From assembly GCA_037576215.1 (NCBI GenBank), contig JBANDB010000006.1:4650001-4714000 (forward strand): a stretch of 64,000 nucleotides of DNA. Direction: 5' to 3'. Positions within the stretch are counted from its first letter, which is position 1, and the number at the start of each line of letters is the position of its first letter. The position numbers were made by a program, and so were the translations under genes. Below are positions 1 through 64,000 of this stretch, piece after piece. Source of the DNA: Armillaria gallica. Its lineage: Eukaryota > Basidiomycota > Agaricomycetes > Agaricales > Physalacriaceae. The notes under the pieces were generated by a model. The model was not told the DNA's origin. It did not search any database and worked only from the letters and a program-made list of their open reading frames with translations.

Positions 1-1535
1 TCAATGAGATGTTCTGATGTGGCATCTGTGGTATCAAAATGCATGTCATGGTGCGTGTCTTCCTCTAGTTCCATTCCAATGTCTAAATCCCTGTTCATGA
101 CTGGGACCCCATTGCGCCGATCAATTTCCTGCTTCATATATGATGAAATGGCCTCAACCTCGGCAGAGATGGGAAGAGGTAATGCGCCACTTCTTGCTGT
201 TTCGAGACTTGGTGCCATCATTTGAACTGTGACCACGTCAGGATTAAGAGGAACGACTCCCGTTTTCCTGAAGGCTGCAAGGATATTTTCTGGTGTGAGT
301 GCTCTCATATGTGCTCGAGCATACACTGCCAGAAAATTTGACTTTGTGACAGCGCTCCCTTTGTCCCACTTGTGTGTGTCCCGCTCATCTGTCCACCTCC
401 TCTTCAACACGCTGAATATCACAACGTCAAGGCCCTGATAGACATGGGTAGAATGTGATGGATAGCACAGAACATGTATCCGATGCTCTCGTGCATATTC
501 AAGAAAACCCCGTGTGTAGTGCGAGTTGTGGCCATCAACAAGTAAGAGCCTTCGCTTTCCTCCTGCTTTAGCTTTGGTTTGCTTATCAAAATTTGCAATC
601 CAGGCAACACCAATTTCGCCATCGGTATAACCCTTTTTAGAGTAGCCAAGCCTGTTCCATGCATGAACATTAAATGAGAACTCAACGAATATAATGAAAG
701 GTACGTACGATGCATTCAATGGATTCTCTTGCTTCCATGACACCTGATATCCTTCTCCTTTGAAAATTACTGATGGGGCCAATGAAGTGCCATCGGCGCA
801 TATGGTTTCGATGACCGTGATGTTCTCCCGGTCTCCGCTTCTCTGTTGATGCTGAACTGAACGATTTGCTGGTCCATACACTCGTTCTGAGGTTCCTATT
901 CCCTTCTGAATCCCAGTTTCATCAGTACCGAAGATCAATTCTGGAGCAATAGGCTCTTCATCATCTCCGCCTTCAATAGTCTCCTTGAGAAGCTTAAAAT
1001 AACCTTCCTTTGTGTACACATTGACAGCACGCGCTCGAGAATGGTCAAGGGCATGCAACCAAAATGGCTTTAGTCTCTCCGAGTGATGTTCCACCCATCG
1101 TTCGACAAAGTTCAACCCTACTGGCTCAAAATCCGGACCTTCGCGAGCCTCAAGAATGCCGTTTATATGCTCTCGGAGACGACGCTGGCTGCAAGGGAAT
1201 CCCCTCTCTGCAAGACTGATTGCATATTTGAGGATAACCTCCTCCTCCTCTGGCAATAACCATCTTTTTCCTGCATTGAACTCGCGCATTGTCTGGCCAC
1301 CTTTCACAATCCACCGAAGGGTACATTTGTTGAGATGGATGTGCTGATGGGTTTCCTTCCAGCAGTTCTCTATTGCCTCTTTGCAGATTGCCCCGTAGCC
1401 TTTCCGTCTCTCCATTGGTAGCAATTCTCGAGTCTGCTCTGTCTGGTATGCTTCAACTGCAATTTTTAGCCATTTTTCCGTCAGTTCTCCTTGGATTTGA
1501 CTCTTTTTCGTATTGGATTTCGCACGGCCTGGCAT
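1..1535 (-). CDS. DDE superfamily (pogo/CENP-B-like) transposase, 5' part, runs off the window edge
   Basis: An open frame starts at the ATG at 1535 and stays open for about 511 codons to base 1, so the stop codon lies outside the window. The N-terminal ~170 residues are basic and helical, as expected for HTH-psq and CENP-B-type DNA-binding domains. The catalytic core shows the three pogo-type acidic landmarks in order: FGTDETG (about 905-960), LLVDGHNSH (about 524-545) and QGLDVVIF (about 425-450). The tail after these is Asp/Glu-rich. In this family the protein cuts and joins transposon ends in the nucleus. I chose the start because it is the first ATG in the frame and is followed directly by a basic leader. 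No in-frame stop was found, so the gene could be intact. No terminal repeats were found next to it, because one end is off-window. Confidence 0.85.
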   Translation of the reverse strand, partial: MPGRAKSNTKKSQIQGELTEKWLKIAVEAYQTEQTRELLPMERRKGYGAICKEAIENCWKETHQHIHLNKCTLRWIVKGGQTMREFNAGKRWLLPEEEEVILKYAISLAERGFPCSQRRLREHINGILEAREGPDFEPVGLNFVERWVEHHSERLKPFWLHALDHSRARAVNVYTKEGYFKLLKETIEGGDDEEPIAPELIFGTDETGIQKGIGTSERVYGPANRSVQHQQRSGDRENITVIETICADGTSLAPSVIFKGEGYQVSWKQENPLNASYVPFIIFVEFSFNVHAWNRLGYSKKGYTDGEIGVAWIANFDKQTKAKAGGKRRLLLVDGHNSHYTRGFLEYAREHRIHVLCYPSHSTHVYQGLDVVIFSVLKRRWTDERDTHKWDKGSAVTKSNFLAVYARAHMRALTPENILAAFRKTGVVPLNPDVVTVQMMAPSLETARSGALPLPISAEVEAISSYMKQEIDRRNGVPVMNRDLDIGMELEEDTHHDMHFDTTDATSEHLI

Positions 1536-2048
1536 CTCTGTAATGTATATCAGTACTATATATCAAAAAGTTGCCCACTTCTCCGAAACATACCTGTACA
1601 AGGCTTGAATATGTGCTTCGTGCCAAAAGTGTGCACCTAGAAAATACTGTTCCTGATTTGGCAATCACAATTGTGACACTGCCAAATCAGTCTAATTGGC
1701 CTCGCACCGCCGAAATCTCAAAAGCTCGGGGTTCATGCACCTGCTTCACCTTGCAGATTGTGCTTGATGTTCCTTTATGCTATCAAAATGATATTCTCTC
1801 CAAAAATTTGTCCCTTTTGTTGGTTGTCTGCCTCTAGATTCAATTTACATTTGATCTTTTCTAAATTTCATGATCAATTCAAGGACTGTGGTTTGAGGAC
1901 CCCATGGATGCCATTGGGATGCATATCAGTCACAGGTATGATATCTATATATACAATTACAAAAACTCCGAGGCATATAGGTCTGTTTCGCAGGTGTAAA
2001 AGTCCAACGTATCAAGGACTGGTGCCGTATCAAGGACTGGTGGATGAC
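1536..2048. other. No gene seen; AT-rich spacer with a short tandem duplication
   Basis: This lies upstream of the transposase start. No convincing coding frame is visible. A 17-bp unit (CGTATCAAGGACTGGTG) occurs twice in tandem at 2008-2024 and 2026-2042. The stretch may hold the 5' leader and one end of the transposon. Confidence 0.4.
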
Positions 2049-3275
2049 TGTAAGAACTTAAACACACTCTAAACACGACTCAAAGCTTGCGCTCTAAGCA
2101 GAAACCCTTCAAAACACGTCCACTCAAGCCACAGGATTTGAACCTATGCGCTCCAGCTTCCAAAACCGATCGTAGATCCCCAGGGTTTGAACCTGTGCCA
2201 ATCCAGAGAAACAATAACCAAATAAACCCCGTCCGACAAGCCAAAGGGTTTGAACCTCTGCTGCCTGTAGCACCGTGCGTCACAAGAAACCCTCAAAACT
2301 CAAGAGCGCGTCCGCACTGACACAATATCTCTTATTCTCAGGGTGGAGCGCAAGTCAACCAATCACTCAAACCGTACCCAAGTCCCCCGCTAGCTTTCTA
2401 TGCCTCGCACACTACTCAAGTCTCTCAAATGTTATCAATAAAAGGTATATTCTCTCGCTCGAAGCTACAAACTAATCCCAAAGCTAGAGCGTCAAGCGGG
2501 AGGCTTGCACGCAACTACAGCGGGGGTCCGAAGCTTTTACACTATTACTATACTACGGTATTTATACTATGCACTCTACATATTAATACAACCTTAAATA
2601 GTAACTCTTGGCTGGCGGAACTTCCTTTCCTGGGTCCCATGCATGTCGCCATAATCACGCCATTGCTTGGCGCTTACTCAGAGCTCTGGCTCAGGGCCAG
2701 ATCCCAGTCTCTCAGCTGCGCGACATTGGTTAGCCATGCTATACATGCGTACTGACGTCGCCTAGTATCTCCTCGGAGTTGTGGCCTAGAGCGCAACTCG
2801 TCTTTATGGTAATAATATCTTCTAGTGATTTCCATGGTCTTCTAGGACCACTGGCTTTCAGTCTAGGCCTCACGCGCATCGGCTGAAGTCAGAGACATCA
2901 GTCTTACTTCAATTCTACACATTCTGAGGTCTAGAGTGCTAGCTCCTGGCATGGCAGTGCCTTGTGCGTCATAGATCAAGGTTGCACGAAGTATCAATTA
3001 TCTCCTGAGCTTCGCTGGTTCTATTCTTAGCGCGCATCTTCTGTGCGTTGTCAGTGTATTCAGTGTCAAGTGCTGGGGCTTTAGACTTAGCATGACCCTT
3101 CTGGTATCACTCTACAGTTAAGCCATGCGCTCCACCGAACATCACTCAAGGTATTGCATTGCCTGCACTTAGGACATTGCGCTCTAAGGTATATCTCATT
3201 TCCTCGGTATCTAGCTTTTATAAAATGTATGTATTAATACATTTCGCGAAATTACACGTGTGAACACTTTTCAAG
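2049..3275. repeat. Candidate solo LTR or other repeat, non-coding
   Basis: About 1.2 kb without a believable gene. It begins TGTAAGAACTT and contains AATAAAA-like and TATA-like stretches. It ends where DAO-homologous sequence abruptly starts (about 3284), so its right edge is a junction seen by comparison with the other DAO copies. A TG...CA layout is possible, but I could not find a convincing target-site duplication. It could equally be a truncated non-LTR or DNA element. Three tRNA-like motifs lie in its first 210 bp. Confidence 0.3.
2130..2262 (-). repeat. Three tRNA T-arm-like (B-box) motifs in one stretch
   Basis: On the minus strand, GGTTCAAAYCC occurs three times: plus-strand 2134-2144, 2183-2193 and 2246-2256. 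The first and third share flanking bases (GGCTTG then GGACG). The 5-bp stem around the first (ATAGG/CCTGT) can pair as in a tRNA T-arm. No complete cloverleaf was found, so this looks like tRNA-derived (SINE-like) sequence and not a functional tRNA. Confidence 0.3.
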
Positions 3276-3283
3276 TGTGTCAA

Positions 3284-3660
3284 CGCGCACACCCTGTGTC
3301 TCCATCCACAACATCGTCCACACGCCCTGCGGCGATATCTGCACCAAACATATTGTCCATGCTACCAACAGATGGATGTCCCACCTCCTCTCGCCAATGC
3401 ATGAAAAGATCATTCCCATACGTGGACATATGACTGCACAGCACGCTGGAACAGGCTTGGATGATGGATGGCTCAGTACACGGCTGTTTGTGCTGTACCC
3501 GAGGATCGATGGGACTATGCCACCCAGCAGCTGACCAATGGCGAGAGCCCCACCAGAGTTTGTGTTTGGTGGTGGCATCGAGATGGACACCCCATCCTTC
3601 TTCGACGTTGTAGGATGTGCTGACGACAGCCAAGTTGAGTTTCGAATCTCGGCTTAAGTA
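3284..3660 (+). pseudogene. FAD-dependent oxidoreductase (DAO-like) fragment 1
   Basis: A middle-to-late part of the DAO-like family that recurs throughout the window. Readable blocks are HATNRWMSHLL (nearly identical to HATNGWTSHLL in the 62-kb copy), GHMTAQHAGTGLDDGWLS and FVFGGGIEMDTPSFFD. The FAD-binding N-terminus is missing, and the reading frame shifts near 3530. It sits about 240 bp upstream of HET copy 1, the same DAO-then-HET order seen at 23, 51 and 62 kb. Members of this family oxidise amines or amino acids with FAD. This fragment is very unlikely to make a working enzyme. Confidence 0.7.
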
Positions 3661-3898
3661 CCTTGGTGGGGTACTTTGCAGGGGAATACGTTACTAATTC
3701 AATTACTCCTGATGTCAACAGAGCATTTGTGATCCAAGGAAATATCACATGTAAATGAAACAGTGACACACGCTGATTCAATGCGATAACATCCGACACT
3801 CCCCTGAGGTTCTCCTTGTATACACCTAGTAATAACGGGATGAACAGACATCGTATGTACCATCCTTTTCCTCACATCAAGTCTCCATACTGACTAGA

Positions 3899-5769
3899 GT
3901 GGTTAGTGCCCCACTGGCGAGAGTATGTGATTCAACAGTATGGCTATACAACTCCTTCGCGAGACAACAAGGTATGTAGCTGTAAAATCCCATAGAAATG
4001 CACTGAATAACAGTATCATTGAGAAAGATAGACTATTTAAATCTCTCCGACATTACCATTATCGCTCCCATTGAAGACAGCTTGTCGATCGAAGATATCA
4101 AAGTTCCAAATCAACGAGCCTATACAGGTCCAAAGCCTGTCATACCATCCTCTCTCACTGACACCTCCAGTGCCAGCCTCAGCGTTGACGGACTGATGAA
4201 GACGTTAAACAGCACTCTTGGCACCGAATATGACCTCACCCCTTCTCTGTCATCCCTTCTCAAGTTGTACATCTCGAAGGAATATGACTTTGGCACCGTA
4301 TATGGCTATCTCCGCCCCATGTGGTTTGACTGTGACCTGAACATCATCCAAGATTCACTGCGCACCTCTGAAGCGATGGACAAAAAAATACGACAAGAAG
4401 CGCTGGTTGATGGCCAGATCACCTATGAGGGACTGTTCATGGCCCCTAGGCGTGTCTGGGATCTCTTCAGCAATAGGGTGGTGCCATGGTGGGTTGCCTT
4501 GCATACACCATGGGGAATATCACATGCCTGGCTAGATAACAGCCATCGCAAAAATGTGCTCACTCCCATCAATGGACATGAATGGCCGGTGCCCATTCCA
4601 AAAGATGTCAATCTCGATCTCGTCCATATTGAAATGCTGAATCTCAGAGCAGAGTATGCATGGTTGGACGTCCTCTGTTTGAGGCAGGAAGGGGGTCGAG
4701 ATGAGCATCTGCGTGGGGGGGAGTGGATGTTGGATGTGCCCAATATCGGAAATGCATATGTCTTAGAAAAGGTGGTTTGCTACTTCAATGGGCTTGGACG
4801 GCCCTTGGAGCGTGGTTTCGATTTCGATAGTGCTCGGAGTTGGTTCAAACGCACATGGACGTTGCAGGAGACGAGTCGCAATTGGACAATAGGTGGGGAT
4901 ACAGGCGATGAGACGTTGAATGATGAAGTACGGAAAAGATTCAAGTCACAACTGGTATCCGTGAAAGAGGCCGCAATTGATGTGGCTCGCTTGCTATCAC
5001 TGTTGCAGAATTGCACATCTGAGAAGGACGTGGATAAAGTTGCAGCACTGACATACTTTTTGGCATCGAACGGCGCACCAGCACACAATGAAACATGACC
5101 CACCACATTTACCACTCACGATTACACAAAGATCGACCCCACTTCAAATGGTAATTCCATCGGAACAGGTGACCCAACCTCAACCATAGCACTGGCATAC
5201 TCTGAGCTGGAGTCTGCTGAAGATGCTTGGACAGTGCTGGTGAAGGTGATGGTGTGGTATCATCGTTCAAAGATGCTCTTTTTGTATCATGAACCTGGGC
5301 CTGAAAAGGATGCATGGAGACCATCATGGCAGCAGGCTATGAACTGGGATACCCAAAATTTGTCAATCTATTTTCCCTCCTCTCTCATGGACCCGTTTTT
5401 CACAATATAGAGACGGGTACTTATTCATATGATGGTCAGTGCATTCAATCAGCACAGGTACAAGGGTTGGCCATGTCGGGGGCAGTGCCCCACAAAGGAC
5501 ACTTGATTGTCCAAACCTGGTCCTGGTACAGAGGAAAGCATCAACATCAATACAAAATTTCCGCTGACCATCAATACCCAATACCGGATGGCGAATATTT
5601 ATTGCTATGTGCTCCGCACCGAGATTTAAGATCAAAAGGGACTGTATGTGTTGTCAGGAAAATGCTGCCCGATCAAACATTTCTAAAGATATCAATGTTT
5701 GAAGTCATCAACTGGCCATGGAAGCGAGCGAAGCGGGAGAGTAAAGAGTCATGTATTGTTCTTGCTTGA
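3899..5769 (+). pseudogene. HET-domain (heterokaryon incompatibility-like) gene, copy 1, disabled
   Basis: The layout is exon 1 at 3899-3971, a 42-bp intron at 3972-4013, and a long exon from 4014. The exon-1 start, ATG in the 51- and 63-kb copies, is GTG here. The body has the HET hallmarks: WGISHAWLD, AEYAWLDVLCLRQEGG, MLDVPNIGNAYV and WFKRTWTLQET. In fungi HET proteins trigger a cell-death response after non-self fusion. The frame hits TGA at 5096-5098, where the 25-kb copy has CGG. The C-terminal third continues in frame to about 5360, and a 1-bp deletion relative to copy 2 (about 5360-5395) then moves the last part to another frame, which ends at 5769. There are three separate lesions, so I call it a pseudogene, although a truncated HET protein from a downstream start cannot be excluded. 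Confidence 0.85.
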
Positions 5770-6131
5770 AATACTCAAACAGAAGTTGATTATATATAGC
5801 TTCTGTATACACTTCAGGAAAGTGTCACCCCTTGCTTTGCCCTTGCTCCATAAAATGCACAGTGTATTGAATACTGCCTCTGGCAATAAATCTGCATCCA
5901 TTCCCTTCATGCTGGTCTGATATAAGATGAATTAATCTCATGGACCCGTTGCAGCAAGCGCAGGCTTGATAATTTATACCTTTGGGGAAAGCATGACATT
6001 CTAAGTGAATTCCTGGAGTTTGCAAAGGCTGCAGAGAGGCTCAAAAACAGCTTCAAGAGAGGGCTTATGTTCAAGCAGCCTGAGCCTCCACTCACAGGCT
6101 ATTCTACATACCCATGAGAGGCAATCTCTCC
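5770..6131. other. Shared 3' flank of the HET genes
   Basis: This stretch is strongly similar to the sequence after HET copy 2 (25756-26100) and, in its first part, to that after copy 3 (54424-54620). It probably holds the HET 3' UTR and the start of the next minus-strand remnant. Its homology to block II is broken at 6135/6136 by the inserted element. Confidence 0.6.
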
Positions 6132-6135
6132 ACGT

Positions 6136-7904
6136 TGATGAGCCTATGACTTCCGTGGCAACGGCAACACCCAAAACTCAGTGAGAGCTTAGGCAATTAA
6201 CGTAGCAACACAGCAATCAAGGCAATGTGTTTGCGAGTGGTTCGGTGCACCTCCATGCGGTCAATTCCTCAATAACACAAGATACACTGCGACTTTCAGT
6301 CAGCGATGTAGTACTCTTGGTCAAGGAGTACTAATAGATGTTGGCTGTAAGCCAGGAAGGATCTCGATAAACGAGATGGGACGGAATCTGGTATGACTTG
6401 AATACCAAGAAACCGCAATAGAAACTGCAAAAAAGATCTAGAGACCATGAAAATGGGTCTAGAAATCGTAGCGATGAGCTAGAAATCGTAGCGACATGCT
6501 AGAAATCATAGCAATGTGCTAGGAAACGTGGGGAGGGACGAGAAAACGTAGGGAGGTGCTAGAAAACGTTGCGATGCTCTAGTAATCGTGGGGGAGGGCT
6601 AGAAACCGTGTGGAAGGACTGGTAATCGTAGCAATGCACTAGAAATCGTAGCAATGGTTGAGGAAACATGGGGAGGGACTAGAAAACATTGCGATGCTCT
6701 AGTAATCGTGGCAATGGACTAGAAGACATCGAAATAACCTAGTAATTGTGGCTTGGGGTGTACCTAATATTGTGAGTCGAAACAATAGCAATAAACATAC
6801 GGAGACTGTAAGAAACTGGTAGAAATCGTAGCAACTGAGGTGCTGAGTGGGGTGCTGTGACAATAGATGCACGGCAACTCCGAACAATGATAAAGACGAG
6901 GGTGATCCTATGGAGCTGAACTGGGCCTACACGGAGGCAATACTGAACTGGACAATGAAAACGATGGCGATGTAGAAGGTGAAAGCGATGAAACAATCCT
7001 ATGTGGTGAAAGTGAAGCGATGTTGTGGCATTAAAAGACAAAAGCAAGTTATTGATGCAAGATTTCATGTATTGGTGCAACCAACAACGTTTAAAGAGTA
7101 AAGCAAGCAGTGGGGAATAACTTGGAGTAACCGTAGCTGACTGGTAATGCCGTAGCCTCGTCAACTGGGTAAGAACTAGCTCTAAAAATGCGGTATCTAC
7201 CTAGTTTTTATACTACAAGTACGATTTTATAAATAGAATATTCTTCGGAGCCTTAGTAAGGCTGTAAGTCCTTGGCTTTTGTAATAGCCGTAGTAAACAT
7301 ATGGTATCTGTGGTTCTAAAGTAACAGCAAGTCCTCGACGTTGCCGTGTATAGATGTGAACTGTGTGGTTTTATTGAGTGATGAGCGGATCATAAGGTGC
7401 TGTGTAGCTGCGGATTATTGAGCTGCAGTTGCCGTGCTGAGGTGTATGCATGGGGCAACAATAATTCGAAGTCTTGGCACTGTAACAGCCTTAGTAAACG
7501 TGGTCTATAGTTGCCATAGCTGTAATTATCGTAGCTGGGAGGGTACTCGCGTCAATCACGTCATTTCATTAAATGATTGATGGGCACATCAACTAGTGCT
7601 TCTGAGTGATATAGCAACCCCGTTTTAGGATGATTGTCGATCAAAGGTGCCTTGCCATGATGGGATACGGTAATTGTGATACAAGGCGAGCTAGGAAGGA
7701 TAACGGAGTGCGTGAGGAGTGGATGTTACGGTTTTAGGACTGGATCTGAATGTTTGTGGCTTATACTGTGAAAATCCGTGGTATTATCGAGAGTTGGCAG
7801 TGTTATGGAGTGTGTGAGGGTTATAATGGCGTCGTTTCGAAGGTATTGGGTGATGGATGGGTAAATCCACGAATTCTGAGCGTACAGAGCCTGGAGGCTC
7901 ATCA
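6136..7904. mobile_element. Non-autonomous TIR element, 1769 bp, with 4-bp target duplication ACGT
   Basis: The ends are perfect 10-bp inverted repeats: TGATGAGCCT at 6136-6145 and AGGCTCATCA at 7895-7904. The element is flanked by ACGT at 6132-6135 and 7905-7908. The paralogous site in block II (around 26106-26110) has a single ACGT and no insert, so the ends are fixed by an empty site. No long ORF is present; the frames inside are short and look non-coding. The left interior holds a degenerate minisatellite. A 4-bp duplication occurs in superfamilies such as Sola, Ginger/Chapaev and Academ, but the ends alone do not settle the family. Confidence 0.85.
6450..6745 (+). repeat. Degenerate ~23-bp minisatellite inside the TIR element
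   Basis: About a dozen imperfect tandem copies of a unit close to CTAGAAATCGTAGCAATG plus 3-6 bases. Variants include CTAGAAAACGTTGCGATG and CTAGTAATCGTGGCAATG. It lies in the left part of the 1.77-kb element. Nothing in it looks coding. Confidence 0.75.
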
Positions 7905-7908
7905 ACGT

Positions 7909-8345
7909 CTTCTCTACTCATCCCTCGATGGCTAATGTCGAGTACATACATCACCGGATACATCGATTTTCTGGAGATCAACAGCAAAGCAGATAGTGAG
8001 AACAAGACCTTACCAGCACATCAAGAAGCACAAGGAAGAGGATAGTATTCAACAGAACTCAACAGCATGTCTCGTTCATCATCTCTAGCAGAACATGCCA
8101 TGGAACAAATCCGACTGGGCAAGAATGGTAAAATGAATGATATTTGTGTCCGGTGTTCCTATCTAACTGCGATAGCATATACGACGCTGTCCAACAGTAT
8201 AATCTGCTGCTGGATGCACCCTGTGCAAACGAAGTCAGAGGTAAGAAGAAAACAACAATAACAGTAATCGATACCTTCTTGGAGTTCGCTTCCTCTTCAG
8301 CGATGTGCTCGTTGATGTCGTTGAAAGGCCAAAGTAGCATCATGA
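7909..8345 (-). pseudogene. Unrecognised minus-strand gene remnant, block I copy
   Basis: Homologous to 25990-26560 in block II. On the minus strand a segment reads MLLWPFNDINEHIAEEEANS up to a likely donor near 8261. A likely TTGCACAG acceptor follows, then CIQQQIILLDSVVYAIAVR. Here the frame then meets TAG, whereas the block II copy reads on as REEYQKQISFVLPF. The insertion at 6136-7904 separates this part from its downstream end near 5985-6131. I do not recognise the family. Confidence 0.4.
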
Positions 8346-8371
8346 GATGGTTGTCCAGTCTGAACCCCCTA

Positions 8372-9060
8372 TTAAATGGCTCTTACATCCCATATACCCT
8401 CTTGGCACCTTCCCTTACCACATCCAATGAACTCTGCCGTCCAAGGTATCATCAACAAGTGTGAGTGCGAGAACGGAGACCTCAGCTGCTTCGTCTCCAG
8501 TGTACATTCATCTGACCCACGTATACGGCACATCGAGCAGAATCCACTTATCATCAGAGACAGACATTGTTCAAGTAGCTCGGCAAATTTGACGTTCGAT
8601 GCATAGATGTAGAGATTTGGAAATTACTCGAGGAGACGGAGGCGGAATGGTGAAGCAGTGAATGCAGAGCTGTAGACAAGTGTTGGCTTAGACGGTATAT
8701 GGTTGAGGTAGACATACTCGGTCCTTGGGCACGATTTCTTTCATGATTCTCTCCGTGTCTTCTTCCACCTCCCATGTATGCACAGATAATGGGATACCAC
8801 AATCCACGGCTATCCGTTGCGAATATCCGTTGTTGCACAGGGGTAATGCAAGCTGATCTCACCAAGTCCAATGCAGGATGGATGTGACAGCACAGTGAGA
8901 ATCTTAGATTCAACGGCAGGGGTATATGATTTTGCTTTGTGTTTGGATGGAAAATATCGAGAGGTGACAGCTTCAAAGTTGCAGAATGCATGGGTGAATG
9001 CCTGCCAGTGAGTTAGTAAGAGAATCAAAGTAAAAAGGAGAACATACCAATAAGGAATTG
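8372..9060 (-). pseudogene. TatD-like metal-dependent hydrolase remnant, block I copy
   Basis: Minus-strand blocks match the TatD DNase family in order. SHPSCIGLGEISLHYP (about 8835-8890) corresponds to the family's HP-x-GxGExGLDYH motif. The C-terminal piece MIPWTAEFIG (about 8430-8460) matches the conserved PWTAEF segment of fungal TatD proteins. The N-terminal exons present in block II (27.4-27.7 kb) are missing, because the sequence changes to DAO-related DNA at about 9140. Stops and shifts separate the blocks. TatD proteins are metal-dependent nucleases or hydrolases of the TIM-barrel type. Confidence 0.55.
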
Positions 9061-9147
9061 ATACCCTCCCATCTCCCATCCGCCAGCTCCTTCCATGTTC
9101 CTCGCATGAACACTTCCGGTTTGCACCCACTGCCATCTCTACACCCA

Positions 9148-9815
9148 CACCCTCATATATGCCGTGGCGACATTCGCGCCAAACATATCATGCACGCTAC
9201 CAATGGAAGGACGTCCCTCCTCCTCCCCTCAATGCAGGAAAGATCATTCCCATGCGAGGCCATATGGCAACAGCATGCAGGAACTGGCTTGAAATACACT
9301 CGCTTGTGCTGTACCCAAGCATGGGGGGTATGAACAATGTTGTTATAGATGGAAAGATAAGGAGTGTGCATGTACAGCCAGAAAGAAGAGTACGTCTTGA
9401 GCAGCCTTGACAGGATCCCCATAATGAGCCTATATGGATGCATGGCCCTGCCCGTCATCAAGATGACCCCACACACCTCGTCTGCAGCTGCATTCCTGCT
9501 GGTGCCTCCGTCATACCCCAGCCACCCTTCTCACTCGGCAGCTCCTCCAAGTAGCACCACAGCTTCCCCTTGGCTCCATCAAACGACTCGATAATCTGCT
9601 TTGCCACCTCCGAACAAGGTTTCTTCTTCAAATCAAGATAATCGTGGTATAGCAATGGCATGATATTCCTCCCATTCTGCGCTCAGCTGTAACCTCAGAG
9701 CACGCATCCCTCGCTTCCAACATCACAACCTTGAAATGCATCCAGCAACGAACGCGCAAACACCGTGCCCATTATCCCAGACCCAAGGATCACAATGTTG
9801 CCATGTAAAGATTCA
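9148..9815 (-). pseudogene. DAO-like oxidoreductase remnant 2, internally inverted
   Basis: On the minus strand, 9815 to 9340 reads NIVILGSGIMGTVFARSLLD (Rossmann GxGxxG), then GWLGYDGGT, DEVCGVILMTG and MHPYRLIMGILSRLLKTYSS, ending at NNIVHTP. The next gene block (GDIRAKHIMHATNGR) lies at 9148-9335 but on the plus strand, so the distal part is inverted relative to the proximal part. Frame breaks occur near 9650 and 9560. The matching copy in block II (28090-28790) is collinear. Confidence 0.65.
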
Positions 9816-9953
9816 GACTGAGCCAAATTATACGTGGTAGGGAAAAGTAGCAGTGGGCACAAAGAGAGATAGTGGATAGAGTAACACCCAGACTGTGAAA
9901 CGGAAGGAACAGAGTGGAAAGAAATTTTGCGCATAGTTGAAGTAGGTTGCAAA

Positions 9954-10070
9954 TAGACTTGAACCAATCCCTTTGAAACTCGATGACAGTTGATCAAAGT
10001 GTGACCAAAGGGACTGGGACAGAATCCACCTGCCTAATAGAGTCAAAATATTTCCCATGCCCTTTTGAAC
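9954..10070 (+). repeat. Left terminal inverted repeat of the 8.2-kb transposon
   Basis: It matches the reverse complement of 18063-18181, including CCTAATAGAGTCAAAATATT near the inner end. It also contains a local inverted pair: CCAATCCCTTT near the tip and CAAAGGGACTGG about 45 bp further in. These could be paired protein-binding sites. Confidence 0.8.
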
Positions 10071-10242
10071 TTCAATGCGATTCTCATTCTGACTCCTCTA
10101 ATTCATCTCTCGTATTCACGATTTAATAACATAGAAATACAGGTATGATGAATATAACAGGCTCACTGTTGTCCGATTTTCATTATCTTTTCTCTAGCTC
10201 TTTTAATTCTCTATTTAATCAATTTTATGCCCATATTACAAG

Positions 10243-13200
10243 ATGTTCAAGCCCAAGCGCCCAAGGGATGAAGAGGTGGATTTTGAGGCCTCTAGTCCAT
10301 CAATACCAGTGCAAACGACTCGTCAAATGCGTCGCAAGGTGTTCCAGCCACCACCGACGTACACCTTTGGCTCATCTCCTGTCCCAGGAGCAAGCTCTTA
10401 GCCACATACCGCTTTTTCGCCTTCCCTGCCAGTGACGCCGATTCATTTACATACTAGCCATTTCATTCCATCATCAGCACACTCTCCGAGCATGTTTATC
10501 CCCAGCACTGCACCCTATGATGTGACAATGATGGCTTTCAATCCATCCTCAAGTCCTTCTCCTCAATCTGTCTATGACACATCCACACCTACTCTACACA
10601 CACAAGCACCTACCCTAGTCGACGAAAATCCCTTCATAGACTCTCCTATGCCATGCGCAAGTCCTGTCCTCTCCAATCTCTCCACGGAGATCAATTCTTC
10701 GTGCACCTCTCTCAAGATGTCAGCACCTGTACAGTCGCATTCAGTTTTAACTGCGAGCAGGTCCATGAGCTCTATTTTGGAGAAACGTCATGGTGTTAAG
10801 GCTGCCAAGGATAGAGAACGTGCAGCGCAGCAGGCACTAGGCAAAGAGAGGAAGTGTTTAGAGGTGGAATCCTGACAAGCAAGAGCACGACAGCAAAGTG
10901 CAGCCGATGTCTTGGAGTTCAGGCGTATTGTTCAACTGGCATGTACTCCGAAGGACCAGGGGGGCTCAGGCTACCAAAATCTCGGTCACTTCTTTGACAC
11001 CATGATGAAATGCGATGAGGCAGCAAACAAGCAGTTCTCAGCGAACCTTACGTGTTATATCTGTGACCATGGCAAGAAGCTTACTAACTGGATGTGGACG
11101 CGTGTCTCTGAGCAGCATGAAGATATCCTGAGTGAGGAGATTGTCAGCATGCTTTTGTGTGAAGGCAAGGCCATTCAAACCTTATTAATGCAAGGTTCAG
11201 TGACTATTGCTGCAGACCTATTGAATTCGTTCTCCATGGATCAGCTTGCCAATGATCTGCAGTATGTTGCCCCCAAACTGTGGAGTCTTCTGGGTGCTAT
11301 GACCACAGGTGACACATTGACTTCCAGGAACCGAAACAAATCACTGGTGAGTTGCTATTCCCTTTCTGTTAGGTGTGAGTTGTCTTCATGAAGTTACAGG
11401 TGCTGACTTGTATCATGGCTATGATCAGCATTTTGTGGTCACAGAAAGCGAACAACTTCCAGGTGACCATTGGGCTTTTTCTTCTCGCATCCAGTGCATC
11501 GAAGCAAGAGATTGCCATCATGGCACATGCTGGCCTGTCGCTTTCATATCCGTCTATCCTCAGTCATCTTAAGCTTATGTCAGTGACAAAGACGAGACAA
11601 TATGTGCAGATTGTGAAGGAGTGGATGTGTGCACTTGTTTGGGACAATCTAAATATCCCATTTACTGTGGGCGAACAGTGTATGGATTCAAAGAATCATT
11701 TTGACAATGGCACAATGGCGACACTTGTGGTTCTTTATGGAGGATCAGCTGCATGTGAATGCCTCCCTCATGGGTATCTCCCTCTTTCCATGAAGCCTCA
11801 ACGGACTACCACATGTCCTGTATTTGACTGGAGCTCAGAGGATGTCTTGCCTGACGTAGAGACTGCTTGTCAGCTCACACAGAGCTGTCTATGGCAGATC
11901 AAGCAACTTGTGTTAGAGCACATCCCTGGTCTGGAACATCTGCGCTCTGATTTAGAAGAGTGCCCCAAGGTTTGAGTCATACCCCCCCATAAAACCGAGC
12001 AGTACTCTCTCCCTGCAATGCACAAGGATGAATCATCCATTGATGGCACTATTGATGTCCATGATACCCTTTACAACCACCTAGAAATGACCAATGAAGC
12101 TCTTGAGAAGCATGGACTCATGCCAGACCACAGTGATCTTCTCACAGATTCATTAAAGGACAACGTAAGTTATCTAGATATCATTATCCTATCTATATGC
12201 TGAAATAGCTGCAAAGGTCGAGTCTGCTCAACGTAATAGTACCACTCCGATTGCTGGATGAAGGGCGTCCAAGCGTGTGTGGGGGATTTTTCATGCCAAG
12301 ATGGCGGGCGGTCGCTTGGTAACAAATGAGCATTGGGGAAAGCCAAACTCGGCATGGCCGGGTGGTTTATGGTGGGAGCACTCGAAACTTTTGGGCTGCA
12401 AGCCTATGACTGCCAGATGGAAAGGGAAAAAAGCAATGCCATGGCGACCAGCCCATGAGCTAATACACATTTCTCTTCCCGCTCATATATTGGATGTATT
12501 TTGACTTCATTGCAGCCATTGCGATTTCCCTGTCTGGGCAGCTGCTGCAACATTGGATGAGGTTCACCATGTTGCTTTGGAGGTATAGAAGCATCTCTTT
12601 TCATCATTTAGAGTTGAAGAGCTCTGTGACATGGACGAAGAAGACTGTGACATCACATTTGAGAATGCGATCCTTTACAATCGGGATGCATTGCTGTATG
12701 TTGAATTTGTACATGCAATCAAATTTGGAGATATTGGATGGGCAGTGAACGTGATGAATATGTGGCTGGTGATGATGCGTGGGGTGTCTGTGATGCCTAA
12801 GTATGCAGATGCGATCTTCGAGATGTTGCATGATCTGAAAACCTGTGATCCTGTTCTACGGTATGTGATCTTGGCCTTCCACCTGACATTCATATGAATG
12901 ACCCATTCTTGTAGTGATGTTATACTAGACAATTGGCTTGTCAATCTCACAGGTCATGTTGATGGCTTCAAAGAAGTCGACCTTCTCCAGAAGCATCAAA
13001 ATTTCTGGGCGAAGATCATCTACAATGCCAAGGGTAGCAACAAATCATGGAAATGGCTATCCATGGTCACTGTGTGCATCTGGACACTACGTGATGCAAT
13101 GCGTATAGTGCACAAGACCTTTCAGATTCTGGCTTATGGCACCAAGCATACGAGCCCTGTGATAAAGGATGAGATTGCAGTCATCGCCCAAGCACTTGAT

Positions 13201-13548
13201 AAGGAATGTATTCAAACATATGTGAAGAACCGCCCAGGCTCTGATGCCGAGGATGGTGTAGCACCTGTTTATGAACTTGTCGCCCATGGTGTCCAGTATT
13301 TCAACTCTCGAAGGGCCTATCTGAAATTCACCCCTGAACGATGTCGGGCTCACAATATTGGATGAGCTGAGTCACCTGATCAATCAGAAGATGAGGACGA
13401 GACAGAGGATGGGGAACTCTTAGATGCTGATCAAGAACCTGATATCACACCAGACGATTTAGAGCTGGACGATGACAAGCATCATGATATGGTAGATAAT
13501 ATTCTCAGCTCCACACGTTCTTTAGCAGATGACATCATAGATAGCTAA
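10243..13548 (+). pseudogene. DUF6589-domain gene, full length but with seven in-frame stops
   Basis: Four exons join in frame: 10243-11346, 11400-12164, 12217-12860 and 12915-13548 (3147 bp, 1048 codons plus stop). Introns are 52-54 bp. The first ~220 residues are Ser/Pro-rich and low complexity. Then come blocks recalled from DUF6589 proteins: SQKANNFQVTIGLFL, ALVWDNLNIPF, HFDNGTMATLVVLYGG, WGIFHAKMAGG, DVILDNWLVNLTG, VDLLQKHQNFW and SNKSWKWLSMV, with an Asp/Glu-rich tail. In-frame stops lie at 10399 (TAG), 10873, 11973, 12259 and 12502 (TGA), 12586 (TAG) and 13363 (TGA). Each fits C-to-T change of CAG/CAA or CGA. No frameshift was found. DUF6589 has no assigned function that I can state. 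Its WDN, HFDN and FH motifs would suit a nuclease-like fold, but that is speculation. Confidence 0.8.
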
Positions 13549-13553
13549 CTGTT

Positions 13554-13877
13554 TTATTCATCAACAACTATACTAGGTTCTGGCAAATCTTTGGCCCCAG
13601 GCAGCTCAGAATCGCAAGCCACTGCATGAAGGTAACCTTTCACCTCGCCCTCTAAGTAGTTTGCTGAGTCAACGATTGTTGAACCAGGTTCATTAAAAGT
13701 CTGAGCATTCTCAAACAAGAGATGCCAGTCATCGTAATACTCCCGCAGTGTCTTGTAATGTGTCTTCTTCTTTGTGTTTGATTGAATGTTCAGTATAGAT
13801 ATCGGATGAGCAATATGTTCATAATACTCAGGCCACGTTGTCACACCCGCAGCATGTCTAAGGGTGTAATTTTGCAA
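13554..13877 (-). CDS. Small bromodomain protein
   Basis: An uninterrupted 107-residue frame begins at the ATG at 13877. It carries the bromodomain core in order: WPEYYEHIAHPISI, a tyrosine-rich linker, YYDDWHLLFENAQTFNEPGS, then SANYLEGEVKGYL. The FxNAxxxN segment includes the Asn that contacts acetyl-lysine in known bromodomains (NAQTFN). The spacing resembles SNF2/RSC-type bromodomains. A further 5' exon is possible, because the family usually has one more N-terminal helix; an AG at 13895-13900 could be its acceptor. Its 3' end lies 5 bp from the 3' end of the DUF6589 gene, in convergent orientation. Binding acetylated histones is known for the family; a role in target-site choice of the element is my inference. 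Confidence 0.7.
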   Translation of the reverse strand: MQNYTLRHAAGVTTWPEYYEHIAHPISILNIQSNTKKKTHYKTLREYYDDWHLLFENAQTFNEPGSTIVDSANYLEGEVKGYLHAVACDSELPGAKDLPEPSIVVDE

Positions 13878-15567
13878 AATGTCATACCTTACACTTTAGC
13901 AATGCAGAGGCATCGCGAGCGGGCTGACAGTGCAAGTGGCACGCGAAGAAGCAAGGTCACCGAGGTAGAAAGCTCTATAACAGAAGAAGAAGCAACAGGA
14001 TTAAAACATAAGGACTTCGTCATTGCACTGTACCTTATGGGCATGCACGGCAACAAGGCCGAAGGGCAAGCTAGATTGCCAAACCACCTGTTTGCAATAG
14101 AGGACTCAGCTGGAGTGGGATGTGCTTGTACGCGGGCCAAGGCTAATTTAGATAACAACGTGTCTGTAATCTATGACGCGTGGTCCCTGGAGATCCAGAA
14201 AAACGATATCACGTGCGGGGTAATCAAGAGAACCCCGGGCATGGCCTAGAAACAGGCTTCGGCCGATGGAAGTAGCGAGCGGACTGGAAAGCCGAGGCAT
14301 TTCTTGGTTACCGAGTCTAGAACATGGCGCTGTCACCTTCGGAGCAGACCCGAAAGCCGAATACGAAGTGTGATCGGTGATCGAGGATTAAGCAGCTATT
14401 GAGTGCATGTGTGTGAGCTACTCTGCTGCTAGGGCAAGCGACATAGACATCGCTTAGCCCTTTGAGGATACTAAAAAGAGGAAAAAGTGGCCCGCTGCCT
14501 AGAGCGCTGGGCTAACTCGGATAAGAGATACCCAGCCGAAAAAGAAGTAAATTACTAAAAAGCCATTTGTAACAATCAATCTTCCGTAGTATAAGTAGAG
14601 TAGATTTTCACGTAGTAAAGGCAAGATACCTACCCCCCACATACAGTAATAAAGTTTCAGTTTGGATCTGGACTTGTTGGGGCACGTAAGAGTTAGTAGC
14701 TTTGAGTCTCGGCTAGAACGCAAGTTTAGCGAGCTCACAGAGAAATAGAACAAGAGAAACATTTTGGATAAAAACTTCGGTTTACTTGAGATAAGAAAGA
14801 GATTCGGGGCAGTGACACTGTGCCCATCTTGAGAGTTTATGGAGATAAATCTGAGAGAAAAACTGTTCCTTTTCTGGTTCAGTGTAAAAAGAGAATTTGT
14901 GTTGTGTCGGCCTCTGTGTAGGTCTAGGAGTAGTTGCAAGGGAATCAGCCAGCTTGAGCTGTTCTAGCAGTTGCACAAAGTGTGACAGGTGTGCGCAGTT
15001 GGACCTCACGGCACCGTTGTTAGGGCGAGCGCACTGTGTGTGAGGACTTGCGGGGACGGTTCTGAAAGTAATTAAGACTTGAGTGGGAGTGCCGAGGGCC
15101 TCCATCGTGACAAGTTTGGAAGTCAGGTTTAGCCACTAAGAGAGAGGCGGCATCGCACGTAGATTAGATCTAGCGGCGAGTCGTACTTAGTGAGCTCACT
15201 GACCGAACTTGGTCAACTTGCGGATCTGCGTATCCATGTGTTCCAGCTATTGAAATATATTTTGCCTCAAGGGTTGCATGGTTCACCATGCTCTCTTGTA
15301 AAAAGCTCCGAAGAGCTAGAGAATTTGAGACTAGCTTGAAAATACTACGTTGTTGCGCATATCGTTCTAGCGAGCTCACTGAGAGAAATTGGGATACTGT
15401 CAGCACGCAAGTGGAATTAAAATCCTTGCTCCCCTCTGCACTTAAGGAGATTGTGTGTGTGTGTGTTTAGTGGGGTTGAGTTGGGTTTGGTGTGTGTCCA
15501 TGCTAGGCTGTGCTCAGTTTCACAGGTGCCCGTCACCAGCCTCGTCAATGTCTAAGGAAGTAACTTG
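13878..15567. other. Unexplained 1.7-kb stretch inside the transposon
   Basis: It lies between the bromodomain ORF and the RecQ-like gene. Several frames of 60-150 codons are open on both strands (for example plus 13782-14249), but none has a motif I recognise. GCGAGCTCACTGA-type sequence occurs at about 15190 and 15370. A short (GT)n run lies at 15452-15467. It may be a nested insertion or the degraded 5' part of the bromodomain gene. Confidence 0.35.
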
Positions 15568-17888
15568 TTAGTATGACGTTGAACCAAGCACTGACAGTGG
15601 CATCCATACCGTCTTTCTTGGAAGCTTAAGAAATGGATGTGAGTGTTTGTATTCATGCCCACTCTTGTCAGTTGCAGTTGCAGTAGTGACCACATAGTGG
15701 CAGCCTTGGAATATGGCAAGCATTTTTTTGTAGACCTCTCCCATGGTGGCTTGAGCTGTGGCACAATCCTTCCATTCCTGTTCCATCCGTTCTCTCGCTC
15801 CCTGAATACTGATGACTGGGAATCTTGAAAGTGCTTCCTGGATCACACTCAGGACCCTTGCTCCATACCTGTCCCGGTGAACCCAATAGGTGTAGTCCCT
15901 GATTGAGTCCACTGATTCCAACATTGGTGCCCGCTGCGCTAGAATATGAATGACATTGTGCAGCAGAATTGCCCGTCCTGTAATCAAAACTTGACCAGCA
16001 AGGTCATTCCTGGATATCTCTTGCTGAAGGCCATATAGAGCTTCAGAGACTGTGTCGTAAACTTCCTCCGCAACTGTTACAGTCCAGCCAGTCTTCAGCG
16101 GGCGCTCACCCTCTAAGACAACAGTATCAATTGGAAACTCTTCCGGATTGCAGTTGTCACAGCATTGCATTGGCCATCCAGATAGTTCTGTAGGCGGTGT
16201 CAGTGATCCTGAGGCTGGAGTGAGCATCAGTGAAGACAGAATGATCAGGAAACCCACGTTTTGTGCCATTGTCAAAGAACTCATTCCAAACTATACGATG
16301 ACACCTCTCAGTGACAATGAATTGGAGAAGAAATTGATGATCACAAGCAGCCATAGGTGACAACGTCTTCTGTGGCTTTCGCTTTCTCTGAGAGGTCACC
16401 ACATTTGGGGTCATGTCTTCTTTGCAGTCCATAACTTCATCCAGCAACCGTGCATGATCCTCTTCCTGGTCATCGTCCATGTCTAGGTCTTCGGGTGGGA
16501 GGTCACCATTACTACTCTGGTGATCAGCATCTGAATCAGAATTATCCTCTGGTTCCGCATTGTCATCGGGCACATAATGCTTGTTGTAAAAGGCCTCAGT
16601 TTCATACACAATCGCCTCTCCGACAAGGCCTCAGCACTGTCCAATCTTCTGCGCAAGCGAGCACATTGTCCGAGGTGTGTGCCAAAGGATTACACGTGTT
16701 ACAAGAGAGTAGTGCACACCCTGTGAGGAGATAAAATGAATAAGTACAGCTTTTCAATCGGCATCATAGTAAAATAACATGCCATGCCAAGAGCATCGGT
16801 TGCAATAACAATACGAAGCATTCCATTAGATAGGCATTCATGTATTTGGTCTTTCTCATCTTGATGTACGTGTCGGTGATAGAACTCGACGAAATCAGGA
16901 GGAAAATCTGGGCAGTTATTGCGAAAGAATTCCTCAATCAGTTCTGCTGTCATTTGGCCATTGACATAGACTATAGTTTGTTCTATGTCATTGGGAGAGG
17001 TAGCGTCAGACGGAATGAGTGCCATCAAGTCTGCAAATGAATCCTCGGGATGCTGAAGGAGACACACGGATAGTGCAATATTCGGCTTCTCATTTGACAG
17101 AGATATCCGTCAGCATGTATCTGTTAAGCCTACAGTTGTTTGTATGTCAGTAATCACATCACATGGTAATGTGGCAGATGCAAGGAGTACAGGAACACCT
17201 CCAGGTAGGCGTTCACATAATAGTCCTGGTGCAATGGAATAGTCATGTCGAAAGTTGTCAGTCCCCCATTCGCTGATGGAATGGCCTTCGTCAATCACCA
17301 AGCCAATGATGTTCTTTTGGAAAGTCTCTGATCTAAGAACGAGAGAGTGGAATTTGGTTCTCGATGCCATTTCTGGACCAACAAAGGCAACTTGATATTT
17401 TCCAGCACCAAAGTCCTATGTGATTCTTAATTACTGAAGTTTAGGCTGTAGACGAAGCTGAATATTACCTCCATGAGCTGAAGTACATTCTGTGCCTCAG
17501 AGTGAATGGCTACTGCCGATACTCCATGTCCATTGAGGTCCTGAACCTAATAGGAGAACAGAATAAGGCCAAGCAGATGTTGTTGTGAGGAAACACTTAC
17601 CTGAGACTTCATCAGACCTACAAGCGGGCTAAGGACAAGGAGAAGCTTATCAAAGTCACCCTTCTCATTAGAACCTGTCCAGCAATGGTAGAACAAAGCA
17701 TAGTAGAAAGCTAGAGTCTTGCCGGCACCAGTGGGTGCATCTAGAATGGTATCTATACCAAGTAGCATGTTGTGACCAGCTTCAGCCTGATAATCTCAGA
17801 CTTCTGGGAGGTTGAAGACCTCACAGAGGAGTTCTTCCATTTCTTCGATCCTCTGAGGGTCGAGCGCAGTGAGAGGAAGGAACGACAT
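15568..17888 (-). pseudogene. RecQ-like DNA helicase of the transposon, disabled
   Basis: The start ATG is at 17888. Helicase motifs appear in order on the minus strand. APTGAGKT (Walker A, about 17700-17730) is followed by LLVLSPLVGLMKSQ (Ia). VIDEGHSISEWG (DEAH-type box, about 17260-17300) and LLASATLP (III) come next. TIVYVNGQ (IV), FYHRHVHQ and RIVIATDALGMG (V) complete the core. Then follow TPRTMCSLAQKIGQC, an acidic insert and CCDNCNP, which resembles the RecQ zinc-binding C-terminus. RecQ proteins unwind DNA 3' to 5' using ATP. In-frame TGA stops lie at 17796-17798, 17110-17112 and just upstream of 16609, each fitting CGA to TGA. One frameshift lies near 16200. The intron after GLGM-type motif V appears to start with GC instead of GT. 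Confidence 0.8.
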
Positions 17889-18062
17889 TGTATATTTAGC
17901 TTAGGAGACACATTTGCATAGGTCATTACGACGGAATGGGATTATATAAGCGAAATCGGAAAACAGTGAGGCTCTTATTTTTGCCATAGGAGACTGTATA
18001 GCAAGAAAAACTGGGAATCTGGAGGAGGAACCTGACGTGCAAGCAAGGTGCAAATGGTTAAG

Positions 18063-18181
18063 TCGAGAAGGGCGTGGGAAATATTTTGACTCTATTAGGA
18101 AGCTGGATTCTGTACCAGTCCCTTCCGTATGGTACACTTGATCGACTGTCATCAGTGTCGGGAGGGACTGGTTCGAGTCTA
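18063..18181 (-). repeat. Right terminal inverted repeat of the 8.2-kb transposon
   Basis: Read on the minus strand it starts TAGACTCGAACCAGTCCCT. It contains AAGGGACTGGTACAG about 55 bp in, so CCAGTCCCT and AGGGACTGG form an internal inverted pair. Its mate is at 9954-10070. Confidence 0.8.
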
Positions 18182-18190
18182 GGTTGCAAA

Positions 18191-20320
18191 GCGGAGGCGA
18201 CAATTTGAATTTGAAACTCCGAGTTACTTTGCCCTTCTGTTCAAGCGAACAACGTTATTTATTCAACCCGTCCATATCATCGCGTCTTCTCGTCAGAACG
18301 GTCGAACCTTTCCGACCCTCCGTACTCTACGAGCAGACACACTCTTGATGGATTCACAGTCCATTAAGCCATTTCGTCGTGGTTTTTTGATAGACAATCC
18401 GTGTCTAACTTGACGGCTACTAATCTGAGCTCCTTATGCTCGAATACACCTCGTTCTTGAAGTCCTTCTTCCTTCCCCGGTCTGTCATAGCGGAACCAGT
18501 CATTTACGGAAAGAACGGCTACGCCAGAAGCAGCGACAATGGTCATAACCAATGGGCCTCAAATATCACAACCCCGTCACCCGAGTTGGTCTTGAAGCTT
18601 TTCACGTTCTGATGTGCATACGTCACAATGCTGGGATTCATTCGTTTCATGGATGATGGGACCAGGTAAGCGACATCCACCCCTTTCTTGACGGTTGTTT
18701 AATACTATCCCTGCATAGGATTGTTAAACAGAGCGGTCAAGCCGATTCCCAGACCAATTCCAACGTGAATAGTGATCTATATTCGACGTTTGCTGCTGTG
18801 GGATTCTTCGCTAGGTGAATATCTTTTGTTTTCTTCTACGTTTGGGGCACTTATCTGTATGTTTCCGTAGATCAGTCAACAACATGTTCGGACCAAAAGG
18901 CACACTCCTGATTGGCAGTATGGATTACAACTTGTACATTGGATCCTATTGTGATTATCACCCTCTTATCCCTAGTTAATCAACGCTGATATTATTTCTA
19001 GAATCATGAACATTCATTCCAACGCCGACTTCGTCGTCAGCCATGTGCGCTGGTTTCTTATAGACTACACAGGGCTCGTTGATGACGGCGCAATGCACAA
19101 CGGGAAATTTCTGGGGATTTTCTTGTCTATTTTCCACCTCGGCTGTGTCGTCTGTTACTATTGGGAGAAACCGAAAATCAGCAGTAAGTGCCCGAGCTTT
19201 CGTAACACACGACTGCATGCTCATTCATGTTTACAGGTCAACACTGTTGATAATGGGACATACGTGCGTTAGCGTTTTTAATCATCCTGCCTTCTGTTTA
19301 AACCGTTTTCAGATTGGATTCTCGTCCTTACACTCATTGGTGTTCTCGTTCCGATGTTCTTGGCGACTCCTGACAGGATGACCCGTTCCGATGCCCCGAC
19401 ACCGAAGACCGAAATTATAGGTCTCTTCGTGACGCTGACGATTGATTCAACGATCATCCTTCTCTTCCTCAAGTTCTTTGCTTCCAACTGGTTCTACACA
19501 TGCTGTCAGTAATACCCACCTCCGTTCTCTTGACCTATCTAACCCATGCTTTAATTTAATCCAGAATTCAGCGGCTTCAACAGTACCACCCTCAACACCC
19601 GTGCCTGAGACTTGAACAACGTCTACTACTGGATCTCCCAGATCATCGGTTCCGTCCTCATCAGTCTCATCCTCGACCGAAAATCCATCAGTCATTGTAT
19701 ACGCGCCTACACAGGCCTTTTGTCACAGGATGGACCATCCTCTTCTTAATGATCTTTGTCGTCTACATCTGGGGGTACTTCTACCAAAAGCAGTACACAC
19801 GCGAAAGCATCGCACCAAAAACGGAGAAAATGGATATCTACAATCACGGATACGCCGGCAGAATGGGGTTTTACATCTTCTGTGGGATTCTCGATGTGAT
19901 GTGGCAGACGACGGTGTACTGGCTTATGGGTGCGATATCGGATAATGTGTTGAAGCAGGTATTCTTTGCTGGGTTCTACAAGTCAATCCAGTTGGGCCGC
20001 TGAGATATGGTATGCAGACGCTGTCAAGGTTCCGTACATTTCTCTGGCGCTTTATTGTGACACCTCCTGACGCTTCGTAAAGATACATGAATATGTTCAT
20101 TTCGGAATGAGCTCTCCTTGTCAGAGGTCTCGTGTTTGCGTTACCTATGGTCATCCTCCGTATCAAGAAATCATACCGATCTAGACGACGAGACTGTCAG
20201 TTCATCTATTTTATCAACTTTGATGGTTTCTCATGACCTTGGTTCTAGCGCCTGGATGGACGTCCGGCTGAAGCTGTCGCTACCGAGATAGAAGCTACTC
20301 AGCCGTCTTCGTGATTTTTC
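18191..20320 (+). pseudogene. UNC93-like MFS transporter remnant, copy I
   Basis: The start region is near 18539-18552 (MGLKYHNPVTRVG). Later blocks are QADSQTNSNVNS with DLYSTFAAVGFFA (about 18735-18815), SVNNMFGPKGTLLIGSM (about 18872-18922), GRNRKSA, FASNWFYT (about 19478-19502), EKMDIYNHGYAG and GFYIFCGILDVMWQTTVYWL (about 19825-19925), then FAGFYKSIQ. These match fungal UNC93-like members of the major facilitator superfamily, with hydrophobic stretches where helices are expected. Exons are broken by stops and shifts, for example TGA in place of a sense codon near 19604. The sequence up to 18540 is upstream flank shared with blocks II and III. Confidence 0.65.
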
Positions 20321-20325
20321 TGTTG

Positions 20326-20375
20326 GTCTTGATCGACTATCATCAAACAACGCAGGGACCGGTGCGAGTCTAAAG
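20326..20375 (+). repeat. Detached right-end fragment of the 8.2-kb transposon family
   Basis: About 48 bp closely resemble the outermost part of the right TIR: TTGATCGACTATCATCA, then AGGGACCGGTGCGAGTCTA. It sits exactly where homology to the UNC93 3' flank of blocks II and III (GTCTTCATGATTTT...) ends and the TRANK1-like C-terminal fragment begins. This suggests an older transposon copy removed by recombination. Confidence 0.6.
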
Positions 20376-21712
20376 TGCGACCAGTGATTCTGGCTTCACT
20401 CTGTCAGCGCCAAAACTGCGTGGCATATTTCAGCATCTTCTTAGATTGCGTCTCCAGCAGAGGACCAATGTTGAAAATGCCGACTGTGTGAGAAGCAAGG
20501 CTTTTCATTTTCAGCCTGGCCGGTGTTTTGCCGTACTTGGGTTTTGTAGACCACCTGACTGTCCAGAAGCCCGTGTATCAGCTTCTTTGTTAGATGCTGA
20601 ATACTATGACATGCACGTCCGCTTGCACTTGCAACAAATCTTGATGTTGCAGTCATTCAGGGAGAATAGCGAGTACGTTGTCATATAATTCTCTAACGAC
20701 ACCGGTTTATTTTTTGGTATAGGATCTGGCTCAACCGTCTTTACGATTCATCCGCCCCACCATGTATTCGGTTCCATCTCCCATCTTGATCTTTCCACAA
20801 TCCTGGAAGCTGCCAGAGCAGTGAACGTCATCAAAGATTGGGCGGGAACATCTACTTCAAGACGGGCGTTGTATCCCAATATGACTTCCCGAATGGACGT
20901 GATACGGGCAACCACTTTAGCCCACATTTTTCACCAGCGGATTACCCATATCTCAGCGCGTGCACTCCACCTATGTACATTCGTCGTGGTAGTTCCTCCA
21001 TCCTAGTACCGGAGCCTCTGGCTGCGACGTCTGAGACCTATCCATGGCTTCCGCATGCAAAGACTGTTTATTGGGAAGAAGAGCTTGTTGATGAAATGGA
21101 CAGTATTGTCGATATCATTCCAATACGAGATATGACAGCCCCGGAACCCACATTAGAGAGATTGCCGCTGCGTCCTTGATCCAGCAGGTATACAGGAAAG
21201 ACCTCATGCGCTTGAGAGGTATTCCAACTTGGCGCTAACCCCGGCGATATCTTCATCTCTTTTGAGGCCCACAGCTGCACATCCTACTCTGTCTCGAGGT
21301 AATTCGCATCGATACACTCAGCCAGAGGAAGAAGATGAAGAAGTGTGTAGTCAAACGAGTACGATGCACTCGGTGACCTGTTAGCACAGACCAAGTACGT
21401 ATTACTGGCCCTTCTACTGACGATAAATGATCCTATTCGCCACTTGTTCACCAGTAAGGCGAACAAGGCTGCAGTCAAACTACAAAAGAAACTCAGTCCG
21501 AGTTCTGCGTTCTACGAGCGTTGCGACAGCAAGCAACCCAAGAACCTAGCTAGTCGAAGAGGCCACCAGCTGGTTTCTTCTCTCCCATTCAAAACTTCCT
21601 TTGAACTTGACGGACGACTGGCCCGCACCTCGCCATCAAAGGGATCATAACCGAACGAGGCGCATGCAAAAATCCGACACTCAAAATTCGACGATGACTT
21701 GTACTATTACTG
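20376..21712 (+). pseudogene. TRANK1-like helicase, C-terminal remnant (block I)
   Basis: Homologous to 45820-48114 of the intact gene. Clear blocks are CRPPDCPEARVSASLLDAEY, MHVRLHLQQILMLQSFREN, REIAAASLIQQVYRKDLMRLRGI, EVIRIDTLSQRKKMK and a final LLLIPC segment. Multiple frameshifts and stops separate them, and everything N-terminal to about residue 1700 of the parent is absent. Its left edge is the detached transposon end. It cannot encode a helicase, because all ATPase motifs are missing. Confidence 0.75.
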
Positions 21713-22678
21713 ATTCCTTGTGTATTGGTTTGTAGTCTGATATAGTTCTCCTTGATAACATTGCATCTGCGAATACATCAATACAGCAATCAAGTGGCCC
21801 GTCCGCCGCGACTGAGTTCATAAACCAAATTATGAGATAATTGGCAGTCGTCTTGGTACCTCATCACCACAGATAAGATGATACCGAGAACCCAGAGCGA
21901 GGAAGCCTTCCAACCGTACTTGAAAAGGCACGCTTGAGAGGCTGCACTCGAGACCAGGTGATGTAAAATTTCTAGGACTGTTACCGAATCACGGTTTGTG
22001 TATCTATGCATAGGATCCGTCAATTTAATCAGCATGTTGATGTTAACAGAAGACGTACTGGTGCAAAAAGCAGGGTATAACACGGGGGAAGATGCAGGGA
22101 GATTGCTATTGGGCAGGACCGGCCACCACCATGAGCGTTGCCGAGAAGAAAAGGCTTGTATGGAGAGAACCAAGACTTTGAGGGAAAACTAAACCCGGCT
22201 TGTCATTTCGTTAGCCTGGGAACATGGTCCTTTCTTGCAGATATGGCGAGGAAGGTGCAGTTAGTTGAACGTGCACCGTGATCTTACCTCTGAGGGATTT
22301 GATAGCCACGAGATCTAAAACGAGGAGCAAAGAGCGAGGAATAATAATTCAGATTTACCGAGATCCACCTGCATCATCAATATCAGTATTCATATTCTAG
22401 TATTTGTGCGCACCTCAATCGTATTCCCTGCCCTTCTTCTCTCCTTGATTCATTCCCAACGTTGACTCAAGAAGGACGCAACGAGAGGGATATGGACGAC
22501 ACATTGACATCTTGGGCACACTGAATTCAAGGAGCCAGGACTGGGAGACAGAATGAGAGAAAAGTTGTGATGGTGAAAGGGAAGCATTATTGCAGAGAAT
22601 GTCATGATGATAGTCAGACGGAGGGATTGCTCGGGTTTTCCCGACGCGTTGTAAGGTTGATCTCTGTTTCGTTCAACC
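21713..22678. other. No clear gene; possible degraded membrane-protein remnant on minus
   Basis: A minus-strand frame at 21790-22173 has a hydrophobic stretch (ASSLWVLGIILSVV) and could be an exon of a lost neighbour of the TRANK1-like gene. I do not recognise it. The rest shows no coding signal. Confidence 0.3.
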
Positions 22679-23640
22679 GTGTTCCTCATCCTGACAATGA
22701 TCATCGGCGAGCGGTTGCATTGGCCTGATATTTTGGTAACACCTCTTCAAGCTTCAAGAGCCACGGCGTCACTGTTTTCACATCTCCGAGTGACTATCGA
22801 CACTCTACAAGCAATTGTGTCTTTGTACCGCCACGTCTCCAAGCGGGTAAAGCAGTCTCCCGGACTCCCAGTGGCCAATTCCACTGCTCCATTCTGGTGG
22901 ATCCCAGCATCGCCCATCCAAAAAGAAGGCTCGTCTGTAGCCTTGCCAGCATGCGTGGACGTTGTGATTATCGGGTGTCGGATAATGGGCACGGCGTTTG
23001 CGCGTACGCTCCTTGATTCGGACAGGCCATTGGAGGTTGTGATGTTGGAAGCGAGGGATGCGGAACGGAGGAAATATTACGCCATGTTTGAACTGGGGTA
23101 CGACGGAGGGACCGGCAGGGATGCAGCATGCAGACGGGGTGTGCGGGATCATCTCGACGACGGGCGGGACGGTGCATCCATATCAGCTCGTTATGGGAAT
23201 CCTATCGCAGCTATTCGAGCTCAAGACGACCGGTTACAGGTCTAGCTGTACACGTTCACACACCCGCGGTGACATTCGTGCCAAATATATCGTAACTCGT
23301 TCACGCGACCAATGGATGGACGACCCATCTCTTCGCGCTAATGCGGGAAAGAATCGTTCCCATGCGAGGGAATATGACAGCACAGCGCGCTGGAACTGGC
23401 TTGGACGATGGATGGCTCGGTATGCGGTCGTTTGTGCTATACCCAAGCACGTCTGAGCGCCGATGGGACTACCTCACCCAATAACTGCCTGATTCTGCGA
23501 CACTCGGCGAGAACCCGCACGCATTTATGTTTGGTGGTGGTATCAAGATGGACACCGCGTCCTTCTTTGACGCTGTTGGATGTGCTGATGACAAGTTTCT
23601 TATACCTTGGTGGGGTACTTTGCATGAGAATATGTTGCCA
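22679..23640 (+). pseudogene. DAO-like FAD-dependent oxidoreductase, copy 3
   Basis: The best-preserved N-terminus of the family in the window. A hydrophobic/amphipathic leader is followed by KQSPGLPVANSTAPFWWIPA, SPIQKEGSS, VDVVIIGCRIMGTAFARTLL and EVVMLEARDA. The dinucleotide-binding GxGxxG has its second Gly replaced by Cys (GCRIMG). Downstream, GYDGGTGRDAA, DDGRDGA, ITRSRDQWMDDPSLRANAG and GRWMARYAVVCAIPKHV follow in shifting frames. The final FMFGGGIKMDTASFFDAVGC block ends near 23600. HET copy 2 begins about 230 bp further on. The lost glycine and shifts make activity unlikely. Confidence 0.7.
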
Positions 23641-23868
23641 ATTCAATTACTCCTGATGTCAACGGAGCAAAGTTCGTGATCCAAGAAAGTATTATATGTA
23701 AGCGAAACAGTGACACACACTGATTCGAGGTGATAACATTCTAGGTAGAACCTTGTTGTAACTACACCCCACCGAGGTTCTCCCTGTATACATCTAGTAG
23801 TAACAGGATGAGCACACATCGTATGTGCCATCACTTTCCTTCTGCTTCAGGTCTTCGTTCTGACCGGA

Positions 23869-25755
23869 ACGGTTAGCGCTCCACTGGCGACGGGCTTTGA
23901 TTCAAGATGATGGCTATACAAATCCTTCGCGCAGAGACAACAAGGTATGTAGCTGTAAAATCCCATAGAAATGTACTGAATAACAGTATCATTGAGAAAG
24001 ACAGACTATTCAAATCTCTCCGACGTCACCATCATCGCTCCCATTGAAGACGGCTTGTCGATCGAAAATATCAAAGTCCCAAATCAACGAGCCTATACAG
24101 GTTCAAAGCCCGTCATACCATCCTCTCTCGCTGACACCCCCAGCGCCAGCCTCGGCGTTGATGGACTGATGACGACGTTGAACAGTACTCTTGGCACCGA
24201 ATACGACCTTACCCCTTCTCTTTCATCCCTTCTCGAAGTGTACATCTCGAATAAATATGATTTTGGCACCATATATGGTTATCTCCGCCCCATATGGTTT
24301 GACTGCGACTTGAAGGACGTCGAGGATTCACTGCGCACCTCTGAAGCGATGGACCTCAGAATACGACAAGAAGCGGTGGTTGATGGCCAGATCACCTCCA
24401 AGGGACTGTTCATGGCCCCTAGGCGCGTCTGGGATCTCTTCAGCAATAGGATGGTGCCTTGGTGGGTTGCCTTGCATACACCATGGGGAATATCACATGC
24501 CTGGCTGGATATCAGCCGTCGCAAAAATGTGCTCACTCCCATCAATGGATATGAATGGCCCGTGCCCATTCCAAAAGACATCAATCTTGATCTCATTCGT
24601 ATTGAAATGCTGAATCTCGGAGCAGAGTATGCATGGCTGGATGTCCTCTGTCTGAGGCAGGAAGGGGGGCAAAATGAGGAGCTGCGTGCGGAGGAGTGGA
24701 TGTTGGATGTGCCCAATATCGGAAATGCATATGTCTTAGAAAAGGTGGTTTGCTACTTCAATGGGCTTGGACGGCCCTTGGAGCGTGGTTTCGATTTCGA
24801 TAGTGCTCGGAGTTGGTTCAAACGTACATGGACGTTGCAGGAGACGAGTGACAATTGGACGATAGGCGGGGATACGGGCGACGAGATGTTGAATGATGAA
24901 GTACGGAAAAGATTCAAGTCACAACTGGTATTTATGGAAGCGGCCGGTTTTTCTTCCTTGCTCGAAGTGACCAGCTGGCTATCGCTGTTGCAGAATCGCA
25001 CATCCGAGAAGGACGTGGATAAAGTTGCAGCACTGACATACTTTTTGGCGTTGAACGGCACACAAGCACACAATGAAACACGGCCCACTACATCTACCAC
25101 TCACGATTTTACAAAGATCGACCCCATTTCAAACGATAATTCCATCGGAACAGGTGATCCAGCCTTGACCACAGCACCGGCATACTCTGAGTTGGAGTCT
25201 GCTGAAGATGCTTGGACAGCTCTAGTGAAGGTGATGTGGCGGTATCATCGTTCAGAGATACTCTTTTTGTATCATGAACCTGGGCCTGAAAAGAATATAT
25301 GGAGACCATCATGGCAGCAGGCTATGAACTGGGATATGCAAAGTATCTCATATGTTTCCTACTCATTTCCTCTCGGGCATGTTGATCACGATATGAAGAT
25401 GGGTGCCTATTCATACACTGGTCGGTGCATTCAATCGGCACAGGTGCAAGGGTTGGCCACCCCGGGGGCAGCACCCCGCAAAGGTCACTTGATTGTCCAA
25501 ACCCAGTCTTGGTACAGAGGAAAGCATCAATATCGATACAAAATTTATGCTCGCCATCAATACCCAATACCGGATGGCGAATATTCATTGCTATGTGCCC
25601 CGAGCCAACGCTTCAGATCAAAGGGGACTGTATGCGTTGTTGGGAAAATGCTGCCCGATCAAACATTTCTAAAGACATCGGTGTTCGAAGTCATCGACCG
25701 GCCATGGAAGCGAGTGAAGTGGCAGAGTAAAAGGTCGCGTATTGTTCTTGGTTGA
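23869..25755 (+). pseudogene. HET-domain gene, copy 2 (long intact body, broken first exon)
   Basis: Exon 2 (23987-25755) is open for 588 codons. HET motifs lie at about residues 150-290 of the body: WGISHAWLD, AEYAWLDVLCLRQEGG, MLDVPNIGNAYV and WFKRTWTLQET. A C-terminal region of unknown fold follows (MLPDQTFLKTSVFEVIDRPW near the end). Exon 1 (23869-23944) has ACG where copies 3 and 4 have ATG, and an in-frame TGA just before TGGCTATAC. The 42-bp intron 23945-23986 is conserved. The first in-frame ATG in exon 2 is about 59 codons in (GLMTTLNST), still upstream of the HET domain. A shortened but HET-complete protein is therefore conceivable, making this the copy most likely to retain function. 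Confidence 0.85.
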
Positions 25756-25989
25756 AATGTTCAAACAGAAGTTGATTATATATAGCCTCTGTATACACTT
25801 TGTGAAAGTGTCACCCGTCACCCCATAAAATCCACCGTATATTGAATACTGCCTCTGGCAATAAATCCACATCCATTCCCTTCATGCCTGTCTGATATAA
25901 GATGAATTAATCTCACAGACCTGTCGCAGCAAGCACAGGCTTGATAATTTATACCTTCAGGGCAAGCATGAGATTGTAAGTGAATTCCT

Positions 25990-26560
25990 GGAGTTTGCAA
26001 AGGCTGCAGAGAGGCTCAAAAACGGCATCGAGGGAGGGCTCACGTTCAAGCAGCCTGAGCCTCGACTCACAGGCTATTCTACATACCCACGAGAGGCCAT
26101 CTCCCCACGTCTTCTCTACTCATCCCTCGACAGCTAATGTCGAATACATACATCACCGGATACGTCGATTTTCTGGAGATCAACAGTGAAGCAGATGGTG
26201 AAAACAAGACCTTACCGGCACGTCGAGAAGCACAAGGAAGAGGATAGTGTTCAACGTAACTAGACAGCATGTCTCGTTCATCGTCTCTAGCAGAACGTGC
26301 CAGAGAACAAATCCGACTGGGCAAGAACGGTAAAACGAATGATATTTGTTTCTGGTACTCCTCTCTAACTGCGATAGCATATATGACGTTGTCCAACAGT
26401 ATAATCTGCTGCTGGATGCACCCTGTGAAAACGAAGTCAGAGGTCAGAAGAAAACAATGATAACGGTAATTGATACCTTCTTGGAGTTCGCTTCCTCTTC
26501 AGCGACGCGCTCGTTGATGTCGTTGAAAGGCCAACGTAGCATCATGAGACGGCTGTCCAG
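25990..26560 (-). pseudogene. Unrecognised minus-strand gene, block II copy
   Basis: Better preserved than the block I copy. After MLRWPFNDINERVAEEEANS, a probable intron is followed by CIQQQIILLDNVIYAIAVRE, EYQKQISFVLPFLPSRICSL, ARSARDDERDMLSSYVEHYP and SLLISRKSTYPVMYVFDIS. The downstream segment near 26000-26100 reads RLRLLEREPSLDAVFEPLCS in another frame. It lies between the HET 3' flank and the TatD-like remnant, facing the HET gene. The family is unknown to me, and it may be the 3' part of the TatD-side gene. Confidence 0.4.
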
Positions 26561-26570
26561 TCCGAACCCC

Positions 26571-27680
26571 CTATTGAACGGCTCTTACATCCCATATACC
26601 CTCTTGGCACCTTCCCTTACCACATCCAACGAACTCTGCCATCCAAGGTACCATCAACAAGCGTGAGTGCGAGAACGGAAACCTCGGCTGCTTCGTCTCC
26701 AGTGTACATTCACCTGACCCATGTATGCGGCACATCGAGCAGAATCCGCTTATTATCAGAGACGGACATTGTTCAAGTAGATCGGCAAATTTGAGGTTCA
26801 ACGCATAGGTGTAGAGATTTGGAAATTACTCGAGGAGGCGGAGGCGGAATGGTGAAGCAGTGAATGCAGAGCTGCAGACAAGTGTTGGCTTAGAGGGTAT
26901 ACGGTTGAGGTAGACATACTCGGTCCTCGGGCACGATTTCCTTCATGATTCCCTCCATGTCTTCTTCCGCCTCCTGTGCATGCACCGTTATTGGGACACC
27001 AAGATCCACGGCTAGTGTTGGGCGAATACCCGTTGTTGCACAGTGGTAATGCAAGCCGGTCTCACCAAGTCCAACGCGAGATGGATGCGACAGCGCAGTG
27101 AGAATCCTAGATTCAACGACAGGGGTATATGAATTTGCTTTGTGTTTGGATGGAAGCGATCGAGGGGCGACAGCTTCAAAGTCGCAGAATACAGTGAACA
27201 CCTGCCGTTGAGTTAGTAAGAAAATCGAAGCAAAAAGGAGAACGTACCGATAACGAATCGATACCCTCCTATCTCCCATCCGCCAGCTCCTTCCATGTTC
27301 CTCGCATGAACACTTCCGGATTGCACCACTATCATCTATAGTCCCTCATCCACATGTACGCCCTCGACAAAGTCAAAGTCCGTCCCATACTCCCCTTCAG
27401 AGTACTTTGAATGATTCAAAGCAAACGTCAAGAGATGCGTATGATCGTGGACCGGGGAGTCGACGCACGCTGGGGAAAGCCGGGGTCATCAGGAGGATGA
27501 GAGCTCTTTTTCTTTCCCATGGCGATGAAGGTGAATTGTAAAGGACCGTGGACGGGAAGTCGCAGCATGGAAGTATCGGAAAAAAAGGCACGTGCCGTCC
27601 GTTTTTGTAGTAGTCCTTCTATCCCCTTCACTTCAATACCACTGTCAAAACATTGAATCCCTTCTGGAAATGCCGGCACA
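26571..27680 (-). pseudogene. TatD-like metal-dependent hydrolase, block II copy
   Basis: Minus-strand order from the N-terminus: GKKKSSHPPDD, which resembles the family's YHGK...HxxD start; LDVCFESFKVL; SHPSRVGLGETGLHYHCATT (HPxxVGxGExGLDYH); LAVDLGVPITVHAQEAEEDM; and the C-terminal LLMVPWMAEFVG with GIWDVRAV. The metal-ligand positions read HYH and VHAQEAEED, where the family has H and H-x-R-EA. The RILLETDAP block is degraded to RILLDVPHTW. Stops separate several blocks, so I treat it as a pseudogene. It is convergent with the HET gene and sits next to the inverted DAO copy. Confidence 0.6.
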
Positions 27681-27689
27681 ATACCTCTC

Positions 27690-28085
27690 GAGTCGAAGAG
27701 ACAACATCGAGGAGTTGGAGATGAACGTGGAGGGAAGTGCGCAAGCGGTAGAGTTGCTGATGGCGAGTCTGTAGACGATGGTGTTTAACACTGAAGAGCT
27801 GGCCGGGGCACTGGTGGAACCGTCGAGATGCATATTGTCTTCCGAGTACGTGTTATCGAAGTCAATCAATGTCCGGCGTCCGATGTGCACCAATGAAAGT
27901 GGATGTTGGTAACGCAAGCATCGGAACTGTTTATCTAAGGTAATACGGCGGTGGGTCCGGGCACTGAGTCATGGCACGAGCTGGATCAGGAGGTGAGATG
28001 CACGCAAATAAGCGAGGACGCGTCGGGCACCCAGCACATGGGCGAAGAGAAAAGACATCTTCGCAATATCATGCCCAACATGTAA
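27690..28085. other. No recognised gene; one open minus-strand frame
   Basis: A 90-codon frame is open on minus (27645-27917), but I see no motif. It may contain the 5' end of the TatD-like gene or the DAO 3' flank. Confidence 0.3.
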
Positions 28086-28089
28086 ACTC

Positions 28090-28800
28090 TGTATGGGACT
28101 TCTTGCCGAGTCTAGTAGGACGGTTGGGCGGCTGCCAGGTGAGATAGTCCCATCAATGCTCAGACGCGCTTGGATACAGCACAAACGAGCGCGTACCGAG
28201 CCATCACTCGTCCAAGCCCATTCCAGCGCACTGTGCCGCCATATGGCCTCGCATGGGAGCGATCTTTTCCCGCATCAAGGCGAGGAGGGACGTCCTTCCG
28301 TTGGTAGCGTGCATGATGTGTTTGGCGCGAATAAAGATAAGGAGTGTGCGTGTACAGCCGGAATGAAGAGCACATCTTGAGCAGCCTTGACAGGATCCCC
28401 ATAACGAGCCTATATGGATGCACCGCGCTGCCCGTCATCGAGATGACCCCGCACACCTCGTCTGCAGCTGCATTCCCGCCGGTCCCTCCGTCGTACCCCA
28501 GCCACCCTTCTCGCTCGGCAGTTCCTCCAAGTGGCGCCCCAGCTTCTCCTTGGTCCCATTTAACGACATGATAATCCCCTTCGCCGCCTCCGCACCAGGT
28601 TTCTTCTTCAAATCTAGATATGTAGTCATGGTATGGCGGTGGCGTGATACGTCCCCCGTTCCGCGTTGTAGCTCCAGAGGACGCATCTATTGCTTCCAAC
28701 GTCACAACCGCCAAAGATCTATCCGCATCCAGCAGTGTACGTGCAAACACTCGTTATCCCAGACCCAACGATGACAATGTCGGCGCATGTAAAGATTCAG
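28090..28800 (-). pseudogene. DAO-like oxidoreductase, copy 4 (inverted, collinear)
   Basis: An open stretch of 196 codons (28750-28160) covers VFARTLLDADRSLAVVTLEA, a GATTRNGGRITPPPYHDY block (typical Gly/Asn/His-rich FAD-contact region), GWLGYDGGTGGNAAADEVCG, HPYRLVMGILSRLLK and RYALVCAVSKRV. The nucleotide-binding GSGIT lies just upstream (about 28770) in another frame. It is collinear throughout, unlike the block I equivalent at 9148-9815. Frame slippage at about 28325 and 28760 makes it non-functional. Confidence 0.7.
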
Positions 28801-28929
28801 GTGATTTCGACTGGGCCAATCTTTACGCGGTAGGGAAAGCTAGTCGTGTGCACAAAGAGAGAGATAGTGGACAGTGTAACACCCAGACTGTGAAACGGAA
28901 GGAACAGAGTGGGAAGAATTTTTGCGCAC

Positions 28930-30640
28930 GGTTGAAGTAGGTTGCAAAGCGGAGGAGGCGACAATTTGAAACTCCGAGTTACCTTGCTCTCCTGTTGCGA
29001 ACAGCGTTATTTATTCAACACGTCCATATCATCGCGTCTTCTCGTCGTCATGGTCGAGCCTTTCCTACTCTCTGTGCTCTACGAACAGACACACTCTCAA
29101 TAGATTCGCACTCGATTAAGCCGTTTCGTGGTTTTTGATTGATAATCCATGTCTAACTTGATGACTACTTATCTGAGTTCCTTATACTCGAATACACCCC
29201 GTCGTTGAAGTTTTTCTTCCTTCCCCAGTCGGTCAAAGCGGAACCAGTCGTTTACAGAAAAACGGGTACGCCAGAAGCACCGATAACGGTCATAACCAAT
29301 GGGCCTCAAATTTTACAACCCTGTCACCCGAGTTGGTTTTGAAGCTTCTGACGTGCATACGTTGCAATGCTGGGATCCATTTGTTTCATGGATGATGGAA
29401 CGAGGTAGGCGACATCCTCTTCTTAAAGGCTATTTAACACTATCCCTTGTTAAACAGACTGGCGCCAGTGGTCAAGTTGATTCCAAGACCAATTCCAATG
29501 TGAATAGCGCTCTGTATTCGACGTTTGCTGCTATGGGAATCTTCGCTAGGTGAATATATTTTATTTTATTTTACGTTTGGCGCATTGACCCTCAGATCGG
29601 TCAACAACATACTCAGACCAAAACTCACGCTCCTGATTGACAGTATATAATACACCTTGTACATCGGATCCTCTGTGGTTATCACCCTCTTATTCCTAGT
29701 TAATCGACACTGATATGATTCCTAGAGCCTTGAACATTCATTCCAAAGCCGACTTCGTCGTCAGTCATCTTTCAGATGTGCGCTGGTTTCTCATAGGCCA
29801 CACAGGGCTCGTTGATGACGGTGTACCCTACTGCAACGCGAAACAGGAAATTTATTGTCTAATTCGCACCTCGGCAGTGTTGTCGAGGCGTCTGTTACTG
29901 CTGGGAGAAACCGGAAATCAGCAGTAAGTGCCCGAGCTTTCGTAACACACGACTGCATGTCCATTCGTGTTTACAGGCCAACGTTGTTGATGATGGGACA
30001 TACGTACGTTGGTATTTTCAACCATCCTACTTTTCGCTTAAACCGTTTTCAGGTTGGATTCCTCGTCCTTACTTCTCATTCCGATGCTAATGGCGAATCC
30101 CGACAAGATGATACGTTCGGATGGAACAAAAGTTACGACCCCCCGACAACCCCTCTGAAAGACCGAAATTATAAGTCTCTTCGTGACGCTGAAGTCTGAT
30201 CCAACAATCGACGCTTCAACTCCGTCCAGAATTCAGGGGCTTCAACGGTATCATCTTCAACATCCGTGTCCAGGCTCGAACAACGTCTGCTACTGGATCT
30301 CCCAAATCATCGGGTCTATCCTCATTGGTCTCCTCCTCGAATGAAAATCTATCAGTTGTCGTATCCGCGCCTACGTGATGCCTCCTGATACTTCACATAG
30401 GTACATGAATATGTTCATTTCGGAATGGGCCCTCCTTGTCGGAGGTCTCGTGTTTGCATATCAAGAATCATAATGATCTAAACGACGAGACCATGTCAGT
30501 TCATCTATCTCGTTAACTTTGATGTTTTCTCATGGCCTTACTTCTAGCGTGCGGATGGATGATAAAGGACAGATATGTCCAACTGAAACTGTCAGACTCA
30601 CTGCTGAGATGAAGCTACCCAGGCGTCTTCATGATTTTCA
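28930..30640 (+). pseudogene. UNC93-like MFS transporter remnant, copy II
   Basis: It starts at about 29299 (MGLKFYNPVTRVGFEA). It carries GQVDSKTNSNVNSALYSTFA (about 29475-29530) and AGRNRKSAVSARA, with a short exon near 30215-30350. Most of the middle, including the MDIYNHGYAG region of copy I, has been deleted around 30360-30380. The end joins homology to the 3' flank shared with copy III. It is more eroded than copies I and III. Confidence 0.55.
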
Positions 30641-31150
30641 TATTGGTAATTAAGGACACTTCATGATTGATGAGTTTATTCCAGTAAATTTGTATTGAAT
30701 ACTACCCATTTTCGTGCTTGCCATCATAACATGTGCTGATGAAAAAGAGGGTTGATATATTCTGGGATTAGTCGTCTTCTCTCGAGGTTACCTGGTGGAT
30801 CCGACTTCATTTCTGGTGTTGCATTGACCGCCGTCAGTGGCAGGAGTCCGTTGGTTGAATTCAATTAGTGCGCTTCTTCAGTACTTCAACTTGTTCGCGC
30901 TCTGGTCACTAGTCTGAGAGTCTTCGAATTTCTTTCGGTTCGTTCCTACGCTCCATCCACTGGCTCGACGAGGAAGTCGCGACTTTTCCGAAGATGCTAC
31001 ATCCATATCTATCGTTACGCGACTAAGGGGTGATCGCCGTCCTTGAGTTCTACGTGTCTCGAGGTTATCTAGGCGCTTAGATTGCTTCTGTGAGTGATTG
31101 ATTTCATGCTTTCGCCGGGGTCTGAGTTTGGCTCTATTTTGCAGGCAACT

Positions 31151-31800
31151 ATGTCCCGCAGGTATCCCATTAATGACTTCGGTCCGGAGAAACTCGCGTC
31201 GACGGATGTGCTTGAGCGTGCATTGCAGGAGCTACTTAGCGTCCTCACAAAGGATAATTTCAAGCACATTTCTCAAGAGCTGTTCAACAACACGAGCCCC
31301 GACACTCCGCTCTTGGTCTTATCATGTAAGTCGACATCATCAAGCTATTTGATGATATGTCAGACTCTTACATCTTAACAGCATTGAGTCAGGTCACACC
31401 GCTGACTTCATCACTTCTGAAGTCCCCCGAAGCTTCAAACCACGATACGACAGTCCACTAGTACAAAGCTATATCTTGTTTATCTACAGAGCTCATTTCT
31501 TCGTCTTTTGTCGACGACGAAGACTTATGCCCGAATCCCGATATCACGAAGCAGCTCAGATCATCATTCTGTCAATATCAAAACGCAGCATCGCAACAAG
31601 AAGGATAATCTGCGTAGGAATCTCTGTGGGAACCACGAAAGCGCGGTACGCTTATGGTTGCATCCCGTGGATGGGCCTATGCAGTCACTTGCGTTCAACT
31701 ATGGTTTCTTGCATTCGACTTAGATGAATATCGTGGAAATTGGTGGGTGTGATAGACCATTCCTCGTACTTCGACTTATCATAGCGCGCTTAACAGGTAA
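31151..31800 (+). pseudogene. TRANK1-like helicase, N-terminal remnant (block II)
   Basis: The ATG at 31151 gives MSRRYPINDFGPEKLASTDV and matches the start of the intact gene at 39976. The first intron position is kept (TCAT then GTAAGT near 31325). The next exon keeps ISCLSTELISSSFVDDED (about 31470-31520), then stops appear and homology ends by about 31790. No ATPase motif is included. Confidence 0.7.
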
Positions 31801-32540
31801 TTTCGGGAGAACACGCATATGTTGAGGATATTTGGAATCAATCATTCACTGGTGCTCCACTGTGACCGACAGGATGTTTTCTTGTACCTCTTGATCAGGC
31901 TGCTCCGAGCAGTGCTAAAGGTTTTCCTAGTGTTAAATCGACATGATATGAAGACAATAGGCCAACTTGTTGAATTAACGTCAGGTGCGTAGAATGCAAT
32001 CCCAATTAATTCACTTCTGAAACGACATTCAACCTTACCGTTTAGAATAGAAAGAAAAGCTTTCCTGATATGAGCGAGTTTGGTGCTGTGCATACTCGGC
32101 GGATCTCATGGGCTTCTGCGTTGATGGTGAGAAAGCATGTGAAAGTGAACGATACAGCTCGAATAATGCTGTTATGATCGGATATACGGCCGTATATCCA
32201 ACATCCGTATATAACCACTTCAGACAGAGAGACGGGTAATCAATAACCTTTGGGCGTCTGTTCTTTGACAGCACAATCTTTGGCGATACCTTTTAACAGC
32301 GATCAGCAGAGCATGTACGCATCTACGTTTCCTGAATCTTACCACTAGGACCAACCACACAACATACCCTTCAAGCGGGTCTGATGTTTTGTATGTCGGG
32401 TTACGTTGTTCTTCATAATTCGTCCTCACATTCTGCCTTGACTAGGGTCAATAGCCCGGCATGAAAGATACGAGCTGTCAAAAAACTACGAAAAACATGT
32501 ATGTCCAGTCTAATTTGCACTGAAGAGCAAAGACTAACCC
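31800..32540. other. No gene recognised
   Basis: Short open frames only. A perfect 20-bp palindrome lies at 32180-32199. Confidence 0.35.
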
Positions 32541-32556
32541 TTTTTAGAAAAAACAG

Positions 32557-33690
32557 GTGGACGTTATGTATGAGAGATTTCCCGAGGTCACTCTCTCCGC
32601 CCTTGCTGAGGCTCGCCGCGATGAATCAAGCATTGCAGTCCTGAAGCAACAGTCCCACACTCACAAGATGCCTGTCATAACTTCTACTCTGGCTGACACT
32701 CCCTGCGTTGATCTCGGTGTCGTTGGATTATTGGAGAGACTTAACACCACGCTCTGCACATCACACTTGCTAAATTCCGCAGTGTATCCAGTTCTCAATT
32801 CTTTCATTGAAAGGGAATTGGACTTTGGGACCGCATATGCTTACTTGCACCCGTATTGGGATGACATTACCCCACTATCGAACACAAATTACGCACCCGG
32901 GAGGAGGAGGACTGGAAGAGGCGACAGAATGCCGTTGTTGATGGGAAGATCGTCTCTGGAGATATGCCCCCTCGACGCATCTGGGATCTGTTCGCGAATC
33001 GAGTAGTGCCGTATTGGGTCCAAGTGGACAAATATGAGCATGAGCGAGACAAACCTAGGCATCAGTGTGTGGGGTATTCCACATGCATAGGTGTCTGCCG
33101 AAGAGCGGGTGTATCTAACGACACCTATCGATACACGCGAATGGCCTGTGCCCCTGCCAAACGATTGCAACATTAATCTCATCTGCATCGAGATGCTACA
33201 GCATAAAGTGGAATATGTATGGCTGGAGTCCAGCCACACTGCCTCAAACACAGAACATCCAGCCGCTGGGTGTTCTGTGTTTGAGGCAGCAAGGCAGGGA
33301 AGGGAAGGATTTGCGGGGTGAGGAATGAAAGCTGGATGTGCCAGCGATCGGCTTCGTGTGCTACTACAGTGGGCTCGGGCGGCCACTGTGTTTGAAACCG
33401 GCTACTTTGATAGCGACCGGTGCTGGTTCAACCGAGCCTGGACGCTGCAGGAGATCGTTGATGGAGCAATCACTGGTGGAGATACTGGTGATACTGCTAT
33501 GGTCGATGAAGAGATACGAACAGAGTTCAATGAACGACTGAAATCATTACGGAAGATGTAAGTATACATGCATTGAAATTAATGTTGATCAAAACACTCC
33601 TCCAGTGACGATGGGGAGGAAAATGACAATGATGAGATGAGATATTTATGCGTCAGCTGCAGAACCGATCCACACGAAGGAGGGAGTAAG
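32557..33690 (+). pseudogene. Divergent HET-domain pseudogene (copy 5)
   Basis: It begins MDVMYERFPEVTLSALAEAR. PVITSTLADTPCVDLGVVGL and LDFGTAYAYLHPYWDD align to PVIPSSLADTPSASLGVDGL and YDFGTIYGYLRPIWFD of the other copies. After a frameshift near 32880 it continues PPRRIWDLFANRVVPYWV, then REWPVPLPNDCNINLICIEM. A hairpin duplication interrupts the WLDVLCLRQ motif at 33239-33289. GEE-stop-KLDVP has TGA for TGG near 33328, and CWFNRAWTLQEI follows. The frame breaks more than once, so it cannot make a HET protein. It is clearly older or from a different subfamily than the other four. Confidence 0.8.
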
Positions 33691-33699
33691 GATATTGAT

Positions 33700-34540
33700 G
33701 GTCCGAGTCGGCGTCATCGTGGAACTATCTGGTCGATGTGGGCAAAGAGCTAATAGATACCGGTGATTAGTTTCACCAATAAGATGGGAAAAGAGACACT
33801 TACCATGATTACACAGCTTGAACGACGTGCACGATACATTGGAAGAACACCAGCGAAGAGGTTCGACTGCGATTGAGGTGGGAACGTGTTCCATCGTTGA
33901 GAATACTCGTGACCGATGATCAATATTCCGCTACTTGATTACCGGCGTTGACTGAGGAGAAGCATAGCTATACGAGCTCATTGAACAAGGGAAAGTGAGG
34001 TGTGGGAAAGCCTGACGTCTTCTCCCAGACGGATGTCCCGCAACCAAGACTCCGTCAACAAACACGAGTAACGCAGCTAAGGACATGGTATAGGCATGCC
34101 AGCCACCATACTGGCAGCTTGCATACAGTTGATGACATAAGATACGGACTGTCGCTTCAAGTTCTCTTGATGGTACACGGAAATGGATACGGGAATTTGC
34201 CCTGCTTCGCTATTCTAGCGTGTATTCTGCAAGCCTTTCTTTCCTTCGTATAATGTGTGAGCTTGTCGACATGCAAGGGGCATATACAACATCACTAGGA
34301 CCGCCCAGTGTGCATGAGAATCGCCCAATGTGTGCGGTATGCCTCGGGCACGAGCTAGAGCAAGAAACAGTGAAGAATTGAATGGCGTGCAGACATCTTG
34401 AAACCAGCGTTAAAAGCCGCGATAGTAGGAGGGATGAATTGTTCGGATATATATCAAGCTGGCGAAAGCTATTATGGCAAAGACGAAGACGCGATATTTT
34501 GCCTTTTTCCACCTTTTTTCTGTGATGCGAAACAGGTTAG
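33700..34540. other. No gene recognised
   Basis: About 0.8 kb between the HET pseudogene and the inverted DAO copy. Short frames on both strands show no motif. Confidence 0.35.
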
Positions 34541-34544
34541 GGAG

Positions 34545-35480
34545 CTAATCAACGTCTTTCCCCAGCACCGTGTACGCCAACGCCTTTCCGCTCATCCACG
34601 GGTGGTCCATTCCCTCACCCGAATAGCCCGCCGCAATCCACTCTCTTCCTTCTGACCTCCTTTGAAGGAACGCTGCTAAAGCAGGGTAATGCCCATCCAC
34701 GAAGAAACCAAAATGCCGACCACGCCTTCTATCACGCTCTCTCCCAAGGTAGTCATCATCCTTGTCGGCTGACTCGCCTCCCCATCGAAACTCAATTTGG
34801 CGGTTGTCAGCACACCCGATGGCGTCAAAGAAGGATGGGATGCCCATCTCGATGCGACTACCAAACATAGACTCTGCGTGGGGCTTCTCGTCGAGTTGGG
34901 TAGCTGCTGGGTGAGGTAGTCCTATCGATCCTCGGATGCGCCTGGTTATAGGACGAATGACCGCGTACCAAGCCATCCATCGTCCAAGCCAGTTCCAGCA
35001 TACAGTGCTGTCATATTCCCTCCCATAGGAACGAGCGTTTCCCGTGCTGGCGCGAGGAGGTGGGACGTCTATCCATTGGTAGCGTAGACGACGTGTTTGC
35101 TGTGGATATCACACAATGTTGTCGTAGATGGAGAGACAGGGAGTAGTCGGAATGAAGAGTATTGAGGAGTCTTGACAGAATTCCTGCACCGCCCCGCCCG
35201 TTGTCGAGATGACCCCACACAACCCGTCCGCAAGCTAGATTCCCGCCGGCCCATCCATCGTACCCCAGCCACCTTCTCACTCGGTCGCTCCTTCAAACAT
35301 GGTATAGTGGTCGTGATGACCCTCATTCCGCGCTATGACCGTGGCACGAGCACGCATTCTTCGCTTGCAAATCACAACCTCTAATGACCCATCCGCTTCA
35401 ATCAGCGCACGCGCAAAAACCGTGCCTGTTATCCCAGTCCCGATAACCACAGCGTCCGCGCGGCGCGTATGCTGGCAAAG
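34545..35480 (-). pseudogene. DAO-like oxidoreductase, copy 5 (minus), with preserved C-terminus
   Basis: The N-terminus reads ADAVVIGTGITGTVFARALI (GxGxxG intact, near 35410-35460). The middle is shifted and damaged (35010-35330). The last 143 codons are open and include IGLPHPAATQLDEKPHAESM, GIPSFFDAIGCADNRQIEFR, GRHFGFFVDGHYPALAAF and EWIAAGYSGEGMDHPWMSGK, ending at 34545. The last block matches the conserved C-terminal FAD-proximal motif (AGYSGHGM) of the DAO fold. This is the only copy in the window with that end well preserved. Confidence 0.7.
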
Positions 35481-35567
35481 GTAAAGATCTTGACTGAACC
35501 AACCCTTACGGGGTAGGTCAACGAAATTGCATAACAAATTAAGCAGCTTCCATGTGCAAACAGGGTA

Positions 35568-36483
35568 CAGACGTTCCGAAAAACCTTGTCCAACACTGCC
35601 AAACAAGGCAGGTAAAATCAAAAAATCAAAAAATACAAGAAAATCGTAGAAACAGTGTGATATCTTCATTTATGGGCGTAACGTACGATACAACTATTTT
35701 CTCGGAGATGCACGAGGTATGTAGATGTAAAGCAAAAGGTCTGAGGTCAATGGGTCAGCGGTAGGACATCATGAGAGCCGGGTAGGTGCTAACAGTAGGG
35801 AGAGGCAGCGACGGGGGCATTTACAGTGGTATAGGAAGCTGTGGATACATTTTTTCTCCTGTGAACAATAATAAGCCCCCAAAACGAGGTGAATATGGTA
35901 CCTTCCCTCAGAGACGTATGATGTTGGGCACACCAACCCCCGTAACCTCTCCGCAGTATCTGGGTCTAAAGCGCGCCTGAACTCCCACTAGCTCATTCCT
36001 GACCATATAAACCGATGAAAATAGCCAGGATAACCAGTCGCTGGTGCGTCAACTGTAGTATGAAAGATGTCGGCGGACTATGTTGTTATTTCGGGAGGCT
36101 GCGAGCTGTCGACGTCCAAACTGGGGCATAATCACGATGGTGGCTTGCTTGGTTGGGCATAGAATTTCTCTTCAAAGATATCTAGGCCATACGAGGTGAT
36201 GCTTGTGTCTTCTGCGACGGTGATGGCAAGAACGAAGCTGTGACCGGTTGTTCGGCGCGGGCAGCCTGAAAATTTACACTCGCTAACCTTGCGCCTCCTG
36301 GATGCTCTTACATCTTTGCCATGCACTGCAGCACTCATGAATCATTGAATTTGCATCTTCCCACCCCATGACGCACAGAAATGAAGCCTGCGTACTATTT
36401 CTGCGATTTTCTTGTATTTTTTTGATTTTTTGATTTTACTTGCCTTGTTTGGCAGCGTTGGACAAGGTTTTTCGGAACGTCTG
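35568..36483. mobile_element. 916-bp TIR element with TA target duplication (mariner/pogo-like, non-autonomous)
   Basis: The ends are CAGACGTTCCGAAAAACC at 35568 and its reverse complement ending at 36483, flanked by TA at 35566-35567 and 36484-36485. The inverted repeats run about 90 bp with a shared TAAAATCAAAAAATCAAAAA tract (about 35611-35630; mirror at about 36420-36438). It separates the DAO-5 start from upstream DNA that is contiguous in block II. The interior has only short frames. Confidence 0.8.
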
Positions 36484-36989
36484 TATTTCCCAGGCTGTGA
36501 AATGGGAGGAACAGAGTGAGAAGTATTCTCGCGCGTAGTGGAGAAAGTAGGTTGCAAAGCGGAGGTGGGTGCAGTTTGAAACTCCGAGTCAGGTAACAGC
36601 TCTTCGGAAGCGTCCTAGGTCTGCTGCGAATAACGCTTATTTAATACGTCCATATCATCGCATTTTCTTGCCGTCGCGGTCCAAATTTATGACTCTCCGT
36701 ACTCTAACACGCTCTCGGATATCCTAAGTTTGGGCAACCCTGAGGATCCGGTTTCCCACTAGCAAACACAACGTTCTTTGTCGACCCTCAAATATGCGTC
36801 GTCCGGACAAATATTTCGCCAATTTTAGGCCTCAAACCTGCTGATCTCGGGACAGACACTCATGGAAGCTTGCCTTCGATAAATGTTCAGTTGAACCACC
36901 TGTTTCCTCGGGTTTTCGATTGACGCGCTACTTATACCCGAGCGAGCCTCGTCTATCTTCCTTCCTCGATCAGTCATCGCACAACCAGT

Positions 36990-39370
36990 CATCGACAACC
37001 AGAAAGGCTATGCCGGGAGCAGCGATGAAGGACGTGGTGCCCCAAAAGTCTACGAGCACCGAGCCTCAAGGGCTTGTATTACAACTCTTTCACCCAAGTC
37101 AGTCCAGTTGACTTTTGAAGATTCTCAATTTCTGACTTGTGCATAGGTCGCGATACTGGGGTTTGTTCAAACTTCATTTAATGGGACTAGGTAGGCGACA
37201 TCCACCCCTTCTTGACGGCTATCCATGTATAGGATTGTTCAAGGCAATATAAGTTATAACTTGTACATCGGATCCTCTCTATGGTTACTACCCTCTTATC
37301 GTTAGTTATCGACGCTAATATTATTTTTAGAGCCATGAAAATTCATTACTTCGTCGACGTCGCAGGAGCCATCCTTGCTGGACCGCAAAAGGGCTCGTTG
37401 ATGACGGCGTACCCTACGACAACGCGAAACGGGAAATCTATCGGGATTTTCTTATCTCTTTTCTACCTCGGCAGTGTCGTCGAGGGTATCTGTTACTACT
37501 GAGGGAAACCGGAAATTAGCAGTAAGTGCCCAAGCATTCATAACAACACATAACTGCATGTTCATTCGTGTTTACAGGCCAACACTGTTGATAATGGAGC
37601 TACGTGTGTTGACATTTTCTGCCATCTTACTTTCTACTTAATCTGTTTCTAGATTGGATTCCCGTCCTTACACTCATCGGTGTTCTCATTTCGATGGTGA
37701 ATCCCGACATCCCTCCTGGAAGACGGATCCAATGATCATCCTTCTCTGCCCTATGTTCTTTGATTTCAACTGGTTTTACACGTGGCGTCAGTGCCCACCT
37801 CCCTTCTCTAGATCTATCTGACCGACGCTCTAATTTTATCCAGAATTCAACGCCATCTTCAACGTCGGTGCCCGAGGCTGGAACGACATCTACTACTGGG
37901 TCTCCCCAACCATCCGATCTATTCTCAATGGTCTCCTTGATCAAAAATATATCAATCGTCATGTCCGCAGGATGGACCGTCTTCTTCCTGATGGCCTTCG
38001 TCGTCCGCATCTGGGGGTACTTCTACCAAAAGCAGTACACACGCAAGAGCGTCGCACCAGAGACAGAAAAAATGGATATCTACGGTCATGGATACGCCGG
38101 CAGAGCGTGGTTTTACATTTTCTGTGGGATTCTCGATGCCATATGGCAGACGACGGCGTACTGGCTTATGGGTGCGATGTCGAATGATCTGTCAAAGTTG
38201 GCATTCTTTGCTGGGTTCTACAAGTCGATCTAGTCAGCTGGAGCAGCTGGGATATGGCGTGCGGATGCTGTCAAGATTCTGTAAGTTTTCTGACACTTTA
38301 TTGTGATGACTCCTGACGCTTCGTAAAGATACATGAATATGTTCATTTTCAAATGGGCTCTCCTTGTTGGAAATCTTGTGTTTGCATTGCCTATGGACAT
38401 CCTCCGTATCAAGAATCATACTGATCTGGACGACGAGACCATGTCAGTTCATCTATCTTAAGGCCCCGGGAAGCTCCCGCTAAGGTTTGTCCGGATATTA
38501 GCATATTTGAGGCCCAAAAAGAGCGAAATCATTGTCCGTAGATAGCATATTTGAGACCCAAAATTCGCAACCCTTGTCCGCAGTTAGCATATTTTAGGCC
38601 CTTTAGGACCTCTGAGGGCGATAGTTCCTGGCGGCATCTCGGTAATTGGAAAAGCGAAAGAAATTTAAGTGATGACTTATCGACAATGTATGGTGCAGTG
38701 CACTTAGTCACCGCTACTTTTGTACAACCAAAATAGGAAGGTCAGTTTTGACCCGATTTCTTATTCCTCTAGCCAAAATGCTCCTTTTGATGAGAGGATC
38801 ATTTTGTCTAAACGAAATTCTCATACGGTGAAAATTGCGGGAGAAATAAAATTTGTCTGGACAAATTTGGTCAAGCGTGACATAGTTTGGCAGGGAGCGT
38901 GATCTATGTCACCTATTGTCACACTTTTCCCAATTTTTTTCGACCTTGGAAATCATCTTTTTAGGGCATTTTTGATTTCGAAAAATTTCTTGACCAAATT
39001 GGCCACTGTCCAAAAGTAGCGCTGACTAAGCGCACTGCACCATACTCACGAGCCAAGCACTTGCAGACGACCCTTTGAGAAAAAAATTGGACGGAATTTG
39101 GTAAGCGGCAGCATCCGGCACGCTCGGGCCGAAGTTGAACCGAACTGAGCATTGTCCGGGTTAGCATATTTTAGGGCCAAATGTTTGCATATTTGAGGCC
39201 CAAAATCAGGGTTTTTGCCGGACAAACCTTGGCGGGAGCTTCCCGGGGCCTCTATCTTATGAACTTTGATGGTTTCTTGTGGCCTTACGTCTAGTGCGTG
39301 GATGGATGGTGAAAGACATATACGTCCAACTGAAGCTGTCGCTGCTGAAATAAAAGCTACCCAAGCGTCT
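36990..39370 (+). pseudogene. UNC93-like MFS transporter remnant, copy III, split by a foldback element
   Basis: The start region is at about 37010-37027. Later blocks include IFLSLFYLGSVVEGICYY (about 37445-37500), FDFNWFYTW (about 37759-37785), VFFLMAFVVRIWGYFYQKQY (about 37979-38038), EKMDIYGHGYAG, FYIFCGILDAIWQTTAYWLM and KLAFFAGFYKS (about 38065-38230). The last exon is interrupted at 38460 by the 791-bp element and resumes at 39260. The long hydrophobic block is the best preserved of the three copies. Early exons contain stops, so this is not functional as it stands. Confidence 0.65.
38461..39251. mobile_element. 791-bp foldback TIR element, 8-bp target duplication CTATCTTA
   Basis: The left end AGGCCCCGGGAAGCTCCCGC (38461) and right end (to 39251) are inverted repeats for about 35 bp, ending in TTTGTCCGG. 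CTATCTTA lies at 38453-38460 and 39252-39259. The empty site is seen in the other UNC93 copies (about 20180 and 30497). A second inverted segment lies inside: TATGGTGCAGTGC near 38690 against GCACTGCACCATA near 39030. TAGCATATTTGAGGCCCAAA-type motifs recur near both ends. No ORF was recognised. The 8-bp duplication fits hAT-like or KDZ-like families. Confidence 0.85.
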
Positions 39371-39975
39371 TCATGATTTTTTTATGTTAGTGATTAAGGA
39401 CACTTCTTGACTGATGACTTTATTCTAGTATATTTATTATTATTTATAAATACTACTCATTTTCGTGCTTACCATCTTAACATGTGCTAATGAAAAAGAG
39501 GGTTGATGTATTCTGAGCTAGTCGTCTTCTCTCGGTGGATCATTTCTGCTGTAAATGAATCAACCGCAGTCGGTGGCAGGAGTCCGGGCAGGACCACTGC
39601 TCCCGATTAGGCAGGCCGTTGGTTGAATTCAATTGGCGCGCTTCGTCAGTACTTCAACACTTCAACTTGGTTACGCTTCGGTCTTTAGCCTGAGAGACTT
39701 CGAATTTGTTTCGGTTCGTTCTTACTCTCCATCCACCGGCTCGCCGCTTTTCCGAAGATGCTACGCGCCTACTATCTATCGTTACGCGACCAAAGGGAGC
39801 CCGTGGTGAATCTTGTCCTTGAGTTCTACGCGTCTCGAGGTTATCTAGGCGCTTAGGTCGCTTCTGTGACTGATTGATTTGAAGCACTCGCCGGGGTCTG
39901 AGTTTGTCCCTATTTTGCAGGAAGCATGTTTCTATGTCTATATAAACCAGAAAATGCCTTGACCACGATGCAACC

Positions 39976-42900
39976 ATGTCCCGCAAGCGCATATATCGCA
40001 GTGATCTCTTTACCCCGGAGAAGCTCACGTCGACGGATGCGCTTGAGCGTGCATTACAGGAGTTTCAAAGCATTCTCACAAAGGATAATTTCAGCCACAT
40101 TTTTCAAGAGCTTGTCGATAACGAAAACCCCAACACTGTACTCTTGGTCTTGTCATGTAAGTCGACATCGTCCAGCTATCTGATGTATATCAGATTCTTA
40201 CATCTTCACAGCATTGAGTGAGACTACATCGTTGACTGCGTGGTTTCTGGAGTCCTTTCCCTCTGAAGCTGCAGACTACGATGTGACCGTCCACTACAAG
40301 ACTATATCTTGTCTATCTACGGAGCTTCTTTCCTCTCCGTTTGTTGCAGATAAAGAGTTATGTGCCCGGCATCACGAAATGGCTCAGATCGCGCCCAAGG
40401 CATTGCAGTACCTCGACTCCTTCCTGTGTTCCATCGATATCAGAACGCAGCATCATAAGAAGGGCAAGGTAAAACCGTCCCAGTGGAAGCTTCTGCAAGT
40501 CAAACGAGACAGTGGTGCCTCAACCTTGGTGGAAAAGTATTTTGATGTCCTAAACGTCGATATTCCTAAAACATCGAGCCAAGCATACATCCTCGTGGAT
40601 CACATTTTGCAAAGTCAACAGGATACTCTGAAGGTAAGTGTCGTTCTGTCTGCGCCATTTGTTGAAAGTTGAGGCGCCCCCAGTTTTATTTAAAGCTCCT
40701 CCGTCATCCTGAGATATCTACATCTCTCAAGGAATGTTTTATCGTCTCTGCGTCTCCTATAGAGCTGGAGAAGAATGCTTCGGGGATTGTGCCCAAGTTG
40801 CCTTCCGCATATTCGATCGTTCAGCCGATGAAATCGTACGTCTTCGTGTTCTTTCACGAAATGATCTTACGTGTCTATTAAGGGCGTTGTACTTTGATAC
40901 TGCTAATGACTTTGGCGACTGGACGGTCGTCATATCCACGAGTGCGGACAATCTTTTACGGAGAGCCCACAAGAGGAATCCCACCGCGTTTAACGCTATC
41001 GTAGAGAAGATCAAGTACGTGTCGGATTTCATATTATCATATATCAGCCATGCTTATCGGAACCACAGGGAACTCTCTTGTGGTCTTTTTACTGACGACA
41101 ATCAGAGGCGTGTGTGTGGAAGTGCAGGTGAGGTTCCCGTCTTCTCGGCAAAAATATCTCGCAGTCTGAGACTTGTCGTAAGAAATCGGTCCTTATCAAT
41201 CTTGGATATCACTAACGCCCCCTTGTAGTATCAAATCGATATAATCCCGGGTGATGATGTATGTTCGAAAGATAAATTGTAAAACGGATTATTAAACTAC
41301 CTTGAATCATTGGCAGAGAGAGACACAAGGTAAGTTAATGTTCATGCCTGTTTATTTGCTTCTCATGGCTCTTGAAGCTATCAAAGTTTTCGGTATCTAT
41401 ACCCAGGCTCTGATCGACGATCGTCTCCACCAGTGGAGTTCGATCAGCAGTCAGCTGCGAAAAAAAGGAAAAGAATACCAGAAGAGGTATCAATTTCTCG
41501 TTGTAATAAATGTGTGTAGCCTTAACGCGATGGTGTAGATGTGCGGTCAGGGAACACACAGATCAAGCTCCAAAGGACATTTTCACTCCGGCGTTCTTCC
41601 CTCCGCAACCTGAAGTGTCATCTTCGGAGATTGAAGATATACCGGATCTGCGTCCCGACGAAAAAGCCCAGGTTAACTTCACATTTTCATTCCTTTGAAC
41701 CAAACATTGACTATTCCTCTCAGAATCATGCGAGACTCATGTAAGCTATATAGAGGGGTGCCAAGTGCCAATCGCTAATCTCCCTACAGCATCGAGAAAT
41801 ACGTCACATTCTCACAGGTATGTTTTGGTACTTATTTGCAGATTGACTGTTTAACCATGAAAGCGTACAGCCCTTTTTGGATAGTATGTACCTGTGTGAT
41901 ACTGTCTGAAAAAGCCGTATCTGATTCGTCTTGGTAGCTATCCTAGCAGATATCGATGCTACTTTCCCTTATATGGTTTCGTGCGCCGCCGTCTTTAGCT
42001 ATCCTTGTTCGTTTGCTGATACCATGTACTCACAGCACTCGAGAGAAAGAAATTATAGAGCATCCAAAGTCCTGCTACGTTATAGGCCGCAGCGGCACAG
42101 GGTGCGCGCAAACAGATTGTTCGCCTCATTCCCTTGCTCACGCTTATTCAACGCAGGAAAACAACAACCATGCTATTCAAGATGTTACTCATCGAACGGA
42201 CATTCCGACTCATGGCGTTGGATTTACCTCGCCCTCGTCAAGTCTTCGTCACGAAGTCTAGAATGCTTGCTATGAAAGTGCAAGAATACTTTGCGAAGTT
42301 GGCTGGCTCCTTGGCGATGGCATCACATTCACCTGCTGATCTCACGAACCTACCGACAGCTCCCCAATATCAAGCTGACTTAGGGCTGGTTGATGCGGAT
42401 GACATTGTAGATTGGCGGACTGATCTGCCAGCCAAGTACAGTGAACTCGGGGAGAGACATTTCCCGCTTTTTATTACATTTGATGGTGTAAGCAGCAGCT
42501 CTTTTTTCAATCAAGGTTCTAATTCTTACCGATTATAGCTTTGCGACCTGTTGGAAGCCGACATGAACGCTCAAACTTTGACCGCCAGTCCTAAGCGCCA
42601 TAGGGGCGTCATTACGTTTGAGTCCTTTCGCGAGTTCTACTGGTCTCATTTCCCCGAGCCGTTGATCAAACGATTAGGTTTCTGCTTCTCTCTTTTGTCT
42701 ATGCGCTGGTATTGAAACTCTGTTTGTCCAGATCCCGCCTTGGTATATAGTGAAATTATAGGTAACACATACAATTTTTGTGTCAAAGAGCTTGACTGGA
42801 GTCTGTTCAGGCGTTATCAAAGGGTCAACAGGGACGCTGAGCGAAGAGAAGCGATATCTTAGCAGAGACACTTACCTTGGTCTCAGTGAACGCCGGCAAT

Positions 42901-45900
42901 CTACATTTGCTGGTCAGAGGTGGGAGATATACGAACTGTTCGAGTTGTATATGCGCAAGAAGAAGTTGCGAGGAGAGTACGACACTGGTGATCGGTAAGG
43001 TTTCCGTTGAAGTATATTGGATAGACGTTAATCTGGGTCTAGAACCCATGGTATCCTGAAGCATTTCAAAGAGAAAGGCATGCCAAGACAGGGACTCGAC
43101 CATTTGTGAGTCCTCTGCTGATGCACTTTATCTGTTTACAATATTGTTACAGATATGTTGACGAAGTACAGGATAACATGCTCATTGACACTATGGGTAA
43201 ATTTCATCCTTCATATTGTCTCATACGGACCATGATCAGCTAACCGGCTCATCATTTAGTCTTGAGGGCGCTATGTAGCAACCCGGATGGCCTCTTCTGG
43301 GCAGGTGACACTGCGCAGACCATTTCCGTTGGAAGTTCTTTCCATTTCAACGCTTTAAAGGCATTTCAGTGGAATATTGAGGTATCATTTACTCAGAATC
43401 ATTCTCCTGCATGAACCTCATTAGATGAGCAGGACCAATATCGAAGGAAGCATAAGGTTGGAGCACAGCAGCCACCTGAGATGTTTCAACTTGCCATCAA
43501 CTATAGGTCCCATGCTGGGATTGTTGATTGCGCGCATTCCATCATTGACCTTATCATAATGTTTTGGGAGGATTCCATTGATCGTCTTTCTCCAGAGATG
43601 GGCATTGTAGATGGGGTCAAGCCTGTCTTCTTTAACAACGAAGATCATGCTCAGTTGAAGCGGTTTATCTTTGGTGACCGCGGTAAACCTATTGAGTTCG
43701 GTGCCCAGCAATGTTAGTCTCCTGTTATCTGCATCAAAGCTGGCTGACTTTGAATTGCCATGCATAGGTATCATCGTCAGAAATGAAACAGCAAGAGAGA
43801 AACTCCGACAGCAAGTTGGTGAAGTCGGTCTTGTGCTGTTCGAGCTTTTTGTTGCTACGTTAACTAAGCCGCTGATAGCCAATATTATAGTACCGTATAC
43901 GAAAGCAAAGGGCTGGAATTCAACGATGTACGTCAATATGCTAAGTTACGAGATGATTTTTTGACTCGCGCATTGTATCCTTTCAGGTCCTGCTTTATAA
44001 CTTCTTTGCTGATTCGACAGCCAGTCTCGCACAGTGGCGTGTCGTGCTGAACGGCATCGTAAAGAGTAGGCAAGACCCCGAGCACCCTCCCCCTCAATTT
44101 GGCCATATCCATCATGCCAGTATTTGTAACGAAGTGAGCATATTGGCACACTGTCGGTTAGCATTGAATTAATGATGCTGTCCAGCTAAAATCCCTGTAC
44201 GTCGCAATCACAAGAGCTCGTGAAAATGTCTGGATCGCAGATGGATCCGAGAAGGGGGAACCCATGAGAGTAAGTTGCCACTATCCTGTCCAGACAGTAT
44301 TCTGATCATATCATCAAGATCTTTTGGTCGAATAAAGATTTGATTAACGATTACACTCCGGGATCTGACGCTCCCCTTCTTGCATCTTCATCGACACGAG
44401 AAGAATGGGCTGCTGAAGGACATGAGCTTTTCAATGCGAAACACTTCTCGCAGGCCAAGCACTGTTTTGATAAGGCCAAACTTCCCTTCCAAGCATCCAT
44501 TGCAAATGCCTATGATTTGCGAGCGAAGGCCCGTAAAGTCATTGGTACATCAAAACAAAATGTCCTCGAACGACGCTCTTGTTTCGCGAAGGCAGCCGTT
44601 TCATTCGAGGAGTGTGCGCAGGCCAGTAAGCCACACTCAAAAGATTCCAGGACCTACCTCAGGATCTGCGGCGAATGCTTTGAGGAGGCTGACCAGAAGT
44701 ATCGGGCAGCCGAAATGTTTTTAAGGGCTAAGGAGTACACCCATGCTGCAGAGCTGTATAGAGACATCGGCAAATTTGACGAGGCAGTCGAGATTGTGAA
44801 GGATCATGAAGACGAAATGTCACCGATCATCGTCGAAAATGTCATCAAGCTTGCAAGACTAGCTTACTTCTCAAACCACCAGATGATGTACGTCTTTTCC
44901 TGAGGCATGTTGGTCAACTATTCTCACCTTCCTGAACAGAAAAGCCCGCAAATTATTTGACTCAGTCGAAGAAGAAGTAGGGTACCTCGAAGAGAGGGAT
45001 CTTGATCTCGCTCTTGCGGACGTATTGGAGGAAGAAGGACGATTCAGCGAAGCCGCCGAATTGCACTATTCTGAGGGTCGGAAGGAACAGGCTATCGAGC
45101 TTTTCCTCCGTCGAACTGAAGACAAAGCTGCTTTGCGTCGAGCTCAAGAATGCATTCTCGAAGAGCTTTGGCACAGGATATCTTTCGGCGTTGACCCTAA
45201 AGTCATAAGATTAGATTCCATTGCCATGCGGCTGATGCGCTCTGCGTCACGGCTTGATGCGACTTTCACAGAGCGGACTAGTAAAGAAGTAAGTATCAGC
45301 CTCAGGAGTTTTTACTTGTAATTTATACTGATGCATTTTCAGCTGTCGATGTTTAAGGCTATCATAGGCGCTCAGACATCCCGGCTGCGTGAACTGGGTT
45401 CAGAATTTTGTGAGATGGGCCATAGTTCCGCAGCCATGTTATGCCTAGATCGATATTTCTCTCAGACCCTTCGAATTCAAGACATGGCTCTTATTGACGC
45501 AGTGAACGAACTCAGCCTGTTCTATACCTATGTGGACCTCCTCTCAGCTGCAGCATTCCGAACGGACCCTTGTGAAGATGCGCCAACTGCGGCGTTGTTT
45601 GGGTTCCGGCGAATAGCAGAGAACGAGTTTCTTGTGCCTCCAAACACATGGCTACATTCAGCAGATCTTGAACTTCGACCTGAGGGTGTGGTCAGGACCC
45701 AGGATTCTGACTGCAATCTCAGGCTATCAGTACTCGAACTGCGTCGGCTATTTTGTGATGCTCTGAAAGGACATCTCAAACAAAGGATTGCCGCTGAAAA
45801 TGACGAATGTGCGAGAGGCAAAGCATTCCTGCCTTGTCTCGTTTTTGCCGTGTCCGGGTCTTGTAAACGGCCCGAATGCCCGGAAGCCCATGTACTGCCT

Positions 45901-48114
45901 TCGGCGATACATAGTGGTTACTACAACATGCGCGTTCGCCTGCATCTGCAACAGATTCTGATCTTGCAGTCGCTGAGGGAGAACGCTCACGAAGATGTTG
46001 AGCGCAAGGGAACCAAGTACGTTGTCATTCTTGTCTCCCAACCACGGTGTTCATTTCTCTACAGGTTCTGGCTCCACCGTCTTTATGAAGCTCTTCATCC
46101 TCCTTATCCAATTTTTGGTTCCATCTCTCACCTTGCAGTTTCTACGATTCCTGAGGCTCCGAAAGCATTGAACGTCGTGAGAGATTGGGTGCGAACACTT
46201 GTTTATGGCCGGGAATATCACCCCAGGACGAACTTCCTCATGGACGTGATGCGGACAGCTACCTTGGCCTTCACGTTTGATCTAAGTCAGTCGATTTATC
46301 TCAGAAATGCGGCATATTTCAGAATCCCCCCTCCATCCATCTATATTGGCCGAGGCGACCACCTTATTCTTCATGAACTTCTGTACTCAATGTCAGGATC
46401 TCGAACGTGGTCTCTTACTGCTGGCTTTCTATTTGTTGAGTGAGTCTGGGACCTGCCAACCATTAATCTAGGCTGATGTTCTTTCTAGGCACGTTGTAAA
46501 ACATAGATTGTCCATCAACATAGGTGTTCTGTGCGACTTTGTGGATTTTCTTTGCAGCTCTGTCATTCTTTGTGGCAATCACCCAGGAACAATACTACCG
46601 CACAACGTGACTGTCCCTCGTAGCTGGCTCCTGCGCTTCCTGAACTATGATTTTCCGCACTTCAACAAGGGGATACAGACAAACTATTATCACCTCCTTC
46701 TAGCGCCTATTTGGGATCTCCTGGAACAATTGCGTTTTGGTCGAGACTATGGTAAGCCCCAGAAAATTATCATCTTTCGGTTTCTCATTCTCAAAATGTA
46801 GCGGAAAATCTCTTGTATGGGATTTCTAGGAATCTTTCGAACGTGCCATACCAAGTTCGTCATGTGTTCATCGCAAGGATGTAAGTCAACTGCCAAGTGG
46901 GCTGTCGCTATCGTCTCTGATTCTTATCTCCCATTAGATTCAGGGCCATCGGTCTATGTCAGTTTTCGCTTCCTCTGTGACTCATGCCCTTGCTTATGTT
47001 ACTGTGTAGTGGGCTGCAACATCCACAATAGTTCTCTCCGCAACGATATTAGGAAGAGGATGCTACCTTTTCAACAAGAAGGTTCTCCCCTTTTTGATCG
47101 GTATGCGTCACTGCTTTAGATGCGCTTGCATAATATAACACCTTTGTAGATACGTTAGTGCAGCGGGCGACTCATGGGATAAACTTGCAGACATTATCTG
47201 TGGTTCATTGAAAAATGATACCATGGATGAGATGGTACAGCTTTTTCACCGGAGCAGGGCCCCAACAAGAGTTTGCGCCTTGCCGGGAGTCCGTCAGCTT
47301 GTATACACTGATTTCACGGATATCCGAGCACAGCTCGGTCTTACCGCGTCTACTTCCACTCAGGCTAACTCACCCTATGTTAAGGTTCCTCAGCGGAAGG
47401 AGCCCGATGACGAAGCCAAGGAAGTTGAGGAGACTGCTGGTAAGGACGCCGATGCTATTCCGGCACAAGAAATGACAACCCCGGATGCCACGGAAAGAGA
47501 GATTGCCGCTGCGTCCTTGTTTCAGCGGGTATACAGGAAAGTGCTTCGTCATCGACGAGGTATAGCCAGGAGAGGGACCGCAGGTCTTCATGCTCAAATA
47601 CATGCAGCATGCTCCAAAGAAGTATCTCAACTTGGTGATAACCCCGGGCTATATCTTCGCTTGTTTCTGGGCCCGCTGCCGCACATCTTAGTCTGTCTCG
47701 AGATAGTTCGTATCGATACGCTCAGCCAGAAGAAGAAGACAAAGGATAGGCTTAAACAGCCTTGCACTCCTATTGAGTATGGCGCACTTGGTGACATGTT
47801 AACACAGACGAAGTATGTGTTTCTTGTATTTCTACGAGTGATAACTGACACAGCTCACCAGCAAGGCGAACATGGCTGCCGTCAAACTAAAAGAGCATCT
47901 CAGTCCACATTCTGCGTTCCACAAACGCCTCGACAGAAAGGAGCTCCGGAAACTAGTGAAAGAGGCTAACAGCCTGATTTCGTCTCTCCCCTTCGAAACT
48001 TCCATGGACTTGTCGGATGACCTGTACCTTGCTATCAGAGGGATAGTAACTGAACCTCCGCCCGTAGGTACACGCAAGAAGCCAATGCTCAATAACGATG
48101 ACTTGTATTACTGA
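39976..48114 (+). CDS. TRANK1-like protein: UvrD-type (SF1) helicase core plus TPR-like region, probably intact
   Basis: A multi-exon gene with introns of about 50-65 bp, start ATG 39976 and stop 48112-48114. Helicase motifs follow in order. GRSGTG|KTTTM is Walker A, split by intron 42102-42156. DEVQD is at 43160-43174, GDTAQ at about 43304-43318 and NYRSH near 43500. ESKGLEFND lies at about 43900-43930 and LYVAITRARENVW near 44200-44230. Thus all key ATPase motifs of SF1A helicases are present. After these, repeated helical blocks (AEMFLRAKEYTHAAELYRDI; EGRFSEAAELHYSEGRKEQA) look like TPR units, followed by a C-terminal region with a CKRPECPEAH zinc-finger-like motif near 45860. The exon at 45331-46443 is open for 370 codons. 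This architecture matches fungal TRANK1-like proteins, whose function is poorly known. The junction near 40730-40870 is uncertain, because two overlapping frames are open there. Confidence 0.8.
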
Positions 48115-48700
48115 TTTTTCTCTCTGTATTGATCCGTTGTAGCAATATAAGTAGTTTTCATTTTATAAAACGACGCTCAGGAATCATGGCCGGATGGGCA
48201 GTGTTCGCCGCCCTGAGTAGCCAAATCATCATCAGATAAGTAATTGGCGTGTCTTGTTAGTCGGTTTGATATTGGGAGCGTACAAGTAACCTCGTAGAAG
48301 ACGTTGGTTCCAGTACAGACGATAGCTATCGATGGTAACCGTGCAGGAGCGGGTGCCAATTCTCAACTACGGGCACGACTACGTTCGAGATGTTGGAGCG
48401 ACCGTGTCCACTGTTGTTTGCCGGGTTCTGGAACCGATGCTGCTACTTCCAGGCCTACGCCCATGAAGATATTGTGTTTTCTCGTACGGAGCCGGTACTA
48501 TCCCTCGTCAGGTCTTGATGACTAGTTGTAAAATGAAAAGCTGTCCGATGGGTCGTGCTCCTGATCCTAATTCCTGACGATAAGCATAGATAAGCAAGCC
48601 GTCGCAGTGGCCTGATATCGCGGAAGGATGGTTGGCAACAACTCTTCAAGAGTCATGATAGCACGCGGTTCCAAGCGGATAAAGCCAATCCCACCACACT
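48115..48700. other. 3' flank of the TRANK1-like gene; no gene seen
   Basis: Short frames only. Some similarity in position to 21713-22200 of block I is possible but was not confirmed. Confidence 0.3.
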
Positions 48701-48714
48701 ATTCTGGTCGATCC

Positions 48715-49300
48715 TAGCGTCGCCCATTCAAAAAGAAGGCTTGTCTGCATCTCTGCCAGAATACGCGGAAATTGTGATCATCGGGTCTGGGATAACAGGC
48801 ACGGCGTTTGCGCGTACGCTGCTCGATGCCGATGGGTCTTTGGAAGTTGTGATGCTGGAAGCGAGGTATGCTTGTTCTTGAACCACAGCGCAGAACGGGG
48901 GACATATCAGATCGCCGTTATACCACGGCTAGCTTGACTTGAAGAAGAACAACGCAGCGGCGGCGAAGCAAATTAGCCAGTTCAGGCTCTTGCACTCGGA
49001 CGATCTGATTAGTGTTCAGATCCAGAGGAGAAGGCGTGTGGACGATGTTGTCATGGATGGAAAGACAGGGAGTGTGCGTGTACAGCCGGAATGATGAATA
49101 CGTCTTGAGCAGTTTTGACAGGATTCCTGTAACGAGCCGGTATGGATGCACCGTCCTGCCCATCGTCGAGATGACCCCGCACACCCCGTCCGCAAGCTAC
49201 ACCACCGCCGGTCCCTCCGTTGTACCCTAGCTGCCCTTCTCACTTGGCAGCTCCAACTAACCGGCACCCCAGCCTTTCCTTGACTCCTTCAAACATGATA
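48715..49300. pseudogene. DAO-like remnant 6, with one part inverted
   Basis: On the plus strand, 48715-48870 reads SPIQKEGLSASLPEYAEIVI, IGSGITGTAFARTLLDADGS and LEVVMLEAR. From about 49290 down to 49050 the following blocks (ADGLCGVIST-like MCGVISTMG, HPYRLVTGILSKLLKTYSS, SIHDNIVHTP) are on the minus strand. The gene is therefore folded back on itself, similar in style to the 9.1-9.8 kb copy but with a different breakpoint. Confidence 0.6.
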
Positions 49301-50820
49301 CAGTGGTGGCGACGGGCCATATTCCAGGTTGTGACCCTTGAACACGTCATATATGAAGGTGAGCGTCGGTGTCCTGCTCTTCTTTCAAGGACAGAATTGT
49401 TGAAGTTCTCGGAAAGAGTCCACAGAATCAGATTCGTTACACTGGGTATCAGTCATTGAAGCGTAGACGATCGTCCGAGCGCAAGGTTCGGAGTTTGAAA
49501 CACCTCTGGCTCTCACTCCACGACGGTCCATAAATTTATCTTTTCATGGATCTGTTATTTCTATGCTCTTAGTTGGAGTTGTGGTCCACTATGTTTTGTA
49601 AAGCCCTATAACAGGTATCGGTACGTCGCTGTCCGACTTATCCTTTCTTTTCTACGGTAGAAATGAAGGAACTGATCTTGTTATTTAGACGTGATTTTTC
49701 TGGCTTGCTGGAGGTGCACAAAGACAATCCTCAATGATGCCGTGTAGTTGCAACGTGAGAAGCAGGCTACGAAAATTATGAGCAATGCATTTTTATACAG
49801 GTGCGAACTATTCCGTTCTGCTTCCAGGATGATACATATCGACCAAAATTGGAGAATTGGGCTATCGTCCACGATGTTCCTCTTCCATAATTCTAGTTAT
49901 ACTGATTTTATTTCATCTTCGGAGTGAATTCTTCATACTGATGACATCCGTGCAGATGCGTCACGGCGCCGGCTCGTGCATCGAGCATCCAGCTCTTCCC
50001 ACAAGACTCTGTAGCGCACCCTGTCTATGCGGCCTCAGAAAAGCAGCCAGTCCCTATCGTTGTTTGCATTCGCGTAGGACTTGCAGCCGCATAAAAGATT
50101 AGGGACAGATTCTGCCGAAATGGACACTTATGGTTTAGGTTCATATTCTCTTTGTCAACACGGCGCAAGGCACTGACCAGAGGCATAGGTTTTACATCCG
50201 GAGTTTTTCTCGTCGTTCATAATCCCTGCGTGGAAAATATCTCTGTTTGTGTGTATCTGCAATGCCTTATCTTCGCCTTCTTTCACTTCATTTGACCGCA
50301 TGGCCTCCCACATATTCATGGTATTCAACCAGCTACCCCACCAGCTCACAAACCGTAAACAGTCAGTCGCGTAGATATTCGCTTAGGTTAGCGACAGAAT
50401 GGGTTGGGAAACCCTTCATGTAATAGGTATGCGGATTCTATCAGCCTGGTAATGATTCAGTACTAACAGGGCCTCGCAGCTAGTGAAATAATAAACAGTT
50501 GTGTTATCTAAAGGTGAGATACTAGCTACTGTTGAGTATAAAGTGAATTGACCCGTATTTTGATAGATTCTTTGAGCAACGGCTTGAAAGGAAATGAACG
50601 AATGAGCAGATGTTCGACTGCTCCCTGACACGAGAGCAGCGCCTTTTCGTTAGCTCGAGCGCGACGGGTTGATGGTTGAACGTTGGACGGTGGACAGCTA
50701 ACAAAAGTGTATACTGGATTCATATGTCATTTTGTATGTAAAGGAAAGGATGCCGGTGCAGAGTGGGCGTGCGTTGAGGGCGTGCACGGATAGGGGAACA
50801 TTCGTGGGAGGAGGGGTTGT
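49301..50820. other. No gene recognised
   Basis: About 1.5 kb between two DAO fragments, with only short, motif-free frames on both strands. Confidence 0.35.
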
Positions 50821-50826
50821 TCGAGG

Positions 50827-51290
50827 TTGTTGATGCTGGAAGCGAGGGATGCGTGCTCTGAGCTCGGGCCCACAGCGCGGAACGGCGAACATATCACGCC
50901 ACCTCTATACCACAACTATCTTCAAGGCTGCTCAAGACGTACTCTTCATTCCGGGTGTACACACATATTCCCTATCCCTCCATCCACACCCCGTGGGGAT
51001 ATCTATGCCAAACATGTCGTCCATACTACCAATGAATGGACGACCCATCTTCGCGTGGATGTGGGAAAAAGATCGGTCCCGTACCAGGCCATATAACTGC
51101 ACAGCACGCCGGAACTGGCTTCGATAGCGGATGGCTCGGTGCACTGTTGTTTGTGCGATAACCAGGCACGTCCAAGAACCCATCCTTCTTTGACGCTGTT
51201 GGACGTGCTGATAACAGTCGAGCCGAGTTTCGATTTCCGGCTCATACCTTGGTGGGTTGCTTTGGGAATGTGTTACCAATTCAATTACTC
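50827..51290 (+). pseudogene. DAO-like remnant 7
   Basis: It starts in the middle of the family (LMLEARDACSELGPTARNGE), jumps to a shortened SRRTLHSGCTHIFPIPPS, and then reads GDIYAKHVVHTTNEWTTHLR with the HPSLTLLDVL end near 51180-51215. Much of the substrate domain is deleted. It lies about 220 bp upstream of HET copy 3. Confidence 0.6.
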
Positions 51291-51508
51291 CCGAGGTTAA
51301 AGGAGCAAAGTTCGTGATCCAAGGAAGTACTATACATGTAAGCGAAACAATGACACACTCTGATTCGAGGCGATGACATTCTAGGTAGAACCGTGTTGCA
51401 ACTACACCTCACCTGAGGTTCTCCCTGTATACATCTAATCATAACAGGATGAGCAGGTTTCGTATGTGCCATTACTTCCTTCCACCTCAAGTTTTCGTTC
51501 TGACTAGA

Positions 51509-54423
51509 ATGGCTAGCGCTCCACAGGCGACAGAATCAGATTCGATGGGAGGGCTATGCAAATCCTTCGCGCAGAGACAACAAGGTGTGTAGCTGTAAAA
51601 TGCCATAGAAATGCACTGGATAACAGTATCATTGAGAAAGACAAACTATTCAAACCTCTCCGACGTCACCATCATCGCTCCCATTGAAGACGGCTTATCG
51701 ATCGAAGATATCAAAGTCCCAAATCAACGAGCCTATACGGGTTCAAAGCCTGTCATACCATCCTCTCTCGCTGACACCCCCAGCGCCAGCCTCGGCGTCA
51801 ATGGGCTGATGGAGATACTGAACAGCACTCTTGGCACTAAATATGACCTCACCCCTTCTCTGTCGTCCCTTCTCGAAGCGTACATCTCGAAAGAATATGA
51901 CTTTGGCATCGTATATGGTTATCTCCGCCCCATATGGTTTGACTGCGACTTGAACGATATGGAAGATTCACTACGCTCCTCTGAAGCGAAGGAGCTAGAA
52001 ATACGAAAAAAAAGCGGTGGTTGATGGCCAGATCACCTGGAAGGGACTGCGCATGGCCCCTAGGCGCGTCTGGGATCTTTTCAGCAATAGGGTGGTGCCG
52101 TGGTGGGTTGCCTTGCATACGCCATGGGGAATATCACATGCCTGGCTGGATATCAGCCGTCGCAAAAAGGTGGACACTTCCATTAATGGACATCAATGGC
52201 CCGTGCCCATCCCCGAAGACACCAACCTCGATCTCATCCGTATCGAAATGCTGAATCTCGGAGCTGAGTATGCATGGTTGGATGTCCTCTGTTTGAGGCA
52301 GGAAGCTGAAGGGGTGCGAAACGAGGCTCTGCGTGCAGGGGAGTGGATGTTGGATGTGCCCACTATTGGAAATGCATATGCAGTGGGAACAGTGGTTTGC
52401 TACTTCAACGGGCTTGGACGGTGCTTGAAGCGCGGGAGTGAAGATTGGAATTTCGAAGAGTGCCATTTCGATAGCGATCGGAGTTGGTTCAAACGCGCGT
52501 GGACGCTACAGGAAACGAGTGACGATTGGACAATAGGTGGGGATATGGGTAACGAGATGTTGAATGAGGAAGTACGGGAAAGATTCATGTCGCAAGTGGT
52601 ATCTGTGGAAGAAATGACCAGTCAGGTGAGCGCCATCGCATCTGCGTGGCATTACCGAGTCCTATGTTCATGCCAAACATGATGAAATATTGAAGGGTTG
52701 CAGGTGAATATCAGGAGATGTTAAGGACAGGGACCGTGTAGTAGGGATGCAAAGTACACTTCGAACAACGAATCACAAGTATGGAGGTCGACCAATGGGC
52801 GTGATAGGGGTAAGAGTATTGATGAGGTGACGCTCACAGCGGCGATCACTCTGGAGTGATACATAGATCTACCTCCGGTCGTAAAGTTACTTCCCTAGAG
52901 AGCACACTTGCAGGCCAATCGCAGGAGCGAGCGAGATAAACTGAGATTTCTTAGTGAAACCGTTATCACGACTGACGCCTCTGGCAGGTCAGCCCAGGAA
53001 ATGAAAGCCTGCGCAATTTCAAAGCGATGAATCTGTCGAGTCGTCGAACCAATACGTTAGACCTCGCGCTAGAGCCATGTATGAAATCAATGTCCCATTC
53101 AATCAAGACGAACGTAAGACATCTACCCACTGGCAGATGGCATACTGTACGAGATAACGTGGTTTCTATTGAGGAAAGCCACAGGAAAGCACCGTTAAAA
53201 TCCATGGAACACGAACATTAGCTTGGAATTTTGGGATGAAGAGTAAGAACAAGGAGAACAGTGTCATAAAGATAGCAGTGCCCTGCCCGAGTTCTAGCTA
53301 GACGAGAAACAGGGAGATGATGAATGATTTGTGAATGATTTGAACCAATCAGTAGAAAGGAAATGAGCCAGGACTGATAAATGAAGGAGAGGGGTGTTCC
53401 AGAAAGAAAAGAAAGGCATTCAAGAGCGCTGAGAAGCAACCAGGGCAGTAAGGGTGAATACGAGAGGAAAGGAAGAGAAGAAGCAGAGTTGGAAAAATCA
53501 AGCGTCGAATATATGTTTTCCCACGATAAGCTCGGCAAGTAATTCGGCAATCAGCAAGAGATAAGATAGGTCGAATAGAATTTTCCCACGGGTCGTTCAG
53601 GACAGCATTATAACCGAGTAATCCTATATACATAGGACTCGGAACAGATGTGGTTCGCCATCTATTGCTATTGCGGGATCGCACATCCGAGAAGGATGTC
53701 AATAAAGTTGCAGCACTGGCATACTTTTTGGCAGCCAGCAGCACACCAGCACATAATGAAACACGGCCCTCTACATCTACCACTCATGATGGCACAAAGA
53801 TCGACCCCACTTCAAACGATAATTCCATCGGAACAGATGAACCAACCTCAACCACAGCACCTGCATACTCTGAGCTGGAGTCTGCTGAAGATGCTTGGAC
53901 AGCTCTGGTGAAGGTGATGTCAGAGTATAATCGTCCAGAGATGCTCTTTTTGTATCATGAACCGGGGCCCGAAAAGAATGTATGGAGACCATCTTGGCAG
54001 CAGGCTATGAACTGGACTACAATGGATTCCGGCTATGAATTATATTGGGAGGTTGAACACAATATGGAGACAGGTACCTATTCATACAGTGGTTGGCACA
54101 CTGAATCGGTACAGGTACAAGGGTTGGCAACACCAGGAGCAGCACCTCGCAAAGGACACCTGATTGCCCAAGCCCTGAACGGAGAGGAGCATCGATACAT
54201 CATTTCCGCTGGCCATCAATACCCAATACCGGACGGTGTATATGCATTGCTATGCTATGAACGGTATGGATCAAATGACCCTACTCCATGCGTTGTTGGG
54301 AAGATGTTGCTCAATCAAACATTCATAAAGACATCGGTGTTCGAAGTCATTGGCTTGTCGTGGTGTGAAACAAACTGGGAGAGCCTTCTGGGTGCTAAAA
54401 AGTCACATATTGTTCTTGGTTGA
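51509..54423 (+). pseudogene. HET-domain gene, copy 3, frameshifted and carrying a 1-kb insert
   Basis: Exon 1 (51509-51584) keeps ATG and an open phase-1 frame, and the intron 51585-51626 is 42 bp. The body is in frame until an A8 run at about 52005-52012. One extra base there relative to copies 1 and 2 shifts the frame. The HET motifs continue in the new frame (WGISHAWLD, AEYAWLDVLCLRQEAEG, MLDVPTIGNAYA, WFKRAWTLQET). At about 52627 the similarity stops and resumes at about 53650 with RTSEKDVNKVAAL, then an intact C-terminal frame to 54423. The homopolymer shift could be a sequencing error. The insert is harder to explain away. Confidence 0.8.
52627..53646. other. ~1.0-kb insertion in HET copy 3
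   Basis: Absent from HET copies 1 and 2 at the same place. It begins CAGGTGAGC, a good donor, and ends AACAG, a possible acceptor. Splicing it out does not restore the reading frame, because the downstream exon needs a different phase. No terminal inverted repeat or target duplication was found. Its short frames lack motifs. Confidence 0.6.
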
Positions 54424-55460
54424 AATACTTAAACCAAAGTCGGTCATAGCTTCTGTATATTCTTTGGGAAGGTGTCGCTGCGTCACACCATAAAATGCAG
54501 TGTGTATTATGTAAATGCTGCCTCTGGTGCTACATTCATGTTCATTCCCTTTGTTCTGCATCTAAATCAGATGAATTAATCTTACCGACCCAGCGTCACA
54601 GCAAGCACAGATGTGACAAGTCATATCTTTGCAGTGAGTTTTTCCTTGTCATGCAAACCAGGGTGAAAACATATTAATCATTCTTGGAGATGACCAACTG
54701 AAGATAATGTTCACCATACGAAGGAGTTTCTAAAGTCATCATAAAACGAATGAACAGTCCGGAACAGTGTCTGAAGATGCTTTAGTGGCCATCAGAGGCT
54801 AGGAATTAAGCAGACTTACGAATGGATTGTCCTCCATAGTCACTGATACTAATAGCCATGGGATCCAAGACGACCCGATTTTATCCAAGGGCAAGTAAGA
54901 ATAGTTGAGATTTATTTCCCAAGATTCATCGTCAATAGTAGCAAGTATACATATTCGCAAGGATATTGATCCCAAGGTTGACCTCATCTTGTAACCTCTG
55001 CTCATGCAGGACACGACCAGAGGGATATCAACGTTCGATGGACGACAAGCTGTCGATCAAACATCTCAGTGGGCAGGCCTTATACTGTACTATTTTGACC
55101 TTAAGTTCACATAACATGTCACAGAAGCCTGTGAAATGAAGATATGCATACCTCATAGCATGTCACAGCTTACAGTGAAGAGTTGAAAGAAAATTCTAAA
55201 TTAATGCCATTTTTGAGCAAGGAATAATGAAATACACATCTCTGAGCGTCTATATGCATTCCCAGATGTTTCTGTGATACCAACAATTTGGTTTTATGAT
55301 GTGGCCTCAATGAGACTATGAGAGTTGTTGGTATCAAGTCAGAATGCAGAAATAGCACCAATATTAGAAATTTAATTGACCTGTTCTCTTGCCGACGTTT
55401 GGCCCTTCCGGCGAATTGTCTATTCACGACATTGGAACTTGGCACCGCTCAGCGCTGAGT
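54424..55460. other. HET 3' flank, then no recognised gene
   Basis: 54424-54620 resembles the 3' flank of HET copies 1 and 2. Beyond that only motif-free frames are seen. Confidence 0.4.
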
Positions 55461-55463
55461 GGT

Positions 55464-55545
55464 AAAAAAGTACATTCACAAAGGATTGAACTCACGACCT
55501 AGACATTTAGTCACAGAAGATAACTACAAAGCTACAATGGTGATG
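55464..55545 (-). repeat. tRNA-like (SINE or tRNA pseudogene) segment
   Basis: The minus strand reads TAGCTTTGTAGTTATC, close to a Pol III A box. About 30 bases later comes GGTCGTGAGTTCAATCC, close to a B box, and then a T6 run (plus-strand 55464-55469), a Pol III-type terminator. The anticodon stem and acceptor stem do not pair well, so a working tRNA is unlikely. Confidence 0.35.
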
Positions 55546-55959
55546 AAGATATATAATATGAAGATGGGCATTCCCTGTCACAGCCATCCATGAACATCTG
55601 CTTGGCTGAAGATGTTGCATAACATGTCACAAGTCATGAACGTAAGGTCGAAATAGTACAGTATGCTGGAACAACGAAGCGTCATTTACATTGGAGAAAG
55701 AGAAGCGCTGGCATTCAGAATTCTCACTTTTCACCTGTACTGGATGGAAAATACGGCAAGGTAATAAGATTGCATGAACAAGACAATAAAGGCAAGTCCC
55801 AAGAAGAAATGGAAGAAGCGAGCCTATAGATAAAAAGCAGAAAGTCATAGAGAGATGGCTTGGATTTCCCCATATTTTCACCTAGTCTGATGTTCTGCAA
55901 TCAAGGGCTCAATTTCTCCTGTGGTCGTGGAAATTGCGCATGTTGAGGAGATGCCTTCT

Positions 55960-56330
55960 CTTCATTGTTGGCCCTTCCAGAATCCACCGGTAGCTAGGTT
56001 CCTCTTCCATCGGCCTGAACATTACCCGCAAAGGATATGTATCCTGGCGATCACTTCTCGACTGGTCGTTGGAATAGAGCCTGGTTGGTAGATACATCCT
56101 GGGCTGGAGTTGAACTCTTCATCACAGCGATCAGGAGGGGATTCTGGTTTGGAGCCGCGAAAAAGAGGGAAGTTATGAACACCTTGAATGAAATTCCCCA
56201 GGAAGTGCATCATCTCAGGCTCCTTTGAAGTACCATACATGAGGGTGCTCTATCGTGTCAAGAGGGCTCGTGGTAATATGGCGTAAGGTCTATCGAGGAC
56301 AGCGCGTCTCCCTGACTGTTCGAAAATGAG
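55960..56330 (-). repeat. Unrecognised repeated family, copy a
   Basis: Similar to parts of 56720-57760 and 60480-61560. The minus-strand frame reads DPEMM-like EPEMMHFLGNFIQGVHNFPL and SKPESPPDRCDEEFNSSPG, which recur in altered form in copies b and c (DPEMMNCLGNFMQD; DPEMMDFPGNCMQDIHNS). This suggests a once-coding family. I cannot assign a function. Confidence 0.5.
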
Positions 56331-56719
56331 AAGGATTCTAACTCTCCGTCATGGCCCCCGCTTTGCCTTTCCGAATACAACCTCAACGATCCTCCATCAG
56401 AGCTTCAACCACTCGTCTTGGTATCCTGAGATGACTCGCCGGAGGATACACATAATGGGCAGTGATGTTTGCGCAGGGATGTGGGGATGAGGCACCATTT
56501 CTGCAGTCGAGTGATAGATTTCACCTATCATCATATGAACTTGCACCGTAAGAAAGGCCATTTAACAATGTCTCCACCATTTCTTTTCCACATCGGTCCT
56601 GCTGCAGGCTCCTAGCAGGGTTTGTCTTTCATTGTCACGTCAAAGCCTGCCTGGAATGGAACGTCGCCTATGAATGATGGGTATTCCTTGAGCGGTCGCC
56701 AGAATAGAGCCAACAAATA

Positions 56720-57900
56720 CGTCGGGACCGCTAGTTTGGAATGATCGGCGGCAGAGTAGACATGTCTAGGGCTGAAGTTCTTCACCACAGCTGCGCTGTG
56801 ATCAAGTGGCTATGTTCTGACAGTGGGGGATTCATGCTGGGCCCCTCTCATTCAGCGAGAGAGCTGCGAAAAAGAGGGCCGCTGTTAACATCTTGCATGA
56901 AATTCCCCAGGCAGTTCATCATCTCGGGATCCTTTAAAGTACCATCGTCTGCTGCACTACTGGGTCCGCGGTAATACAACATGAGGTCTGTTGAAGACGG
57001 CGTATTGTTTTGGCTGTTCGAAGATCAGACGGCCCTTGCTTTGCGATCCTCCATCGTTCCATGAGGATGCACCTAGGTACGGCCGTCTGCTAATACGTGA
57101 GGGTGCTCCTCTCATTCTAGTGGGGACAGGGTAAGGTCAATCCAATACGGCACATCTCCCTGATGAGAAAGATTCTAACTCTTTGGTTGTTGAGTCGTTC
57201 GACGGGCTTCAAGTTCCCGGTAGTCCGGTGGTAGAAGGCCTCTGTTCTTTCCTCCGCTCGTATATTCCTGCTCGCTCCCATTGAACCGTTTTTTAGATGA
57301 ACCTTCAGCTGGGCGGCTCAACAAACATTCCCTAGAATGGAATTTAAAGATCCTATCCACCGAAAGAACATCCAACTCTCTTTCTTGACTGAGAAAGTTT
57401 CCTGGGAGGTGCATGAGGAGAGGAGGTGCGCGCGTGTTGTGGCCGTGTTGGCGGATAGAACTGGACAGCCGAAGGTGGATCTTCCCCTCCCTCCTCTTGG
57501 AAATCGATACCCTGCGGCAGTGCCGAACGGAGTCCGTCATGCCAAATCGAGGGCCAGAGAAGATCGGGAAAAGCGGTGTGGAAGGGCAGAGTATGTTGGC
57601 ACTAGGTCTACACAAAGGTTAACATTGTTCAAAGATTGGAGGAAGTATAATTCACCTTGAATATATCCTGCACCTTCCTTGGTCCTGTACACCCTGTTCC
57701 TTGACATTGTTATCATAATAGGGACTTTGGAAAGCGATACATCGACATCTCTGCGCAACCTAAATATTAAAATTGGATGGTGAGGCTATTGGCGTCGTTA
57801 AGGATGAGATCTGAGAGCAGGTATGAAGGAGTAGGTGATCTACTTGAGATCATATCGGCCAAAGAATTTAAAGCATAGACATGAAAATACGACTCACTTT
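56720..57900 (-). repeat. Unrecognised repeated family, copy b
   Basis: The longest copy together with c. It shares the CATCGTCTGCTGCACTACTG core (about 56945-56964) and the AGGTTAACATTG...GAGGAAGTATAATTCA segment near 57615-57655, which in copy c contains a likely GTGAGT donor. It is followed directly by a DAO N-terminal fragment (57985), as copy c is followed by DAO-9. Confidence 0.5.
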
Positions 57901-57984
57901 TACATTTCATTCACCTTGTTCCTCCCATCCATAATATGATACCCAACTGACGGTTTCGAAAGGGAGAAGTCTCCCAGACTCCCA

Positions 57985-58170
57985 GTGGCCAGCCCTACTA
58001 CACCATTCTGGTTGATCCCCACGTCGCCCATCCAAAAAGAAGGCTCATCTCCAGCTTTGCCAGAATGCGTTGATGTTGTGATTATAGGGTCTGAACGTTG
58101 TTTGCATGTACACTGCTTGATGCGGATGGGTCGTCGCTGTGAATGGGAGGTTGAAGCGATGGAGACGACT
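57985..58170 (+). pseudogene. DAO-like remnant 8 (N-terminal fragment)
   Basis: Reads TTPFWLIPTSPIQKEGSSPA, LPECVDVVIIGSERCLHVHC and ends. A deletion after the second Gly of the GxGxxG motif shifts the frame. Nothing after this belongs to the DAO family. Confidence 0.6.
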
Positions 58171-58394
58171 TGAAGTAGTCGAAGAGAGTCACGTAAGAGA
58201 TGTCAAGAAAACGATGGTTTAGCAGGGACATTGACCATGGCGCTTAGTAGAGACGGGCATTCTCACGAAAGAGACGTTGGAACACGGAAGAGGTTGGCAT
58301 GTGCAATTTGATCAACGTTCACTTCTATTTCTCAACATTGATCACGACTGTAACGATGGCTGCCCTGTGCTGACTTGCTCGACATTCATCGCCA

Positions 58395-60442
58395 TGGCCA
58401 GTCTCCAACGAGTCGCTCGCCCAGACACCATACGAACCCCAATAGAAAGAAGATGATATCCACAAGGAAATCACTCGCCTCAAAGCTTAGCTCCAGTCCA
58501 ATGTCCCAATGTCGCCAAAGAAGAGCACGAAACGGCAACTAGGGAATACGTTGACATGGCTAACACTGTACCCAAGTGAGTAGGCTGTTGATATTGTGGG
58601 CACTAACTGAACCTATCTACGCTAGAAAAGAAACGAAGGTTGACTCGGCTATACCACGTCAAATATGTCCAGCGACGAAAGCACCAACTCCTTCATCTTC
58701 TAAAGTCCCGACACCTTTGCCTCTACCCTCAGCTGTTTTGGCCAAATTGGCAAGAAAAAAAACAAGCCCCTCAGCCTCAACGATGGAGAGGTCGAACTCT
58801 CGAAATCAGGTGCATTCACTGACAAGCCTGCTGAGGTGAAACCCGAGACTGGACCGCACCATGATGAAAGGCTGGTTATCATCGAAGATTTCGCACCGCG
58901 CCCTTATGACCACAAGCCACCATTTGATGACCCCAAATTCGAGCAGCTGGAACCAAAGGCGGATATACGGCTATTGTATGTAGTCCGTCTCGGATTGATG
59001 TTTTCATTCCCACTTGTTCTTCTAGCTCTCGCGTCCTTCCCTATGAACACCTACAAGATCACTTGGCAGGACGTTTATCCATCTCCCCGTCCCGACTCTA
59101 CTCATGTGCCTGACTTCTTCCTGACAAACAAGGTTATGATGTCCCTGTGTGCGACAATTGGGCTACCATCGCACGTTGCTGAATGTGGACCATCAAGCGG
59201 ATGACGAAGGCAGGAAAACAGACATGAAAGGGAAAGGGAAGCAGAAGCAGCAACCGCCCAAACCATCAGGGAGAAGTGCATTGACGTGAAGCTCGTCGAC
59301 TTTTGAAGTCATGCTCGGCATTTTCTGCGACTGGCGGCAAAGCAGTCATACAAGGGGATGCGTTTCTGTCATTGTTGTTGCTCGAGTTGGACGGTTTTGA
59401 CGTAGAAATGCGAGAGGATGGTTCAAAGGAGAAGATTTACAAGGGTGGCAGCTGAGGTGCCTTTGAATCAATGTCCAAGTTGAAAGAGTGCGATGTCATT
59501 GCATTGATGAATCCCAAAATTCTGAAGCCATTTCAGGTATTCATTCTTCCTTTACATCGTGATCTTTCTGATCATTCGTGGCCTGCAACCAGTTACTCCC
59601 ATTGTACAAACAACATCCTCACACTGAAACCAGAATCCGCTGGCACAATCACTGCAATAGGCCGAGCGAAATATCTGGGAATGTGCAGTCCTTAAGCGCG
59701 ATGGGTCAATGCATGGTTTGTGGTGTGACAAACATGCGAGCGATGTCTGTGAATGGCATGTTCAGAATGCATTGAACGTCGTCACGCTGCGTGTCCTGAA
59801 TCCTCCGTTTCGTAAGTGAAGTAACTTCTGAAAATTGATTCACTCTTACTTTTTGCTAGGACATCTGGGCATGTCGAACACTGCAATCAAGAAACGAAAC
59901 TACACCTACAATACTGCACGGCAATAGGGAAGATGCAGAGGGTTCAGCGACCTACGTGGTATCAGGACATGTCATAAAGGGTGCAGGTCCGAGTTCATTA
60001 GAGGTTTCAACCGAGGGCTCAGCGATTACGTGCTAAAGATGCAGATAAGGCTCTCAAAACCCTTTGGACCGAGATAAGGAGGGGATGAAGGAGGTGATTG
60101 CCGCTAGGGAGTTTGCTCAGAAGGAGGATGAAAGGAAGATGCAACGAAGAGAGCCCCAAGACTGAACCGAGTACGAAGGAAAGTACCCCGAAGAGCCATT
60201 ACCATACAGAGATGGTCAAGCAACTAGGTTTCAATCCCGCAGCCGGCGAGAATGGGTCAGCTACGGGATGAATTATCATCTGAGGGAGAAGGTTCGTTGA
60301 TTCTCAAGTAACATTCGTTCGATATCGTTGACGTTGACGTTTCTCACTAGCTCGAGGTACTGGCAGCTATGCAGTCATCAAAGAGAACAGTTGATTTGAC
60401 TGCTAGCATTGGGGATGCCACGATGGTTGATCTTGACGACTG
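58395..60442 (+). pseudogene. MCM10: MCM10 (replication factor) pseudogene with introns
   Basis: Blocks match fungal Mcm10 from N- to C-terminus. An early coiled-coil-like EITRLKA and PMSPKKSTKRQ precede LPLPSAVLAKLARK, LVIIEDFAPRPYDHKPPFDD and PKFEQLEPKADIRLL. Then come YEHLQDHLAGRL with SPSRLYS (OB-fold entry), KQGYDVPV, KGKGKQKQQPPKPSG, GKAVIQGDAFLSLLLLELDG and MSKLKECDVIALMNPKILKP. The C-terminal part has NNILTLKPESAGTITAIGRA, LKRDGSMHGLWCDKHASDVC (zinc-finger region), MVKQLGFNP and MVDLDD before TGA 60440-60442. Introns are still present (for example from 58974 and near 59800), so this is a genomic duplicate and not a retrocopy. Stops such as TGA in GGS-stop-GAFESM (about 59450) and several shifts disable it. 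Confidence 0.8.
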
Positions 60443-60479
60443 AATGTTGGAACTGCATACTTGATATCCATTTGCATCT

Positions 60480-61560
60480 ACATACCTCGTATAGTACACA
60501 ATAATTCATAAGACTGAAACTGAAAGGTACAAATGACAGGCAATGAAGAACATCTCGTTTTGCGAGAGAATGTTTGGAGGAGGGAGTTGTGAATATCTTG
60601 CATACAGTTCCCTGGGAAGTCCATCATCTCAGGATCCTTTACATAGAGTAACATCGTCTGCTGCACTACTGGGTCTGTGGTAATACAGCGTAAGGTCTGT
60701 CAAAGACGGCGCATCTCCCTGGGTGTTCAAAGATTAGACAGCCCTCGCTTCACTTTTCCCTGCGTTTCATGAAGAATTGTTGGAGGATGCGCCTAGTACG
60801 GTCGTCTGCCATATATGAGGGTGCACTCCATGGTAGGATTCCCTAATCCTAGCGGGGATGGGGTAAAGTCTATTGAGTACGGCACACCTCCCTGATGAGA
60901 AGGATTTTAACTCTTCCGTTGCTGGGTCGTTGTTCAATGATGAATCAAGTGGAGTAGCGCTGAGTTTCCTGACAGTCCAAGATCGTCTAATGGTTAAATA
61001 CGGATCCTTCGCTGGTATATTGTTGCTCACTCCTCAGTTAGCCCATCAAAACATTTTTAAGTGAACAGCACTTGCCTCCTTTTCCGTGAAGTGTGTTGGC
61101 AGATAGAATGTAGAGCATGGATCTCTCCTCCATCCATCCTTTCCTTGCTCATCAGAAATTGGCAGTACTGAATAGAGTTCATCACCACGAATCAAGGGCC
61201 AGAGAAAATTAGGCAAAGGCAGGGTGGAACAGGAGAGTAAGGGTCTACACAAGGGTTAACGTTAGTCAAAGAATGGAGAAATTATAACTCACTTATATAG
61301 AATCCCACGCCATTTTTGACCCACATCTCGGTGGACTAGCACCCTTCCACCCTGTTCGTTGTCATAGGCAGCTTGTTTGCAGGAAAGCGATACGTCATCT
61401 CCGCAACAAAAATATTGAGGTTTGATGTTGAGGCTGCTGGGATTGATAAGGATGAGAGTGGGTGTGCATGAAGGAGCGGAGGATCTACTTTGAATCATAT
61501 TGGCCAACAAGGAACATAAGCATAGAAATACGACTTACTTTCAAGCTTCAACTTCTCCAC
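60480..61560 (-). repeat. Unrecognised repeated family, copy c
   Basis: On minus, an opening exon could start near 61500 (MIQSRSSAPSCTPTLILINP) and read to VHRDVGQKWRGILYK. A GTGAGT donor follows at about 61297, with an acceptor TTGTGTAG near 61244, then WPLIRGDELYSVLPIS. Later DPATEELKSFSSGRCAVLNR and DPEMMDFPGNC appear. Stops interrupt. It contains a region parallel to copy b at 60640-60910. Function unknown. Confidence 0.45.
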
Positions 61561-61843
61561 TTTGTTCCTCGACGTGATACCCGTTTTGAAAGGGAGTGTA
61601 CTTGCATCCAGAAAATCCACCGTTGAACCGTGTTGCAATGCTGGCTTGTGTGATGTTACGGTAAGTGGTGTTGATGACTAAATATGAAATGAAATATTCA
61701 TGCCCATCTGCCGGGCGGTGTTCCTGATCTTGACTATGGTCATCGACAAGCCGTTACAATAGGCTGATATCGTCCAGGGACGACTGGCAACACCTCGTCA
61801 AGAGCCATGGTAATGTTATGTTCGGTCCTACAAGCAGCCATCG

Positions 61844-62890
61844 ATGCTCTACGAGAAATCCTCTCTTTGTACTGGCACGTCTCCAAGCAGATATCTGAAG
61901 CAGTCTTCTGGACTCCCAGTCACTAATCCCATGCCATTGTGGTCGATCCCAGCATCGCCCATCCAAAAAGAAAGCTCATCTGTAGCTCTGCCAGCATGCG
62001 GGTATGCTGTGTTTATCGGGTCTGGGATAACAGGCAGGGCATTTTCACATACACTGATTGAGGTGAACAGGTTGGATGTTGCGATGTTGGAAGCGAGGGA
62101 TGTGTGCTCTGGACGTGGAACGGGGGACAGCCATACCACGACTACCTTAAATTGAAGACAACACACAGAGCAGAGACGGCGAAGCAGATCATCGAGTTGA
62201 CAGAAGAGCGCCAGTGTTGCAAGGTGGATAAGTTTTGACAAAGACGTGTCTGAGGAGCCAAGGAGAAGCTGGGACACTACTTGGAGGAGCTGCCGAGTGA
62301 GAAGGATGGCTGGGGTACGATGGAGGGACCAGTGGGAATGCAGCTCGCAGACGGGTCATCTCGATGACGGGTGAGGAGGTGCATCCGTATTGGCTCATCA
62401 CAGGAATCCTTTCAAGGCTGCTCAAGACGTACTCTTCTTTCTGGTTGTATGCGCGCATGCCCTGTCTCTCCATCCACAACATCGTTCACACATCCCATGG
62501 CAATATCTGCGCAAACACATTGTCCACGCTACCAACGGATGGACGTCCCACCTCCTCACGCCAATGCAGGAAAAGATTGTTCTTGCATGTGGACATATGA
62601 CTGCACAGCGCGCTGGAACTGCCTTGGATGATGGATGGCTCAGCATGCGCTCGTTTGTTCTACCCAAGCGCGTCCGAGGATCGATGGGACTATCTCACCC
62701 AGCAGCCGCCCAGCCCTGCGACACTCGGAGAGAAATCTCACACAGAGTTTATGTTTGGCAGTGGTATCGAGATGGGCACCCTGTCCTTCTTTGACGCTGT
62801 TGGATGTTCTGATGACAAGTTTCAAGTGTCGGCTGACCTTGGTGGGGTACTCTGCATGGGAATATGTTACCAATTCAATTACTCCTGATG
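61844..62890 (+). pseudogene. DAO-like oxidoreductase, copy 9
   Basis: N-terminal MPLWSIPASPIQKESSSVAL, then GYAVFIGSGITGRAFSHTLI (Rossmann motif intact) and LDVAMLEARDVCSG. The frame is lost near 62140 and regained in pieces: HPQHRSHIPWQYLRKHIVHA, NGWTSHLLTPMQEKIVLACG, HMTAQRAGTALDDGWLSMRS and FMFGSGIEMGTLSFFDAVGC (62747-62806). It covers the full length of the gene more evenly than the other copies but has at least two shifts and a stop. It lies about 200 bp upstream of HET copy 4. Confidence 0.7.
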
Positions 62891-63094
62891 TCCATTCGTG
62901 ATTCAAGGAAATATTACATGTGAACAAAACAGTATCACACACTGATTCAATGTGGTAACAACCGAGGTAGAACCTTGTTGCAACTACACTCCCCTGAGGT
63001 TCTCTTTGTATACATCTAGTAATAACGGGATGAGCACGCGTCGTATGTACCAACCATCATTTTCCTTCCACTTCAAGTCTCCGTTCTGACTAGA

Positions 63095-64000
63095 ATGGTT
63101 AGCGCTCCACTTGCGACGTTATTTGATTCAAAGGGATGGCTATACAAATCCTTCGCGCAGAGACAACAAGGTATGTAGCTGTAAAATCCCATAGAAATGC
63201 ACTGAATAACAGTATCATAGAGAAAGAGATACTATTCAAACCTCTCCAATGTCACTATCACCACTCACACTGAAGGCGACTTGTCGATCGAAGATATCAA
63301 AGTCCCAAATCAACAAGCCTATATGGGTAGAAAGCCTGTCATACCATCCTCTCTTGCCAGTACCCCCTGCACCAGCCTCAGCATCGATGGACTGTTGGAG
63401 ACCTTGAACAGCACTCTGGGCACCGGATACAACCTCACCCCTTCTCTGTCGTCCCTTCTCAAATTGTACATCTTGAAGGCATATGACTTTGGCACTGCAT
63501 ACGGTTATCTCCACCCCATATGGTCTGACTGCGACTTGAACGTCATCCAAGATTCAATGCGCACCTCTGAAGAGACAGACCTAGAAATACGACGAGAAGC
63601 GCTGGCTGATGGCCAGATCACCTTCGAGGGACTGTGCACGGCGCCTAGGCGCGTCTGGGATCTCTTCAGCAATAGGGTGGTGCCGTGGTGGGTTGCCTGG
63701 CATACACCATGGGGAATATCACATGCCTGTCTGGATGCCGGCCATCGCAAAAATGTGCTCACTCCCATTAATGGACATCAATGGCCTGTGCCCATGCCAG
63801 AAGATGCCAACCTTGATCTCGTCCGTATCGAAATGCTGAATCTTGGAGCAGAGTATGCATGGCTGGATGTCCTCTGTTTGAGGCAGGAAGGGGGACAAAA
63901 TGAGGATCTGCGTGCAGGGGAGTGGATGTTGGATGTGCCCAATATCGGAAATGCATATGTTAAGGAAAAGGTGGTTTGCTACTTCAACGGGCTTGGACGA
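63095..64000 (+). pseudogene. HET-domain gene, copy 4, cut by window end; one early in-frame TAG
   Basis: Exon 1 (63095-63170) has ATG and reads MVSAPLATLFDSKGWLYKSF, so it supplies the model for the family's first exon. The intron 63171-63212 is 42 bp. In exon 2 the third codon is TAG (63218-63220) where the other three copies have TTG. From there the frame is open to base 64000 through CHAC-like WGISHACLD, AEYAWLDVLCLRQEGG and MLDVPNIGNAYV. If the TAG is real, the protein would stop after about 27 residues. A different splice site that avoids it was looked for and not found. Confidence 0.75.

Follow-up and report, generated by a model that had tools for sequence, protein, structure and literature searches.

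AcademH, a group of Academ superfamily DNA transposons with a helicase, was reportedly published in 2020 by Kojima, and an Academ profile is said to have its source in Muszewska 2017. Kolobok transposons duplicate TTAA at their targets, and chromoviruses are elements that bear a chromodomain. In the passages of later papers that describe them, AcademH elements bear a helicase and are flanked by target-site duplications (TSDs) of 9 or 10 bp, AcademX elements by TSDs of 3–4 bp (PMC10045372), AcademH is present in few copies in Basidiomycota and other fungi (PMC10799480), and fungal Academ copies with DEAD helicase and recQ_fam domains become annotated as host genes (PMC6416283). Excerpts likewise describe KolobokH, which combines a Kolobok transposase with a RecQ helicase and occurs in fungi only (PMC9587614), and chromodomains in Maverick elements (PMC10799480).

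In the window, i.e., the whole stretch of 64,000 nucleotides of Armillaria gallica DNA that was analysed, positions 9954–18181 are a DNA transposon bounded by terminal inverted repeats (TIRs) and TSDs (Table 1). Both TIRs are about 120 bp long with the consensus start TAGACTyGAACC, an alignment of the two arms covers 133 columns with 82% identity (E = 1.5e-26), and an extra inverted match lies further inside (10144–10186 against 17946–17988). When the two flanks are fused minus one TSD, they give an unbroken alignment of 1,343 columns (80.5%) to a paralogous segment of the same window, and because this alignment runs straight over the join, the empty site is real and the paralogue keeps the pre-insertion state. 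The ends, inverted repeats, 9-bp duplication and empty site of the original prediction are thus confirmed by the TIR alignment, the TSD and the fused-flank alignment. The flanks recur several times in the window, which also holds open reading frames (ORFs) similar to HET (PF06985) at 4007–5098 (E = 5e-5), 23980–25755 (E = 2.7e-4, below the cut-off) and 51999–52682 (E = 2e-6); the element is thus located in repeated DNA that also contains HET-like genes.

Table 1 Features of the element in the window and of its other copies
Feature	Location	Strand	Size and remarks
Whole element	9954–18181		8,228 bp; bounded by TIRs and TSDs
Left and right TSD, GGTTGCAAA	9945–9953 / 18182–18190		perfect 9 bp; read from sequence
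Left TIR (TAGACTTGAACC...)	9954–10072	+	~119 bp; fainter similarity on to ~10186
DUF6589 (PF20231) gene, very likely transposase	10243–13548	+	three introns, start codon inferred; decayed
VWDNLNIPF, around predicted first catalytic Asp (D332 of P0012)	11637–11663	+	intact in the window
Predicted C-terminal bromodomain exon of helicase gene	13554–13838	-	stop codon 13554–13556
Nested high-copy LTR-like repeat, TGTCACACCC...CGTCA	13839–15547	.	1,709 bp; ACGT/ATGT at its sides
RecQ-like helicase part of helicase-bromodomain gene	15548–17888	-	introns included, start codon inferred; decayed
Right TIR	18060–18181	-	inverted match to left end
Paralogous segment without insertion	28333–29623	+	empty site near 28937–28954
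Second long element	C19:1184623-1190861		6,239 bp; TSD CTTGTTTCT, 9/9
Third long element, more distant	C16:206859-213851		6,993 bp; TSD CTGACGAGC/CTGACAAGC, 8/9
Palindromic mini-elements	L011:1191-1296, L012:4598-4705		106 and 108 bp; 9-bp duplications 8/9 and 7/9

The same assembly (86.0 Mb, 28 contigs) was searched for copies. The left end as query gave nine matches, among them lone transposon ends at C6:5337709 and C2:1994455 and both ends of the C19 element, which is 81–85% identical to the window where it can be aligned and lacks some 260 bp that the helicase gene of the window copy has; the C16 element was located via its proteins. Both have the same kind of ends as the window element, so that the search for other full copies, proposed in the original prediction, yielded in this genome two further long copies, each with both genes. 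Copies of the ends that flank no such genes, named beforehand as evidence against the assignment, do exist, but those that could be read on both sides are palindromes of 106–108 bp. Each mini-element consists of two transposon ends set back to back. All three long TAGACT copies look inactive, and the C19 and C16 DUF6589 genes contain stops in alignment to P0012, an annotated protein of Armillaria borealis.

The helicase-bromodomain gene of the window copy is interrupted by a nested repeat that starts with TGTCAC, ends with CA and is inserted 4 bp within the bromodomain exon; the first ~19 amino acids of the 'bromodomain ORF' of the window are repeat sequence. At least 38 other near-full-length copies with 91–94% identity, a further copy split in two, and a fragment were found, the count being a lower bound with 40 of 342 candidates scored. 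The repeat is missing from the C19 element and is not native to the transposon; the proposed 8.2-kb element therefore stands with respect to its ends, but its native length is ~6.5 kb after subtraction of the 1,709 bp. The repeat itself is a solo LTR or a non-autonomous element.

DUF6589 matches the window on three exons, all above the family cut-off (E = 1.9e-13, 2.3e-23 and 5.8e-26). Protein searches returned at least 151 proteins at E ≤ 0.001 for DUF6589, with PF20231 in all 120 listed, 10 proteins for one exon as query, and a single one for the N-terminal ORF. P0012 is the closest named protein and is 94% identical to the C16 copy; a D-D-E triad is conserved in DUF6589, at D332, D497 and E747 of P0012. 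The best matches of the DUF6589 AlphaFold model are the DDE recombinases Hermes, P element, ISCth4 and RAG1, with Foldseek E-values above 0.001 and with the caveat that mostly helical models can reach high Z by chance. The core of the model is RNase-H-like and bears an insertion ahead of the last Glu, which is a match in fold and not family membership: a 75-row DUF6589 profile run against the PDB gave no match to hAT, P element, IS256-type or RAG1/Transib transposases. The only match returned was troponin (E = 0.38), taken as chance, and Foldseek of the model against a viral library gave nothing useful. DUF6589 had been put forward as the recombinase, with comparison to RNase H-fold nucleases as the structural check; the DDE recombinases matched by the model support this role, and judging from this predicted fold DUF6589 is very likely a transposase. 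The window copy is dead: compared with P0012, six in-frame stops outside introns interrupt its DUF6589 gene, a Lys stands in place of E747, the predicted catalytic Glu, and its helicase gene is broken.

DUF6589 and the helicase-bromodomain gene, on the plus and minus strands, respectively, lie tail to tail with their stop codons (13546–13548 and 13554–13556) 5 bp apart. The helicase part displays GAGKT, DEGH and SAT, which we take to be helicase motifs. Its Pfam matches in the window are both below the cut-offs (DEAD, 18.8 against 26 bits; Helicase_C, 23.1 against 23.5 bits), DEAD is above the cut-off in the C16 copy (35.5 bits), and the C16 segment that follows DEAD matches RecQ-family chains in the PDB. 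Among the 24 PDB matches of the helicase piece was an aminoglycoside phosphotransferase, taken as chance. The TIGR00614 cut-off, applied exon by exon, was passed by none of the RecQ matches scored in the genome, host genes included. By these motifs and matches, the element encodes an SF2/RecQ-like helicase, as had been proposed for the partner of DUF6589.

The two genes form a recurrent pair in the genome. Merging 38 matches by hand gave 18 DUF6589 loci, two of which are fragments, one of these being below the family cut-off. A RecQ-like match lies within 5 kb of at least 11 of the 18 loci, compared with a chance expectation of 0.07 on average and 4 at most in 20,000 random trials. With 36 of 76 RecQ candidates scored, these counts are lower bounds; among the candidates scored, no RecQ-like match lies within 5 kb of the remaining seven loci, which include the two fragments. 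Seven of the 11 pairs are convergent and four divergent, three of the latter being near-identical (98%). The co-occurrence of DUF6589 and the RecQ-like helicase is thus recurrent, and a bromodomain is present in three of the 11 pairs. The copies at C15:1991226, C5:3660096 and C17:1588408, with divergent genes and ~98% identity over ~4 kb, are a younger lineage; their ends were not found, similarity running to the limits of the stretches compared with one break on C17.

The bromodomain (PF00439) scores 47.9 bits in the window ORF (E = 1.4e-12), and the gathering score of 21.7 bits is also exceeded by the spliced C19 domain (34.3 bits) and, by a small margin, by the C16 exon (21.8 bits). The original prediction counted it as the third gene of a trio, and in the window it is indeed an isolated ORF at a distance of 1.7 kb from the helicase, in a predicted gene model. 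That it is a separate transposon gene or a chance neighbour, outside the helicase protein, is nevertheless highly improbable. In C19, the frame is continuous as FLKLPRKT^AWPEYYEQ across a 59-nt predicted intron (GTGCAA...TACTAAC...CATTAG) with TACTAAC as branch-like site, and AWPEYYEQ completes the bromodomain; a 51-nt intron is predicted for C16 at this very codon, and the exon which in the window is split by the insert, 4 bp from its edge, is the one that begins at the C19 junction. Shortly before the junction C19 contains a single in-frame stop, where the window copy is open, and C16 has stops later in the domain. On the strength of the shared reading frame and intron, the three-gene reading is rejected in favour of two genes: on the predicted gene structure, the RecQ-like helicase ends in the bromodomain, to which it is joined via a short intron. 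As to its origin, the genome has 19 bromodomain matches, three of which adjoin DUF6589, namely in the three TAGACT elements. Setting aside hits that start in repeat-derived residues, the only strong host match is C6:3592891 (E = 2e-13), and a SnAC domain nearby (E = 7.5e-16) identifies this host gene as an SNF2-family remodeller ATPase. It scores 51 bits against at most 27 bits for six other host bromodomain stretches, and LPGA follows the bromodomain in the host gene, the window copy and C16 (LPSA in C19). Its 53-nt predicted intron, at FLQLPAKK^TYPDYY, agrees in codon position and phase with those of C19 and C16 (FLHAPSHR^HHPQYY), and several of the six other stretches cross that codon free of introns in hand-read frames. 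This suggests that the bromodomain was captured from the host SNF2-type remodeller gene, and because the intron is shared, as genomic DNA and not as a processed copy; we infer that the capture went from host to transposon. In a PDB search, the C19 domain scored better for polybromo (five domains summed) and RSC4 (E = 1.9e-9) than for SNF2 (1.2e-6) and STH1 (5e-6), and this gene is therefore a likely and not a certain donor. The intron position is also ambiguous in some of the six stretches compared, and a smaller yet real share of the probability goes to another host gene as donor, or to an intron that is old and common to many bromodomain genes.

With regard to classification, the DDD/E transposase expected of AcademH has its counterpart in the conserved D-D-E and predicted fold of DUF6589, and the 9-bp duplications of the three long copies (9/9, 9/9 and 8/9) and the two mini-elements (8/9 and 7/9) have the length described for that group. 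Likeness extends to the TIRs, the RecQ-like helicase beside the transposase, low copy number and occurrence in a basidiomycete; a difference is the bromodomain on the C-terminus of the helicase, AcademH being known here by description. As the 9-bp TSD, the pairing with a RecQ-like helicase and the fungal distribution agree with the passages in citing papers, the element is probably AcademH, a likeness to those descriptions and not to a reference sequence. AcademX, with 3–4 bp in the same descriptions, is ruled out by the 9-bp TSDs. The suggestion that no such element had been described is not supported, given the passages on helicase-bearing Academ with 9–10-bp TSDs already in print (PMC10045372, PMC6416283). 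In favour of a new superfamily distinct from Academ, with an undescribed DDE transposase and an independently acquired RecQ helicase, it can be said that DUF6589 is not mentioned by name in the literature searched and that Academ was compared through descriptions, not sequences; the agreement with the AcademH descriptions in the length of the TSD, in the RecQ helicase and in the occurrence in fungi makes this unlikely. Hermes (hAT), P element, ISCth4 (IS256-type) and RAG1/Transib would share the RNase-H-like DDE core and the insertion before the last Glu with the modeled DUF6589, but they have other ends and cargo and no PDB sequence match. KolobokH is a fungal DNA transposon with a RecQ helicase as well, but it has another TSD and another gene arrangement: the three long copies have 9-bp TSDs and not TTAA, which rules it out, and the helicase is encoded here on the opposite strand and not downstream of the transposase domain. 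That the element combines a Kolobok transposase with a RecQ helicase can hence scarcely be entertained, even though the reported restriction of KolobokH to fungi would fit (PMC9587614). AcademH thus remains the probable assignment.

Taken together, the locus is best explained, with a probability of roughly 80%, as an inactive AcademH-type cut-and-paste transposon with a transposase and a helicase bearing a captured bromodomain, which would have worked as follows. By analogy of fold, the DUF6589 DDE/RNase-H-fold transposase would recognize the TAGACTyGAACC ends, excise the element and join the ends to target DNA at 9-bp staggered cuts; the assignment of catalysis to DUF6589 follows from the model. 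The RecQ-like helicase would probably act in transposition by unwinding or remodelling DNA ends or gapped intermediates, and the bromodomain would most likely tether the helicase, and hence the transposition complex, to acetylated (open) chromatin. In bromodomains, acetyl-lysine is contacted by a conserved Asn in the (F/Y)N motif, and this residue, N64, is invariant in a four-row alignment; we infer from it that the domain may bind acetyl-lysine, and since this Asn is conserved, targeting to acetylated chromatin is plausible. A mobile element carrying a histone-mark reader would resemble the chromodomain-bearing elements, in which a methyl-lysine reader is on the integrase, whereas the putative acetyl-lysine reader is here on the helicase. 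The literature searched yielded no account of a DNA transposon with a bromodomain. Tentatively, and with less than even odds, an SWI/SNF-type acetyl-lysine reader may have been captured as genomic DNA and fused to the RecQ helicase, with the complex reading histone acetylation to choose or to open target or donor chromatin, and the element would then be the first bromodomain-guided DNA transposon.

These findings suggest a function for DUF6589, which is common in the genomes of mushrooms and is listed in Pfam as a domain of unknown function; DUF6589 genes are very likely transposases, and many 'hypothetical proteins' would therefore be parts of mobile elements. The common intron position makes the bromodomain a traceable case of domain capture, and the use of an acetyl-lysine reader by a DNA transposon is a proposal that can be tested.
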